DNA of 56,968 nt from Alphaproteobacteria bacterium (GTDB taxonomy: Bacteria; Pseudomonadota; Alphaproteobacteria; UBA6615): positions 26,142 through 83,109 of the forward strand of contig PBMH01000008.1 of the NCBI GenBank assembly GCA_002722515.1, written 5' to 3'. The notes below the pieces were generated by a model. The model ran no database searches, was not told where the DNA came from, and saw nothing but the letters and a program-made list of their open reading frames with translations. Made by a program: the position numbers and the translations under genes. Shown here in pieces: positions 1 to 56,968 of this stretch. Within the stretch, counting starts at the first letter, position 1; every line of letters begins with the position of its first letter.

Positions 1-37
1 ATTTCTATATAAATAACAATCACCACGAAAAGAATCT

Positions 38-45
38 GGGAGGAT
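38..45 (+). promoter_or_regulatory. Ribosome binding site of the first TTT gene
   Basis: A GGGAGGA stretch lies about 7 bases before the ATG at 52 and is a strong Shine-Dalgarno match. It fixes the start of the substrate-binding protein. The 51 bases before the gene show no other clear signal. Confidence 0.7.
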
Positions 46-51
46 TCCAAA

Positions 52-1011
52 ATGAACACTTTCCGCACATTGATTGCCGGCGCAGCGGCGCTCGGCCTTG
101 CCGCGTCAGCAACGCCGGCCCAAGCGTTTCCAGACGGCCCCGTCGAGTTTGTCATTCCCTTCGGCGCTGGAGGGGGTGCTGATATTGAAGGCCGTCTTCT
201 GGCCAAGAAGATGGGTGAAATTCTTGGAGTGCCCTTCACGCCCGTCAACCGACCCGGCGGCGGCGGCGCGGTAACATATACCTATATTAAAAACTCCAAG
301 CCAGACGGGCAGACGGTCGGGTGGAATTCGACCTCGATCCTTACCACGACCAATCTGGGTAATACGGATTTTGCTTATGACGCAATGGACCATGTGGGCC
401 GTGTCGAGTTTCAACCCCAGCCCTTCGCTGTCAAAGGCGATGCCAAGTGGAACACCTTCGCAGAGTTTGTTGCCGACTGTAAGGCAGCGCAGGGGACCCT
501 GAAGGTTGCTAACTCTGGCACTGGAAGCTCGACCCATGCGGGCGCGATACAGCTGATGGATGCAGCTGGTTGCAAGGTTGTGCATTTGCCAAAGGGAATC
601 AAGGGTCGCAACAAGTCTGTCCTGAATGGTGAGGCCGATGCAATGATTGCACCGTTGACCGGCGCCGTAAGGTTGACCAAGGCGGGCAAGCTAAAGATTC
701 TTCTGATGCCTACGGCTGAGCGGAGCCCGGTCTTCCCGGATGTGCCGACTGCTAGGGAGGCCGGCTATGACGTCGCTCTCGACCTGTTTCGCGGTCTCTC
801 GGTCGCTCCGAACACACCCGCTGATATTAAGGCGAAGCTGGCCGACGCAATGGCCAAGGCTGCTAATTCGCCTGAGTTCAAGAAGCTTGCGGCAACTAAG
901 GGGTTTACCGTGGCCCCGCTAGATCATAAGGCGTTTGAGGCCATGCTCGCGGCTGAGAACACTAAGGTAAGAGCGATCTTCGCCAGCGCGGGGCTCTTGA
1001 AGACAAAATAA
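52..1011 (+). CDS. tctC: TTT transporter substrate-binding protein (TctC/Bug family)
   Basis: Periplasmic binding protein that captures a small carboxylate for a tripartite tricarboxylate transporter. The 319-residue product has a standard signal peptide, with likely cleavage after the AxA at about residue 25. It then has the family's N-terminal strand (VEFVIPFGAGGGAD) and the VNRPGGGGAVTY segment that forms the ligand pocket loop. Length is normal for the family. A good RBS supports the start. It heads an operon with the small (TctB) and large (TctA) membrane subunits and a Gfo/Idh/MocA dehydrogenase. A stem-loop sits just after its stop. The ligand cannot be told from sequence: the family binds citrate, other di- and tricarboxylates, aromatic acids and more. 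Confidence 0.92.
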   Translation: MNTFRTLIAGAAALGLAASATPAQAFPDGPVEFVIPFGAGGGADIEGRLLAKKMGEILGVPFTPVNRPGGGGAVTYTYIKNSKPDGQTVGWNSTSILTTTNLGNTDFAYDAMDHVGRVEFQPQPFAVKGDAKWNTFAEFVADCKAAQGTLKVANSGTGSSTHAGAIQLMDAAGCKVVHLPKGIKGRNKSVLNGEADAMIAPLTGAVRLTKAGKLKILLMPTAERSPVFPDVPTAREAGYDVALDLFRGLSVAPNTPADIKAKLADAMAKAANSPEFKKLAATKGFTVAPLDHKAFEAMLAAENTKVRAIFASAGLLKTK

Positions 1012-1016
1012 AAAGC

Positions 1017-1050
1017 GGGCCTGTCCGGGACAGCTGTTCCGGATAGGCCC
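1017..1050 (+). terminator. Intercistronic stem-loop after tctC
   Basis: Inverted repeat with 12-base arms (one G-U pair) and a 10-base loop, starting 5 bases after the tctC stop. No T-run follows, so it is more likely a 3'-end stabiliser or partial terminator than a full stop. It would allow the binding protein to be made in excess over the membrane subunits. Confidence 0.6.
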
Positions 1051-1110
1051 TGAACCCACCGGTGCTGGCCGCGGCTATCATCTACCCTCCCACAAACGTC
1101 TGTGGATATT

Positions 1111-1569
1111 ATGCGTCGTCGAAACATCATCGCCGCACTCGTGCTGCTCGTGATTGGTTTGGGATACGGGGTGCTGACCTCCCAGCTGCCTACGCGCAGT
1201 CTCCCGGACACACCGGGGCCACCTTTTTTTCCATGGATTAATACTATCGTCATCCTGTCTCTGTCGGCGACGCTTCTCTTGCAGGGGTTGGTGGGTGCTG
1301 GCGGATCGACGCCGTCCTTTGCTGGCGCCCGATGTCGCACTACCTGGGCACTCGGCGCTTTCGTTGTTTATCTAATGGTTCTGCCAGGTCTGGGCTTTAT
1401 TGTTTCGACTGCACCGTTCTTCGCTGCACTGATGATTTTGTTTGGTGAGTTGAGGCTGCTGCGGGTCGCCGTCGGCGCCATACTCGCGACGTTGTTCCTC
1501 TATCTATTATTCCGTCATGGCTTCGGCGTGTTTCTGCCTGCTGGCCTGCTCAAGGGAATTGTTCCGTGA
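1111..1569 (+). CDS. tctB: TTT transporter small membrane subunit (TctB family)
   Basis: Small integral membrane subunit of a tripartite tricarboxylate transporter, partner of the TctA permease. The product of about 152 residues has four hydrophobic segments: one near the N-terminus, one around residues 40-60, and two close together in the C-terminal half. This is the TctB pattern. The ATG at 1111 was chosen; an in-frame GTG lies three codons upstream and neither has a strong RBS. The stop overlaps the GTG start of the next gene by four bases, so the two are probably translationally coupled. TctB proteins diverge strongly, and this call rests on hydropathy and position between TctC and TctA. 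Confidence 0.82.
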   Translation: MRRRNIIAALVLLVIGLGYGVLTSQLPTRSLPDTPGPPFFPWINTIVILSLSATLLLQGLVGAGGSTPSFAGARCRTTWALGAFVVYLMVLPGLGFIVSTAPFFAALMILFGELRLLRVAVGAILATLFLYLLFRHGFGVFLPAGLLKGIVP

Positions 1570-3077
1570 GCCCTGATGTTCTTGCGGGCATTGCGCAAGC
1601 CTCGGGTTTCTTCGTTCTGCTGACGACGGCTGTTGGGGTATTCATTGGCCTGACTGTTGGCATGATCCCAGGGATGACTATCAGCACCGGGATCATTGTT
1701 TTGCTTCCGGTTACTTTCGTGCTTCCGGCCGATATTTCAATCGCATTGCTTCTCGGCCTCTATGTTGGGGGCATGACCGGGGGCAGTTTCTCAGCGGTTC
1801 TACTAAACATCCCCGGTACACCATCGGCCTCGGCCACTGCGCTGGATGGATATCCTCTGTCCGTAAATGGCGAAGCGGGCCGGGCGCTAGGCATCGCCAT
1901 AACCTCGAGCTTCATCGGCGGCATCATTAGTTTCTTATGTTTACTGTTTATTGCTCCTTTACTGGCCGAGGTGGCGCTAAGTTTTCGTACCGAGGACATG
2001 TTTGCACTCGTTTTTTTCGGCCTAACGATTATCTGCAGTTTTGCGTCTCAATCTCTGGTCAAGGGGCTATTGTCGGGTGTCATCGGGCTCGCGATTGTTA
2101 CCATCGGCCAGGACCCGGTGATGGGGACCCAGAGATTCACGTTCGGCGAGGTCAACCTGATTGGCGGCATCCATTTTTTGACTGCGATGATTGGCTTGTT
2201 CGCGATTCCGCAGTTAGTTAGCAACTTGGCTGACGCGGCGGGTGGTACGGCGCGTATCCAGACAAAGCTGAAATCCGTGCTGCCGCACCTTCGCGATCTA
2301 AAGGCGATTAGGGTGCCTGTTACGATCGGCTCACTAACTGGTGCTTTCTTGGGAATTCTGCCGGGCGCGGGCGGACCAATTGCGGCGTTCATTAGTTACG
2401 ACTATACGCGACGCATTTCGAAGCATCGCGAAGAATTCGGTAAGGGCGCTGTAGAGGGTGTGGCTGCGCCCGAGTCGGCAAACAACGCTGTAACGGGTGG
2501 TGCGCTTATCCCGATGATGACCTTGGGTATTCCCGGCGACCCGGTAACGGCGATTCTTATCGGAGCGCTTATCATTCACGGTCTTGCGCCGGGCCCGTTA
2601 ATGTTTACTGAGCGGGGTGACTTCGCCTTCGGTCTGATATTTTCGTTTTTCTGGGCAAATATCTTCAACTTCATAATTGCACTAACCGCGCTCCGGGTTT
2701 TGGTCAAGCTTCTGGCCGCGCCGCGGTCTTTGCTGATGCCCACGGTAGCGGTGCTGTGCGTCATCGGCAGCTTTGCGCTGCGCAATAACTTCTTCGATGT
2801 TTATGTGATGCTGTTCTTCGGGCTTGTGGGGTTGGCCATGCGTTGGTTGGACATGCCGGTGGTGCCGCTCCTGCTTGCGCTCGTCCTCGGCGTGCCGCTG
2901 GAGGAGAATCTGCGTGTTGCGCTCACTTCTTCCCAGGGTGACATCTCGATCTTCTTTTCTTCGCCAATCGCCCTGACCTTTCTTGCGCTGTCGGCGCTGT
3001 CCATTATCTGGTCGCTGCGCGCGGCCTGGCTGCGCCAGAGGGCGTCGCCCCCATCCCCCAAGGAGAGTTCCCCATGA
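1566..3077 (+). CDS. tctA: TTT transporter large permease subunit (TctA family)
   Basis: Main permease of the transporter, about 12 membrane segments and 503 residues, normal for TctA. It shows the two family signatures: GLTVGMIPGMTIS near the N-terminus, and in the middle GAFLGILPGAGGPIAAF followed by AAPESANNAV. Glycine/proline-rich loops such as LLNIPGTPSASATALDGYP also match. It starts with GTG and overlaps the TctB gene by four bases (GTGA). Its own stop overlaps the next ATG by four bases (ATGA), so tctBA and the dehydrogenase form one translationally linked block. Transport is expected to be driven by an ion gradient, as known for the family. Confidence 0.95.
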   Translation: MSPDVLAGIAQASGFFVLLTTAVGVFIGLTVGMIPGMTISTGIIVLLPVTFVLPADISIALLLGLYVGGMTGGSFSAVLLNIPGTPSASATALDGYPLSVNGEAGRALGIAITSSFIGGIISFLCLLFIAPLLAEVALSFRTEDMFALVFFGLTIICSFASQSLVKGLLSGVIGLAIVTIGQDPVMGTQRFTFGEVNLIGGIHFLTAMIGLFAIPQLVSNLADAAGGTARIQTKLKSVLPHLRDLKAIRVPVTIGSLTGAFLGILPGAGGPIAAFISYDYTRRISKHREEFGKGAVEGVAAPESANNAVTGGALIPMMTLGIPGDPVTAILIGALIIHGLAPGPLMFTERGDFAFGLIFSFFWANIFNFIIALTALRVLVKLLAAPRSLLMPTVAVLCVIGSFALRNNFFDVYVMLFFGLVGLAMRWLDMPVVPLLLALVLGVPLEENLRVALTSSQGDISIFFSSPIALTFLALSALSIIWSLRAAWLRQRASPPSPKESSP

Positions 3078-4087
3078 GCACCAAACCCCTTCGCGTTGCC
3101 TCCGTCGGCCTTGGCTGGTGGTCGGATGTTCTGGCTGATGCAGCTGGCCGCACCGGCGGGCGGGTCGAGATTGTGTCCTGCTTTACTCGGTCAGAGGACA
3201 AGCGCCAGGCGTTTGCCGCAAATTATAATTGTGTGTCGGCGACCAGCCTTGACGAGATCCTGAACGACGGCTCAGTCGATGGGATTATCAACACAACGCC
3301 GAACCATGTACATCTGGAGACGACTGCGGCGGCGGCTAGGGCCGGGAAGCATGTTTTTCTGGACAAGCCAGTGGCCAACACTATTGGAGAGGCTCGCGCG
3401 ATCACCAAGGTCTGCGCCGATGCCGGCGTAGTTCTGTCGGTCGGCTATCAGCGCCGTCGGGAGAGCCACTTTCGCTGGATCCAGGATAAGATCTCATCCG
3501 GCGAATTCGGTACCCTGGTCCAAGCCGAAGCCAATATCAGCCGTGACCGGGCCGGTAAATTCGAACTAGGCCACTGGCGCTACACTGCTGAGGGTATGCC
3601 CGGTGGTGTGATGCTGCAGATCGGACTTCACTATGTGGACGTGTTGACCATGCTACTGGGTCCGATCGAAACCGTATCGGGCATGGCTTCCCAGTTGGTT
3701 TTGCCTGGCGACAATCCGGATGTGGGCACGCTGATGATGAAGCATGACAATGGTGCGGTGTCTTCGCTGTCAACCAGCTATGCGTCGGCGTCCGAATATT
3801 ACGTAATGAATGTTTACGGAAAAAAGATGAGTGCTTATTACAATTTGTTCGACGGCCTAAGGTGCTTAAACCAGGGCGATGCTAATCAGACATCGGTGGC
3901 GGTTCAGAAGAATGACGCGATTGCAGAACAACTAATCGAGTGGGCGGATGCAGTCTCGGGTGGTGTCGAGCCGGAGGTTGGCGGTGAGAGCGCTATGACT
4001 TCGCTTGCTGTAGTTAAAGCGGGTATTAAGTCGGTTGCTGAGGGTCGGCACGTGACGGTCGCTGAGGTTCTTGCGTCCAACGACTAA
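3074..4087 (+). CDS. Gfo/Idh/MocA family NAD(P)-dependent oxidoreductase
   Basis: Cytosolic dehydrogenase of 337 residues. The N-terminal Rossmann domain has a glycine motif (GLGWWS, residues 12-17, a variant of GxGxxG). The family's EKP-type cofactor motif appears as DKP at residues 97-99, after NTTPNHVH. The C-terminal alpha/beta domain carries the usual GGVMLQIGLHYVD helix with the conserved histidine. The family acts on sugars, inositols and related polyols or on cyclic diol products of aromatic degradation. Coupling to tctA by an ATGA overlap suggests it acts on the imported compound or its first product. The exact substrate is not deducible. Confidence 0.88.
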   Translation: MSTKPLRVASVGLGWWSDVLADAAGRTGGRVEIVSCFTRSEDKRQAFAANYNCVSATSLDEILNDGSVDGIINTTPNHVHLETTAAAARAGKHVFLDKPVANTIGEARAITKVCADAGVVLSVGYQRRRESHFRWIQDKISSGEFGTLVQAEANISRDRAGKFELGHWRYTAEGMPGGVMLQIGLHYVDVLTMLLGPIETVSGMASQLVLPGDNPDVGTLMMKHDNGAVSSLSTSYASASEYYVMNVYGKKMSAYYNLFDGLRCLNQGDANQTSVAVQKNDAIAEQLIEWADAVSGGVEPEVGGESAMTSLAVVKAGIKSVAEGRHVTVAEVLASND

Positions 4088-4100
4088 TGTCTCCAACGAA

Positions 4101-4126
4101 AAAGCCCGGCCTTGAGGCCGGGCTTT
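4101..4126 (+). terminator. Intrinsic terminator of the first TTT operon
   Basis: Perfect 11-base inverted repeat (AAAGCCCGGCC / GGCCGGGCTTT) with a 4-base loop, 13 bases after the dehydrogenase stop. The stem ends in Ts and begins with As, so it could work in both directions. No gene approaches from the right on the minus strand, so its main role is ending the plus-strand operon. Confidence 0.85.
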
Positions 4127-4397
4127 AAGGAGTTAACGTTTTTCAAACGCTAACACCCGTCTTCGAGCCATTTCGACGGGCTACGGCTTTCGTAGATTTT
4201 CTGGCCCATCCGGCAGAGTAGGTTGAACATTTGAAGTCTCCATAATTGATTTACCTGTCGTTGGTACGCGGCAAAGGCCTACTTAGATGCGCTTTTGGCG
4301 CAGGGCACCGGTGTGTGTTTCGCATTTGAAACGCTAGGGTATTGATCCGTTTCGGTGACAGGCGCGTACCAAAGTCATTCGATTACAGGAGACATCA
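4127..4397. other. Intergenic stretch between TTT operon and small membrane gene
   Basis: A second, imperfect stem (GTTAACGTTT pairing with AAACGCTAAC across one mismatch, 4132-4154) follows directly on the terminator. A weak CCCGTC/GACGGG pair lies just beyond it. The rest should contain the promoter for the gene at 4398, but no convincing -35/-10 pair could be chosen by eye. No ORF was seen here. Confidence 0.4.
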
Positions 4398-4682
4398 ATG
4401 CTTGAATTGTACCGCACAGTCATGGACTCAGACCGTAACCCGCTTAACGCACTGCCGCGCGCGCAGCGCTTTCAGATCATGGTGGTCCTTAGCATGATGT
4501 GGACATGTGTTTTTTGTTCGGCTGCGGGGCTTTGGTTCTGGTACGGCGAACTTATTTTTATCCATGTGCTCGGGGCCCTCGGCATAGCTATGACAGGTTT
4601 GACGTTCCACTCTTCTTCCAAGCGGGAACCATCCCTTAACGGTTCGGGGGCGATTGGGTCGGCGCAAAATAGTGACTTCTAG
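4398..4682 (+). CDS. Small two-segment membrane protein, unknown function
   Basis: Protein of 94 residues with a good RBS (AGGAGA) 7 bases before the ATG. A hydrophilic N-terminus (MDSDRNPLNALPRAQRFQ) is followed by two hydrophobic segments, about residues 28-50 and 53-72, and a polar tail. This suggests a hairpin inserted in the inner membrane. The opening pattern resembles small uncharacterised membrane proteins of Rhodospirillales, from memory. It is followed by a short-chain dehydrogenase gene 47 bases downstream, so the two may be co-transcribed. No catalytic motif is visible and no function is offered. Confidence 0.7.
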   Translation: MLELYRTVMDSDRNPLNALPRAQRFQIMVVLSMMWTCVFCSAAGLWFWYGELIFIHVLGALGIAMTGLTFHSSSKREPSLNGSGAIGSAQNSDF

Positions 4683-4729
4683 GCCGGTTGGGTGGATCGC
4701 AAACCGCCGTTCCGCAAGCTCTGATTGTT

Positions 4730-5458
4730 ATGAAAAGCTTTGGTTCAGGCCTGAATGTCGCAGTAGCGGGTGCGACAGGTGGTATCGGGAAAGCACTTTG
4801 TGCTCAACTCGTTGCGATGCCATCAGTCAATCGCTTGTATTCTCTGTCGCGTGTCCAAAACGCTGACGCCAACAGTATTTATTTCGATTTGACCGTTGAA
4901 TCGTCTATCGCTGCTGCAGCGGAAGCGATCAAGGACAGTGCGGGGGTGCTCCACTTGGTGGTTGTCGCAACCGGGGTACTGCATGACGGGGCTACTTTTC
5001 AGCCTGAGAAGAACTGGCGTGGTATCAATCCGGAAAACTTCGAGCGTGCGTTCCGTGTGAACGCAACAGGCCCGGCACTTGTGGCAAAATATTTTCTTCC
5101 GCTCCTCGCGCGTGACCGAAAAGTCGCATTTGCTGCACTATCCGCACGTGTAGGAAGCATATCCGACAATGACCTTGGCGGCTGGTACGCCTATCGCGCT
5201 TCAAAGGCGGCGCTAAGCATGCTTATCCGGGGACTATCGATAGAGTTGGCACGGCGATCACCCGACGCGCTGTGCGTTGGGTTGCACCCCGGGACTGTCG
5301 ACACGGGTTTGTCGACTCCTTTCCAGAGCAATGTTCCAAGGGAGAGTTTGTTCTCTCCGGATTACGCGTCGGCGCGTTTGTTAGAGGTTCTGGATGCCCT
5401 GACTGCCGCCGATACGGGCGGAGTTTTCGCTTGGGACGGAGCTCGGATTCCCCCCTAA
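4730..5458 (+). CDS. Short-chain dehydrogenase/reductase (SDR), C-factor-like
   Basis: Cytosolic NAD(P)-dependent oxidoreductase, 242 residues from the ATG at 4730. An in-frame TTG at 4688 would add 14 unlike residues and is less likely. The Rossmann motif GATGGIG is at residues 14-20. The catalytic serine is near 138 (LSARVGS) and the YxxxK pair is Tyr155/Lys159 (YRASK). The C-terminal LHPGTVDTGLSTPF segment is typical of the cell-cell signalling C-factor (CsgA)-like SDR group. The substrate is unknown. It lies upstream of the sigma factor gene, separated by a G/C hairpin. Confidence 0.85.
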   Translation: MKSFGSGLNVAVAGATGGIGKALCAQLVAMPSVNRLYSLSRVQNADANSIYFDLTVESSIAAAAEAIKDSAGVLHLVVVATGVLHDGATFQPEKNWRGINPENFERAFRVNATGPALVAKYFLPLLARDRKVAFAALSARVGSISDNDLGGWYAYRASKAALSMLIRGLSIELARRSPDALCVGLHPGTVDTGLSTPFQSNVPRESLFSPDYASARLLEVLDALTAADTGGVFAWDGARIPP

Positions 5459-5476
5459 TATCGTGCTCGAGGGGGG
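5450..5476 (+). terminator. Possible terminator hairpin after the SDR gene
   Basis: A C6/G6 inverted repeat with a 15-base loop that contains the SDR stop codon. There is no T-run. It may attenuate read-through into the sigma factor gene. Confidence 0.35.
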
Positions 5477-5543
5477 CGATTCCTGTCTAGGATAGATCCA
5501 AATATTACCCGCAGACGTAGTCAAAGTATCAAAACCGTGAGCC

Positions 5544-6425
5544 ATGGAGGTCCTCATTAATCAGGCCGCCTTTAACACCGAAAAAATTGTCCGCGATGCG
5601 TTCGACGGGAATGTCCTGTCGCGTGAGCGTGAGATGGAACTAGCGATTGCGTGGCGTGATAGCCAGGATCAAGAAGCTCTGGACACTCTTGTGTCAGCCT
5701 ATCTCCGCCTTGTGGCCTCAATATCTGGAAAGTATGCCCGCTTCGGCCTGTCGCGGGATGATCTTGTACAGGAGGGGGTTTTTGGGCTGCTTCAGGCCGC
5801 ACAAAAGTTTGATCCAGAGCGCGGGTTCCGGTTTGGCACCTACGCTGGCTGGTGGGTGCGCGCAGCCATTCAGCGTTACATGCTCGACAACTGGTCGATA
5901 GTAAAGTTTGCTACCTCACACAACAGGAAGAAGCTTTTCTTTGATTTGCGGAGCGCGCTGAAGAAGATCGAACACGCTAGCGGCAACCCTTCGGGCGTTT
6001 CCTTGATTGATACGGCCGCGGCCCAATTAAGTGTAGAGCCCCACGAAGTCGAGGCGCTGATGCCAATGGTGAGGGGCCAAGATATGTCCCTTGATATGCC
6101 CAGGGGCGAAGATGGGAGCCTGAGCCTATTGGAGCTGCTCGAGGACGAGACGGGGTGCACCGAAGAATCAGTTACAATGGCAAACACGGCACGTGCGCGT
6201 TCGCGTTGGCTCAAATTGGCGCTGAACGACCTCCAGGACCGAGACGCCCATATTGTTCGCCGCCGCTATTTAGGGGAGGAGAGGGAAACTCTTTCGGCCA
6301 TTGCCAAAGAGCTCGGGGTAACCAAGGAGCGTGTGCGGCAACTCGAGGTTCGCGCGCTAGCTCGGATCCGCAAATTTCTAGAAGAGAATTTCCCAGGAAC
6401 GATCGACGAAATTATTTCGCACTGA
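5544..6425 (+). CDS. rpoH: RNA polymerase sigma factor, RpoH (sigma-32) family
   Basis: Alternative sigma factor of 293 residues that directs RNA polymerase to heat-shock or stress promoters. Region 2 is clear (DDLVQEGVFGLLQAAQKFD, then FRFGTYAGWWVRAAIQRYML, about residues 72-114). The RpoH box is present in altered form as HNRKKLFFDLR at 126-136; the usual box has QRKLFFNLR. Region 4 carries the helix-turn-helix LSAIAKELGVTKERVRQLE near 245-265. Many alphaproteobacteria have two RpoH copies with different regulons. The altered box and absence of heat-shock neighbours make this more likely an RpoH2-type paralogue. It converges with the DUF1993 gene, the two stops overlapping by 14 bases. Confidence 0.88.
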   Translation: MEVLINQAAFNTEKIVRDAFDGNVLSREREMELAIAWRDSQDQEALDTLVSAYLRLVASISGKYARFGLSRDDLVQEGVFGLLQAAQKFDPERGFRFGTYAGWWVRAAIQRYMLDNWSIVKFATSHNRKKLFFDLRSALKKIEHASGNPSGVSLIDTAAAQLSVEPHEVEALMPMVRGQDMSLDMPRGEDGSLSLLELLEDETGCTEESVTMANTARARSRWLKLALNDLQDRDAHIVRRRYLGEERETLSAIAKELGVTKERVRQLEVRALARIRKFLEENFPGTIDEIISH

Positions 6426-6945
6426 TTCTTTCCTTCATTATGGCGCCGAGGTAGTCGATCTTCCCGATATTGACGCCTTCGGCGCGGAGAATGTCGTAGG
6501 CGGTTACGGTGTGGAAATAAAAATGTGGTTTGGCAAAATGGATTAGATATTCCTGCGCTGGGAAAGTCACCTCACCGAGTCGGACTTTGAGCGTGATCGG
6601 TCGGTCCGGATCGCCCTCAAGCTGGTCCTGTGTTATTGCACCAATGAATTCGCGTGCGACGGAAATCCTCTTCCGAGCAGAGGCGATGTTTGTGTCGGGT
6701 TCGGTTGCAAGGTCCGGTGGCGCGAGGTTGGCGAGGCGGGCCATAGCGACGGCGGAATGCTCGCAAAGCCAGAGAACTTGTTGGCCTAGGGTAAACATAT
6801 CGGGCGCCAGGCGCCGTTGCATCAGGACTGCCTCGTCGAGGCTGTGCTCTGCGACGAATGCGGTCGCTTGTTCGAATATATAATCGAGATTGGCTAGCAT
6901 CTGCCCGAAGACTGGGGCTGAGATGCGATGCATGGAAAATGCCAT
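6412..6945 (-). CDS. DUF1993 family protein
   Basis: A 177-residue helical protein matching the DUF1993 family, which resembles DinB-like four-helix metal-binding folds. Visible family features are the N-terminal MHRISAPVFGQMLANLDYIFEQA helix, the central DMFTLGQQVLWLCEHS stretch and the HFAKPHFYFHTVTAYDILR motif with possible metal-binding histidines. Its function is not known. It starts 15 bases after the stop of the cupin gene and is probably co-transcribed with it. Its 3' end overlaps the sigma factor's 3' end on the other strand. Confidence 0.82.
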   Translation of the reverse strand: MAFSMHRISAPVFGQMLANLDYIFEQATAFVAEHSLDEAVLMQRRLAPDMFTLGQQVLWLCEHSAVAMARLANLAPPDLATEPDTNIASARKRISVAREFIGAITQDQLEGDPDRPITLKVRLGEVTFPAQEYLIHFAKPHFYFHTVTAYDILRAEGVNIGKIDYLGAIMKERISAK

Positions 6946-6960
6946 AAGGACCGCCGGTGT

Positions 6961-7875
6961 TTAGTCGAATCTGAAGCCGATGGTGCGGCAGCGGAAGTAC
7001 AAGCCCCCATCCTGGATGACCAAGCTTAGCATGGGCGTGCTTCCCTCGTTGTGATGGCTGTGAAGTTCGGCGGGAGGGGTGATCATCAGAGCATATTGGT
7101 GCCAGTCGATACGATTTCCCTCGACCAGCGAATAAACATTATCTGCCTCGATGGGTAGGGTCAGTGCCACGGAGTTGTGGCGGTGGGGGCGCTGCACGCT
7201 GAGGGGGTCGAGCGTATTCATGGCGAGCTTAATCGACGGATGGGCGGCGTCGGACTTGCCGTTGCGTTCACTGGTCAGGTGCAGGGCCCTGCCGGTGCGG
7301 CTGGGATCAGAATCTTGTTCGTCGCGGACCCGGCCCATCTCGGCCAGGACATCTGCCATCGGATAGCGTACGGACCGGGCTGGGGCGTTTTCGGGAAAGG
7401 GTGCGGCGAGTCCATGGAACGCTAGCTCTGGCTCGTTGGTAACCTGAAGAAGCACCGCTCCGTCTGCGCCGCCAACGAGCCGGGTCTCTCCCCCGCCGGG
7501 CAGTGAGAAGACGTCCCTTTCTGTCCAGCTGAATGTCTCACCACCTTTGGTGGCTTGTCCATCGCCAGAGATAACGAAATAGAATTCGCCGCTGGCGCGA
7601 AATGATCCGACTAGTGCCTCACCGCCAGCAATCCGGGCGTAGCGGGCTAGCATTAGTGGCGTGGTCGCGGCCTCGTCAAGCCCGATCTTTGCGCCAATAT
7701 CAAGGGTGATCCATGCCGTCGGCGCGTTGGGTGCCATGGCCCGGTCGCGTTCCGCGACGAAGGCCATCTGCGGGATGGTGGGACGCTCGACGTTGAAGAT
7801 GTTCGCCGGGCTGTAGTAGCGCGCTCTATCGATCACGTCCTTATTTGTATCGTTCGTTCCGGCTGTTCCGTCCAT
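6961..7875 (-). CDS. Cupin protein, gentisate 1,2-dioxygenase-like
   Basis: Two-cupin protein of 304 residues. The ATG at 7875 has a strong RBS (AGGGAGG); a longer reading to 8166 would add proline/arginine-rich residues lying over the divergent gene and is rejected. The first cupin half has SGEFYFVISGDGQATKGGE then ERDVFSLPGG. The second has RPHRHNSVALTLPIE and the pair LHSHHNEGS, with histidines placed for Fe(II). The family includes gentisate, salicylate and 1-hydroxy-2-naphthoate ring-cleavage dioxygenases. Ring cleavage is therefore plausible but not proven. It is divergent from a flavin monooxygenase gene 113 bases away, which fits hydroxylation followed by ring opening. Confidence 0.72.
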   Translation of the reverse strand: MDGTAGTNDTNKDVIDRARYYSPANIFNVERPTIPQMAFVAERDRAMAPNAPTAWITLDIGAKIGLDEAATTPLMLARYARIAGGEALVGSFRASGEFYFVISGDGQATKGGETFSWTERDVFSLPGGGETRLVGGADGAVLLQVTNEPELAFHGLAAPFPENAPARSVRYPMADVLAEMGRVRDEQDSDPSRTGRALHLTSERNGKSDAAHPSIKLAMNTLDPLSVQRPHRHNSVALTLPIEADNVYSLVEGNRIDWHQYALMITPPAELHSHHNEGSTPMLSLVIQDGGLYFRCRTIGFRFD

Positions 7876-7988
7876 GATTAGCCTCCCTGATAGCTTCCCA
7901 AGTCTAGTGGAAGCGGGGCGGCGGACCAATCCTCTTGACCAGCGGCCCGCTGCCGCCTTCACTGTAACCTTAGGGGGTGGAACATTAA
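7876..7988. promoter_or_regulatory. Divergent promoter region between cupin and monooxygenase genes
   Basis: 113 bases between two genes starting in opposite directions, so promoters for both must lie here or overlap it. A near-palindrome AGCGGCCCGCT and flanking GGCGG/CCGCC repeats in the centre could be an operator. RBSs for both genes sit at the ends (AGGGAGG to the left, AGGGGGTGGA to the right). No regulator gene is adjacent. Confidence 0.45.
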
Positions 7989-9176
7989 ATGCCTGATAGA
8001 AACACGTTCGTTTCCGCCGGCGCATCAGAGTTGAAATTGCGTGCAGCGGCGTTGGAGCCGGATCTCGTTGCGCGGGCTGCTGCGACGGAGGCTCTGCGCC
8101 GCCTGCCGGACGAGACAATCGCTGAGCTGAAGGTGACCGGGCTACACCGTATCTGCCAGCCCGCACGTTTCGGAGGTGCGGAGGCGTCGCTGAACGAGGC
8201 CTGCGATATTGTAGCTATGTTGGCGCGCGGCTGCAGCTCAACCGGCTGGGTAGTAGGCGTTTACACCGACCACCAAATCCTGATTGGGATGTTCGATCCA
8301 CGTGCGGCCGATGATGTGTGGGGTGAAAACCCTGACGCCCTAGTTTCTGCTGGGTTTACCCCGGGCGGAAAGAATGAACGGGTTGATGGTGGCTGGCAGA
8401 TCTCCGGCAGCTGGGATTGGTCGAGTGGCTGTGATCACGCAGACTGGCTGATTCTGGGGTGCCTGCTGCCTACAGGAAAAGACGATGTAATCGAGCCGAA
8501 TTATTGTGTCGTCTCGCGCGACGATGTGACCCTAGAAGACAATTGGCATGTGATGGGATTGTCTGGGAGCGGTAGCAAAAGCCTACATGTTGAGAGTGCT
8601 TTTGTGCCGGATTATCGCGCATTGTCTTTTCGTATGGCAGGCGCGGGAGGCGCAGCTCGCGGGCAGACAGATGCGCCGGCGCTCTACCGGCTTCCACATC
8701 CGCCATGCGTTCCGTTCATGCTCGCCGCGCCGGCGCTAGGCATCGCGGAGAGCCTACTTGATTTAGTAATTTCGCAGATGGTTGAGCGTAGTTCGCGCGG
8801 AGTGGGTTTGGCAGAACATCAGACTATCCAGTTACATATCGCTGAGGCGGCAGCTCAGATTGATGCAGCGAGGCTAATGATGGCACGCGACACGGGCGAG
8901 GCAATGGAGGCGATGCGTGAAGGCCGTGAGCTGGGTGAGATGGAGCGGGTACGCAACCGCCGGGACCAGGCCTATCTGGTGCGCGAGTGTCGGGCTGCGG
9001 TGGACCGGCTGTTCACCACGCTGGGCGGAGACGGTATTTTTTTGGACAATGCGCTGCAGCGGAAGTTCCGTGATATGCATGCCATTAGTGGCCATTTCGC
9101 TCTCAACTGGGACGTCGCCGCTACCACCTATGGCCGAGTAACGCTGGGCCTTGAGTCGACCACACACTTGAAGTAA
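7989..9176 (+). CDS. Flavin-dependent monooxygenase, acyl-CoA dehydrogenase fold (HpaH/HsaA-like)
   Basis: Protein of 395 residues in the group of two-component flavin monooxygenases built on the acyl-CoA dehydrogenase fold. The group includes p-hydroxyphenylacetate hydroxylase C2, HsaA and DszC. The N-terminal helical domain ends in GCSSTGWVVGVYTDHQ. The central beta domain has GGWQISGSWDWSSGCDHADW, typical of this group. The C-terminal domain has FTTLGGDGIFLDNALQRKFRDMHA, with the His-containing end motif. Such enzymes use reduced FMN or FAD from a separate reductase, and none is visible nearby. The likely role is aromatic hydroxylation; the substrate is unknown. Confidence 0.82.
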   Translation: MPDRNTFVSAGASELKLRAAALEPDLVARAAATEALRRLPDETIAELKVTGLHRICQPARFGGAEASLNEACDIVAMLARGCSSTGWVVGVYTDHQILIGMFDPRAADDVWGENPDALVSAGFTPGGKNERVDGGWQISGSWDWSSGCDHADWLILGCLLPTGKDDVIEPNYCVVSRDDVTLEDNWHVMGLSGSGSKSLHVESAFVPDYRALSFRMAGAGGAARGQTDAPALYRLPHPPCVPFMLAAPALGIAESLLDLVISQMVERSSRGVGLAEHQTIQLHIAEAAAQIDAARLMMARDTGEAMEAMREGRELGEMERVRNRRDQAYLVRECRAAVDRLFTTLGGDGIFLDNALQRKFRDMHAISGHFALNWDVAATTYGRVTLGLESTTHLK

Positions 9177-9197
9177 CCAGCATTTCAATGCCCTGCG

Positions 9198-10124
9198 CTA
9201 TGTATGCTTTGCTGCGTCCAGATAACGCGTGTTGATATAATGCTCGGGCCCGTGCAGGTCATCGGGGGCGGTGCCGAATTCGCGCCGCAGATCGAGCACT
9301 GTGGCGATGCCGGGCATATCGAAAGCTCCATCCCGGCGCATGCCGGTCGCTTTATCGAAAAACACATCGCAGGCCGCGGCAGCTATTGTCCGGGGCATTT
9401 GGGGCATTTTCTCTGCGAGTATATCAAGGGCGCGGTCTCGGTTGGCAGGTTCGTAGAGCCAGCTAACCGACTCCAGCCAGCCGGCAATGAAGTGTGAAAG
9501 ATCTTCCGCATTCTCTTCGGCCCATGCAACTCGTGCGCCGCCAACGATTCCCTGATATGAGTTAAGAACGTCTGCCGCGCGAGCCAGAACGTGATGGCCC
9601 TTTGACGCGCCCATTATTTCGAAAGGTGTAACCTGCAGCGTACCTTTCTGTTCGGGGTGCTCCATCATCGATTGCCAGCGTTGCATAACACCGCCTGTAG
9701 ACATCCACTCGATATCGTTTTCGTCGATACCGTTCAGTGCCAGCATACGACGGAGCACGAAGGCAAAACCGGTGGTCAGTGCATCGGCGGTGAGAATCTT
9801 GCCGGGTAGGTCGGCAAACGAGGTGATGTCCTCCTGGACGACGAAACGCAGGAAGGCGTCGTCGGAGCCCATGAAGGCGAATAGGTTGGTGTCACCCTCG
9901 GCTGGGACCTCCCCCTGACCCTCTTTGTAGGCGATGATGTTATCGATCGCTGTGAGCACGATGTCGAATTTGCCTGCCGCGACCCCGGTTAGTTGTTCAA
10001 CCGAATTGGGTGTGAAAACAATTTCGAGGTCGATCCCGCGTCTGGAAAAGAAGCCCATTTCTTGGCCGGCCCATATGGGGATGTTGATAGCTCCGGGAAA
10101 TACGTTAATTTTTAGCGTTCGCAT
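9198..10124 (-). CDS. NMT1/THI5-like substrate-binding protein without signal peptide
   Basis: Protein of 308 residues with the periplasmic-binding fold of the NMT1/THI5/SsuA type. It opens with the typical first strand and helix (NVFPGAINIPIWAGQEMGFFSRRGIDLEI) and continues with VEQLTGVAAGKFDIVLTAIDNIIAYKEGQG. The ATG at 10124 has an AAGGGG RBS. An extension to 10193 adds residues that also do not look like a signal peptide. Without export the protein would be cytosolic, unlike most ABC-transport relatives, and no ABC permease or ATPase gene is near. It could be a ligand sensor or an enzyme of the THI5-like branch. It converges with the monooxygenase gene. Confidence 0.75.
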   Translation of the reverse strand: MRTLKINVFPGAINIPIWAGQEMGFFSRRGIDLEIVFTPNSVEQLTGVAAGKFDIVLTAIDNIIAYKEGQGEVPAEGDTNLFAFMGSDDAFLRFVVQEDITSFADLPGKILTADALTTGFAFVLRRMLALNGIDENDIEWMSTGGVMQRWQSMMEHPEQKGTLQVTPFEIMGASKGHHVLARAADVLNSYQGIVGGARVAWAEENAEDLSHFIAGWLESVSWLYEPANRDRALDILAEKMPQMPRTIAAAACDVFFDKATGMRRDGAFDMPGIATVLDLRREFGTAPDDLHGPEHYINTRYLDAAKHT

Positions 10125-10176
10125 TTTTCCCCTTTGGCTCTGTGCGTGTTCAGAAAAGAATTTTGAGTATTGTGTT

Positions 10177-10698
10177 ATGAATGAAGTAACCACTATCTCA
10201 TATGCTGGCCGACATACAATCGACGTAGTGCCGGGTCGTGCTCTGCGGCTCAGTGATGGTAACTATCCAGTGTTTATGCCGCCTCCGCGTAGCGCGGTTG
10301 CGGCGCCGGATGATTGCCTGCTGTTTTTGCGCTGGCTGCATCTGAGCCTTTTGGGTGTTTTCGAAGTTGCTCCCCGTCGTTGGATTGACAACTATTTTGA
10401 TGCAGTCATTTCGCACGCCGATTCTGAAAAGGACAACTTATTGGAGCCTGCCGGTAGCTCGGATGTTGAGAATGGATACAGGGCTTGGTGCTACGCTGCT
10501 TATCGTCCCCTGATACATGCATCGTTTATTCTGGCTGGCCGAGAGGTCAAGGCGCCCATAATGTTTTGGCTAGCTGATGGTCCCTATTGTCCAACAACGG
10601 GTGTTCCGCCACAAACTAAGCTCCTGGATCATTTGTCTGGCGTTGTGGCGCCTCACCATCCTTTCGTGCGCCGCCCCCTCGCCGGCCTACTTTGTTAG
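10177..10698 (+). CDS. Hypothetical protein, unrecognised
   Basis: ORF of 173 residues from the ATG at 10177, divergent from the NMT1-like gene (52 bases apart) and ending two bases from the stop of the LVIVD-repeat gene on the other strand. Composition is protein-like, with tryptophans and acidic residues spread through it, for example LLFLRWLHLSLLGVFE and RRWIDNYFDAVISHAD. No signal peptide, membrane segment or known motif was recognised. A longer reading from 9934 lies over the NMT1-like gene and is not accepted. The RBS is weak (GAG about 10 bases upstream). Coding status rests on length and on filling an otherwise empty gap. Confidence 0.5.
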   Translation: MNEVTTISYAGRHTIDVVPGRALRLSDGNYPVFMPPPRSAVAAPDDCLLFLRWLHLSLLGVFEVAPRRWIDNYFDAVISHADSEKDNLLEPAGSSDVENGYRAWCYAAYRPLIHASFILAGREVKAPIMFWLADGPYCPTTGVPPQTKLLDHLSGVVAPHHPFVRRPLAGLLC

Positions 10699-10699
10699 A

Positions 10700-11911
10700 C
10701 TAAATATTTAGTTCTAAGCAGTAGAGGCCACCTGCATGCCGATCGACACAATAAACGGTCCGGTTCTCATCCACATACACGTCATTGATTTGGGCAGTTG
10801 CGACCGGTGAGTTATCTGGTTTGGGGGGCACAAAATAGGCGACCTCCTTGGGCTGATAAGGATTTGATACGTCAAAAACCCTAAGGCCGCCGTTGAAAAA
10901 GGTACCAAAGATCAGATCATCTGACTGGAAAGATGGCCCCGGACGGTTTTCATGCGTGTTATGGGCGCCGAAGCGGCCGCCACGGCCGCGGAAGTCGTCT
11001 AGCGGCGGCATTGGGAAGGTTCCGATTGGTATCAGATTGTCCTCCTGCCGCGCGTCTACCACCCACGCGAGTTTTGGCCAGTCCACGCCGTCGTCGCGCA
11101 CACATTCATCCGTTATAATGAGAATATCTTTGCTAAATAGCGGCAGTACGGTATGTGCGAAACCTGGGTAGGGCGGGTGAGGGTTCCACTCACCTATTAC
11201 CTTTGGTTCTGCTTTGTTCGAAATATCCATAATAAACGATCCGCCATCTAGATAGGCTAGATAAAGCCTATCAGGTCGCTCCGGGTAAACGTTGGTATTG
11301 TGGGCTCGAAAACCGGAATCAAATACTGGATGACGTGTCGGGGGTGGCGCTTCGTCCCCTTCACGCGTCCCCGGGTACCACCAACGGCCCGCTTCTATGG
11401 GGTTTGAGGGGTCCCGCACATCTATGCAGCGGTAGAACTGATCATCGTTTGGGTTTGTTGGCACAAAGTCGTTAGATCCACTGGCACAGTGCACATACTC
11501 TCCGTCAACAAACCAGACTTGGTGAACCCCTCGTGAGTGCGGCCCTGAACAGTCGAAGAAGGAGATTGACTTTGGATTCTCAGGTGTCGCGATATCGAAT
11601 AGCTCGACGCCCACCTTTTCCATGTTTACGCCTGGTGTTTGATAGGCAACAGCCATGATGTCTCCGGTTACCTCAAGCGAGTTAGACCGCATCTCCATGA
11701 CCGGAAGATCAGTTTGAATTATTACTTTCGGACTTTTTGGGTTTGTAACGTCGACACCGGTGAAGTTCTTGGGGGCAGACTCATGAGCGAGCCAAAGGAT
11801 TCGCCGTCCGTCCCCCGCCACTTGCATTGAAATTCCCTCGCCCATACCGCCGAAACCGACAAGGTTATCTTCAGACAGCAAAGTCATATTATGAATTTCT
11901 GAGGCGGCCAT
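10700..11911 (-). CDS. LVIVD-repeat beta-propeller protein
   Basis: Protein of 403 residues made of LVIVD-type propeller repeats. Recurring units of the form FDI/FDVSNP..P appear (VDVTNPKSPKVI, FDIATPENPKSI, IDVRDPSNPIEA, MDISNKAEPKVI, FDVSNPYQPKEV). There is no signal peptide, so it should be cytosolic, although many LVIVD proteins are exported. A strong RBS (AAGGAG) precedes the ATG. It is the last gene of the operon that also contains the molybdenum-hydroxylase subunit and the second TTT transporter, 53 bases upstream. Its histidine- and acid-rich segments (GFRAHNTNVYPE, GRFGAHNTHENRPGPS) are conserved-looking and could hold a metal, perhaps for an enzymatic role. The function is not known. 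Confidence 0.8.
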   Translation of the reverse strand: MAASEIHNMTLLSEDNLVGFGGMGEGISMQVAGDGRRILWLAHESAPKNFTGVDVTNPKSPKVIIQTDLPVMEMRSNSLEVTGDIMAVAYQTPGVNMEKVGVELFDIATPENPKSISFFDCSGPHSRGVHQVWFVDGEYVHCASGSNDFVPTNPNDDQFYRCIDVRDPSNPIEAGRWWYPGTREGDEAPPPTRHPVFDSGFRAHNTNVYPERPDRLYLAYLDGGSFIMDISNKAEPKVIGEWNPHPPYPGFAHTVLPLFSKDILIITDECVRDDGVDWPKLAWVVDARQEDNLIPIGTFPMPPLDDFRGRGGRFGAHNTHENRPGPSFQSDDLIFGTFFNGGLRVFDVSNPYQPKEVAYFVPPKPDNSPVATAQINDVYVDENRTVYCVDRHAGGLYCLELNI

Positions 11912-11964
11912 TGACTGATCTCCTTTGAATTTATTCTTTTTTATTTTTCTACCATCTATCTGAA

Positions 11965-14310
11965 TTATAAGCTCTTTTGTTTTGCTTCATAAATTGCCTT
12001 CCACACCCGCTCGGGCGTGGCAGGCATGTCGATGTGGCGGATGCCTAGCGGCTTTAGTGCATCGCAAACCGCGTTCATGACCGATGGTAGGGCACCCACG
12101 GTGCCGGCTTCGCCGGCGCCCTTTAGGCCCATCGGGTTGTTCTTCGATGGTATATTGTGTTCGTGCACGTCAAAGTATGGAAAGTCATCGGCCCTCGGCA
12201 TTGTGTAGTCCATGAAGGACCCTGTAAGCAACTGGCCGCTAGCCGGGTCATAGACGACGCGTTCAAGTAGAGCTTGACCTGCGCCTTGGACAACGCCGCC
12301 ATGGATCTGTCCCTCTACCATCATCGGGTTGAGTGCGACCCCGACATCGTCGACCACGGTGTAGGAGATAATCTCTACTACGCCTGTCTCTGGGTCGATC
12401 TCGACCTCACAAGCATGTGCCCCATTCGGGTAGGTCGGGCCTGGTGGCACGATTATAGCTGTCTCCGACAGGCCAAGCTCCAACTCTTGGGGCATTCGCG
12501 CTGGCATATAGGCTGACTTTGCTACTTCGGTCAGGGAGATCATGCGGTCGGTGCCCGACACGGTAAAGATGCCATCCTCGAATTGGATATCGGCTGCTGC
12601 GGCTTCGAGCAGATGGGCCGCGATAAGGGTGGCGCGCGCGATGATTTTCTCCGATGCGCGCAGCAGCGCTGCGCCACCAACACTGATCGAGCGTGAGCCA
12701 AACGTCCCCTTGCCGTGGTGGACTAGGTCTGTGTCACCGTACTGTACGCGGATCGAATTGAACGGTATGCCCAGTGCTTCGGAAGCTATCTGTGCGAATG
12801 CGGTTTCGTGCCCTTGTCCATGGGAATGGGTGCCCATTAGCACCGATACACCACCGTCGGTATCGAACCGCACCGAGGCACTTTCCTCGTTTGGAAGTGG
12901 CAGGGGGCCGCCAGCGATCTCGATCACAATGGCGAGACCCATTCCGCGCATTTTTCCGCGCTTGGCAGCCTCGGCCCTGCGGGTCTCGAACCCATTCCTG
13001 TCGGCTGCCGCCACCACTCGTTCTAGGCATCCGGAAAAATCACCACTGTCGTAGGTAAATATGAAGCCGGTGTCGTATGGTAGGGCTTCGTTGGGGATTA
13101 GGTTTCGGCGGCGAAGCTCAACGGGATCGATATCTAAGTCGAATGCGGCTGCATCGATCAGCCTTTCGAGCCCATAGGAAGCCTCGGGTCTACCCGCCCC
13201 ACGATACGTGGCGGTAGGGCTCGTGTGGGTAAAGACACCGCGCGCCTCAACATGCAAATGAGGAGTGGTGTAGACGCCCGAAAGTCCACCGAGATTATTG
13301 GTTGGTGAGTGGGGGCCTGTATTGCTTAGGTAACCCCCGAGCGCCGCGTCGGTGGATACCCGTAGCGCCTGAAATTTGCCATCGGCGTCAAGCGCAAGCT
13401 CAGCCCGGGAGACATTGTCGCGAGCATGATAGTCACTTGACAGACCCTCGGTACGGGTGGCGGTGAAGCGGACCGGTCGGCCTAAGCGCTTCGCCGCCCA
13501 AAGGACCAGTGCATGCTCAGCAAACGGGCTGCCGCGCATGCCGAATCCGCCCCCCATGTCGGGTGAAATAACACGCAGTTTTCCCTCGGGAATTGCGAAA
13601 ACATTTTTCGCAAGGTCGGATCGCAGGCGGTGAGGTGACTGGACACCGGCATATAAAGTGTAACGTTCCCCCAGCGGGTCGTAAAAACCGATCGCAGCAC
13701 GCATCTCCATGGTGTTTGTAGAGACGCGGCTGATTTCATAGTCGAGCGCGACGACATGCTCGGCCTTGGCGAAGGCGGCATCGGTGGCGTCCTTATCGCC
13801 GATTGAGAACACAAAGCTCTCGTTACGAGGAACAGTCCCCCAGACCGATGGCGCATCTGGATTACGTGCCAAGCCCGTTTGGGTGATTGGTTTGCGTGGC
13901 TCATAATCAACCATAATCGCTTCAGCCGCGTCGACGGCCTGTGCGTAGGTCTCTGCGATGACAGCTGCGACGGCCATGCCAACAAGATGCACTTCATGGC
14001 CAGCGAGTAGCGGATAGGGGGGCTCAACCATGGGCGAACCGTCGCGCTGGTGACGTTTTACCCCGCAGGCCAACCCGCCAATTCCGTCTGCCACTAGGTC
14101 GGCATGGGTTAGCACAGCAACTACCCCTGGCATCGCTGCTGCGGCTTTAGTGTCAATATCGCGAACTGCAGCAGCAGCGTGGGGGGAACGCAGCACCGCC
14201 ATATGAGCAGCGCCTGGAACCTTACGGTCGTCGGTGTAGTTGCCTCGCCCTGTCAGCAGACGACGGTCTTCCACACGCGGCACCGATTGTCCGACGCCAA
14301 ATTCACGCAT
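11965..14310 (-). CDS. Molybdenum hydroxylase large subunit (CoxL/xanthine dehydrogenase family)
   Basis: Molybdopterin-binding subunit of 781 residues, full length for the family. The N-terminal a/b-hammerhead domain begins at GVGQSVPRVEDRRLLTGRGNYTDD. The cofactor-binding motifs GGGFGMRG, TYRGAGRPEASYG and GTHSHGQGHETAFAQIA are all present. The catalytic glutamate lies in the C-terminal GLKGAGEAGTVGALP. The TYRGAGR motif is the form II type, not the CO-oxidising form I, so a hydroxylase or dehydrogenase of an organic substrate is expected. The usual partner genes (FAD-binding CoxM, 2Fe-2S CoxS) are missing from both sides. The protein may pair with subunits encoded elsewhere. It lies between tctA and the LVIVD gene in one operon. 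Confidence 0.9.
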   Translation of the reverse strand: MREFGVGQSVPRVEDRRLLTGRGNYTDDRKVPGAAHMAVLRSPHAAAAVRDIDTKAAAAMPGVVAVLTHADLVADGIGGLACGVKRHQRDGSPMVEPPYPLLAGHEVHLVGMAVAAVIAETYAQAVDAAEAIMVDYEPRKPITQTGLARNPDAPSVWGTVPRNESFVFSIGDKDATDAAFAKAEHVVALDYEISRVSTNTMEMRAAIGFYDPLGERYTLYAGVQSPHRLRSDLAKNVFAIPEGKLRVISPDMGGGFGMRGSPFAEHALVLWAAKRLGRPVRFTATRTEGLSSDYHARDNVSRAELALDADGKFQALRVSTDAALGGYLSNTGPHSPTNNLGGLSGVYTTPHLHVEARGVFTHTSPTATYRGAGRPEASYGLERLIDAAAFDLDIDPVELRRRNLIPNEALPYDTGFIFTYDSGDFSGCLERVVAAADRNGFETRRAEAAKRGKMRGMGLAIVIEIAGGPLPLPNEESASVRFDTDGGVSVLMGTHSHGQGHETAFAQIASEALGIPFNSIRVQYGDTDLVHHGKGTFGSRSISVGGAALLRASEKIIARATLIAAHLLEAAAADIQFEDGIFTVSGTDRMISLTEVAKSAYMPARMPQELELGLSETAIIVPPGPTYPNGAHACEVEIDPETGVVEIISYTVVDDVGVALNPMMVEGQIHGGVVQGAGQALLERVVYDPASGQLLTGSFMDYTMPRADDFPYFDVHEHNIPSKNNPMGLKGAGEAGTVGALPSVMNAVCDALKPLGIRHIDMPATPERVWKAIYEAKQKSL

Positions 14311-14372
14311 TAAAGACCCCGATTAATCGCCCGGCCTTTAGGCTCTCTGAAGAAACCATCAGTTGCCAAAGG

Positions 14373-15923
14373 CTAGGAGTCTCTTCCAGCTTCTTCGTTC
14401 GCCGCCTTCTCTTCGCTCGCTGCTAGCGCGGCCTCACCTTCCTCGACCGCTTTATCCCAAGCTTTGGGTTTGAACGAATAGTAGAGCGCGACAACAATCA
14501 TGAAAATAATTAGGTCTGAAATCCAACGGCTGAAGATAAAGGATAATGGGCTATCATCCGAGACGACTAAAACGTTTTTCAATCCTTCTTCAGCTATCGG
14601 GCCCAAGATAATGCCCAGAAGGATCCCCGCAGGTGAAAAGTTATATTTGTGTGCTAGATAACCCACTATACCCATGGCGATCATGATCCAAACATCCCAT
14701 GGATTTCCGCTCGCAGCAAAAGTGCCGACGACGCAGAAAATCATGATGATTGGCGCCAAGAGCCCGCGAGGGAACAGGGTGACATAAGCCATCACCCGCG
14801 CCAGAACGGCGGCAATTCCACCCATGAAGAAATTCGCGAGTATAAACCCCCAAATTACGGTGAAGATAACTTCCGGCGAATCCCTGAAGAGACGATCGCC
14901 AGGCTGCAGGCCATGGATCATAAGCGCCCCCAGGATAACCGCCGCAGATATGCCCCCCGGGATACCGAGAACAAACATTGGGATTAGTGATGTTCCAGTG
15001 ACACCGTTGTTAGAGCCCTCAGTGGCGGCGAGCCCTTTTATCTCGCCTTCACCGAATTTATCGCCCGGTTTCCCGCGCTGAATTTCCCATGAGTAAGCAA
15101 TCCACTGGGCAACGCTGCCTCCTGCTGCTGGCACCACACCCATAATCAGCCCTGTCACCCAACCACGGACAAGCGACCACCGGCAGTGCATAATTTCGCT
15201 TAATCTTGGCCAAATGTTCCAGCTTAACTTGGAGCGGCCAGATATGTTGGATAGGGGGCTGCCTTCGCAGAGGGTCAGCGCTTGCGCAAAGGCAAAGAGC
15301 CCTATTACCGCGGGCAGAATTCCAACCCCGGAGTAAAGTCCGTCCAGCCCATAGGTAAATCGAGGGAATGACGACGCAGAATCAACACCTACGGTGCTAA
15401 CCAAGAGACCGAACAGGCCGGCAATTAGTCCTTTGAGCACCGAACCAAATGAAACCGCTGCGATCGCCGTTAGCCCCAACAGCGCGACCACAAAATACTC
15501 AGACGGACCGAACAGCAAAGAGACTTTGGCCAAAGGCGGCGCAAGATAAAGCAAAGCGAAGCCGCTTATCAGCCCGCCCATAACGGATGCAAAAGTTGAC
15601 ATGCGAATGGCTTCGATCGCACGGCCCCTCTTGGTTAACTCATAACCTTCAATTGATGAGGCTGCCGAGGCCGACGTACCGGGCGCGCGAAGCAGTATGG
15701 CCGTAAAAGACCCGCCATAGATCCCCGCAGCGTACGTTGACACCATCAGGATCAGAGCAGTTTCCGCTGGCCACTCGAACGAAATGGGTATCATCAATGC
15801 GATGGCCATCGGGGGGCCGAGGCCAGGGATTGCCCCGATTATAAGGCCAACGACGATTCCCACGAACATCGCCCCCATATTAGGAAGCGAGAGCACATTA
15901 ATAAGAAAATCAAAACTTTCCAT
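14373..15923 (-). CDS. tctA: TTT transporter large permease subunit (TctA family), second copy
   Basis: Permease of 516 residues with about 12 membrane segments. It carries the TctA signatures GLIIGAIPGLGPPMAIAL at the N-terminus, LLRAPGTSASAASSIEGYEL, and the mid-protein MGVVPAAGGSVAQWIAY followed by AATEGSNNGVTG. The C-terminal tail is long, acidic and alanine-rich. It is 20 bases downstream of the TctB gene and followed by the molybdenum-hydroxylase gene after 62 bases. It is clearly divergent from the first TctA in this window, so the two transporters probably carry different ligands. Confidence 0.95.
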   Translation of the reverse strand: MESFDFLINVLSLPNMGAMFVGIVVGLIIGAIPGLGPPMAIALMIPISFEWPAETALILMVSTYAAGIYGGSFTAILLRAPGTSASAASSIEGYELTKRGRAIEAIRMSTFASVMGGLISGFALLYLAPPLAKVSLLFGPSEYFVVALLGLTAIAAVSFGSVLKGLIAGLFGLLVSTVGVDSASSFPRFTYGLDGLYSGVGILPAVIGLFAFAQALTLCEGSPLSNISGRSKLSWNIWPRLSEIMHCRWSLVRGWVTGLIMGVVPAAGGSVAQWIAYSWEIQRGKPGDKFGEGEIKGLAATEGSNNGVTGTSLIPMFVLGIPGGISAAVILGALMIHGLQPGDRLFRDSPEVIFTVIWGFILANFFMGGIAAVLARVMAYVTLFPRGLLAPIIMIFCVVGTFAASGNPWDVWIMIAMGIVGYLAHKYNFSPAGILLGIILGPIAEEGLKNVLVVSDDSPLSFIFSRWISDLIIFMIVVALYYSFKPKAWDKAVEEGEAALAASEEKAANEEAGRDS

Positions 15924-15943
15924 AACGACTAGCTTTCTCGGTC

Positions 15944-16393
15944 CTAAAAGAGAATCCCCTCAGGTAAATATGCATCTAGGGCTAGGGTAAAAAATGCATA
16001 AAGCACTGGGAATAATATTGCCGCAGTCAAAAATATGACCTTGTGGTTTCGAAGACCAACCATGTATGTGACAATAAAATAAAACACAAACGAGGATGTA
16101 TAAAAGCCAACCTTTATAACGGCGATAGAATAAAGAATTCCGACTATAATGATGTAGAATGGCTTCCACGCCCGATATGAGAAATCAAATTTTACAGATC
16201 CCTCTAGGCGTTCAATATCTCGAGCCATAAAGGACCTTATAAGCATACCCAATGCCAGAACCATCGTTCCGATGGAGGCAAAATCTGGGAATGCATCGGA
16301 CCGTCCAGGCCAATCTCTGGTCAAAAAATAAACTATTCCACCGGCAATAATTAAACCGATAGAAACAAGTCGCTCTGCCAATAATCTGGTCAT
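15944..16393 (-). CDS. tctB: TTT transporter small membrane subunit (TctB family), second copy
   Basis: Protein of 149 residues with four hydrophobic segments. The N-terminus has ISIGLIIAGGIVYFLTRDWP-like character, and a conserved FP.F...G.MVLALGMLIRSF-like stretch follows at residues 35-53, the usual TctB arrangement. A pair of segments in the C-terminal half completes it. It sits between the binding-protein and permease genes of the second TTT operon. A GC-rich stem-loop separates it from the binding-protein gene upstream. Confidence 0.85.
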   Translation of the reverse strand: MTRLLAERLVSIGLIIAGGIVYFLTRDWPGRSDAFPDFASIGTMVLALGMLIRSFMARDIERLEGSVKFDFSYRAWKPFYIIIVGILYSIAVIKVGFYTSSFVFYFIVTYMVGLRNHKVIFLTAAILFPVLYAFFTLALDAYLPEGILF

Positions 16394-16429
16394 TAAGACA
16401 GCTCTATATTAACGGTAGATTTATTAGCG

Positions 16430-16461
16430 CCACGCCCCGCCAAATATTCGACGGGGCGTGG
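16430..16461 (-). terminator. Intercistronic stem-loop after second tctC
   Basis: Perfect 10-base inverted repeat (CCACGCCCCG / CGGGGCGTGG) with a 12-base loop, 24 bases past the stop of the second tctC and before tctB. No T-run follows on the minus strand. It has the same position as the stem-loop in the first TTT operon and probably acts as a 3'-end stabiliser or partial terminator. Confidence 0.65.
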
Positions 16462-16485
16462 TCAGACTAACCTATTTTTGATTTT

Positions 16486-17475
16486 CTACTGGACGTCTTT
16501 TTGTTTCCAGTATGCGGCCTGCTCCGCAACCTTTTGGCCGGCGCGAAGCATTTTCCACATGTCGTCACCCTTTAAGAACATCAGGTGATTTTTATTGGCC
16601 ACTTCCTTGGCCATATATTCAGGATTGGTAATGGCTCGCTCAATGGCCGCGAGATATACTGCCCGCTTCTCTTCTTCAAGACCGTTTGCTGTGGCAATAG
16701 TTCTGCCAGCGTACGTGACATTCCTTTTGCCCGTTTGCTCTTCGAAGGTCTCAACGCTCGGCAGCATTCTCCATGGCTCTGGGTGCATAACGGCGATTGG
16801 GCGCAATTTACGTTCCAGAATACTGTTGATGTAGTAACCAACATTGGCGGCAACCATATCGACATGTTTACCCAGCAGGAGCTGAATCTTCGCGTTGTCC
16901 CCCTTGCTGGTCACAAACTTTGTTTGGAAGCCGGGAACAGCTTGTTGTGCGAACGCAACCCCGATGTGGTCGTCACTTCCGAGGCTACCTGGTGCAACGA
17001 CCAGGGGTTGTTTGACCGCATAGTCGAGAACGTCTTGCAGGTTTTTAAAGCGTTCGTCATCCCACCGGACCAACCAGAGCCCTGGATCGTATGAGTGCCA
17101 CGCAAGGAAGTTAAACGATTCTAGCGTTTCTTTTCTTTTCATCGCTGGATTCAGCATCGAAAAAATATGCGGGATATTCACAACAGCCAGTTTGTGATCG
17201 TCCTTTTTCTTGTTCCACTGGTTTGTAACTTGGCCCCATGAAACCCATCCGCCTCCGCCGGAGACATTCGTGACCTTAACGGGCACCCCAAGTTCTTCCG
17301 ATAGGTACGGGGCAAAGAGCCGGAAGGTGCGATCTGCACCTCCGCCAGGCTTAAATGGAACCTGGAGTTGCACTGGTTTACTCGGGAAATCTTTGGCTGA
17401 TACAGCGCTCGGTGCCACGAATGTGAACCCGATAACTGCTGCGGCTGCAACGGCAACTGGTGTAAGGAGTTTCAT
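16486..17475 (-). CDS. tctC: TTT transporter substrate-binding protein (TctC family), second copy
   Basis: Binding protein of 329 residues from the ATG at 17475. This start gives a clean signal peptide (MKLLTPVAVAAAAVIGFTF then AVSAKDFP, cleavage near residue 26). An ATG four codons upstream at 17487 is possible; a reading to 17577 adds a non-signal N-terminus and is rejected. The mature protein opens with the TctC-like VQLQVPFKPGGGADRTFRLFAPYLSEELG and then VTNVSGGGGWVSW, which replaces the usual NRPGGGG loop. It is more diverged than the first copy, with long basic loops. It belongs to the operon from the FAH hydrolase at 19225 down to 10700. Confidence 0.88.
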   Translation of the reverse strand: MKLLTPVAVAAAAVIGFTFVAPSAVSAKDFPSKPVQLQVPFKPGGGADRTFRLFAPYLSEELGVPVKVTNVSGGGGWVSWGQVTNQWNKKKDDHKLAVVNIPHIFSMLNPAMKRKETLESFNFLAWHSYDPGLWLVRWDDERFKNLQDVLDYAVKQPLVVAPGSLGSDDHIGVAFAQQAVPGFQTKFVTSKGDNAKIQLLLGKHVDMVAANVGYYINSILERKLRPIAVMHPEPWRMLPSVETFEEQTGKRNVTYAGRTIATANGLEEEKRAVYLAAIERAITNPEYMAKEVANKNHLMFLKGDDMWKMLRAGQKVAEQAAYWKQKDVQ

Positions 17476-17631
17476 AACTAGGACCATCCCTGTTGTTTTT
17501 CTGATTTTGCGTTCGGAAATCGTATCGCCTTCGGCAGACTGACGGCAACAGTTTTTCACAAAAAGAGAATAATACATTATTCAGATAAATTAACCTACCA
17601 ACTGAATTGCCCAGGTTTTTGTGGCCGAGCC

Positions 17632-18174
17632 TTATATAGCAAGGGGCTCGGCATTTAGAAGAACAGCAGAAAGTAAGCACGGTACCTCGGTCCGGTTTGA
17701 CCAAGCGTGCAGGGTGCCGCGCTGAACGCAGGTGTCCCCGGCCCTCAGGCAGATCTCCTCTTGGTCGAGGATTAGCCAGACCTCACCCGATATTACAGTT
17801 ATATAGTCGACTGATTGTGTCTTGTGCATGCCCGGGTGGTTCTGACCGTCCAGCCGTTCACCGGCCCCCATTTTCTCGAAGTATTTTTTCATGGTGTCGT
17901 AGTTGCGTTGGGAGTCCGGCGGGATTTCTACCACGCGGAAGACGGCGCCCCCGGCCGGTGGCTCAAGAATCACCTTATTGCTAACAGAATCGGCATTTCC
18001 CGCATTGTTTGCGGGTATCCCCCCTGTCAGCCAGATATCCGAAAGTCGGACATTGGGCTGGCCCTCTGGCGTGAGCACATGGCCCATCTCCGGGGTCATT
18101 GTCTCGTCCGTTATGGCTATGGATTTACCTTCGTCGTTGTGGCCGGTTATTACCCGGCGGATATTACGCGGCAT
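17632..18174 (-). CDS. Single-domain cupin protein
   Basis: Protein of 180 residues. The cupin barrel is in the C-terminal half: HPGMHKTQSVDYITVISGE gives motif 1, and AGDTCVQRGTLHAWSNR gives motif 2 with its histidine. The N-terminal half is an extension typical of cupins found beside TTT and FAH-family genes. It may be an isomerase, a dioxygenase or a binding protein; cupins of this group are mostly uncharacterised. The RBS is strong (GAGGAG). The gene starts only 10 bases after the FAH-family gene, so the two are co-transcribed, and the TTT genes follow after 156 bases. Confidence 0.82.
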   Translation of the reverse strand: MPRNIRRVITGHNDEGKSIAITDETMTPEMGHVLTPEGQPNVRLSDIWLTGGIPANNAGNADSVSNKVILEPPAGGAVFRVVEIPPDSQRNYDTMKKYFEKMGAGERLDGQNHPGMHKTQSVDYITVISGEVWLILDQEEICLRAGDTCVQRGTLHAWSNRTEVPCLLSAVLLNAEPLAI

Positions 18175-18184
18175 GTTGATCTCC

Positions 18185-19225
18185 TCAATTTAGGTCGGGG
18201 CTTCCGCGGTCGCGCCAGTCGGCGGGCTTGGCAATTTTTGTGGTTAGTGCGCCGATACCCTCTACGTTGAGTTCAACGCTGTCACCATTCTCGAGATATC
18301 GGTTTTGCTCAATTCCGCAGCCGGTAGGTACCGTGCCGGAGCCGAACACCTCCCCTGCATAGATTGTCTGGTTAGCGCTCAGATGTTCGAGGACGCGCTC
18401 AAAGCGGTGGTCCATCATTCCGGTGTTGCCGCGGCTCCACTCTTCTCCATTGATTAGGGCGAACATATCCAGATCATATGGGTTCTTGATCTCGTCGGCG
18501 GTAACTATGCACGGTCCTAAAACATTCCCTGCGTCGAAATCCTTACCCGGACCACCCATCCCGGCGCCGGTTCTGATCTCGATGGCCTGTATGTCGCGCG
18601 CGCTGATGTCGTTAAAGATTGTGTAGCCAAAAATATAACTGGCAGCGCTCTCAGCCTTGATTTCCCTTCCGCTGCGACCGGTAATCATTGCCCATTCGAG
18701 TTCGTAATCCATTCGCCGCGCACCATTTGGCCAGATAGCCTCGTCCTCTGGACCGATGATGCTTAGATGGTTGCTGTTTAGGTAGACTGGTGCCTTGACC
18801 CATTCGGCGGGTACGTCGAGGACGCCGGCTGCGCGGAATCGTTCGAGTGCTGCCTCGGGGTCGTCCTCCCGTGCGGCAAGCCGTGTATACCGGACCTCCC
18901 GTGCATTACGCAGGTGCTGCAAAAAGCACGTACAGTCGCGCAATCGCCTCGGGTTAGGCAGAGGAGCTTCGAGCCGGACTTCGCAACGTGGTTGAAGCGC
19001 TGCGTCTACGCCCCAGGTTACGGTCCGGTCACACAGCTCGTAGGTGCGTGATAGCGCAGGCGCCCCGCCATCTATCAGTGCGAGCATAGACGTGAAGGCA
19101 GTGGCGTCATCGTCGGGAAACAGTTCGGCCGCAGCCGTGGCGAGGGCGACAATGTTTTTATCGTTGTCGATGAAGGCGCCGACACGCGGCATCGAATTCG
19201 ATTTCGTGAATGTAACCAGGCGCAA
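18185..19225 (-). CDS. Fumarylacetoacetate hydrolase (FAH) family protein
   Basis: Enzyme of 346 residues in the FAH superfamily, which cleaves or decarboxylates beta-diketo and 2-keto acids at the end of aromatic degradation routes. Metal ligands are visible in MDYELEWAMITGRSGREI. FNDISARDIQAIE, GKDFDAGNVLGPCIV and GSGTVPTGCGIEQ are family motifs. The start is TTG at 19225, supported by an AGGAG 7 bases upstream and by the usual MRLVTF opening; the next ATG would remove that strand. It is the first gene of the operon with the cupin, TTT, molybdenum hydroxylase and LVIVD genes. Confidence 0.9.
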   Translation of the reverse strand: MRLVTFTKSNSMPRVGAFIDNDKNIVALATAAAELFPDDDATAFTSMLALIDGGAPALSRTYELCDRTVTWGVDAALQPRCEVRLEAPLPNPRRLRDCTCFLQHLRNAREVRYTRLAAREDDPEAALERFRAAGVLDVPAEWVKAPVYLNSNHLSIIGPEDEAIWPNGARRMDYELEWAMITGRSGREIKAESAASYIFGYTIFNDISARDIQAIEIRTGAGMGGPGKDFDAGNVLGPCIVTADEIKNPYDLDMFALINGEEWSRGNTGMMDHRFERVLEHLSANQTIYAGEVFGSGTVPTGCGIEQNRYLENGDSVELNVEGIGALTTKIAKPADWRDRGSPDLN

Positions 19226-19672
19226 TGCTATCTCCTAATATAACTGATCATTGGCAAAAGGCCGCTCCATATTGGTAGTTAGGACCAGCGCTGCGCAATG
19301 CTCCAGCTCATCAGGTGGAATTTGTTGTCTTTGCAAGAGCTAGGGAATAGCGCGCCTAGCCCGACAGTTCACCAGACCTAGCGCCCGGAATTTGAACAGT
19401 ATACTTCTTGAGAAGACGTTGTTTCTGATCGCATTCAGGGGATGATGCTGCCGAGGTCATGGGCAATTAAAGTAATGTCGTAATATGGTTCTCCGGCACA
19501 AATGGCGTAACTGGCATCATCGGTCATTATGAAAAGACATGGTTAACGAATGCCTGCCGGTGGTACCCATATTTAGCCAATTGGTCCACATGGCTGATCA
19601 GGCGAGGATTTGCTTGGAGACCCTTAGATCGCTTTGGACGTCCGAACACAGATGAACAAGAGGACAATTTCG
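19226..19672. promoter_or_regulatory. Divergent intergenic region, FAH operon / glutamate dehydrogenase
   Basis: 447 bases between two divergently transcribed units, so it must hold promoters for both. The RBS of the FAH gene is at the left end and AAGAGGA at 19658-19664 serves the dehydrogenase. A short near-palindrome CTTCTTGAGAAG lies near 19403-19414, within TTGAACAGTATACTTCTTGAGAAG, and could be an operator. No convincing ORF or RNA gene was seen. Confidence 0.4.
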
Positions 19673-22600
19673 ATGGCGACGCGCACGGACACGCGTAAGA
19701 GGAATTTGGTTAACAAGGCGGCGCAGCTTTCACGAAAGCAGTTTGGCGAAGATGCGGGCGCGAAATTTCTTCGAGCCTACTATGCCAATGTGCCCCCAGC
19801 CGACATCGCCGCGATGGACGCCGAGACACTTTCCGCGGCCGCGAATTCGTGTTTCCGTTTCGCTCAGAAGCGATTGGCTGGCGAACCCCTTGTCCGAGTT
19901 TTTAACCCACGCCAGGCTGACCATGGCTGGGACGGGCGCCACACGGTGATAGAGGTGGTCACCGACGACATGCCCTTTCTGGTCGATTCGATTACGGCGG
20001 AGCTGAATTATCAGGGATTGACTGTGCATCTCCTGGTTCACCCGACCTTCCAGGTAATCCGCACGCCAGCAGGGAAGATGAAAACCTTTACCCCCTGTGC
20101 TGCGGACAGAGCAGGCAATGAAAGTTTCATGCATTTCGAGGTCAACGAGCAAGCAGACCCCAAGATCCTGGCGTATCTGAAGGGGCGCCTTGAGAGGGTA
20201 CTGCAGGATGTAAGTGCGGCGGTAGAGGATTGGAAATCTATACGTGGTCAGGCAGCGACAATTCTTAACGACCTCGATTCCTCACCGCCCAAGGCTGCAA
20301 AAGCCGAGATTTCCGAGACGCGTGCTTTCGTGGAGTGGATGCTCGAAGACCATTTTACGTTCCTTGGGTATCGTGAGTATGACTACGTTGGCAGTAGCGC
20401 GAAGCAGAAGCTAAAGGTGCGGCCTGGCGGGCTCGGTGTGCTGCGCAGTTCCAGTCGTCCGATCTTCAAGAGCTGGACTGATGGCGCCTCTCTCTCCGAT
20501 GAGGTGTGCTCCCTCATCTGCCAACCGAATCTGGCCATGGTGGCCAAGGGTAGTCAGCGCGCTGCGGTACATCGCCGTGTGCATCTAGATGTCGTAGGCG
20601 TGAAAAAATTTGATTCAGCTGGGGACGTTGTGGGTGCGCGAATAATCGTCGGCCTTTTCACGTCGGCCGCCTACAGCCTGTCGCCCACACGAATACCGAT
20701 TGTGCGGCGCAAAATTTCGCAGACGATGGACAGCGCTGGTTTCTCGCCGTCGAGCCATAATTTTAAGGCATTGACGCATATCCTTGAAACCTACCCCCGC
20801 GACGAACTGCTGCAGATTGATAGTGATCTCCTGCTGGATCATGCGATGGGTATCCTGCATCTGCAGGAACGACAGCGTACAGCACTGTTTGTACGCTGGG
20901 ACCCCCTCCAGCGCTATGTGACTGCCCTCGTCTACGTACCTCGCGATCGCTTCAATACAGAGTTACGCGAGAAGTTGGCTGATATTCTCGAGGCGTCTTT
21001 TGGTGGAAGTTGCATCGCATTTTTTCCTGAGTTCAGCACAGAATCTGTGCTTGCCCGCATCCTTTTTGTCATCAAGCCCGGCGCGGACGAGGTTCCGGAT
21101 TATAGGGTGGATCAGATTGAGGCTGCGCTATGTGAGGCGACGCGGTCATGGGGCGACCGGCTACGTGATGCGCTGGTGGATGCTCGTGGAGAGGAGGTTG
21201 GCGCGGTTATGTGTGCGCGCTATGGCCAAGCATTTACCGCTGCCTTTCGCGAACGCTACGATCCCGCAGTGGCGGTCGATGACATCGTATCCATCGACGC
21301 AGCGCGAATTTCCGAGAGGCTGCAGCTGAATCTCTATCGCCCTAGCGGTGATCCGGCGCATACGGTTCATCTCAAACTCTATCATGCCGCCCATGCTCTG
21401 CCCCTGTCGGATGTAATTCCGATGCTAGAAAATATGGGTCTGAAGGTGATTGGCGAGGAGCCGTTCGCCGTTGAGTATCAGTACGGTGACGGCACGGGGA
21501 CCGTTTGGGTGCATGACTTTCAGATGGAATCCCGGTCTAGGGCGGATATCGATCTGGATCAGGTGCGAGAGCCCTTCCACGAGGGGTTTGCGCGGGTCTT
21601 TGAGCAGTCGTCAGTCGATGACGGCTTTAATAATCTTATTTTGGGCGCGGGCCTTGAATGGCGCGAGATTCTGGTGCTGCGGGTTTACTGCAAGTTCCTC
21701 TTGCAAAACCGGATAGCCTACTCCCAGTCCTATATGGAAGAGACGCTGGCCAATAACCCGGATCTGGCGCGTGTGATTGTCAAAATATTTTTTTCCCGGT
21801 TCGATCCTGAGGTGGCAGGAACCCGGACCAGCGAGCGTCGGATCAAAAAATTGCAGGCCTCGCTGACTGCTGGACTTGATGCTGTGTCCAACTTGGATGA
21901 GGATCGCATTATCCGACGCTTCGCGAACGCGGTCGAAGTGACGGTCCGGACCAACTTCTTCATCCACAATTCCGACGGTGCATATAAGCCCTACGTATCG
22001 TTGAAGATCGACAGCGCCAATGTGGACGATCTACCTGAGCCGAGGCCAAAGAAGGAGATCTTTGTCTATAGCCCGCGCATGGAGGGCTGCCATCTGCGCG
22101 GCGGAGATGTGGCGCGCGGAGGCATACGCTGGTCGGACCGGCGCGAGGATTTCCGCACGGAGATTCTCGGCTTACAAAAGGCGCAGATGGTTAAGAACTC
22201 CGTCATAGTGCCGGTGGGAGCCAAGGGCGGGTTCGTCTGTAAGAAACTGCCTACGCCGACCGGTGATCCGCAGGCGGACCGGCAGGCGACACAGGAAGAG
22301 GTTGTTGCCTGCTACAGCACCCTTATCCGTGGCTTGCTTGACGTCACCGACAATCTTGTTGGCGGGAAGATCGTGCCCCCCCAAACCGTAGTGCGCTATG
22401 ATGAGGATGATCCCTATCTGGTGGTTGCCGCGGATAAGGGTACCGCGACCTTTTCGGACATCGCCAATGGAATAAGTCATGACTACGGTTTTTGGTTGGG
22501 CGATGCCTTTGCGTCGGGTGGTTCGGCTGGCTATGACCACAAGAAGATGGGAATCACGGCCAAGGGTGCGTGGGAGTCGGTAAAGCGGCACTTTCGTGAG

Positions 22601-24538
22601 ATGGACCGCGACACCCAGGCAGAAGACTTTACCGTGGCAGGCGTCGGAGATATGTCAGGTGACGTATTCGGTAACAGCATGCTGTTATCGCGGCACATCA
22701 AGCTTGTTGCTGCATTTAACCACAAACACATCTTCGTCGACCCCGAACCGGATCCGGCGAAAAGCTTCGCCGAGCGCAGGCGCTTGTTCGCACTGCCCAG
22801 GTCGAGTTGGACCGATTACGACGCAAATCTTCTTTCGAAAGGGGGTGGTGTTTTCAATCGCAGCGCCAAGTCGATCGACGTGAGTATAGAGATTAAGAGT
22901 CTACTGGGCGTAGCGCGCGACAAAATGACCCCCAACGAGCTGATCCGGGCCATTCTGGTAGCTGACGTCGACCTGCTTTGGTTTGGTGGCATAGGTGCGT
23001 ACATCAAGGCGACTGATGAGAACCAGGCCGATGCTGATGACCGCGCGAACGACGCGGTGCGTGTGGACGCCAAAGACTTGCGCTGTAGAGTGATCGGCGA
23101 GGGCGCTAATCTGGGCGTGACCCAGCTCGGTCGGATTGAGTATGCCCGGAACGGTGGCCGCATAAACACGGATTTCATCGACAACTCGGCGGGGGTCGAT
23201 TGTTCAGACCATGAAGTGAACATCAAGATCGCGCTCGACGATGTCATTTCGGGCGGAGGGATGAGCCCAAAGCGGCGCGACGCGCTGCTGGTCAAGATGA
23301 CCGAAGAGGTATCGGACCTGGTCCTCGACGACAACTATTTGCAGACCCAGGCGATCTCCCAAGCTGAGCACCGGGCCCCCGAGTTGCTCGAGGCGCAGTG
23401 GCGTGTCATTCGAGCGCTGGAGCGGCGTGGTCTTCTGGACCGCGCCATTGAGGAGTTGCCGGACGACGAGCATATGTCCGATTTGCAGGCTAGAGGAATG
23501 GGCCTGACGCGGCCTGAATATGCGGTTCTATTCTCCAATGCCAAGATCGCTCTTTGTGGTGATCTGTTAGCGACCGACGTGCCCGAAGACGCCTATCTGT
23601 CGAAAGACCTATTGCGATATTTTCCAGAACCGTTGCGTAAACGGTTCGGCACAGAGGTGTCGCGCCATCGCCTGCGCCGGGAGATCGTTGCAACTTATGT
23701 AACCAACTCGTTGATCAATCGGGTGGGCGCGGCCTTTGTACACGATCTAAGCGAACGTTCTGGAGAAACTCCTGCGGATATTGTGCGCGCCTATGTCATA
23801 GCCCGAGACGTCTTTGACTTGGATCCGCTGTGGCGTGATGTCGAGGCTCTTGACCTAAAGGTGTTGGCTGACACGCAAATCAAATTGGCTTTCGCGCTCG
23901 AAAATCTGGTCGAGCGGATGACTATCTGGTTTTTGGCCAACGCCGAGCGACCGATAAATATCGCCGAGACCATTGATCGTTACGCCACGGGAATCCATCA
24001 GTTAGGGAAGAAGCTACCTGGAATCGTCGCGGCTGAGGACCGGAAGGCTATTGCCGCGCATACCACAAGACTGATCAATGCCGGTGTGCCCAAGGCAGTT
24101 TCTCAGCGTGTTGCCAGCCTTGGTATGCTGGTGGCTGGCGGCGATGTTGTGCGCATTGCCGGGAACTCTAAAGTGTCGGTTCTTGACACGGGCAGGGTTT
24201 ATTTCGAGCTGGGTTCGCGGCTGGGTATCGACTGGGTTCGTCACGCGTCGAAGACGATCACGCCTGGAACAGAATGGGAGAAGCTCGCAATTGATGCGAT
24301 TGTTGATGAAAGCTATCGCCACCAGTCCGCGTTAACCAGCTGTGTGCTCGAATTGGCCGATGGCAGGGGGCTGGGCCCCAACGCGGCAGCTGAGGCAATC
24401 GAAGTGTGGATGGAGTCTTGCGATGGAGCGGTGGAGCGCACCTCCCGACTTCTGGACGATCTGCGTGCCGGTGAAGATATTGATCTAGCAATGCTCTCGG
24501 TGGCGAACGGACAACTCCGGAATCTGCTTGCCGGATAA
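19673..24538 (+). CDS. NAD-specific glutamate dehydrogenase, large (about 180 kDa) type
   Basis: Protein of about 1621 residues that oxidises glutamate to 2-oxoglutarate and ammonia (EC 1.4.1.2), linking nitrogen and carbon metabolism in the cytosol. The ATG at 19673 has AAGAGGA 8 bases upstream and was preferred to the TTG at 19634. The first half holds the regulatory ACT-like domains. The catalytic part begins near residue 800 with RGGDVARGGIRWSDRREDFR and the lysine motif KNSVIVPVGAKGGF (about 840). VGDMSGDVFGNSMLLS (about 990) and VIGEGANLGVTQLGR (about 1137) lie in the nucleotide-binding region. Length and motifs fit the family known from Alphaproteobacteria and Streptomyces. It is monocistronic, followed by a hairpin. 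Confidence 0.96.
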   Translation: MATRTDTRKRNLVNKAAQLSRKQFGEDAGAKFLRAYYANVPPADIAAMDAETLSAAANSCFRFAQKRLAGEPLVRVFNPRQADHGWDGRHTVIEVVTDDMPFLVDSITAELNYQGLTVHLLVHPTFQVIRTPAGKMKTFTPCAADRAGNESFMHFEVNEQADPKILAYLKGRLERVLQDVSAAVEDWKSIRGQAATILNDLDSSPPKAAKAEISETRAFVEWMLEDHFTFLGYREYDYVGSSAKQKLKVRPGGLGVLRSSSRPIFKSWTDGASLSDEVCSLICQPNLAMVAKGSQRAAVHRRVHLDVVGVKKFDSAGDVVGARIIVGLFTSAAYSLSPTRIPIVRRKISQTMDSAGFSPSSHNFKALTHILETYPRDELLQIDSDLLLDHAMGILHLQERQRTALFVRWDPLQRYVTALVYVPRDRFNTELREKLADILEASFGGSCIAFFPEFSTESVLARILFVIKPGADEVPDYRVDQIEAALCEATRSWGDRLRDALVDARGEEVGAVMCARYGQAFTAAFRERYDPAVAVDDIVSIDAARISERLQLNLYRPSGDPAHTVHLKLYHAAHALPLSDVIPMLENMGLKVIGEEPFAVEYQYGDGTGTVWVHDFQMESRSRADIDLDQVREPFHEGFARVFEQSSVDDGFNNLILGAGLEWREILVLRVYCKFLLQNRIAYSQSYMEETLANNPDLARVIVKIFFSRFDPEVAGTRTSERRIKKLQASLTAGLDAVSNLDEDRIIRRFANAVEVTVRTNFFIHNSDGAYKPYVSLKIDSANVDDLPEPRPKKEIFVYSPRMEGCHLRGGDVARGGIRWSDRREDFRTEILGLQKAQMVKNSVIVPVGAKGGFVCKKLPTPTGDPQADRQATQEEVVACYSTLIRGLLDVTDNLVGGKIVPPQTVVRYDEDDPYLVVAADKGTATFSDIANGISHDYGFWLGDAFASGGSAGYDHKKMGITAKGAWESVKRHFREMDRDTQAEDFTVAGVGDMSGDVFGNSMLLSRHIKLVAAFNHKHIFVDPEPDPAKSFAERRRLFALPRSSWTDYDANLLSKGGGVFNRSAKSIDVSIEIKSLLGVARDKMTPNELIRAILVADVDLLWFGGIGAYIKATDENQADADDRANDAVRVDAKDLRCRVIGEGANLGVTQLGRIEYARNGGRINTDFIDNSAGVDCSDHEVNIKIALDDVISGGGMSPKRRDALLVKMTEEVSDLVLDDNYLQTQAISQAEHRAPELLEAQWRVIRALERRGLLDRAIEELPDDEHMSDLQARGMGLTRPEYAVLFSNAKIALCGDLLATDVPEDAYLSKDLLRYFPEPLRKRFGTEVSRHRLRREIVATYVTNSLINRVGAAFVHDLSERSGETPADIVRAYVIARDVFDLDPLWRDVEALDLKVLADTQIKLAFALENLVERMTIWFLANAERPINIAETIDRYATGIHQLGKKLPGIVAAEDRKAIAAHTTRLINAGVPKAVSQRVASLGMLVAGGDVVRIAGNSKVSVLDTGRVYFELGSRLGIDWVRHASKTITPGTEWEKLAIDAIVDESYRHQSALTSCVLELADGRGLGPNAAAEAIEVWMESCDGAVERTSRLLDDLRAGEDIDLAMLSVANGQLRNLLAG

Positions 24539-24540
24539 AT

Positions 24541-24566
24541 GGTCACGGGTCCATGGTCCCGTGATC
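24541..24566 (+). terminator. Hairpin after glutamate dehydrogenase
   Basis: Inverted repeat GGTCACGGG / CCCGTGATC (one G-U pair) with an 8-base loop, directly after the stop codon and followed by AATTTAT. It is a plausible factor-independent terminator, though the T-run is poor. Confidence 0.55.
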
Positions 24567-24616
24567 AATTTATCCCGTCCGGCAACGTTCTTGACATTGC
24601 TTAGGCCAGATTCCAA

Positions 24617-25531
24617 ATGAGCCGATTTTTCACACTCTTAGCCGGCAATCTCGCAATTCTTGCTGCGCTCTCGGCCTGCCTGTCGACGGCGCTCGGAGGT
24701 TCTGCCTTCGTGGCGATGCGTTTCCTTGTGACGGAGACGGAACCGGTGACGGTTGCGTTCCTGCGCAACTGCATCGCAGCGTTCATTTTGACTGCCATCG
24801 CGCTAGTTATTGTTCGTCGTTGGCCGTCGCGGCGTGAGTTACTGATTATGGGATTGATGGGGGCCGTTTTCTTCGGTGTTCTGCAATTTATTTTTGCGAA
24901 CGCCCTGACATTCACAACTTCCTCGCGGGGTGCGCTAGCATATATGACTGCGCCTTTCATGACCCTGTTGATTGCGGCGGCCTTTGGGATCGAACGGCCA
25001 ACCCGTCAAAAGGTTTTTGGAATTGTACTTGCCACGCTGGGTGTTGTGGTTGCACTTGGCCAGGGTGCCGGTGCACCGTCAAACGCGTGGATTGGCGATG
25101 GGCTGATTCTAATTGGCGCCTTGATTACCGCCATATATGGCGTCTGGTCGAACCGCTGGCTCCGGTTACATCCGCCCCTGGTGGCTGTGGTGTGTGGTGT
25201 GGTGCCGGGCTCGGCCTTTCTGTATGTAGTGGCAACGGTGACGGAGGCGCCTGCGTTCGCGCCTGACTTGTCACGGGCTGGCTGGTTAGCAATTGCATAT
25301 CTCGGCGTTGGCGCAGCGGCGATCTCTTACACTTTGTGGTTGTGGGCGCTGCGTCACACGACGCCGACTCTGGTGGCGGTTGCGTTACCGATGAATCCTC
25401 TGATGGCAATGATCTGGGGTGCGCTGTTACTTGGCGAGCAGATTACGCTTGCGATCTTGGTCGGATTTGCGCTGGTAATCGCGGGCATTGCGGTTACCAA
25501 CTGGCCGCGCAGAGCGGTACCTGTCGCGTGA
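24617..25531 (+). CDS. EamA/DMT-family transporter
   Basis: Inner-membrane protein of 304 residues with ten hydrophobic segments in two EamA repeats, typical of drug/metabolite exporters such as RhaT- and RarD-type proteins. Repeat 1 has LGGSAFVAMRFLV...FLRNCIAAFI and repeat 2 has GVGAAAISYTLWLWALRHTTPTLVAVALPMNP (split here only by reading), both conserved EamA landmarks. Members export amino acids, nucleosides or other small metabolites; the substrate is unknown. Its TGA overlaps the GTG of the following MFS gene (GTGA), so they are translationally coupled. Confidence 0.88.
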   Translation: MSRFFTLLAGNLAILAALSACLSTALGGSAFVAMRFLVTETEPVTVAFLRNCIAAFILTAIALVIVRRWPSRRELLIMGLMGAVFFGVLQFIFANALTFTTSSRGALAYMTAPFMTLLIAAAFGIERPTRQKVFGIVLATLGVVVALGQGAGAPSNAWIGDGLILIGALITAIYGVWSNRWLRLHPPLVAVVCGVVPGSAFLYVVATVTEAPAFAPDLSRAGWLAIAYLGVGAAAISYTLWLWALRHTTPTLVAVALPMNPLMAMIWGALLLGEQITLAILVGFALVIAGIAVTNWPRRAVPVA

Positions 25532-26808
25532 GCGCAAACGCCGACCACCGGTCCGTGGCATGCTGGTGCAGTTATGACTGGGCTAACTCTCCATTCCCGG
25601 CGGTCGTCTTGACCTTTGTCATTCCCGCCTACTTCACCGAGGCGGTGATGGACAATGCAGAGGAAGCGACCATTTGGTGGGCAATCATGACTGGCTTCGC
25701 GGCTTTCGCGACCGCGGTTCTGGGCCCAATCCTTGGTGCGATTGCGGATCAGGGTCGCCGCCGCAAGCTTTGGCTTGCCGCTTTTACGGCCACTGTGGCG
25801 CTCTGTTCCGCGCTGCTTTGGTTTGCTCGACCTGATGCTAGCCATGCGACCATGCTGCTCGTAATTGTCGGAGTCTCGATTGTTGCCTTCGAATTGTCGA
25901 TGGTGTTCTACAACGCCCTGCTACCGGGCTTGGTGCCAATGCACCGGATAGGTCGAATCTCCGGTTGGGCTTGGGGCATCGGATACTTAGGTGGGGTTGC
26001 GGGTCTTTTGATTGTACTTTTCGGCTTTGTCTTGGCCGACCCGCCACCTTTTGGTCTCGACGCGTTGGACGGGGCCCTGGAGCAAATCCGCATCGCCGGC
26101 CCAATCGTTGCGATTTGGCTGTTCGTCTTCTCTCTGCCGTTGTTTGTCTGGACCCGCGACACACGGGGCAGGGGGCTCGCCTCGGCCGCTGCTGTTAGGT
26201 CTGGTCTTGCCTGTTTCTGGGCGACGCTGGTAAATTTGCGTGCACATCCGCAGCTCTGGCGTTACTTGCTAGCCCGCATGATTTTTACTGATGGGCTCAA
26301 TACGCTATTTGCGTTCGGTGGCGTCTTTGCGGCGGGCACGTTCGGTATGTCGGTAGTTGAAGTCATTATGTTCGGCCTGATCCTGAATGTGGCTGCCGGG
26401 TTGGGCGCCTTCGTTTTCGGCCGGATCGATGACTGGATCGGTGCCAAGCGTGTGATTCTGTTAGGCCTCTGCGGGTTGATCGTGATTGGGTTGCCAATGC
26501 TGGTGGTTGAGTCGAAGACTGCTTTTGTGATCCTGGGCTCCATCCTGGGTATTTTCTTTGGACCAGTCCAAGCAGCCAGCCGCTCGCTTATGGCCCGCAT
26601 TACCCCCCCGGGTGCGGCGGGCGAAATGTTCGGCCTGTACGCTCTGTCCGGCAAGGCAACAGCCTTTGTCGGACCTTGGTTCGTTGCAGCGATTACTGCA
26701 TCCACGGGCAGCCAGCGCTTGGGCATGGCTACCGTGCTGCCGTTTTTGGCCGTCGGCGGCCTGCTCCTCTGGCGCACTGTGCGCGATGTGCCGTCCTGCC
26801 CTGACTAG
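25528..26808 (+). CDS. MFS transporter, UMF1/Atg22-like family
   Basis: Membrane protein of 426 residues with about 12 segments. The GTG at 25528 overlaps the previous stop and places the family hallmark SYDWANSPFP at residues 15-24. A reading to 25336 runs over the EamA gene out of frame and is rejected. Further family features are PILGAIADQGRRRK (the loop between segments 2 and 3), GWAWGIGYLGGVAGLL and the late GPVQAASRSLMARITP. Bacterial UMF1 proteins are uncharacterised; the yeast relative Atg22 exports amino acids from the vacuole. Pairing with an EamA gene suggests a metabolite export role. It converges with purH, 21 bases apart. Confidence 0.88.
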   Translation: MSANADHRSVACWCSYDWANSPFPAVVLTFVIPAYFTEAVMDNAEEATIWWAIMTGFAAFATAVLGPILGAIADQGRRRKLWLAAFTATVALCSALLWFARPDASHATMLLVIVGVSIVAFELSMVFYNALLPGLVPMHRIGRISGWAWGIGYLGGVAGLLIVLFGFVLADPPPFGLDALDGALEQIRIAGPIVAIWLFVFSLPLFVWTRDTRGRGLASAAAVRSGLACFWATLVNLRAHPQLWRYLLARMIFTDGLNTLFAFGGVFAAGTFGMSVVEVIMFGLILNVAAGLGAFVFGRIDDWIGAKRVILLGLCGLIVIGLPMLVVESKTAFVILGSILGIFFGPVQAASRSLMARITPPGAAGEMFGLYALSGKATAFVGPWFVAAITASTGSQRLGMATVLPFLAVGGLLLWRTVRDVPSCPD

Positions 26809-26829
26809 GCCAGCCGTCAGACCGGCACG

Positions 26830-28416
26830 CTAATGACGAAAGTGTCGCATGCCAGTGAAGACCATAGAAATACCGGCCTCGTCGGCCGCGGCTATCACCT
26901 CGTCGTCGCGCACTGAGCCGCCTGGTTGAATCACAGCTGTGGCCCCTGCCTCGACGGTAGTTAGGAGTCCGTCCGGAAATGGGAAGAACGCGTCTGAGGC
27001 GGCTACGGACCCGGACGTGAGCAGTCCAGCCTCGCCGGAGGCCTCGGCTGCCTCCCCCGACTTTTGGGCGGCGATCCGAGCTGCATCAACCCGGCTCATC
27101 TGGCCTGCGCCGATGCCCACCGTTGCGCCGCCCTTTACGTAGACAATAGCATTCGACTTCACATGTTTTCCGACGGTGAAGGCAAATAGCATATCGGCCA
27201 TCTCCTGGTCGCTCGGTTGCCGTGAACTGACGATTTTAAGGTTGTCGCGGGTGATATGCCCCGTGTCTCGATCCTGCAGCAGGAAGCCGCCGGCCAGAGG
27301 CTTCACGAGGTGACCGGCTGCATGAGGATCTGGCATCTTGCCGGTGAGGAGCAGGCGCAGATTTTTCTTGCCGGCGAATATAGCCCGCGCTTCCGGGTTG
27401 GCGCTGGGGGCAATTACAACTTCGGTGAAGATTTCGGTGATGGCCTCGGCTAGGGGTCCATCAAGGGGCCGGTTTGCTGCGACGATACCGCCGAAGGCAC
27501 TGACCGGGTCACACTTGCGCGCGGCGCGATAGGCCGCAACTAGGTTTGCGCCGGTCGCCACCCCGCATGGATTGGCGTGCTTAATGATAGCTATGGCGGG
27601 TTCTTCGAATTCGGCCACGAGCTCAAACGCGGCATCGGCGTCGCTGAGATTATTGTAGCTAAGCTCCTTACCTTGGACATGTTCAGCTTGGGCGACTCCG
27701 GCGCGCCCAGGACCACCGATATAGAGCGCGGCCTGCTGGTGCGGGTTCTCACCATAGCGAAGCACAGTGGCGCGATGGCCCGAGGTGACATGTACCTCGG
27801 GAAAAGAATCGCCCAGTGTTCCGGACAGCCAGGCGGTGATTGCCCCGTCATAAGCTGCGGTCCGGGAATAGGCTTTGACTGCGAGTTGGCGGCGCAGATT
27901 GGCGGGCAGTGAACCATTGTTCGCGTTCAATTCGGCAATCACAGCACCATAGTCGGCGGGATCCGTTACCACTGTAACATGTGCATGGTTTTTAGCCGCT
28001 GCGCGAATCATAGCCGGGCCGCCGATGTCGATATTTTCGACGCAGTTGGCATAGTCTGCCCCGCCGGCGACGGTGGCCTCAAACGGGTAAAGGTTGATGA
28101 CAACCAGATCAATGGGCCGGATTCCGTGCGCGGTCATGGAAGTTTGATCATCGGGATGATCGCGCCGGGCGAGAATGCCGCCGTGGATCTTGGGGTGCAG
28201 GGTCTTTACCCGACCGTCCATAATTTCTGGAAAGTCGGTATGGTCGGCGACCTCGGTAACGCGAATACCGGCTTCAGCGAGCACCCTTGCGGAGCCGCCT
28301 GTGGACAAGATTTCAACGCCATGGCCTGTTAGGGCTTGGCCGAGTTCGGTCAGTCCTGTCTTGTCGGATACTGAAATTATTGCGCGTGCGATCGGCGTTT
28401 TATGATTGCTTGGCAC
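26830..28416 (-). CDS. purH: Bifunctional AICAR transformylase / IMP cyclohydrolase
   Basis: Protein of 528 residues that performs the last two steps of purine synthesis: formylation of AICAR and ring closure to IMP. The N-terminal MGS-like cyclohydrolase domain has [35 protein letters not shown] and [16 protein letters not shown]. The C-terminal transformylase domain has the catalytic Lys-His in [14 protein letters not shown], and [23 protein letters not shown] near the end. The length matches the family. The start is GTG at 28416 with GAAGGAC about 10 bases upstream. It lies between the MFS gene (converging) and the glycan locus (same strand) and marks the border between core genes and that locus. 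Confidence 0.97.
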
Positions 28417-28476
28417 CGGTCTGTTTGTCCTTCATCAAGTTCTGGTGGTGAGGTTCTGTCCTGGCTAGAGGCGAAC

Positions 28477-30387
28477 TTATTGTGTTGTCAATCTTTTCGC
28501 TGCGGTTTCGCCGGGCCGGTATTCCGGCACCATTTTCGAAAGAAGAATGCGGCAGGTTTCGTTCTTATTTTCGCGCGCAGCGGTGCAGATTTCGTCGATG
28601 GCCCGTATCAGCATCTCATGGTTGGCGACACGGGGTGCGGCTAACTGGATAGCGGCGTTATCAGTGGGTGTTAGGTTTTCGGCATTGTGAAACAATTCCT
28701 CGTAAAGCTTCTCCCCAGGCCGCAGGCCGACAATCGATATATCAATATCTTCATAGGGACGCTTGCCGCCTAGTCGGATCATTTGTTCTGCCAGATCGAG
28801 GATTCTCACCGGCTCACCCATATCGAGGACCATAATCCCGCCCGCCACTGTTCTCGCCGAGGTTGCTAGGGTTGAGGCTTGGAGCACCAGTTCAACCGCC
28901 TCACGCGTCGTCATGAAGTAGCGGGTTATATCCTTATGAGTCACGGTCAGCGGCCCGCCGGCAGCGAGTTGGCGTTCGAACAGCGGGACCACTGAGCCGG
29001 TTGAGCCTAGGACATTTCCGAAACGGACTGTCAGGTACCGACATTCGTCCTTCGAGCGGGTCCGGTCGAGGGTCTGGCAGTAGCTTTCGGCGATCCGCTT
29101 TGTTGCTCCCATAACGTTGGTCGGGTTTACGGCCTTGTCGGTCGAAATCAGAACCATGATTTGGGTGTCGTGCTCGCGACACAAGTCTGCCACATTGCGA
29201 GACCCTGTGATGTTGGTCTGTACGCCTTCCGCGACGTGGTCCTCGACGATTGGCACGTGTTTTAGTGCCGCAGCGTGGAATACCAGTTCGGGTTTAAGCG
29301 CGGTGAAAACCGCTGACATTGCTTGGGTACTTCGTATATCGGCGAGATGTGGCTGACGGGCAATATCGGGTGCTAACTCGGCGACCTCGAGATCAATCGA
29401 GTATAAGTTGAACTCTGCGCTATCGACTAGTCCGATTTCGGCCGGGCCGAGCGCGGCGATTTGACGTGAGAGTTCCCCGCCGATTGTTCCGCCGGCGCCG
29501 GTTATAAGCACCCGGCGCCCGGCCACTAACGATCGCATGGCTGGACGGTCGAGCACAGCTTGGGGGCGACCGAGTAGATCCTCGACCGCGACGGGTGTGA
29601 CCTCAATCTCGTCACCAACACCAGTTTGGAAGGCTGTTAGACCGGGCAGCCGGGCCATTGTCATGCCGTGCGCCTCGGCCAAATTTAACAACTTTTTCAT
29701 TAATGTTGGATTGAAGTCGGACTTGGTCACGATCATTCGCTGGGGACGATCTGCTCCAAGCCGGCGCATAATCATTTCTAATTGATCGGGGGTTCCGAGA
29801 ACCGGGACGTCGTGAATGTGGCGGCCAACCCGTCCGCCTTTTGCGTCGAGGACGCCGATGATTCGATAGGCGGCACCCGGCTGGCGACGGATGGCTCGAA
29901 TGAAGGTCTCGGCCTCGTCGCCCGCCCCCATCAGCAGCACCGGGATACCGGGTTTTTCATTATTGTCAGCTACAAGCTCAAGGTGCCGATCCTTGAACAG
30001 ACGGTAGATGAATCGTGGACCGCCGAGGAGTGCCATCAGGACGAACCAGTTGATGATCGGTAGCGAGCGCGGCAGGTATTCGGCGCGGGAGATAACGAAC
30101 AGGATCAGGGCGAAGGCCAGAACCGCGAGCGTAACCGCCTTGGTGATCTGGATCAGATCGTTCATCGACGCATAGCGCCAGATGCCCTTGTAAAGCCCCA
30201 TCGGCAGGAAGACGGTCGTCGCAATGATGGCGAAGAGCGCTGTGCTTTGAACGATGAAGTCGAGGGGCACCGATTCGATCGATAGTCCCATGCGCAGCCA
30301 CAGAGACAAGGGTAGCGAAACCGCTGCCATAAAGATGTCGTGCGCGTAGGCAATATTCGCACGACTCAGTGGTAATTTTGTACGCAT
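28477..30387 (-). CDS. UDP-sugar 4,6-dehydratase, membrane type (WbpM/PglF/CapD-like)
   Basis: Membrane-bound nucleotide-sugar dehydratase of about 636 residues, expected to convert UDP-GlcNAc to the 4-keto-6-deoxy sugar that leads to QuiNAc, bacillosamine, FucNAc or similar first residues. The ATG at 30387 is chosen because LSRANIAYAHD is where relatives begin; a TTG at 30453 would add 22 residues. Four membrane segments (to about residue 125) are followed by a CoA-binding-like domain. The Rossmann motif VLITGAGGTIGGELSRQI starts near 292. The active-site segment STDKAVNPTNVMGATKR near 420 has the S-M-K type triad typical of the WbpM/PglF group. It follows a WecA-like transferase gene by 99 bases, which fits priming of glycan synthesis. 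Confidence 0.92.
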   Translation of the reverse strand: MRTKLPLSRANIAYAHDIFMAAVSLPLSLWLRMGLSIESVPLDFIVQSTALFAIIATTVFLPMGLYKGIWRYASMNDLIQITKAVTLAVLAFALILFVISRAEYLPRSLPIINWFVLMALLGGPRFIYRLFKDRHLELVADNNEKPGIPVLLMGAGDEAETFIRAIRRQPGAAYRIIGVLDAKGGRVGRHIHDVPVLGTPDQLEMIMRRLGADRPQRMIVTKSDFNPTLMKKLLNLAEAHGMTMARLPGLTAFQTGVGDEIEVTPVAVEDLLGRPQAVLDRPAMRSLVAGRRVLITGAGGTIGGELSRQIAALGPAEIGLVDSAEFNLYSIDLEVAELAPDIARQPHLADIRSTQAMSAVFTALKPELVFHAAALKHVPIVEDHVAEGVQTNITGSRNVADLCREHDTQIMVLISTDKAVNPTNVMGATKRIAESYCQTLDRTRSKDECRYLTVRFGNVLGSTGSVVPLFERQLAAGGPLTVTHKDITRYFMTTREAVELVLQASTLATSARTVAGGIMVLDMGEPVRILDLAEQMIRLGGKRPYEDIDISIVGLRPGEKLYEELFHNAENLTPTDNAAIQLAAPRVANHEMLIRAIDEICTAARENKNETCRILLSKMVPEYRPGETAAKRLTTQ

Positions 30388-30486
30388 GAACGGGTCCCAG
30401 TGGCCAGCGGCACTTATAACATTACGGGGGACTCGCGCCAAAACCCGCTTCAAGTGTGCGGCGAGGGATAACAGATAAATTGCGCG

Positions 30487-31503
30487 CTAAACACGTGGCT
30501 TAGCAAGCCACCACAGTAGGAGTACAACTATTACGAGCGCAGAACCCAAAGCCGCCCAGGACCAAGTGCTGCCCTCACCGCCAATAACGCTCACTAGGGC
30601 GAGTGCGACGAGTGCCAAGTTTAAGACGGCAATTATGGAGCTGACGCGGGCATGGGACATGCCCCGCTTTATAGCCGCTTGGTAAAAATGGTCTCGATGC
30701 GCGAGCCAGAATTTCTCGCCCCTAATGATACGACGGAACAGCGTGATGGTTGAGTCCGCAAGATAATAAAGCGGCAAGATAATAGCGGCCTGCCATGCCC
30801 CGTCAGCGGCAAGTGATAGAAGAAGCCAGCCGAGCAGGTAGCCAAGCGGCACGCTGCCGCTGTCGCCGAGAAAAATTTTGGCCGGGGGCCAATTCCAGAC
30901 TAGGAACCCACTGGCAGCAGCTGCGACAGCTAATGCGTGGCCGTGGGAAGCGTCCATGGTCGAGACGCCTCCAAGTGCACCGATTATTACAAGGCCTAGG
31001 CCGATGGATATCGCCTCCACGCCACTGATGCCGTCGATTCCGTCCAGGAAGTTGAAGAGATTAACGAACCAGACCCATCCGATGGCCACGGCCATCAGAT
31101 CAAGCGGGCCGGGTAACAACCCCTGAAAAACAGGGCCGTCGATCACGAATGCGCCGGCCAGCGCAGCGGCGAATTGGGTCGCGAGCCGAGGCAGCGGGCC
31201 TAGGGTTACGAGGTCGTCGACCAAGGACACCGCAGCGAGGACGAGGGCGGCCAGCGGGACAAGCCAAAACGCAGCGGTCATACCGCCCGTTGTCGGCATT
31301 ACAAACTGAACAATCACCCAGGCGGGGATCAGCGCGGCAAGTACGCCGAGTCCGCCGCCGCGTGGCGTTGGGTGTGCATGGGAACTGCGATTGTTGGGCC
31401 GGTCAAGAATATCGTGGCGCAGCAGCTGTGTTCGGGCCAGGCTGACAAACAGTGTGGACGCAAGCGCTGTTGCGCCGGCTATAATGAGAAGGTTCCAGAT
31501 CAT
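30487..31503 (-). CDS. WecA/WbpL-like undecaprenyl-phosphate sugar-1-phosphate transferase
   Basis: Polytopic membrane enzyme of 338 residues (GT4 phosphoglycosyl transferase family with MraY and WecA). It starts glycan assembly by moving a HexNAc-1-phosphate onto undecaprenyl phosphate. Family motifs are SLVDDLVTLGPLPRLATQ, NLFNFLDGIDGISG, FLGDSGSVPLGY and the C-terminal AHRDHFYQAAIKRG, which resembles the HIP motif. About ten membrane segments are present. The ATG at 31503 is preferred; reading from 31566 adds a leader that lies over the terminator. Together with the adjacent dehydratase it probably sets the first sugar of the surface glycan. Confidence 0.92.
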   Translation of the reverse strand: MIWNLLIIAGATALASTLFVSLARTQLLRHDILDRPNNRSSHAHPTPRGGGLGVLAALIPAWVIVQFVMPTTGGMTAAFWLVPLAALVLAAVSLVDDLVTLGPLPRLATQFAAALAGAFVIDGPVFQGLLPGPLDLMAVAIGWVWFVNLFNFLDGIDGISGVEAISIGLGLVIIGALGGVSTMDASHGHALAVAAAASGFLVWNWPPAKIFLGDSGSVPLGYLLGWLLLSLAADGAWQAAIILPLYYLADSTITLFRRIIRGEKFWLAHRDHFYQAAIKRGMSHARVSSIIAVLNLALVALALVSVIGGEGSTWSWAALGSALVIVVLLLWWLAKPRV

Positions 31504-31556
31504 GTGCAGTCGTTCACTAAGTGGCTCCGCTGCGTTGTTCGGTCCTGCTTGTAACG

Positions 31557-31589
31557 GCAAAAACAAGGGCCCGGCAAGATGGCGGGCCC
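31557..31589 (-). terminator. Intrinsic terminator inside the glycan locus
   Basis: On the minus strand a GGGCCCG / CGGGCCC stem with a 9-base loop is followed at once by TTGTTTTTG. This is the best factor-independent terminator in the window. It lies 25 bases after the stop of the glycosyltransferase gene at 31615 and before the WecA-like gene, so it ends the large glycan transcription unit there. Confidence 0.85.
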
Positions 31590-31614
31590 AGGGCGAGGTC
31601 TTTCTGTATGGATG

Positions 31615-32754
31615 TCAACCTTTGCGTAGGCCAAGATGATCTAGTTGACGGTCAAGCACGAGGCGCTCGTCATAGAGTCGGCGGGCGCGTGCAAGACCTG
31701 CAGCGCCCATCCGCAGTCGAGACTTTGGCTCCTTCACTAGACGTCTGAGCGCATTGGCCAACGCGTCAACATTGCGGACTGGCACAAGAAACCCGGTCTC
31801 GCCATCGACAATTTCTTCGCGGCTCCCGCGTACGTCGGTGGCAACGACGGGTAGACCTGTCAGCATGGCCTCAATAATGGAACGCGGCATGCCCTCGCGA
31901 TGAGAAGGAAGGGTGAAGATGTCAGCGGCACGCATCAAGTCAGCCATGTCGTCACGATAGCCTAGAAAGCGTATGCGTGCACTGAGTGCGGGGTTCGCCG
32001 CGATAGTACGCATGGTGTCGTCGATGCCCGCTGCGTGGTCGCTCTCGAGCCGGTTTCCGACCGCCCATAGCTCGGCGTCGATGCGGCCCATGGCCGCTAT
32101 GAGCTCGTTGTAGCCTTTCTCGGCTACGAGGCGCCCAGCCATGAGGATGACCACCCTGTCCGCCGGCGTGCCGATGCGCGCGCGTACCGATGCGCGCGCT
32201 GTGTGGTCTGTGGTTGGCTTGAAAACCCCCGGATCGCTGCCGTTACCGATGGATAAAATGTCACCCGTCCGGCAGAGGCCAAGACGCCGCGCCGTCTGTG
32301 CGTCCTCCTCGGACTGGGTCATGAGCGTATGGGTGAATCGACCCCCGATCCACTCGGCGGCGATATGCGCCTGTCGACCGGGGAACGGCATGTTCTCATG
32401 AAAGTAAAAGCCGTGCGCTGTATAGACGACGCGAGGAATGCCCGTGCCGGCCGCCGCAAGTCGCCCTACGAAGGCGGCGGCCGGGGTATGCACGTGCAAT
32501 ATGTCGAAGGCCTCGCGCCGGAGCAGCGTGCGCAATGCGCGCCCGGCGCGCCAGTTTCGTGCTAGGTTGGATGATCGCGCGAGCGGCAGCGTCTCGACAC
32601 GAAAGTTGTCGTTGCGAACATGACGGATTAGATCGCCGTCAGCGCAAACGCCTACTACCTCATGCCCCTCATCGCGCAAGGCGCGCATCAGGGGATGCAG
32701 CAGGTGGTAGAGTGTAAAGTCGACCGTGCAGAGTTGGCATATTTTCTGTCGCAT
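31615..32754 (-). CDS. Glycosyltransferase, GT4 family
   Basis: Cytosolic retaining glycosyltransferase of 379 residues with a GT-B fold. The donor-binding C-terminal half shows RVVILMAGRLVAEKGYNELI and the E-x7-E region SHREGMPRSIIEAMLTGLPVV followed by TDVRGSREEIVDGETGFLVP. The N-terminal half opens with CQLCTVDFTLYHLLHPLMRAL, seen in transferases that act early on lipid-linked sugars. The intrinsic terminator follows. It starts 15 bases after the ligase-like gene. The sugar donor and acceptor are not deducible. Confidence 0.9.
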   Translation of the reverse strand: MRQKICQLCTVDFTLYHLLHPLMRALRDEGHEVVGVCADGDLIRHVRNDNFRVETLPLARSSNLARNWRAGRALRTLLRREAFDILHVHTPAAAFVGRLAAAGTGIPRVVYTAHGFYFHENMPFPGRQAHIAAEWIGGRFTHTLMTQSEEDAQTARRLGLCRTGDILSIGNGSDPGVFKPTTDHTARASVRARIGTPADRVVILMAGRLVAEKGYNELIAAMGRIDAELWAVGNRLESDHAAGIDDTMRTIAANPALSARIRFLGYRDDMADLMRAADIFTLPSHREGMPRSIIEAMLTGLPVVATDVRGSREEIVDGETGFLVPVRNVDALANALRRLVKEPKSRLRMGAAGLARARRLYDERLVLDRQLDHLGLRKG

Positions 32755-32769
32755 GGCGCGTGATTGCGT

Positions 32770-34026
32770 TTAGGCTAACACGGCGGCGTCGGGTTGGCGG
32801 GTGTACACTAGAGCGGTTAGCATAACAGCAACCAGGGCAAGTGTAGAAATCCACCAGCCTTGCCACACCCCAAAACTAAGCCCGGCATTGATAAGGGCGG
32901 CGGCAAGGGTAGCGTAGGAGGCTGCGCGCTCGAGTCGGCCCTCTACATTACGACGGATCGTTATGGTGGCCGCGGTAAACAAGCCGGAAATAATTAGCGC
33001 ACCGATCACGCCTAGTTCGAGCCATGCCTGAAGCGTGGCATTGTGAGGATGAAGGGGCAGAACGTCTACATTGCGGAAGCCTATATTTGGCGCATCGTTC
33101 ACGGTAACCATTTGGCCAACGCCGACTAGCCGAGACGCATCGAGCCCCCAACCAGTCAACGGGCGGGCGATCGCGTACTCCGATGCAAACTGCCAGATTG
33201 CCATACGGTGATGCAGCGAGAACTCCGAAAGACCGAGTCCGTGGATTATGTTGGTAAGGATTGGCTGTAGGGTCGGAAGGGCCGGGATCATCACAAATCC
33301 GAATACAATCGTGCCCATCAGAAAGAACGCAACGAAGCGCGGTACGAACCATGCCAGAGCAAATGTGGCGGCACCGGCGGTCACCGCGAGGACCGGCGCG
33401 CCGGGCTGAAGCTTCGAGATTGCGAACAGAGAGACGATTATAAGGGCGCAGGCGCCAACCCAGCCCGCCCGCCGCCAGGCCGGAATAATCGCGATCCACA
33501 ACATCAATGAGATCACGCTCGAGGCACGGTTCAATTCAAACAGGTTCATGGCGCGAGTTAGCTCGGTTCCGTCGGGCCCATAATGCCCGTTCAGTGCCGA
33601 ATGCACATACCCGCCCGTTGTTAGCTCGAAGAACACGAGCAGTAGGCCGAGTGTAAAGCCAAAGAGAAGAAAATTTCCGAAGAGATGCCGCCCTCTTGGG
33701 TCGAGAGTTAGTGCTGTGGAGAGCAGGAAAGCCGTGCCTGCGGCGAACAATAATAACTCAAAGGCTTGGGAGAGGCTGCGGTCGGGCGCAACCGACCAGA
33801 TAATACTTGCGGCGCCCCAAATTACGAGTGCCACTAAAAGCTTTGCGAGGGTTGGTTGGATCCTTGGCCACTCGCGCCTGCCCGCATGTTCGGCGATTGC
33901 AGCCAGCGTGACCAGTGCGGCGATGACGGTCAGCCAGAGTGGTTCGAGAGCCGATACGGGGGTAGTTAGCGCCGCCGCTACGGAGAGGGTAGCGTAGGCG
34001 GGAACATATCGCTGAAAGGTGTTCAT
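32770..34026 (-). CDS. O-antigen ligase / polymerase-like membrane protein (Wzy_C family)
   Basis: Membrane protein of 418 residues with 11-12 hydrophobic segments and a large periplasmic loop near residues 280-345. The loop ends in the family signature PHNATLQAWLELGVIGALI, with the conserved histidine. Such proteins either ligate a lipid-linked glycan to lipid A-core (WaaL type) or polymerise repeat units (Wzy type); sequence alone does not decide. The ATG at 34026 is chosen over the longer reading to 34065. A 341-base gap precedes it, so it may have its own promoter together with the glycosyltransferase downstream. Confidence 0.85.
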   Translation of the reverse strand: MNTFQRYVPAYATLSVAAALTTPVSALEPLWLTVIAALVTLAAIAEHAGRREWPRIQPTLAKLLVALVIWGAASIIWSVAPDRSLSQAFELLLFAAGTAFLLSTALTLDPRGRHLFGNFLLFGFTLGLLLVFFELTTGGYVHSALNGHYGPDGTELTRAMNLFELNRASSVISLMLWIAIIPAWRRAGWVGACALIIVSLFAISKLQPGAPVLAVTAGAATFALAWFVPRFVAFFLMGTIVFGFVMIPALPTLQPILTNIIHGLGLSEFSLHHRMAIWQFASEYAIARPLTGWGLDASRLVGVGQMVTVNDAPNIGFRNVDVLPLHPHNATLQAWLELGVIGALIISGLFTAATITIRRNVEGRLERAASYATLAAALINAGLSFGVWQGWWISTLALVAVMLTALVYTRQPDAAVLA

Positions 34027-34367
34027 GTGTCTCGCACTTGTGCCGCAAAAAAGATCGAGCGGCAAGCCTGGCCCGGGGTGGGTTGATCGCCGCCTGATGG
34101 ATCATCCGAACCGGTGTTCTGGTGCCGTGCGGTGCAGCCCATATTTACTAATGTATTGGCCGCGAAATCCGGGTAGATTCGTAAACGCTTTGTCCTGTTT
34201 TCGGGTCTGGCTTTGCCGATGCGGACCGTTAGTCGCGAATTAGTGTCGATTGCGTGAGGGCGGCTGTTTCTATGCTATTCGTTGGATAAATTTGCTGCGC
34301 ACGGCTGGAACTTAATTTTCGGCAGTGTCAGGGCCTGCAAACACCGATGTAGAGATTGACGGGCCGT
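34027..34367. other. Long gap inside the glycan locus
   Basis: 341 bases between asparagine-synthase-like and ligase-like genes, both on the minus strand. It may hold an internal promoter for the last two genes of the unit. A weak interrupted inverted repeat (CTTG-TG-CCGC with GCGGCAAG) lies around 34030-34060. No T-tract terminator, RNA gene or convincing ORF was seen. Confidence 0.35.
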
Positions 34368-36329
34368 TTAGAGGCCGGTCCGCCTCCTCCAGGACTGAAA
34401 CATGAGTATGGTCCACAGCCGGTGTTCCCAGTTGCGGCGCCCCGCCAAGTGCTCTGCCCATGCTCGACGAACCGGTGCGGGGTCTAGAAAATCACCCTGA
34501 CGCAAGGCGGCTTCGCTCAACAGATCTTCAGCCCATTCCCGCAAATCGTTGCAAAGCCAGCGGCCGATGGGAACGCCGAAGCCCATCTTTGGTCGTTCGA
34601 CAAGGTGCTGCGGTACATAGCGTTCGAGAAGCCGGCGAATTGGCCATTTTGTGGTTCCGTTGCGTAGTTTCACCGACAACGGGAGCTGCCAGGCTAGCGC
34701 GCCGACTTCGTGATCGAGGAACGGGACCCGGCTCTCGAGGCCGACCGCCATAGAGGCACGGTCTAATTTCACCAGTATATCGTTGGGCAAATATCCGATT
34801 GTGTCGAGCAACAGCATCTCCAGCGTGAAGTTGCCTAGATCTGGCCATTTGCCGGTCGCCCCACCGAAGCTTTTAGGCTCGTGAGCTGCAGGCACCAGCG
34901 CGCTGGAGTCGTTCCACTGGGAAAGAAGTTCGACATAGAGTGCCCGCCGGTCGGGTGCGCGCAGGAGTTCGGCAAGCTTGTGTACCTTGTGTCCGACTTG
35001 GTTCTGACGTTTCTCCTTGCTGCGCCAGAATGTTGCTCCCCGATAGAGTCCATCCCAACCCTGCGGGGGTACCGTGCGCATGGCACGTGCATTTAGGCGT
35101 CGCACCGATGCAGGCATCAACTCTACAAAGCCGCCGATTCGGTTGCCCCACGCATAGCGGTTGTAGCCAATGAACTGCTCGTCGCCGCCGTCACCCGAGA
35201 GCGCGACGGTGACCGATTCACGAGCGAGCCGCGAGACTAAAAATGTTGGAATCTGGGATGAGTCTGCGAACGGTTCGTCATAGATATTGGGCAAGTCGGG
35301 AATGACATCTCGCGCCTCTTTCGGCGTGACGTAGAGCTCGGTGTGGTCGGTTCCAATATGATCGGCGACCGCTGCGGCATAATTTGCCTCGTTATAGGCG
35401 GCCTCTTGGAACCCGATAGAAAATGTCCGGACTGGCCGGTTACTGCGCGCTTGCATGAGGGCGACGACGGTCGAAGAGTCGAGGCCACCCGACAGAAACG
35501 CGCCCAGCGGAACGTCGGACACCATGCAGCGCTCCACCGCCTTGCCGAGCACATCTTCTAGGACGTTGACTGCCTCGTCCGGCGAGACGGTCGAGGCTTC
35601 TCCGACCCCGACCCTTGCGATTTCTGCCGCCGACCAATAGGAGGACGGTTCCGGTGGTTCGCTGGCCAGTGCTTGGGCGTCGATAGTCAGCGTTGTGCCT
35701 GGTATTAGCTTGCGTGTGTTTCGGTAGATGGCATGGGGTGCGGGGATGTTACCGAATCGTAGATAGAGCGCGAGGGCATCCGGGTTAATGTGTTCAACGA
35801 AATCGGGGTGGGCGCGGATCGCAGAAAGCTCTGATCCGAAAGCGATGCCGCCGTTAAACCATGCATAGTAGAGAGGCTTTTGACCGTAGCGGTCGCGTGC
35901 CAAGGAGAGCGTGTGTTTGACGCGGTCCCAAAGCGCGAACGCGAACATGCCATTCGCCTGCTCGAGTGCAGACGTTAGTCCGTCCCGCTCAATAAGCGCG
36001 AGAAGGATCTCGGTGTCGGATGTGCCGCGAAACCTTGTGCCGCGCGCTTCCAGGTCCGCGCGCAACTCAGGGAAGTTGTAGATCTCGCCATTGAAGGAGA
36101 TGATGTAGCGGCCAGACGCTGAAAACATGGGCTGATGCCCTGTCTCTTTCAGGTCGATAATCGCTAAACGCCGATGTGCAATGCCGAAACCGAGTTCCGG
36201 ATCGGTCCAGATACCGTTGCCGTCTGGACCGCGATGGGCTACGGCTAGACCCATGATCTCGATGATGTTTGCAAGGGTTGACTCGTCGAGGCTGGCGCGC
36301 GGAGACCAGTATCCTGCGATACCACACAT
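34368..36329 (-). CDS. asnB: Asparagine synthase (glutamine-hydrolysing)-like amidotransferase
   Basis: Protein of 653 residues with two domains. The class II glutaminase domain starts with MCGIAGYWS, so Cys2 is the nucleophile, and contains [13 protein letters not shown] and GTSDTEILL. The synthetase domain has the ATP-binding loop [13 protein letters not shown] near 270-285, and [17 protein letters not shown]. These are full functional motifs. In glycan loci, members of this family often amidate a uronic acid or modify the polymer rather than make free asparagine. The location among glycosyltransferases favours that. The start overlaps the previous stop by one base (TAATG), showing coupling. 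Confidence 0.9.
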
Positions 36330-37495
36330 TACTTGCCTTTCGGGTGAGTTGTGACGAGCTGATAGATATCGTCATAGGCGCGGGCACACACGCTGATATC
36401 ATAAGCGCGCTCAATCTCTTTATAGGCAGCTTGACCCATGGCCTGGCGCTGGCCGCCATTCATGCTGAGGCCTAGAATGGCCTTTGACATGGCCTGGGTG
36501 TTGCCCGGGGGGACGAGGATACCGGTGACGCCGTCATCTATCAGCTCGCTCGTCCCGCCGACCTTGGTTGCGATTACCGGCTTACTGGTTGCCATGGCCT
36601 CGATAACCGCGTTCGGTAGACCTTCTTCATGGGAGCTCAGGATTGAAATATCCGCTGTGTTGATAAGGGCGGGGATCTCGTTTCTTGGCCCCAAGAAACG
36701 GATATTCTCGGTGAGTCCTGCCGCTTCGGCTTGGTCCCTCAGCCGTTCTCCGATTCCGTCGTCGCGTCCTACGCAAAGCAGTCGCCAGCCCCTGGGTAAA
36801 TCCGACTTAATGAGGTCCAGGGCGGCAATCAGATCTGCATGTCCCTTGTAGGGGATCAGGTTAGCCACGATCACCAGCACTAGTTGATCGGGCCCTATGC
36901 CCATGGTTGCACGCCACGCTGTGCCGAGCGCGCGATTGGGCCGATAGATATTCGTGTCCACGCCATTACGTATCACCCAGAGCCGTTCGTTAGGTGCTCG
37001 CTCGCGACGCAGGTCTCGGCGGATCGCTTCGCTGTTAGCGATGATGATTGACATTCGACGGTGCAGGGCACGTTCTAAAGTCGCCAGAACAGGATGATTT
37101 TTCTGGTAGTAGGCGAGGCTGCGGCGACTCATAATCATCCGCTTCTGGCCCGCGAGCAATGCGCACAGGCTGCCGACGAGATAGGCCTCTGGGAGCACGA
37201 AGTGTGCGATGTCCGGCCGGTGTCGCAGAAACCAAAGCCAGAGCCAAGGCATCAATATTGCGGCGCGAAACAGGCGTAAGGGCCCGCCTGATCGTCTGCT
37301 GCGCCGGACGAGTGGCGGGGAGAATACTCGGAAGCCGTCTGATTTTAGTTGGGCTGCTAGCGGCCCCGGCTGGGTCAATGTGATGATGTCCACCTGCCAG
37401 CGCGAACGGTCGAGCCGTGGTACTATCTCAGTGATCTGCCGCTCGGCACCCCCCACCTGCAGCGAACCGATGACGATGACGATCCGTTTAGCCAT
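36329..37495 (-). CDS. Glycosyltransferase, GT4 family
   Basis: Protein of 388 residues, GT-B fold. It begins [17 protein letters not shown], the common GT4 acceptor-domain start. The donor domain contains [18 protein letters not shown] and the E-x7-E region [21 protein letters not shown], followed by [20 protein letters not shown]. It is one of three clear GT4 enzymes in the locus, each differing in the acceptor domain, so they probably build different linkages of one oligosaccharide. It is coupled to the amidotransferase gene. Confidence 0.9.
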
Positions 37496-37516
37496 GATGC
37501 CGCGGTCGGACCGGCC

Positions 37517-38002
37517 CTAGTTAGCGACCGGGAACCGGATCACGGCTTCCATGACTTCGCGCGCGACACCCTGCCCGCCTTTGCGAGATAGAACATGTTT
37601 AGCGGCGTCGATCACCTGCGGGTGTGCGTCCGCGACGGCAATTGGGTAACCGACGACATCAATCGCAGGGAGATCGTTGATATCGTTGCCGACGAACATC
37701 AGCCTGTCGGCCGAGAAGCCGTGGTCGGCGCATAGGGCTTTGATTGCGATTGCCTTGTCGACGACGCCGTGCAGCACAGGTATCTGCAGTTTGGCGCCCC
37801 GCGCACGAACTACCGCGCTGGTCTCGGTGGAGACAATGAAAGTCGGGAAGTTGAGTGTCCGCAGCCTGTCGAAGGCTAGCCCATCCGCGCGGTTGCACCA
37901 GACTGCCTCCGTACCGTCGCCGAAAACGAGGACACGGTTGTCGGTAAGGACGCCATCGAAGTCGAATATGATAGCGTCGAGATCTTCTGAATTTACGATC
38001 AT
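37517..38002 (-). CDS. KdsC-like HAD phosphatase
   Basis: Small HAD-superfamily phosphatase of 161 residues without a cap domain, like KdsC and the phosphatase domain of CMP-sialate synthetases. Nucleophile and acid/base are Asp14 and Asp16 in IIFDFDGVLTDN. Motif II is FIVSTETSAVVRAR, and the C-terminal motif is VGNDINDLPAIDVVGYPIAV. Members remove the phosphate from Kdo-8-P, KDN-9-P or similar 9-phosphates. With NeuB- and NeuA-like genes 9-11 kb upstream in the same unit, a nonulosonate-9-phosphate is a likely substrate. Its start overlaps the stop of the glycosyltransferase gene upstream by four bases (ATGA). Confidence 0.85.
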   Translation of the reverse strand: MIVNSEDLDAIIFDFDGVLTDNRVLVFGDGTEAVWCNRADGLAFDRLRTLNFPTFIVSTETSAVVRARGAKLQIPVLHGVVDKAIAIKALCADHGFSADRLMFVGNDINDLPAIDVVGYPIAVADAHPQVIDAAKHVLSRKGGQGVAREVMEAVIRFPVAN

Positions 38003-39237
38003 GGGGTTAGCCGTTCCCGGTTATGCGTCTGCTCGATGATGTGTCGGTAGGTCTCGATATACAGATCGACGACCCGGTCCCAGGAAAAATCGCCGGCACG
38101 CATGGACGCGTCGGCGGCGCGAGAGCGGCGATATTTAGAATCCTGCATCAGTCGGTCCATGGCCTCGGCTAAAGCATACGGGTCGGCGACGGGTACCATC
38201 TCTCCCCAGCGACCGTCCGCGACTATATCTCGGCATCCCGGGCCGTTGGTGGTGACGACGGGTAATCCCGCGGCCATGGCTTCTACCAGGGCGATACCAA
38301 AAGTCTCAATGTGGGAGGGGAAAACGAACGCGTCCGCAGCGCTGTAGAGATCGACAAGATCATCGCCGGGAAGCTGGAGGTTGATGGCCGCGTCGGCCGA
38401 CCCCATCGTGCCGAGAAGGTGCAACCTATCAGCCACTGCAAGGTCCTCCGCACGCGATTGAAGCGCGTCGGTTCCGGCCCCGGCGACAACGACCGCGAAT
38501 GACATGTTGCTCCGGTCCGCGAGTTTGCGCGTGGCTTTTAAGAGGTCATCATATCCCTTCTTCGGATGGTTGCGCCCCACGGAAAGAAACATAAACGCAT
38601 CCTCAGGGATCCCGTGTCGCCGGCGTGTCGCCTTACGATCACCATCGGCTGCGAACCGTTCCAGATCAACGCCATTGGGTATGTGGCGGATGGCGTCCGG
38701 CGCAACGCCAAGCTTCACATACTCTGCCGCTACCGAATCCGTAATGGCCACCAGCATGTCGGCACGTGGTAACCAGTCTCGAACAAGCCCGTCGATTCTC
38801 GGATTTAGCCGCATCCCATATCCAATCTCCGGCGCCACCTGAATATCTTCTCCGGCGCATCGTACAAGGTGGGGAGTGCGGCCTGCGGCGTGGCGTATTA
38901 GTGCGACGCCGATTGGGAAGCCGATCGTGCCGTGCCAGATATCAATCCCATTTTTGTGCGCCAGACGGGAAAGACACGCGGCGATCCAGCGTGAGCCTAA
39001 ATCGGGCCAGTGATGGACCAGTGTCATTGTTTTGGGAGGAAACGCCGCGAGGGTGTAGGGCAACTGATTGCGAACCTGGCGGAGGTCGCGCAGGTTGCGG
39101 GCCGGCACTGCGACGACGGGGCTATGGCCGCGCGCCGCCAGTCGCATGGCAATATTATGCAGCCCGACTTCTACACCGCCGAGCGCGGGGAGGAATGTTG
39201 ATGTCGGCATACCGATTTTTAACGGGATGTCTGTCAT
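37999..39237 (-). CDS. Glycosyltransferase, GT4 family
   Basis: Protein of 412 residues, GT-B fold. The N-terminus IGMPTSTFLPALGGVEVGLHNIA is a typical acceptor-domain start. The donor domain has FLSVGRNHPKKGYDDLL and FPSHIETFGIALVEAMAAGLP, with the E-x7-E pair. It is linked at both ends by four-base ATGA overlaps, to the preceding putative transferase gene and to the phosphatase gene that follows. This tight packing suggests that the three products act in the same step or pathway. The substrate is not deducible. Confidence 0.9.
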   Translation of the reverse strand: MTDIPLKIGMPTSTFLPALGGVEVGLHNIAMRLAARGHSPVVAVPARNLRDLRQVRNQLPYTLAAFPPKTMTLVHHWPDLGSRWIAACLSRLAHKNGIDIWHGTIGFPIGVALIRHAAGRTPHLVRCAGEDIQVAPEIGYGMRLNPRIDGLVRDWLPRADMLVAITDSVAAEYVKLGVAPDAIRHIPNGVDLERFAADGDRKATRRRHGIPEDAFMFLSVGRNHPKKGYDDLLKATRKLADRSNMSFAVVVAGAGTDALQSRAEDLAVADRLHLLGTMGSADAAINLQLPGDDLVDLYSAADAFVFPSHIETFGIALVEAMAAGLPVVTTNGPGCRDIVADGRWGEMVPVADPYALAEAMDRLMQDSKYRRSRAADASMRAGDFSWDRVVDLYIETYRHIIEQTHNRERLTP

Positions 39238-40355
39238 GTTGCCTCGACCAAACCATCGGCACCGGAACTGTTTAGCGTATTGTTAAGGATGGCACTGAAC
39301 CTAGAAACAAAGTCGTGTGCGGCTGTTGGGCCGATGAGTGCTGAGCGATAGGTCTCTTGCGCCGCTGCGGCCATGTCGGCCATCGAGTGGCTCTGGTCGT
39401 CGACTGTGTCAATTATCTCAAGGATGTCCGAGAGGTCCCATTTGTAGGCTACGATTGTCTCTCCACTGCGGAATATATTGGGCCAGGTTTCCATATGAGA
39501 CATGTCGGGCTTCAGCAGCGTGGATCCACAGAGCGTAGCTTCAAAATCCTTAAGCGTGATCTCACCAAACCCGAAGGGTGAAACTACTAGGCGCGTGTTG
39601 CGCATCTCTTCGAGAAATGCGCGACGCCCAAGCTTGTTTGTGGCCATGCGCCCGTCGAGGAGGGCGGCAATACGACGGCGTTGGTGAGAAACGGTGGCGC
39701 GGGAGTAGTTGATTCCCATGCGGCAGGTGAAGGGTATGTCGCGGCTTGTATGGGCGGGGGTGAAATCAGTCGGGACACGGAGCAGCCAATCGATCGGCAG
39801 CTTCTGCCGCAAAGCCATGCGGGTCGGGCCGTGTAGGGAATAGTCGGCAAGGCCAGAATTCCAAGAAACGCATAGCCGGTCGAGATGCGCAGAATCGACC
39901 ACAACACGTGGCGTCGCTTCGTCCATGTCCGTAATTCCCTCGGCACGGTGATAATAATCGGCCCAGATTCGGTTTCCGTAATGGGGTTGCATGTAGATGT
40001 TGCGGTCCTGCAGAAGTTGTGACTTGGCATACACTTTCACCAGTGGCAGCACTTGGGGCTGCAGCCACCCGGTGCTATCGGATATATCAAACCAGGCGAC
40101 CGGAGCCTTTTGGCCGAGGTCGGCGATGTCCTCAAGGACCCGCGTGTCTCCCTCGGTAGCCCAACGTGAGCTATAAACGCGACTCTCAATGAACAGTGCA
40201 TCGCAGTCCACGGTGCGTGGATCTGCTGGATTGCAGTGAAAACTGATATCAAGACCGGCGTCGGCCAGCGCTCGTCGGTGTACGACGAGCGGAAATAGGA
40301 AGGCCCGACCGTTCGGGGATTCGAACCCGCGTGTGAGGATATGAATACGACGCAT
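39234..40355 (-). CDS. Putative glycosyltransferase with exostosin-like C-terminus
   Basis: Protein of 373 residues not assigned to a firm family. The C-terminal third has LVVSPFGFGEITLKDFEATLCGS followed by LLKPDMSHMETWPNIF. This resembles the donor site of exostosin-like and spore-coat-type glycosyltransferases, where a glycine-rich stretch precedes an acidic residue. The N-terminal half has ILTRGFESPNGRAFLFPLVVHRRAL, reminiscent of a GT-B acceptor domain. No signal peptide or membrane segment is seen. It overlaps the following GT4 gene by four bases, which supports a shared role. The transferase call is moderately sure. Confidence 0.65.
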   Translation of the reverse strand: MRRIHILTRGFESPNGRAFLFPLVVHRRALADAGLDISFHCNPADPRTVDCDALFIESRVYSSRWATEGDTRVLEDIADLGQKAPVAWFDISDSTGWLQPQVLPLVKVYAKSQLLQDRNIYMQPHYGNRIWADYYHRAEGITDMDEATPRVVVDSAHLDRLCVSWNSGLADYSLHGPTRMALRQKLPIDWLLRVPTDFTPAHTSRDIPFTCRMGINYSRATVSHQRRRIAALLDGRMATNKLGRRAFLEEMRNTRLVVSPFGFGEITLKDFEATLCGSTLLKPDMSHMETWPNIFRSGETIVAYKWDLSDILEIIDTVDDQSHSMADMAAAAQETYRSALIGPTAAHDFVSRFSAILNNTLNSSGADGLVEAT

Positions 40356-40367
40356 TATATTGCAGTC

Positions 40368-40384
40368 GCCGGCTCGTTCCGGCG
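40368..40384 (-). other. Short GC hairpin between methyltransferase and transferase genes
   Basis: CGCCGG / CCGGCG with a 6-base loop lies in the 42-base gap after the methyltransferase gene. No T-run follows on the minus strand, so it is probably not a full terminator. It could be a stabiliser or chance. Confidence 0.25.
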
Positions 40385-40397
40385 CGCTAACGTTTTC

Positions 40398-41171
40398 TCA
40401 ATTGTCGCCGCGCGAACAGTAGAAGGTCATGAAGTTCCCGTAGAAGGGCGGCGATGTGGCGTCCGACTCGAGCATGCGGAGAAGGTTTTCGCGGTCGAAC
40501 CACTGGGTGTCAAAATACGGATACTCGACCCGGTCAATATGGAAGCCGGTGGCGCGTAGGCAGCGATGCATAGAATCATTCGAAAACAGGCTGATATGGG
40601 TCGGATCGTGCAGCATGCGATATCGGTTTCCGAATCGGCGGGCACATCCGGAGTCGAAGTCGGGTGTTCCAAGAATCAGCAATCCCCCGGGTTGCAGAAG
40701 CGCAAGGGCGCGACCGAGCGCAACGACCGGATCGGGCAGGTGCTCAATAACGTGATACATTACGATGAGATCAAACATGCCCGACGCGAAGTCGGCATCT
40801 TCGAACGGGCCGACGAAGATGTTTCCATATTGGGCTGCATGTTCGGCGGCCGCAGCCGATAGTTCGACACCGTGCCGTTCCCAATCCGGATTGAGAGCGG
40901 ACAGGAGCCATCCCGGGCCGCAGCCGATGTCGAGTACCCGTCCAGGTGACAGCTGTGCAATGAATTCCAGTTCGGGCCTGATGTTGTTCACATATTGGTC
41001 TCTTTCGGCGAATCTATCGCGGATATTTCCGTCGGGATCGACAGACTTTGTCCAATAGGTGTCGTCCCCGGCTTCAGACTTACCAGCCGGCACGGTCACG
41101 TAGTAGGCGTCCGTCTGATAGAGTGATCGCATGGCGGTAGCTAGGTCAAAATTCGGAATATCGCGGAACAT
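40398..41171 (-). CDS. Class I SAM-dependent methyltransferase
   Basis: Cytosolic protein of 257 residues with the Rossmann-type SAM site. Motif I is VLDIGCGPGWLLSAL (about residues 79-93), the acidic residue after strand 2 is in HGVELS, and FDLIVMYHVIEHLPDP is motif IV. LALLQPGGLLILGTPD follows. This is the methyltransferase type 11/23 group, common in glycan loci, where it may methylate a sugar or a lipid-linked oligosaccharide. The stretch before the domain (about 75 residues) is specific and may bind the acceptor. It begins 7 bases after the radical SAM gene, so the two are probably co-translated. Confidence 0.9.
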   Translation of the reverse strand: MFRDIPNFDLATAMRSLYQTDAYYVTVPAGKSEAGDDTYWTKSVDPDGNIRDRFAERDQYVNNIRPELEFIAQLSPGRVLDIGCGPGWLLSALNPDWERHGVELSAAAAEHAAQYGNIFVGPFEDADFASGMFDLIVMYHVIEHLPDPVVALGRALALLQPGGLLILGTPDFDSGCARRFGNRYRMLHDPTHISLFSNDSMHRCLRATGFHIDRVEYPYFDTQWFDRENLLRMLESDATSPPFYGNFMTFYCSRGDN

Positions 41172-41178
41172 GTTTTCC

Positions 41179-42258
41179 CTAGCGAGTCAGAGCTTTGAGA
41201 AGTCGGGGGTGCCGCCGACGTGCATAATCTATGATAACGCGCTTGCGGTTCTCATCGATAAACTGATCGACTGCTTGGTATCGGGTGCAGCTTTTGCATA
41301 CCTCGGGCAGGCTTCCCTCGGTCCAGTTCTCTCGGTATGCGCGCAAGCGTTCGCCGTTCCAGATTTCGTCGAGGGTTTGGTCCTTGACATTCCCGACCTT
41401 GATTTCGCTTTCGAGATCGACACAGACGCAAGCTCCAACATTCCCGTCGGCGAGAATGTGCAGGCGTCGATACATCTCGAAACATGGTGACTTAACTTTT
41501 TCTGCTAACGGGATCGGCTTGTCGAGCGAAGTGCCTTCGGGCACGTCCTCCTTCTGGATTCGGCCACCCCAGGCGTCATAAACCTCTAGGTAGTCGATGT
41601 TAGATTCGCCAATAAGCCCGGCGATGGTTTGATAGGTCTCGGTCGCTTCCCATGTGGCGCGTTCGCCCTCGACTCGAAGATGGAGCGAGATTTGTACGGG
41701 CTGGCCAAGCTCGCGATTCAGCCGTGCGGCGGCGATGATATTTTCAACGACCTTGCCGTACTTGTCGTTTCCATAATAGCGCTCATAGCCTTCGCGACTT
41801 CCGATGAAGGTCGAGATGGCTAGGCGCGTTAGTCCGGACTTAAGCAACGTCTCGTAGCCGAAACGGTCGAGAAGAATTGCGTTGGTGTAGAGGAAAATAT
41901 CCTGTATTTCGGGAAGCGCTCGCGCCATGCGGATGCGGGTGACAATCTCTTTGTCTACCAGGGGGTCGCCGACGGTTGGTGTGAAGTTGATGTTGCCGCC
42001 GCCGCTAGAAGCATATTCGTATAGCGCCTTCTCGTAGACATTTAGCGGCATGTTCACCTTGGGGCGTTGCATGAAGCGGTAGCCGCAGAACGAGCAGTTC
42101 GCATTACAAAGGTTTGTCGTTTCCACACCAAAGTTGATGAAGGTTTTCTCCATCAGGTTCCGCAAAATGTTATGCGGCAGGATTCGCGCAATAGAATCGA
42201 CAATGCGGCTACGCCAACGTTGTTTACGGACTCCTCCCGCAGAGCGTTTACTGCGCAT
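41179..42258 (-). CDS. Radical SAM protein with SPASM-like C-terminus
   Basis: Protein of 359 residues. The radical SAM cluster motif CxxxCxxC is at Cys51, Cys55 and Cys58 (LCNANCSFCGYRF). The TIM-barrel part includes NINFTPTVGDPLVDKEIV, the GGEP-type region. The C-terminal section has cysteines in SPCFEMYRRLHILADGNVGACVC and CKSCTR, arranged like a SPASM or twitch domain for extra iron-sulfur clusters. Members epimerise, dehydrogenate or otherwise modify peptides and sugars. In a glycan locus a sugar or lipid-linked substrate is more likely than a peptide. No small peptide gene was seen next to it. Confidence 0.88.
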   Translation of the reverse strand: MRSKRSAGGVRKQRWRSRIVDSIARILPHNILRNLMEKTFINFGVETTNLCNANCSFCGYRFMQRPKVNMPLNVYEKALYEYASSGGGNINFTPTVGDPLVDKEIVTRIRMARALPEIQDIFLYTNAILLDRFGYETLLKSGLTRLAISTFIGSREGYERYYGNDKYGKVVENIIAAARLNRELGQPVQISLHLRVEGERATWEATETYQTIAGLIGESNIDYLEVYDAWGGRIQKEDVPEGTSLDKPIPLAEKVKSPCFEMYRRLHILADGNVGACVCVDLESEIKVGNVKDQTLDEIWNGERLRAYRENWTEGSLPEVCKSCTRYQAVDQFIDENRKRVIIDYARRRHPRLLKALTR

Positions 42259-42282
42259 TTCGGATTGCCATTCTTTGTAGTG

Positions 42283-43902
42283 TCATGAGCCGAAATATCG
42301 GTCGTGAAAGCCGGGCGGACAAGTATCCGATACTATTGTGTCAGCGAGACGGTCACCGAGTCGATCGCGGTCGATGCGAAATCGGCCACGTGCGTCCCGG
42401 GTTGCCGACACGATTGGGCATCGCTCAATCAGATTTGCACGATTGTTTTCGTCAAAAGGCCTAATCCCCAAGTCGGCAAAAAGCATCGGTTCTGAACTTG
42501 CCAGTGTGTCAATGAACGCTGTTCCGGCAAAATCGAAGATGAATGCATCCGCGCGTGTTGCGGTAGGGTCAAACTGCCCCTCTATTATTGCGTCGGCATA
42601 GTGTGCGAGATAGCGGGCCTCGCGGGCAATCCCGGCTGGGTGCAGCTTGACCGCGACCCGATAGCCCAGACCTTTTAGCATTTGGATAAGGTTGATCTGC
42701 CAGTCTAGATACAGAATGTCTGGCGGCTTTCGATTTGGAAAATCGCCGAATTGCTCGCCTAGGTATCCTCCTGCAACATATACCACCGTACCGGTTTTCT
42801 CCCGCGTTCGGTTTGAACGGGATCTTTCGAAAATCTTCTGATGATGTGGGCTGCCGAGCGCACGAAACTCGATATTAGGCGCTGATTCTACCAGCGCTGT
42901 TCCGCCCGCGGCCAGGCGCGCAGCCAGTGCATCGCGCTCACCGCCGCTGTGGGCATAGTAGATGTCGCAGTCGGGAAATTCGGCAAGACCCCACTCATAG
43001 TCGGCGAAGAAAACCCGCTCACCTCCGTGGGCACAGCGCAGAACAGGCCGACCTTCGCGCCGGTAAAACCAGCCAGCAATTCGCCCGAGGTGCTTAGGTG
43101 TGCCACTGACGAGCATTTCCCCTAATGGTCGCGCTCGCAAATGTTGTTCGAAAGTCTTGAAATCGATCCATGATTTGGCGAGATGCCGGGCGGTCAGGTT
43201 TGTACCAAGTGCGCTGACCGTTTCGCGCAACGCCACGTCGTCGATGAACTGATTGGTTATTCGTGTGTAGGTGCGAGCTATCTCTGCCACGCTTTCGGTG
43301 AGTGATGATGGAACGCTATGTTCGTGATCCCAATCCAGATTCGTTACAGGCCAGTCGATAGCGGGTCGGGTGTCTGCGCTGAGCAGCGTGTTGACCAAGT
43401 TGTTTCGATTGTGCACGTCAATCCGGTTTGCGCCGGCTAGCTGGGCCCGTTGATGAGCGCGCGCGCGGCGCAGGCCTTTACGCAGACGGGTCCGCAGTCT
43501 GAGATCAACCGGGTGATGCCAGATCCGCAATAACGGTGAGTGCGATGGGTCACCGCCAGCGTCGAGAAAAGCCAGCATCGGACTGGCCTTTGGATCGAAG
43601 TTTATGGTCTGCGCCGCTCGGCGTGCGTTAGCGATGTCGAGTGCGAGCCGGGAGATGAAGGCGAGATCTGTGATGATGTCGTATGTTTTAGCCCGCGTCA
43701 CGGCCGCGGCATCATCTCCCGGGTTTAGCGCCCGAGTTGTTTTTACTAGGCCATCGATCAGTGCACGGGTAAGTGCGTTATAGGAATCATAGGCGGTTGG
43801 CCACACTAAATCCTCGAGCACCAGATGCGGATGCGCGTCGCCTAACACCGAGAGATCCATCGCGACAGGTGCCGGTGCGGCGACCATTGGGTTTTTAGTC
43901 AT
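42283..43902 (-). CDS. Large unassigned protein, GT-B-like C-terminus
   Basis: Protein of about 539 residues from the ATG at 43902; a TTG-started reading from 43992 would overlap the ABC exporter gene. The N-terminal 300 residues match nothing recognised; they are helical and arginine-rich (RLRTRLRKGLRRARAHQRAQLAG). The C-terminal 200 residues look like one half of a capsule-type glycosyltransferase: VVYVAGGYLGEQFGDFP, then GYRVAVKLHPAGIAREARYL, and AFIFDFAGTAFIDTLASSEPMLFAD. The KLHP and the late acidic-glycine stretch resemble the donor site of CDP-glycerol or Kdo-type polysaccharide transferases. It probably transfers a nucleotide-activated residue. Confidence 0.7.
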   Translation of the reverse strand: MTKNPMVAAPAPVAMDLSVLGDAHPHLVLEDLVWPTAYDSYNALTRALIDGLVKTTRALNPGDDAAAVTRAKTYDIITDLAFISRLALDIANARRAAQTINFDPKASPMLAFLDAGGDPSHSPLLRIWHHPVDLRLRTRLRKGLRRARAHQRAQLAGANRIDVHNRNNLVNTLLSADTRPAIDWPVTNLDWDHEHSVPSSLTESVAEIARTYTRITNQFIDDVALRETVSALGTNLTARHLAKSWIDFKTFEQHLRARPLGEMLVSGTPKHLGRIAGWFYRREGRPVLRCAHGGERVFFADYEWGLAEFPDCDIYYAHSGGERDALAARLAAGGTALVESAPNIEFRALGSPHHQKIFERSRSNRTREKTGTVVYVAGGYLGEQFGDFPNRKPPDILYLDWQINLIQMLKGLGYRVAVKLHPAGIAREARYLAHYADAIIEGQFDPTATRADAFIFDFAGTAFIDTLASSEPMLFADLGIRPFDENNRANLIERCPIVSATRDARGRFRIDRDRLGDRLADTIVSDTCPPGFHDRYFGS

Positions 43903-43978
43903 TGCACGGCCCAGGACCCCAGTGGGCGGCAGCGGTGTAAAATATACCCAGGCTGAAACTATGCCTTCGCACTTTGTC

Positions 43979-45778
43979 TCAGCCTGTCTCAAGGGGCCGA
44001 ACCCCTTGTTGCTCGCACATGCGACGGAATTTTGAATCAGTTTTCTCGTAGAGTGTATTGAAACTGCCCTGCTCTATCACCTCCCCCTCGGCGAACACAT
44101 AAAGCCAGTCACAGCGGCGGATGGTGGAAAGTCTATGGGCAATGATCACGATTGTACGCTGTCTGTGCAGACGATCGATACTATCTTGCACATATGCCTC
44201 TGACTGGCCGTCTAGCGAGCTCGTCGCCTCGTCAAAAATCAAAAGCTGCGGATCTTTAAAAAGCTCGCGGGCGATAGCGATCCGCTGGCGCTGTCCGCCA
44301 GAGAGGCGCATGCCGCGATCTCCCACCATCGTGTTGAGGCCGGATGGAGTGATTTGTAAAAACGACTCGCAATTTGCAGCAGCGGCCGCGCTGTCGACCT
44401 GTGCGCGGCAGTCCGGATCATTGGGTGGGCAGGCATAGAGGCTAATATTGTTAGCGATGGTGTCGTTGATGATCACTGGGTCCTGCGGCACATAGCCGAT
44501 GAGACGGCGCAAGGACTGTCGATCTAGTTCGCGATAGTCCTGGTCGGCGATGGTGATCGCGCCGTCGTTAGGGTCCAGAAGGCCAGTTAAAAGGTTAAAG
44601 AAAGTGGTCTTTCCCGCGCCCGATTCACCAACAATGCCGATGGTCTGGTGCCGCGGTATCGTGAGGGTAATATTTCGTAATATATTCTGTTCCCCGCGAC
44701 TGAAGCTGACGTTGGAGAAGTTGATATCCGAGTCGATCGACTCTATTAAGTTTGGGCCGTTCGGCTCAGCAGCGTCGGTGACGTCGCGGGTGAAGTCGAC
44801 GACAAAAGTGATTGAACCCGTGAGCTGGTTGATTCTCTGGAAGGAGGCGGGTAATCCGAGCGTTTGATTAAGGAGTCGGTAGAGCAGGAGTGCCACAACT
44901 GCGACGCTTGCGAGAGAGCCTCCACCGATCTCGACCTCGACCAGGATGTAGAGAATTAGGACTGCTACGGCGACCGGTTCCTTAAAGCCACCGAGGATTG
45001 CTGTGCGCAGACCCATCCGAAGATCGAGGCGCGCCACCTCCTTGACCCGCCCACGGACATGGCGTCTCAGGTTCGAAAGGGTTGCGGTCGCCTTCAGGTA
45101 GGGAATTGCGTGAACGAACTGGATCAGCTCGGATGCCAGTGCCGAGTTCTGCGCCGAGGCGCTGATTGAAAGAAGACGAGTGCGTTCAATCAGGGGGCGT
45201 ACTGCAACGAAGACCGCCAATGTTGCGACCACTAATGTCAGTGCGAGATCAAACTGCAGGGCGAGTATCGTCGGGACATAGATGATAATATAGATCAGGC
45301 CTACGAGTACTTGACCAAAGACTTTGAGTGCACTGGCGAAACGACGGGTCTCATTGGTTAGGACATTGATAACATGACCGGTTTCCTGTTCGGTATAGAA
45401 GGTAAAGCTCGCATCGCCGATGCGCTTGGTGAGACGTGTCTGTATGTTCTTTCTCACTGTCGTGATCGTGTGAATCGTCCAGAATGAATGGGCGAAGACG
45501 AAGGTTCCCTTGGCTAGGAAGATTGCTACGATCAGTAGCGCCATGGATTTGAACTCGGTGGGTATTCCGAGTGTTGCCATCATCTGCACCGCCGCTCGGG
45601 TCATGGCGTTTTCGTCCACCTCGCCCATAGCCACTTGGAGAAGGGGAAGAAGCGAAACTATGCCGATTACATCAAGTAGCCCGCCTATTAGGGCCAGCAT
45701 TACCAGCATCGGTAACCGCCAACCGGCAAACCGATAAAAGACCCGGCTGTAGAACAGTAGTTCTCTGCATTGCCTCAT
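43979..45778 (-). CDS. MsbA-like ABC exporter (fused permease and ATPase)
   Basis: Half-transporter of 599 residues that should dimerise in the inner membrane and flip a lipid-linked glycan or export a lipid. Six membrane helices occupy about residues 15-320. The ATPase half has Walker A GIVGESGAGKTTFFNLL near 383, the signature LSGGQRQRIAIARELF, Walker B LLIFDEATSSLDGQSEAY and the switch His in IIAHRLSTIRR. It resembles PglK and MsbA flippases. No Wzx-type flippase is seen in the window, so this protein is the best candidate for glycan translocation. Its start overlaps the stop of the kinase-like gene (ATGA). Confidence 0.92.
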   Translation of the reverse strand: MRQCRELLFYSRVFYRFAGWRLPMLVMLALIGGLLDVIGIVSLLPLLQVAMGEVDENAMTRAAVQMMATLGIPTEFKSMALLIVAIFLAKGTFVFAHSFWTIHTITTVRKNIQTRLTKRIGDASFTFYTEQETGHVINVLTNETRRFASALKVFGQVLVGLIYIIIYVPTILALQFDLALTLVVATLAVFVAVRPLIERTRLLSISASAQNSALASELIQFVHAIPYLKATATLSNLRRHVRGRVKEVARLDLRMGLRTAILGGFKEPVAVAVLILYILVEVEIGGGSLASVAVVALLLYRLLNQTLGLPASFQRINQLTGSITFVVDFTRDVTDAAEPNGPNLIESIDSDINFSNVSFSRGEQNILRNITLTIPRHQTIGIVGESGAGKTTFFNLLTGLLDPNDGAITIADQDYRELDRQSLRRLIGYVPQDPVIINDTIANNISLYACPPNDPDCRAQVDSAAAAANCESFLQITPSGLNTMVGDRGMRLSGGQRQRIAIARELFKDPQLLIFDEATSSLDGQSEAYVQDSIDRLHRQRTIVIIAHRLSTIRRCDWLYVFAEGEVIEQGSFNTLYEKTDSKFRRMCEQQGVRPLETG

Positions 45779-46479
45779 TGATCATGCCTCATTACGGCTT
45801 CGGCAGGAGGGTCTGGGAGTGTCTCGACCATTTGTTCTTGGGTTAGGGCCGCGCCGGAAAATGCTGATACCTCGATGATGGCAGCGATATCTTCTGCGAC
45901 CCGCGTAGCTTCGCGCCCATTTACAGCAATCTCTCGATGGGGAATGCGCAGGCGAATGAGCAGGTCCCGAAGTGCGTTCTGATATGTCGCTATCTGGTCG
46001 GGCGACAGCTCGTTTTTTCGCTCATGAATGCGTGCCGGAGTATCGGTTAGCAGGAAGGTCATCTTCGGTTTGCGCATGAGTCTGCATGCGACCCAGACGG
46101 CCGATATCTGTGGCCGGGCCCTGGCATGTAACCTTAGATCTACAAGTCGATCATAGACGTAACGATCGCTGATCGCCTGTGTGCCGTCGGCGGTTGCGGC
46201 GGCGATTCGACGCGATATGCTTCGGGCGTAGCGCTGCTCGTCATGTGCGGCGACTAGCCACGCACGTAATGGAACCGGCAAAAAATGCCAAATAGATTTT
46301 TTCCAGGCCGCGCGTGTCGTGGCGCCGGCACACGATGCCGCGGCGATAACTGCCTTATCAGCGCGATGGTGGAATGTGGCGGTGGCGTGCCCGCGCGCCT
46401 TCATAATCTCCCGCACCAGAGTAGCCACGGTGGTCTTACCAACCCCGTGTGAGCCGCTAATAACATAAAATTCTGTCAT
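45775..46479 (-). CDS. P-loop kinase, thymidylate-kinase-like
   Basis: Protein of 234 residues. The P-loop GSHGVGKTT lies at residues 9-17. AISDRYVYDRLVDLRLHARAR resembles the DRY/DR motif of thymidylate kinases, and LLTDTPARIHERKNEL the lid region. Length also fits that family, but the C-terminal 45 residues differ. It is translationally coupled to the ABC exporter gene and surrounded by glycan genes. It is therefore unlikely to be the housekeeping TMP kinase, and a sugar or lipid-linked acceptor is possible. Similar kinase-like genes occur in other glycan loci, from memory. Confidence 0.72.
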   Translation of the reverse strand: MTEFYVISGSHGVGKTTVATLVREIMKARGHATATFHHRADKAVIAAASCAGATTRAAWKKSIWHFLPVPLRAWLVAAHDEQRYARSISRRIAAATADGTQAISDRYVYDRLVDLRLHARARPQISAVWVACRLMRKPKMTFLLTDTPARIHERKNELSPDQIATYQNALRDLLIRLRIPHREIAVNGREATRVAEDIAAIIEVSAFSGAALTQEQMVETLPDPPAEAVMRHDQ

Positions 46480-46488
46480 GGGTTCGGC

Positions 46489-47511
46489 CTAACGACGTCC
46501 CTCACTGCGCAGCGCAGCACGGAGACCAGCGTTTGCGTCGAAGGCCCGTTGACGCAGGGTGTTAAGCCGACGCGTGAGATTGGTCCCAGGATACATCATG
46601 GAGTCGCCGAACGTGCGTGCAAATACTGGCGCTCGCGGTGCGACCGCGAGGAGAATGCGAATGTCGCGATAAATCGACCGATTCCTTTCGGCGGCTGCAA
46701 TATGGGCAAGCTCCCGATCAGTCAATAGGTGCCGCCAAGCATCATCGGGTCCCTTAAAGCCGCGGTCTGACCGGTAGACAAAGTTGGGTTCAAAGCTGAA
46801 TGCCTTCTGAATAGCGTCGGGTTCCATGTCGAATGTGCGGGCTAGGCGTCCCTGTTCGTCCCTGTTACCTGCGAGGAGCGCATTGAAGGAAAAGCTTGCC
46901 ACATCATCACCGAAACGTGCCGCCATAGCGCGGGTGACTGTATTGGAAAGGCACCATTGGAAAAGTATGCTTTTAAAACGGCGCTCTCTGTCATCGGGAG
47001 ATTCCGGATAAGAACGCCAAAACAGTCCTTCTGCGATCGCCTCTTGGGGATCGCGTCGCATGACCGCCAAGCGAATGCCCGGGATTAGTTTCCGGTAGGT
47101 CGGGTAACGCAGCTCCGGAAGCAGGTCGAAGACAGCCCAGTGCTGCCGTCCTAGGGATGCTGCGTACCTGTCTAACAGCCAACTAAAAAGTGCGATCGGA
47201 TTGTCGATTGTCTGCGGTATGTCTCTAATGAGCTGATCCGCGTCTGCTTCGAAGTGATCCGTTGGATACTCTACGCGTGTTCGCGTCGCATCCATGTACC
47301 GCGGGCGGCTTAGATATTCGTGCATCAGTCGTAGGCGCTGGTGTCGAAAAAACGGAAAGCGCCGCTGAAGATAAACATGGAACACGCCTTCAAGCGGAAA
47401 GCCGGCCACCGTTCGCGACTCCGCCGCGATTATTTTTGCCAATGCGGTTTTTCCAGATCGCCCGGCGCCACCGATCAACCAGGATCCGGATTGCTGTCCG
47501 CGCGCAACCAT
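46489..47511 (-). CDS. P-loop / sulfotransferase-like protein, unassigned
   Basis: Protein of 340 residues from the ATG at 47511; longer readings overlap the NeuA-like gene. A Walker A loop stands at residues 15-22 (GAGRSGKT), like the 5'-phosphosulfate loop of sulfotransferases but with a classical lysine. Further on, LAVMRRDPQEAIAEGLFW resembles the 3'-phosphate-binding strand and helix of sulfotransferases (R-x-P). WAVFDLLPELRYPTYRKLI is unusual. It could be a sulfotransferase or an ATP-dependent kinase. The gap to the NeuA-like gene is 2 bases, so the two are co-translated. No closer relation was recognised. Confidence 0.6.
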   Translation of the reverse strand: MVARGQQSGSWLIGGAGRSGKTALAKIIAAESRTVAGFPLEGVFHVYLQRRFPFFRHQRLRLMHEYLSRPRYMDATRTRVEYPTDHFEADADQLIRDIPQTIDNPIALFSWLLDRYAASLGRQHWAVFDLLPELRYPTYRKLIPGIRLAVMRRDPQEAIAEGLFWRSYPESPDDRERRFKSILFQWCLSNTVTRAMAARFGDDVASFSFNALLAGNRDEQGRLARTFDMEPDAIQKAFSFEPNFVYRSDRGFKGPDDAWRHLLTDRELAHIAAAERNRSIYRDIRILLAVAPRAPVFARTFGDSMMYPGTNLTRRLNTLRQRAFDANAGLRAALRSEGRR

Positions 47512-47513
47512 CG

Positions 47514-48212
47514 TCAGGGCGCAATCTGATCCGGCAGATAGTGGCGCATTAGCGTTTCGCAGAATTCTAAATCCTCCGGCTCGTCTATTTGGAAACTCTT
47601 CCAGAATTCCATGTGCCATACGCCGATATTGCCGCCAAGACGATTGCCCTGTTCACGCATGATCCGCGGCCGGGTTAGCCAGAAGGATCCGTTCTCGAGA
47701 AACTGCTCGTCCTTTTCTTGGCGCCTCTCGCGCCGCCGGTAGTTGTAGGTGAAACTATTGAGGGAGCCAGATTTGTCCGCGCGCCAGAGATTAAAATCGG
47801 GCAATACCGTCGAGGAGAAAAGGGAATCTAGACTATCGCGCTCGAAAATTGATATTGCCGAGTCGAAGTCACTGGGCGTTCGCACTGGCGATGTGCATTG
47901 CGGCGTTACCAGATTGTCTACTGCGATATTCTTGGCCTCGAAGAAATCCAGCGCGTGCAGCCAGCCCGCTTCAGACGAAGCCTCATCATTTGCGATGGCG
48001 GATGGTCGCTTGATCACCTCTGCGCCGAAATGGCGCGACACGTCGAGGATCTCGACGTCATCGCTACTGACCCAGACTGACGAAATGGCATCGGCCGCCT
48101 GCGCCTGTTCGATCGTCCAGGCGATCAGGGGCTTGCCGCAGAAATTCGTAATGTTCTTGCGAGGAATGCCACGCGACCCGCCGCGCGCCAGTATGACAAC
48201 AACCGATTCCAT
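47514..48212 (-). CDS. neuA: Acylneuraminate cytidylyltransferase (NeuA/PseF/LegF family)
   Basis: Protein of 232 residues that activates a nonulosonic acid with CTP to give the CMP-sugar. The nucleotide-binding motif is ILARGGSRGIPRKNITNF at residues 7-24. The remaining family features are present: GKPLIAWTIEQA, VWVSSDDVEILDVSRHFGAEVIKRP and VTPQCTSPVRTPSDFD. Length is that of the single-domain enzymes. It lies 17 bases after the NeuB-like gene. The sugar could be a sialic, legionaminic or pseudaminic acid or KDN; sequence does not decide. Confidence 0.92.
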   Translation of the reverse strand: MESVVVILARGGSRGIPRKNITNFCGKPLIAWTIEQAQAADAISSVWVSSDDVEILDVSRHFGAEVIKRPSAIANDEASSEAGWLHALDFFEAKNIAVDNLVTPQCTSPVRTPSDFDSAISIFERDSLDSLFSSTVLPDFNLWRADKSGSLNSFTYNYRRRERRQEKDEQFLENGSFWLTRPRIMREQGNRLGGNIGVWHMEFWKSFQIDEPEDLEFCETLMRHYLPDQIAP

Positions 48213-48229
48213 GTTCCTGACTTCCTGAT

Positions 48230-49081
48230 CTAGGACGCAATGTCCTGACGAAGCTTCACGCGTGCTTCCATCTCCGCCCCCTCAATTTTCTTTTCACCGG
48301 TGCCCAGGGCATCGGGTATTGCGCGGATAGCTGTTGCAAAACTTCGAAGGGATTTGGTTTCGATCGAGGCGGCTTGGTCGGACCCGTACATGGTTCGGTC
48401 CAGGGTGACGTGTCGTTCTAGCGAGGTGGCCCCCAGTGCGACGGCGGCGAGGCAAACTGTTACTAGGCTGGTTTCGTGGCCGGAGTAACCGACGGCACAA
48501 TCGTAGCGCTCACGTAGGGCTGGAATGCAAAGCAGGTTTGCATCCTCGATCGCCATGGGGTAGGTCGAATTGCAGTGCATCAGCTCAAAGGGGCAGCCTG
48601 CTTCACGGAAGATTTCGACGACCGCGTCGATTTCCTCCAACGTTGACATGCCCGTTGAAATATAAGTTTTGCGTCCGTCCGCCGCCGTGGCGCGCACAAG
48701 TGGAATGTGCCCAAGCATCGGTGAGGCGATTTTGTGAAATGGCGGATTGTAGGACTTAAGGAATTCTAGACTGTCCATGTCCCAGCAAGATGCCGTCCAT
48801 TGGAGGCCAAGAGACTGGCAGAGTTCGTTGATCTCGTCGTATTCCGCGCGCCCGAACTCAAGGCCCTCTTTCTGCTCTCGCTGTGTCGTTCCCCAGGGGC
48901 TCTCGCGATCTCCTGATAGGTACTCGGCGGTATAAACAAGGTCGATGTTTCGTTTCTGGAACTTAACGGAGTCGAAGCCGGCATCAGCGGATGCGGCGAT
49001 CATTTGTCGTGCGAGTTCGATATCGCCATTGTGGTTAATTCCGATCTCGGCGATCAGGAAAGGTTTGGGGCTTGGCGCCAT
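48230..49081 (-). CDS. neuB: NeuB-family nonulosonate synthase lacking the SAF domain
   Basis: Protein of 283 residues that condenses phosphoenolpyruvate with a six-carbon sugar to make a nine-carbon keto acid. The TIM-barrel hallmarks are IAEIGINHNGDIELARQMI at residues 10-28, FDSVKFQKR, TYISTGMSTLEEIDAVVEIF, LMHCNSTYPM and VGYSGHETS. The usual NeuB is about 350 residues and ends in an antifreeze-like SAF domain that closes the partner's active site; here the protein stops after the barrel. The stop is clean, with no frameshift sign, so this is a short-form member. A strong RBS (AAAGGAG) precedes the ATG. Confidence 0.92.
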   Translation of the reverse strand: MAPSPKPFLIAEIGINHNGDIELARQMIAASADAGFDSVKFQKRNIDLVYTAEYLSGDRESPWGTTQREQKEGLEFGRAEYDEINELCQSLGLQWTASCWDMDSLEFLKSYNPPFHKIASPMLGHIPLVRATAADGRKTYISTGMSTLEEIDAVVEIFREAGCPFELMHCNSTYPMAIEDANLLCIPALRERYDCAVGYSGHETSLVTVCLAAVALGATSLERHVTLDRTMYGSDQAASIETKSLRSFATAIRAIPDALGTGEKKIEGAEMEARVKLRQDIAS

Positions 49082-49125
49082 GAAGGCTCCTTTCGGCTTG
49101 AATAAATTTTAAGTTATGCTGCAGC

Positions 49126-49959
49126 TTATATTCCTGCGAGCAGGAGATTGGTCTCCGCTAGTTTGGTCTTGAGCTCGGTTGGCAGATTACGACTGTAGGT
49201 TGGCCTATCTAGGAAGAATGATCGGTGGTTCCGAGAGTGCGAGTTGTCGATACCGTAGGATAGATACATCGCGTATTTGGGGCTCTGCGCCCCTAGGGTT
49301 CCGCCGGCATGGGTCAGGCGCTGGTCAAAAATCACACAGTCGCCGGGTTGTGTTCGAATAACCCTTCGTGGGTTTGTAATAAACCAATGGGGCACCTTGT
49401 CGTTGTGCCCACGCTTGCGCATGAAGGTGGGTGCCTTGTTCCAGAGCATGTACTCGTACCGGCCAAGCCGGCTTTCGCGACGATGGGTGCCCGGTAAAAC
49501 GGCAAGGGAAGAGCCACTGTCGGTATAGTCAGAGAGATAAATTGCGATCCGCACGACGCGGTAAGGCTCTGTCCTTTCGTCCCAGTCCTGGCCGACTCCA
49601 AATTCCCGACACGCATTGTCCCGATGCCATCTCCCGCCGGGCAAATTGATGTGCAGATCAGAATGCTGAGTGTAACGGATGTTGTCGCCTATCAGGCCTC
49701 TGACGGCTGACAAGAGGCGTTCGTTGAAAATTATTGGCCAGAACTCGCGGTTTGTGGTGATGCCGTCGGCCAGTGTGTGGGTTGCGCCCGCGATGGCCGG
49801 AATGGCGGCGTCGCCGGCCGGTAGGCCAAAAATAGCGTTGATCCGGTCACGCCACGCGGCGGACTCCTCTGAACTGAAAAGCGGGCGCAGGAGGTGGAAA
49901 CCAGTACGTTCAAAGTTAGCCCGTGCGGTCAGCGCGCTCGATGATTCGTTCGGGAACAT
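49126..49959 (-). CDS. Phytanoyl-CoA dioxygenase (PhyH) family oxygenase 1
   Basis: Fe(II)/2-oxoglutarate oxygenase of 277 residues with a double-stranded beta-helix. The metal triad is His112 and Asp114 (RWHRDN) and His217 (LTHAGG). The usual 2-oxoglutarate-binding Arg 11 residues after the last His is Lys228 here, which is unusual. The SGSSLAVLPGTHRRESRL segment is the family's substrate lid. No membrane segment or signal is seen. Members hydroxylate many small molecules and sometimes sugars. Its place between the NeuB-like and membrane glycosyltransferase genes suggests it hydroxylates a sugar or lipid of this glycan. It begins 11 bases after the upstream gene. Confidence 0.85.
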   Translation of the reverse strand: MFPNESSSALTARANFERTGFHLLRPLFSSEESAAWRDRINAIFGLPAGDAAIPAIAGATHTLADGITTNREFWPIIFNERLLSAVRGLIGDNIRYTQHSDLHINLPGGRWHRDNACREFGVGQDWDERTEPYRVVRIAIYLSDYTDSGSSLAVLPGTHRRESRLGRYEYMLWNKAPTFMRKRGHNDKVPHWFITNPRRVIRTQPGDCVIFDQRLTHAGGTLGAQSPKYAMYLSYGIDNSHSRNHRSFFLDRPTYSRNLPTELKTKLAETNLLLAGI

Positions 49960-49970
49960 GGCAGCTATCC

Positions 49971-51398
49971 TTAAGACCCCTCGGCCTGATGGTTGGTGCG
50001 CGCCGGGTTTCGAGACCCAAGCCGATCGCGGACCGCCATCAAACCCGCGGCGGTCAGTATCACCAGGGTTGGTGTGAGCGGCATGCCGTATCGCGCGCTT
50101 CCGAATGGCCCATTGAGCACCAGGAAATAGGCCGCTACTGCAAGTAGAAATATAATATAGGGTCGAGTTTCTGCGTTGCGGACCCCACCCAAGGTCCCAG
50201 CCACCTGGAGAAATAGGGCAACGAGGGTTGCTGCCTGTGCGACAGACCAGATCAAAAGGAACGGGTCCGTTGCAACCGCCTTGGAAAATCGTATAAGCCG
50301 TGCAGTTGTGCTTGACCCGGTCACCGCCGAGAAAAATTGCGGGTTCCAGCGCATCTGGTGGCCGGTTTCATATAGCGCCGTTTGCGATGTGGAGCGCAGG
50401 ATGCCGTTGAGGGTACCGCGCGCGAGTGCCGTGAGTGGCACTTGTTTTAGAAAATCGAGGGCTACATCCCGGCGGATACTATTTAGGATCACCGGGTTTT
50501 GTTGTTTGGGGACCGGCATGGCGCCCAATCGGATCTGCAACTCTGCGTGCATCTGATCTTCCATTCCTGCGGCCATGCAATGAGGACAGGCCCGTAGGAA
50601 CTGATCGACGACATCCATGGCATGGTTGCCGGATTGGGTGGTAACCACAGCCTGACCATAATTTGCATTATTTCGGGCCATCTGCGGCACTACAGACACC
50701 ACGATCAGGACGGCCGGAATCGTGGCGAGTGCGGCGGCACGATACCAGCGGGCGCCGCCAGCGGACCAAAGCAGATACCCAACCAGCGGCAATAGCAAGT
50801 AGGGGAAGAACATTAAGGTCGTGCGGGTTTGTAGCGCCAGACTAAATGCGACCCCAGCCGCAATCATGAGCAAAACCTTATGTCTGGATCGGGTGGCCTG
50901 GGCGCAGGCGCTGATTCCCCAGCAGAATAAGGCGAGGAATAGCGTATCCGAAAGCACGAAGGATGCGTAGACCACCAGGGTGGCCCAGACACACGCGAGG
51001 CCAGCTGCCGGCAGAGCCCAGCGTTTGTCGATTGCACCAGCAAGGAGCCCAATCGCAAGCACTGTTGATCCATCGATGAATGCTTGGAAAATGCTGACGA
51101 TCCAGAGCCTTCCGACTCCGAATAACTCAAAGATGCCAGCAAGGAAATAAGGATAGCCCGGCATGCGTGCGGTATCGGGAATTAGGATACCGAAATCTAA
51201 ATAAACAATCTCCCCATGTTCCAGAAGGCTCTGTGCGCGCCTGATGAACTTCCCGGAGTCACTTCCGTTGTTGAAATCCCCTCCCAAAATAGCGACGACA
51301 CCAACATAGGCGAGGCGAAGCGCCACGGCCAAGCCAAACAGAATGAGCATCTGTTTTCGGCTGAGCACCGGTCTGGTGTCTTGTGAGGTAGCGGTCAT
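49971..51398 (-). CDS. Membrane glycosyltransferase, GT39/ArnT-like
   Basis: Polytopic membrane protein of 475 residues with about 10-11 segments, resembling the PMT/ArnT GT-C fold. After the first segment the periplasmic loop has GSDSGKFIRRAQSLLEHGE and IPDTARMPGYPYFLAGIFE. The acidic residue in this loop and the R-x-PGYP motif are features of GT-C enzymes that use polyprenyl-phosphate sugars. It would add a sugar on the periplasmic face after export. The start is ATG at 51398. It lies between the two PhyH genes. Confidence 0.85.
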   Translation of the reverse strand: MTATSQDTRPVLSRKQMLILFGLAVALRLAYVGVVAILGGDFNNGSDSGKFIRRAQSLLEHGEIVYLDFGILIPDTARMPGYPYFLAGIFELFGVGRLWIVSIFQAFIDGSTVLAIGLLAGAIDKRWALPAAGLACVWATLVVYASFVLSDTLFLALFCWGISACAQATRSRHKVLLMIAAGVAFSLALQTRTTLMFFPYLLLPLVGYLLWSAGGARWYRAAALATIPAVLIVVSVVPQMARNNANYGQAVVTTQSGNHAMDVVDQFLRACPHCMAAGMEDQMHAELQIRLGAMPVPKQQNPVILNSIRRDVALDFLKQVPLTALARGTLNGILRSTSQTALYETGHQMRWNPQFFSAVTGSSTTARLIRFSKAVATDPFLLIWSVAQAATLVALFLQVAGTLGGVRNAETRPYIIFLLAVAAYFLVLNGPFGSARYGMPLTPTLVILTAAGLMAVRDRLGSRNPARTNHQAEGS

Positions 51399-51478
51399 GG
51401 TCGGTTGGCGTCGTCCCGTGCCATCGGGCGGCGGGAAAGGCTTGTAGCTATAGATGAGCGAATGAGCGGTGTGGCCGC

Positions 51479-52339
51479 TTATACGATTCGCACGATCCGG
51501 CGTTGTTCTTTGTTCAGGGTTTTTGTGACATCGGGATGCAGGGTCGGAACAGGACTAAGGTCCGTAGAAATCGGACCGGGCGCGCGGAAGGAGTAGTTCC
51601 ATGTATCCCGGCGGGGGCCAGTGTTGCGATCAGCCCGGTGGGCGCAGTTGGTGTCAAAAATCGCTATTGATCCAGCCGAGCCGGCGCAGCATGCTGGTTT
51701 GCCGGCCCGCAGGACTTCATCTTGCTTCAGCCGTGAATGGCTGACGTCGTAGTGATATGTGAGGTGGCTTCCGGGAACATACTTTGTGCACTGCCCGTCC
51801 TCGGGTACGTCGGACATGAAAATAAATACGCGCGCTTGCTTGCGCTTGCCGTCGTGGTGCCATTGGTTTGAGCCGCTGTCCTCGAGCTCCGCCGGCTCGT
51901 AGCGCGTGCCGCCAGTGCCGTTCAATACCACGGGCTTTCCCCAGTAATACTGCACGAGGTCCAGCAGACTGGGTTCGAAAAGGAGCTTGCTAAATAGTGC
52001 GGTTTCCGAGAATCGCGACGTCGCGATGTGGACGCTCCGCTCGGCTTCTGCCTCGCGATTGGGGGGGTTCGTTGCGACGAGGCGTTCGAATTCCACGCGC
52101 ATCTCGGCAAGCCGTTTGGGCCCGAAGAAATTCGGAACGACGACACCGCCATTCGCACATAACGTCTCGGCATAGACTTGAAAACCAGGCAGTTCGGAGC
52201 GCTCAGCTATCCGACGGCGGTACGCCGTGCTCGGGCGTTCATAGAATTGCCTGTCATATTCGGCTCGCAAATAGTGATAGGCGCGCCTCGCGATGGGAGG
52301 CAGCGATGAAGACATGATATTTTTCAGTTTCATATCCAT
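51479..52339 (-). CDS. Phytanoyl-CoA dioxygenase (PhyH) family oxygenase 2
   Basis: Fe(II)/2-oxoglutarate oxygenase of 286 residues from the ATG at 52339; a TTG ten codons upstream is possible. The metal ligands are His161, Asp163 (QWHHDG) and His234 (NCAHRAD), with arginines 9-10 residues further (GPRRDTW) for 2-oxoglutarate. The core VFIFMSDVPEDGQCTKYVPGS is the family lid. It shares little with the other PhyH protein beyond the fold, so the two probably hydroxylate different positions. It lies in the same transcription unit as the glycan genes, downstream of the phosphatase-superfamily gene. Confidence 0.85.
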   Translation of the reverse strand: MDMKLKNIMSSSLPPIARRAYHYLRAEYDRQFYERPSTAYRRRIAERSELPGFQVYAETLCANGGVVVPNFFGPKRLAEMRVEFERLVATNPPNREAEAERSVHIATSRFSETALFSKLLFEPSLLDLVQYYWGKPVVLNGTGGTRYEPAELEDSGSNQWHHDGKRKQARVFIFMSDVPEDGQCTKYVPGSHLTYHYDVSHSRLKQDEVLRAGKPACCAGSAGSIAIFDTNCAHRADRNTGPRRDTWNYSFRAPGPISTDLSPVPTLHPDVTKTLNKEQRRIVRIV

Positions 52340-52411
52340 AGTAATTTCAGTTTCTTTATGTGCGTTCAAGACCAGATTCTTCTTTGTCCGCTTGCTTTTT
52401 TCGGCAACGCC

Positions 52412-53998
52412 CTAACCCCCGGTTGGCGGCTCTGGTGCAACTGGGTCAACCTCGACCAGCCCGCCATTGGCGCCGCGCTGTCGCAGAAAGTGCCTATCCG
52501 GCAGAAGGGCGGCCATTTGACCTTTGAGGCAGGCAAAAACAAGGCGGAAGGTGTTAACGGGCGACAATGCATCATGGAATTGCGTCTGACAGGTCGCGGG
52601 GAGGCGCAGCGCGTTGAGTGTCGCGAGGCGCCGCGCGGGCTCTTCGCCTAAGGTTACCCCCTCGGGTGTTATCGGTGCTTCCCCTGGAAGTCGGAACTTA
52701 AAACCATGGTCGCCCTGCAGGATAATGATCGGGTCGGTGTCGTCGTTTGCGAGGACCTGTGTGACCGCGTCCTCAAGAGAGCGGTTCGTGCAGACCGTGT
52801 CGGTGCGGAACTGGATTGGATCGTAAACGCCTTCACCGATATCTACTGCGGAGATGACCCCTTTGAGGCGGGTACAATCTGGTGCGAAGCGCGGTGGTGC
52901 GTGTGGTGAAAGAATGTGGGCGAACAAGAAGAAAGGCGATGACTCTGTCGGACTGATGGCGGCCATTACGTCCTCAACGAAGATATGATCATATCGGAAC
53001 GCGCCCGGCAGTATTCTACGAGAGATACGAAACAGCGGTGTGAGTTTTAGCAGGCTGATCTGGACCTCGTTGAGTGGCACGTCGCCGCTTGGTCGCGCGT
53101 GAATGCAGCGATCCTCGGAGCCGCCACACTGGGTTTTGGCCGCTCCGGCATACGGGGCATGGAAATATCGATAGCCGAGAGCATCGAACCCGCGGACCAC
53201 GGGGTTGAAACCCGATAGGGTGCTGATCTGCTCTGCGGAATTGGGGGGATCTCCATTGGGAAGCTGGCGGTAGGTTATGTTCAGAGTCGACGTTAGTGAG
53301 AGCGTGGTGTTGTCATAGTTTGCGAAGGCAGAATGCGCGATCTGGAAGCCGCGCGCAGTCAAGAAATCAAGGAAGGGTTGGTTGTCGTGATTGAAGTAGC
53401 GCGCGAGGCTGTCGTCGCGCGCGTAGCCATCGAGCAAGAACCAGTAGACATTGTGCTGCTTGGTCTCGCTGGTTCTGTTCGTTACTGTTTTTCCAACGGA
53501 CGAGAGATCGGCTCGGGGCTCAAGTGTACCGCCGCTGTTTGCTATGATTTGCATGGTCGGCCAGGCAATCAAGGCGAGGCCAACTACTGTCATCACAAAA
53601 CCCGCTGACGGACGTTGGGCCAGAACCCAGCTAACCCAACCGGCGGCGACAAAAACAATGAGCCAGACGCCGAGCCAGGTCGTTCCAAACTCGATACCAG
53701 CTAAGATCAGCAGATGTGCGACGCTACCGAAGCTGAAAAAGACTGCGCTCAGGACACCAATCACGATCGCGATTCGGGCGAGGGGCTGTTTGTGCAACAG
53801 GAGCGAGAGGGCCAGGGTGCTCGCAACCGCAACTGCCAGCATGGCTGCCCAGGGGAGCACCACTTCTCTGCTGCGCAGCGTCTGATCCAAGTTGTTGGCC
53901 AAGAAAGCCACGAAGGGCCAGCTTGTCAGAAGGACAAGCGGCGCCATGCACCGTATGAAGCCAGTCAGGTTTGTCTGTTTGGTTCGGGGGTTAGGCAC
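52412..53998 (-). CDS. Membrane-anchored alkaline-phosphatase-superfamily transferase (sulfatase-like fold)
   Basis: Protein of 528 residues with four N-terminal membrane segments (about 15-35, 50-68, 77-100, 108-150) and a periplasmic catalytic domain. The domain opens with NVYWFLLDGYARDDSLARY (metal-binding Asp190). Where sulfatases have the formylglycine Cys/Ser it has NYDNTTLSLTSTLN, so Thr231 or Thr232 is the likely nucleophile. QGDHGFKF supplies the later Asp-His metal ligands. The Thr makes a phospho-group transferase (as in LtaS, EptA or OpgB) more likely than a true sulfatase. The start is GTG at 53998. It probably adds a phosphoglycerol or phosphoethanolamine group. Confidence 0.8.
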   Translation of the reverse strand: MPNPRTKQTNLTGFIRCMAPLVLLTSWPFVAFLANNLDQTLRSREVVLPWAAMLAVAVASTLALSLLLHKQPLARIAIVIGVLSAVFFSFGSVAHLLILAGIEFGTTWLGVWLIVFVAAGWVSWVLAQRPSAGFVMTVVGLALIAWPTMQIIANSGGTLEPRADLSSVGKTVTNRTSETKQHNVYWFLLDGYARDDSLARYFNHDNQPFLDFLTARGFQIAHSAFANYDNTTLSLTSTLNITYRQLPNGDPPNSAEQISTLSGFNPVVRGFDALGYRYFHAPYAGAAKTQCGGSEDRCIHARPSGDVPLNEVQISLLKLTPLFRISRRILPGAFRYDHIFVEDVMAAISPTESSPFFLFAHILSPHAPPRFAPDCTRLKGVISAVDIGEGVYDPIQFRTDTVCTNRSLEDAVTQVLANDDTDPIIILQGDHGFKFRLPGEAPITPEGVTLGEEPARRLATLNALRLPATCQTQFHDALSPVNTFRLVFACLKGQMAALLPDRHFLRQRGANGGLVEVDPVAPEPPTGG

Positions 53999-54021
53999 GG
54001 CGCTTCATCAGGCTGGGGGGT

Positions 54022-54927
54022 TTATGACGGGTATCCGTCATCGGCCAACGAACGGCTCAGAAAGGCAGAGAGTGCGCGATTCTCGGCGCCATAGACCTTG
54101 GCGAGAATGCCGCGATCGTCAAATTTCCGGTAGCGTAGCGGTCGTCCGGTCCGGTTGCTGTACTTCCGGGCGAGATACTCGGCTAACTCCACAAAAATAT
54201 GATCGTGTCCGCGGCGCCGAATCTCCGGAAAAATTGTATTTTTGCGGTGTCTCATTCGTAGGCGATTCAGCGTTAGCATCGTGTCGATGACTAGGTCGTG
54301 ACGCTGCGGGTTCATCGGCGGCTGGTTGGCGATGTAGCGGACCTCGTCATCGGGGAGTCCACCCTCCGGTGGCCCAACGAAGTCACGAAGATGACAAAGA
54401 AGCTCGAAGGAATTGCGGCGTAAATCCTCAAATAGGTAAACATGCACACGTTCTGGGAAAAGTTCGAAGAAGGGCTCGAGCACCCTCTGGTAGTGCCACT
54501 TCGTTTGTACAGCCTTGTTGAGATATGCGGCGAGGCCCATGCGTCCGCCATTAGTGACATACTGACCGTAATGAGAGGCGACCATCGAGTGTTGCGAGCG
54601 GATGCCGAGCACGATCCGGGCGTTGGGGAAGTTGTGAGATATGGTTGTTGCGAGCTCTGGGATTTCTTCTCCCATCAGCCCCTCCTCGAGGCGTTGCCGC
54701 ACAATGAACGGGCCCTGTGATGCCTCTATTGCGTCCCAAACGCTGTCGGCGGATTGCCGGACAAGGTTAATTTGCTGGTGAGGATAACGTTCCGTGAAGA
54801 CGTTCTTCCATATCCACTTGCTCGCTGTCTTGTGGTAGCCGAGATAGATCACAACCCTCGATGAATCACGTGTACCGCGCGACGACTGTTTGGCTCTTAT
54901 CGGTTCCGCGGTGGATTCTTCCGTCAT
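54022..54927 (-). CDS. Sulfotransferase-family protein
   Basis: Protein of 301 residues with the PAPS-dependent sulfotransferase layout. The 5'-phosphosulfate loop is YLGYHKTASKWIWKNVF at residues 28-44. The 3'-phosphate-binding segment IVLGIRSQHSMVASHYGQY has the conserved Arg and Ser. VHVYLFEDLRRNSFELLCHLRDFVG matches the later core helix. Members transfer sulfate to sugars or lipids. No PAPS-synthesis gene is in the window. It overlaps the preceding putative transferase gene by four bases (ATGA), so the two are coupled. Confidence 0.82.
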   Translation of the reverse strand: MTEESTAEPIRAKQSSRGTRDSSRVVIYLGYHKTASKWIWKNVFTERYPHQQINLVRQSADSVWDAIEASQGPFIVRQRLEEGLMGEEIPELATTISHNFPNARIVLGIRSQHSMVASHYGQYVTNGGRMGLAAYLNKAVQTKWHYQRVLEPFFELFPERVHVYLFEDLRRNSFELLCHLRDFVGPPEGGLPDDEVRYIANQPPMNPQRHDLVIDTMLTLNRLRMRHRKNTIFPEIRRRGHDHIFVELAEYLARKYSNRTGRPLRYRKFDDRGILAKVYGAENRALSAFLSRSLADDGYPS

Positions 54928-56216
54928 GTTGCACTTGGTTGTGTAATGGGTTTGGAAGTGTGCGCCTCGTACACCGATCGACCGTTGATGATGTTGTTAA
55001 CGACATTCTCGTAATAGTCCGGAATAACGTGGTAACTCTCGTGATAGTTGAAATTCTGGTGCAGTGGGTCGCGCTTGTGCACACGTGCAAACGATATGCG
55101 ATCCCAAAGCTGCATCAGGGCCTTCGGCACAGCTTTTCCACGCGGTCGTTTGCGGTTTGCCAGATGTGCCATGATCGCGCCTTCCGCCCGGGCAATTGAC
55201 GAGGTGTTGCTGGACCAGTCGTGGAACTCATCTAGATGGACGTCGACTTCGTCATTCTGGATGGGTGGTACACTGGGGTCATGCGCGATCAGTTCTATGG
55301 CCTCGTCGTAACTTTCGGGTTGATATCCGACCAGCTGTGACATTGCAGCAAAGGGCGTGATCTGACGGATCATGTCCGATGTTTTGCTGAGTTGGTCCAT
55401 CTGGATTGTTGGTGTGCCCAGAACGTAAGATTCATAGAAGCTTTGGGATGATGGTGTGATGATCACCCGCTGTCGCGCCGTCCAATCAGCGACATCAAAT
55501 GAATTGTCTATCTCTACGCGTCCCTCAAACGGCCCTTCGTTGAAGAACTCATAGCCCTCGGGTGCCTCAAGCGGGTGAGGCCGGATGGAGATTAAAAGGT
55601 CGGTTTCATTGATGATCCGGTGAATTAAAGTAATCATCGTTATGAAACTCTCTACCTGCCAGACGACACCATTGCGCTTCTCTGGATACTGCAAAGAAAA
55701 GATTGCCGGGACCGAGTTATACCGATTGAGGGAGTGAAAACGGCCGATGAAACCGATTGTTTTTTTCTCAACATTGAGGAGGTCCGGATTGAACTTCACC
55801 ATGTCCAGCCTCGGGTTGCCGCACATAACGAGTTTCGATCGATCATGGTGAGGCATCGTTTGTGCGAAGTAGTCGAGGTTTCGCGGCCCCCAAAGGAGAG
55901 CGAGGCTCAGGCGCTCATAAGCCTCGGGCCATTGGGCTAGTTGAGTCGCGTCACTACTCGGCAGGGGCTGAGCCCCCTCGCCAGGCCAGAGGATAATCGA
56001 GGCGTTTGGGGCTAACTCGGCACAACGTTTGATCTGACCCACCGTATTAATCAGGATGGCATCTGGGTTCCAGTTCCTGAGTAGGCGCGTGAAGTCCCGG
56101 CCCGAGGCTATTATTACCTGTGCGCCCGCGCGTTCGAGTAACCGTGCAAGAATGACAGAGGATGCGATATCCCTTCGCAGGGTGAAGGCGCGAATGATAA
56201 TTCGGTATCTGGACAT
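54924..56216 (-). CDS. Putative surface-polysaccharide glycosyltransferase, GT-B-like
   Basis: Protein of 430 residues in the group of surface-carbohydrate transferases with a GT-B fold. The N-terminal half has IIIRAFTLRRDIASSVILARLLERAGAQVIIA (shortened in reading) and a NP..LIN-like first strand. The C-terminal half has LLISIRPHPLEAPEGYEFF (the RPHP donor-site motif shared with the next upstream gene) and RVIITPSSQSFYESYVLGTPTIQMD. The last 110 residues are extra and charged. RBS AAGGAAAAGA is good. It follows the partial gene by 8 bases. The donor is unknown. Confidence 0.7.
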   Translation of the reverse strand: MSRYRIIIRAFTLRRDIASSVILARLLERAGAQVIIASGRDFTRLLRNWNPDAILINTVGQIKRCAELAPNASIILWPGEGAQPLPSSDATQLAQWPEAYERLSLALLWGPRNLDYFAQTMPHHDRSKLVMCGNPRLDMVKFNPDLLNVEKKTIGFIGRFHSLNRYNSVPAIFSLQYPEKRNGVVWQVESFITMITLIHRIINETDLLISIRPHPLEAPEGYEFFNEGPFEGRVEIDNSFDVADWTARQRVIITPSSQSFYESYVLGTPTIQMDQLSKTSDMIRQITPFAAMSQLVGYQPESYDEAIELIAHDPSVPPIQNDEVDVHLDEFHDWSSNTSSIARAEGAIMAHLANRKRPRGKAVPKALMQLWDRISFARVHKRDPLHQNFNYHESYHVIPDYYENVVNNIINGRSVYEAHTSKPITQPSAT

Positions 56217-56224
56217 TCTTTTCC

Positions 56225-56968
56225 TTAGGAGCCGAGGGCCGCAGCGTGCGGGTCGAAACCGATTAGGCTGATGCTTGGCCGGCCGAGTGCGGCAGCCTCG
56301 ACGAGTAGCATGGATGTGATGCCGACGACGGTGTCGGCGGCGAGGATTGCCTCGGCGCTTGAACCGGCACGGCTGACGATGGTGCGCGGCGCGTCATCGG
56401 AAAGATATGGCCTGAACTTCGCTATTTCGTCACGTGGGTGAGGGCGGACGACAATGATTGTATTGCCGTCGCAAGGTGGCGTGTCTTCAAGTCTGTTCGT
56501 CCTAACCCGTTCAATGAGCTCTGAAAGCAGGAGAAGCTCGTCATGGTCGCGCCGCTTGCCGTGCTGGTACATCTGGGTAATTGGTTCGGATGCATAGAGT
56601 ACGACCCTGTTCTCTTCGTTTGTGCACCATTCCCGGCGGACTGCTTCGATCCTGTTCCGGTCAATTATCTGTGCCAGGTGGCGAAAGCGTCGCAGATGGA
56701 GGTTGCCAATCACCCGAACTGTTTGATCCGGAATACCAGACGTGGCGATTGCTTCCTGGGATTTATCATCGATAACGCAAAGCAGGCCGGGGAGTATCTC
56801 GCCACCGTCACAGTTGCGAAACCGCTCAATCAGGTCCTCCTTTGCGTGATCCAGGGCGATGGTGGTGTCGTCTGCCAGCGCGATGCTATTGGCACCACAC
56901 AGCGCTGCGGCACGCCACAGCGCCTGGGGTGTGCGGTCGTCGCGGTCCGATAGGCCTGTGACAACGGT
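56225..56968 (-). CDS. Putative glycosyltransferase, GT-B-like, cut by the window edge
   Basis: The reading frame is open from the stop at 56225 to the right edge, giving at least 248 residues; the start lies beyond the window. A GTG at 56713 is inside the open frame and is unlikely to be the true start. Visible parts are LWRAAALCGANSIALADDTT, RVVLYASEPITQMYQHGKR, IIVVRPHPRDEIAKFRPYL and SAEAILAADTVVGITSMLLVEAAALGRPSISLIG. The RPHP motif and the GITSMLLVEAAALG stretch match the donor half of capsule-type GT-B transferases. It is the furthest upstream gene of the glycan unit visible here. Confidence 0.72.
   Translation of the reverse strand, partial: TVVTGLSDRDDRTPQALWRAAALCGANSIALADDTTIALDHAKEDLIERFRNCDGGEILPGLLCVIDDKSQEAIATSGIPDQTVRVIGNLHLRRFRHLAQIIDRNRIEAVRREWCTNEENRVVLYASEPITQMYQHGKRRDHDELLLLSELIERVRTNRLEDTPPCDGNTIIVVRPHPRDEIAKFRPYLSDDAPRTIVSRAGSSAEAILAADTVVGITSMLLVEAAALGRPSISLIGFDPHAAALGS

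Follow-up and report, generated by a model that had tools for sequence, protein, structure and literature searches.

A PhyH-family oxygenase paired with a SAF-less NeuB in a marine alphaproteobacterial glycan locus

Background

Here we describe PhyA, a member of the PhyH family of Fe(II)/2-oxoglutarate (2OG) oxygenases found in a polysaccharide (surface-glycan) locus of a marine alphaproteobacterium. PhyA has an intact metal triad and a conserved lysine at the position where PhyH enzymes normally carry the 2OG-anchoring arginine, and its gene is paired with that of a short NeuB without a SAF domain. We hold with moderate confidence that PhyA is a soluble Fe(II)/2OG oxygenase, probably anchoring 2OG through this lysine, which acts inside a nonulosonate pathway by the route proposed below. 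On our best reading, it oxidises, and probably hydroxylates, the nonulosonate as such or in an activated or phosphorylated form.

Among the known bacterial nonulosonates, differences lie mainly in the amino, acyl and stereochemical pattern. A nonulosonate-dedicated oxygenase, if true, would add oxidation of the skeleton to this variation and would tie the chemistry to the supply of oxygen and 2OG. The NeuB so tightly tied to PhyA is without the domain that reads the N-acetyl group; this suggests a sugar outside the curated NeuB, PseI and PseF models, and the PhyA and SAF-less NeuB genes offer handles for finding it. PhyA also provides a natural test of lysine in place of arginine as the 2OG anchor of the PhyH fold. 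In the open-access literature that was searched we found no paper joining PhyH or phytanoyl-CoA dioxygenase with nonulosonic acid, sialic acid synthase or capsular polysaccharide, and none joining it with Leptospira rfb or sialic-acid polysaccharide gene clusters.

Family, active site and fold of PhyA

The window, by which we mean the whole stretch of 56,968 nucleotides that was analysed, contains two PhyH-family oxygenases flanking a GT-C gene. All three reading frames are open and lie on the reverse strand: PhyA at 49126..49959 (277 aa), a GT-C (PMT_2-like) membrane glycosyltransferase at 49971..51398 (475 aa) and PhyB at 51479..52339 (286 aa from ATG). The original prediction of two PhyH oxygenases with intact triads on either side of a GT-C enzyme is borne out in coordinates, Pfam scores and residues.

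PhyA scores 49 bits against Pfam PhyH (PF05721; cut-off 22) and retains the triad His112/Asp114/His217. It thereby resembles phytanoyl-CoA hydroxylase and EctD in Pfam membership, in the HxD...H triad and in predicted fold. It differs from these Arg-anchored enzymes in Lys228, 11 residues past the distal His217, which a profile alignment places on the Arg of the EctD 'PFPR' motif. Triad and lysine are invariant in 14/14 members of the PhyA family, drawn from three phyla, whereas arginine occupies the 2OG anchor in 22/23 other (generic) PhyH proteins. The lysine noticed earlier at the usual arginine position is thus upheld by alignment and by conservation and, since all 14 homologues keep it, is not a chance substitution; we infer that it would bind 2OG. 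Further invariant residues are Arg113, Arg118 and Arg137, which, judged from the sequence, appear suited to an anionic substrate. Arg118 also belongs to a set with His99/His103/His241/His245 that is invariant in the PhyA family and absent as a set from generic PhyH proteins. Identity with the ectoine hydroxylase EctD itself was rejected (16.9 bits against TIGR02408, whose equivalog cut-off is 336.5).

A structure model of PhyA (pLDDT 82.7, pTM 0.84) predicts a PhyH-type fold, and the protein has no hydrophobic segment. The closest folds are those of SnoN (Z 17.9), HygX (17.0), SnoK (16.9) and KanJ (16.4), followed closely by the amino-acid hydroxylases H11 and GriE. The first four are PhyH-type enzymes acting in the biosynthesis of sugar-bearing antibiotics; they differ from PhyA in this pathway context and share only 15-18% identity with it, and we know of no NeuB partner for any of them. 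A PhyA profile gave no match at E<=0.1 to the HygX, SnoN and KanJ sequences.

The two oxygenases of the window had been described as unrelated, which does not hold. Both exceed the PhyH cut-off, BLASTP aligns 26 aa between them (E=0.001) and a profile comparison links them with 82.6% probability over 125 columns; they are distant members of one Pfam family. The PhyA tree was run without the distant outgroups L012 and L013, as branches were too long with both included. Searches with PhyA gave no match in the plasmids searched, alignments of PhyA and PhyB found no relatives in viral contigs, and PADLOC assigned no defence family to PhyA, PhyB or the P-loop protein at 46489. One distant Lys-type homologue of PhyA adjoins GT2, sulfotransferase and sulfatase genes.

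Pairing of PhyA with a NeuB lacking the SAF domain

On the same strand as PhyA lie a short NeuB (48230..49081, -; PF03102, 221 bits, no SAF match) and a NeuA-like CMP-ulosonate cytidylyltransferase (47514..48212, -; PF02348, 71.5 bits), whose best solved relatives are CMP-Neu5Ac synthetases. NeuB follows PhyA immediately on the 3' side in 8/14 PhyA loci and is present in the retrieved stretch in 12/14 (11/13 contigs plus the window). In the remaining two, one contig ends after PhyA and the other has NeuB 13.9 kb away. As a control, none of the 150 generic PhyH genes listed in relatives, taken highest scores first and some on short contigs, lies within 20 kb of a NeuB. Orthologues of the window NeuB (74-88%) occur only in relatives with PhyA, the next best match being 41%, and SAF-less NeuBs from two distinct lineages are found as partners of PhyA. 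The co-occurrence with NeuB proposed as a check is therefore strong and specific for PhyA, and no PhyA homologue was seen in an unrelated pathway.

The missing SAF domain sets these NeuBs apart. Other NeuBs carry a C-terminal extension of 49-66 aa; in the window NeuB its length is 0 aa. Among the NeuBs of 30 retrieved loci, the PhyA loci, L041, L042 and L045, with identical copies counted once, the domain is missing from 13/13 PhyA-linked proteins and from 0/25 of the others measured. In N. meningitidis NeuB, Arg314 of this domain positions the N-acetyl group of ManNAc (PMC6795526). The window protein reaches 231.5 bits against TIGR03569 (N-acetylneuraminate synthase), under the cut-off of 399.65, and NeuB, NeuA and the HAD protein of the window each fall under their own NCBIfam cut-offs. 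Eight loci with SAF-less NeuBs of the same class contain no PhyA match; since such NeuBs also occur without PhyA, PhyA is accessory and not part of the core pathway.

Two other genes recur in PhyA loci, one encoding a KdsC-like phosphatase and the other an unclassified P-loop protein. In the window, the KdsC-type HAD phosphatase is at 37517..38002 (-) and scores 85.4 bits against TIGR01670 (under the cut-off of 106.95) and 75.3 bits against the KDN-9-P phosphatase model (under 180). In other PhyA loci, homologues of it adjoin NeuB/NeuA genes or form fusions with them, and it probably belongs to the same pathway. Compared with the TIGR03569-type NeuB and KDN-9-phosphate route (HAD plus NeuA), the window thus shares a NeuB domain over the PF03102 cut-off and a KdsC/KDN-9-P-phosphatase-like HAD, and differs in the SAF-less NeuB and in NeuB and HAD scores under cut-off.

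The P-loop protein (46489..47619, -; Walker A GAGRSGKT) has no Pfam family, and its family matched no solved structure better than E 0.53. Its true start is probably internal, because the reading frame overlaps NeuA by 106 bases. A second, kinase-like P-loop protein lies at 45775..46479 (-; Walker A GSHGVGKT; Thymidylate_kin 24.9 bits, under the cut-off of 27); it gave one weak PADLOC match (E 0.00071).

Proposed route and alternatives

In the route we propose, the SAF-less NeuB would condense phosphoenolpyruvate with a sugar, probably phosphorylated, that lacks the N-acetyl group normally held by the SAF-domain arginine, and the KdsC-type HAD phosphatase would then remove the phosphate. PhyA would oxidise the ulosonate or its activated or phosphorylated form, the simplest reaction being hydroxylation of a carbon, as KdoO performs on Kdo. 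NeuA would activate the ulosonate with CMP, and glycosyltransferases would attach the activated sugar to the surface glycan. PhyA travels with the short NeuB and therefore probably oxidises the sugar made by that enzyme. The proposal that a nonulosonate is hydroxylated accordingly finds support for PhyA, through its co-occurrence with NeuB, and none for PhyB, which is found in two genomes only and in a different module.

KdoO had been offered as precedent, and it serves for the type of chemistry: like PhyA in its proposed role, it is a dioxygenase whose substrate is an ulosonic acid belonging to a surface glycan. The precedent does not extend to family, since neither PhyA nor PhyB matches PF11004 (Kdo_hydroxy) at E<=0.01 and the whole genome has 0 matches at E<=10; both were rejected as KdoO. 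The substrate of KdoO is Kdo in the LPS core, whereas PhyA accompanies NeuB. A kdoO gene can sit in an O-antigen cluster (PMC5462993).

Other readings share some of this evidence. PhyA may modify a substituent, or the completed glycan, instead of the ring, by N-acyl hydroxylation or by epimerisation, desaturation or ring closure like SnoN, SnoK and HygX, which we think rather unlikely. Its nearest folds (SnoN, HygX, SnoK, KanJ) agree with this, and its target could be a substituent of the acyl or amino kind because L049 has an AMP-ligase and a DegT aminotransferase upstream of PhyA, L051 a DegT aminotransferase, and L057 and L058 class-III aminotransferases. These genes, however, are not in all PhyA loci, as NeuB nearly is, and likeness of fold does not give the reaction, H11 and GriE scoring nearly as well. 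It is less probable still that the functional partner of PhyA is the adjacent P-loop protein, with PhyA making a hydroxyl (or other group) for this putative kinase to phosphorylate and NeuB merely sharing the island. The P-loop family occurs in 9/13 PhyA loci and 0/8 SAF-less NeuB loci without PhyA, and in L054 and L055 the direct neighbour of PhyA is the P-loop gene, with NeuB 3-9 kb off; gene adjacency, as these two loci illustrate, does not give the substrate of PhyA. Yet in L056, L057 and L058 the P-loop gene is missing near PhyA and NeuB is within 14 kb, and no Pfam family or solved relative marks the P-loop protein as a kinase. This partnership and oxidation of the NeuB product are mutually compatible.

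We regard it as very improbable that PhyA, PhyB or both lack activity and are PhyH relatives retained for a structural or regulatory role: the triad is lost (His, Asn, Arg) in a PhyH protein of a related locus (L129:6386-7324) and PhyA is without the canonical 2OG arginine, but the PhyA triad and Lys228 are unvarying throughout the family, and PhyB keeps triad and arginine in both members. Hydroxylation of the polyprenyl lipid carrier by either or both, also suggested originally, found no support, and we give it next to no credence. GT-C enzymes use lipid-linked donors, and the one between PhyA and PhyB is what speaks for this reading; against it, PhyA is a protein without a hydrophobic segment, no GT-C gene separates PhyB from PhyA in L048, the locus of relative G017, and none is labelled near PhyA in L051-L058.

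Oxidation of a nonulosonate by PhyA remains our preferred reading. Tentatively, and with considerable doubt, one may extend it: PhyA would found a class of Lys-anchored 2OG oxygenases for nonulosonates and, with the SAF-less NeuB and the P-loop protein, would make an undescribed ulosonic acid, hydroxylated on its skeleton as a counterpart of Ko among the nonulosonates and perhaps bearing a phosphate on the new hydroxyl, that has spread through marine Alphaproteobacteria and been exchanged with other phyla.

PhyB and the neighbouring module

PhyA and PhyB are parts of different modules. The GT-C gene between them (PF13231, PMT_2, 29.6 bits, above the cut-off of 26.1; nine hydrophobic windows) adjoins PhyA in the window, L046, L047, L049 and L050. 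Two PhyH genes plus GT-C as one conserved unit are ruled out by G017/L048, the nearest locus with both oxygenases, where GT-C is absent.

PhyB (51479..52339, -) scores 58.4 bits against PhyH (cut-off 22) over residues 71-253 of the form starting at an alternative TTG (52369), which adds 10 aa. Numbered from ATG, its triad is His161/Asp163/His234, and it fits the Arg-anchored type, with a normal 2OG arginine (Arg244) one residue nearer the histidine than Lys228 is in PhyA; triad and arginine are kept in 2/2 members. It has an N-terminal extension of ~60 residues. A model built from two sequences reached a pLDDT of 30.7 and was not used.

PhyB is found only in this genome and in one relative (G017; a 65% homologue), where three genes are conserved alongside. 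In the window these constitute the module of PhyB: a membrane protein with a weak sulfatase/alkaline-phosphatase-like domain (52412..53998, -; PF00884, 23.5 bits, under the cut-off of 25; five hydrophobic windows), a sulfotransferase-like protein (54022..54927, -; PF13469, 16.9 bits, under 27) and a surface-carbohydrate biosynthesis protein (54924..56216, -; TIGR04396, 76.8 bits, under 125). We regard PhyB as a lineage-restricted oxygenase, separate from PhyA, that belongs to this neighbouring, putative decoration module.

Organization of the locus

The polysaccharide locus lies on the minus strand between about 28 and 57 kb of the window, in a draft genome of 2.14 Mb that is 82.9 % complete. 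It encodes several GT4 enzymes, a WecA-type Glycos_transf_4 protein, a Polysacc_synt_2 dehydratase, Wzy_C, AsnB, an MsbA-like ABC transporter, radical SAM and methyltransferase proteins, NeuB (48230-49081) and NeuA (47514-48212). Read along this strand, genes for a surface-carbohydrate protein, a sulfotransferase-like protein and a sulfatase-like membrane protein precede the PhyH-fold oxygenase PhyB (51479-52339), a GT-C enzyme (49971-51398) and the second oxygenase, PhyA (49126-49959); then follow NeuB, NeuA, two P-loop proteins and the ABC transporter. Intergenic gaps from the surface-carbohydrate gene through the transporter are -106 to 80 bases. The sulfatase-like protein (52412-53998), whose sulfatase-like domain is weak and which contains five hydrophobic segments, may transfer a phospho-group to the glycan.

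Both oxygenases score above the PhyH cut-off and carry the metal triads originally described (His112/Asp114/His217 in PhyA, His161/Asp163/His234 in PhyB). They had been called unrelated; they are instead distant members of one family. Two more PhyH genes lie elsewhere in the genome.

PhyA is associated with NeuB across genomes

Scanning about 85,000 species, one genome each, yielded 13 PhyA loci, from marine Alphaproteobacteria, Kiloniellaceae, Legionellales, Ferrovibrio, Rickettsiales assemblies, one Anaerolineae and one Bacteroidetes. NeuB is found within the fetched stretch in 11 of the 13 (12/14 with the window), a positive outcome for PhyA of the originally proposed check of co-occurrence with NeuB. 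Of the two remaining loci, L050 sits on a contig that stops just past PhyA, and L056, from genome G031, has its NeuB at 13.9 kb. In 8 of 14 loci, window counted, NeuB has PhyA as its immediate 5′ neighbour. Among 95 relatives searched, four genomes (G001, G005, G017 and G021) encode a NeuB orthologue (74-88 % identity), and all four carry PhyA; the next-best NeuB is at 41 %. As a control, none of 150 listed generic PhyH genes from the same relatives lies within 20 kb of a NeuB, with 90 of the 150 in NeuB-bearing genomes.

Within the class, PhyA was found in 2 of 385 genomes (this one and G031). Short NeuBs without PhyA occur in at least eight other class genomes, and PhyA is thus accessory to a broader set of NeuBs.

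PhyH genes had been considered unusual in surface-glycan loci. Other PhyH genes, of a different subfamily from these, nevertheless occur in the nonulosonate loci L045 (16096-17019), L054 (4746-5663) and L129 (6386-7324), so their presence there is not rare. The L045 gene (genome G021) lies next to that genome's second NeuB, one that carries the SAF domain, and to a gene whose product is homologous to the sulfatase-like protein of the window. The L129 gene (G031) adjoins a NeuA-HAD fusion; its triad reads His, Asn, Arg, and the protein is probably an inactive relative.

The order PhyA-NeuB-NeuA-P-loop is kept in G001, G005, G017 and G021. PhyB has a strong match among the relatives in G017 only (65 %), and 1 of 398 phylum genomes carries it, namely this one. 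In G017, PhyB immediately precedes PhyA without an intervening GT-C, and the sulfatase-like, sulfotransferase-like and surface-carbohydrate genes flank PhyB on its far side from PhyA, as in the window. This synteny and the restricted occurrence of PhyB indicate that PhyA goes with NeuB and PhyB with an adjoining, more variable module. We regard PhyB as a second, predicted oxygenase belonging to that module.

A Walker A motif marks the P-loop protein following NeuA (46489-47619), which matches no Pfam family. By its profile, the family is present, besides the window, in 9 of the 13 PhyA loci of the scan (L046-L049, L051-L055) and in 0 of 8 loci having SAF-less NeuB without PhyA. In L054 and L055 the P-loop gene adjoins PhyA and NeuB does not. 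The protein may act straight after or before PhyA; given its P-loop, our guess is a kinase.

PhyA-linked NeuBs lack the SAF domain

In each of the 13 distinct PhyA-linked NeuBs measured, at most 11 residues separate the C-terminus from the end of the NeuB domain. Other NeuBs have 49-66 extra residues in 24 of 25 cases, the 25th being a larger fusion. Pfam detects the antifreeze-like SAF domain in five of five control NeuBs, in none of five PhyA-linked NeuBs and not in the window NeuB. According to PMC6795526, Arg314 is the sole active-site residue that this domain contributes to Neisseria meningitidis NeuB, where it helps position the N-acetyl group of ManNAc, and Kdo-8-phosphate synthase is described as lacking the domain. 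By analogy with that account, the substrate of PhyA-linked NeuBs would be one bound without this N-acetyl contact.

The cluster encodes a KdsC-like HAD phosphatase (37517-38002), which recurs in L053, L057 and L058 and, as a fusion with NeuA, in L055 and at the G031 locus; this recurrence suggests a phosphorylated pathway intermediate. NeuB, NeuA and the phosphatase all score below their NCBIfam cut-offs, and the sugar therefore cannot be named. In the NeuB tree the PhyA-linked sequences fall into one group of 11 rows and a separate one of 2, and the PhyA tree keeps L055/L056 with other proteobacterial PhyAs; PhyA thus seems to be paired with two SAF-less NeuB lineages, subject to a poorly resolved PhyA backbone.

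The NeuA-HAD phosphatase fusions just named lie at L055:7283-8443 and L129:7331-8479, and L058 (3146-5287) encodes a CMP-ulosonate synthetase fused to a class-III aminotransferase. L121, L122, L124, L125 and L126, with SAF-less NeuB and no PhyA, have class-III-type aminotransferase, SDR, xylose-isomerase-like or class-IV aminotransferase genes; they may likewise belong to the same sugar family.

A predicted Lys-anchored active site and its proposed substrate

His112, Asp114, His217, Lys228, Arg113, Arg118 and Arg137 are invariant in the 14-row PhyA alignment. Lys228 aligns by profile to the Arg of the EctD 'PFPR' motif, the 2-oxoglutarate-binding residue. Arg occupies this position in 22 of 23 other aligned PhyH proteins and is retained in PhyB; the one protein that departs from this, L012, is 26 % identical to PhyA and adjoins GT2, sulfotransferase and sulfatase genes. 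His99, Asp101, His103, Asn239, His241 and His245 are also invariant. These motifs (His99-x-Asp101-x-His103 and Asn239-x-His241-x3-His245), absent as a set from generic PhyH, form a candidate second metal site or substrate pocket.

The predicted PhyA model is good (pLDDT 82.7, pTM 0.84). Its top-scoring solved neighbours are SnoN (Z 17.9, rmsd 3.5, 209 aligned), HygX (Z 17.0, rmsd 3.6, 215 aligned), SnoK (Z 16.9, rmsd 3.9, 213 aligned) and KanJ (Z 16.4, rmsd 4.0, 227 aligned), with the amino-acid hydroxylases H11 and GriE scoring at about this level. Sugars are accordingly possible substrates, which the fold does not demonstrate.

Our favoured reading, of moderate confidence, is that PhyA oxidizes (in the simplest case hydroxylates) the ulosonate or its phosphorylated or CMP-activated form; Arg113, Arg118 and Arg137 would fit an anionic substrate. 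KdoO, invoked in the original prediction, holds as a working precedent for such chemistry: according to PMC5462993 it turns Kdo into Ko within the lipid A-core, and its gene is part of a Burkholderia O-antigen cluster. PhyA and PhyB do not belong to the KdoO family, an identity ruled out by profile searches of both proteins and of their genome. In the open-access literature searched, no paper ties PhyH or phytanoyl-CoA dioxygenase to nonulosonate, sialic acid synthase, capsule or Leptospira rfb. The fold, cofactor and general chemistry of PhyA are known already; what appears new, no description having been found, is a predicted Lys-anchored PhyH subfamily tied to SAF-less NeuB.
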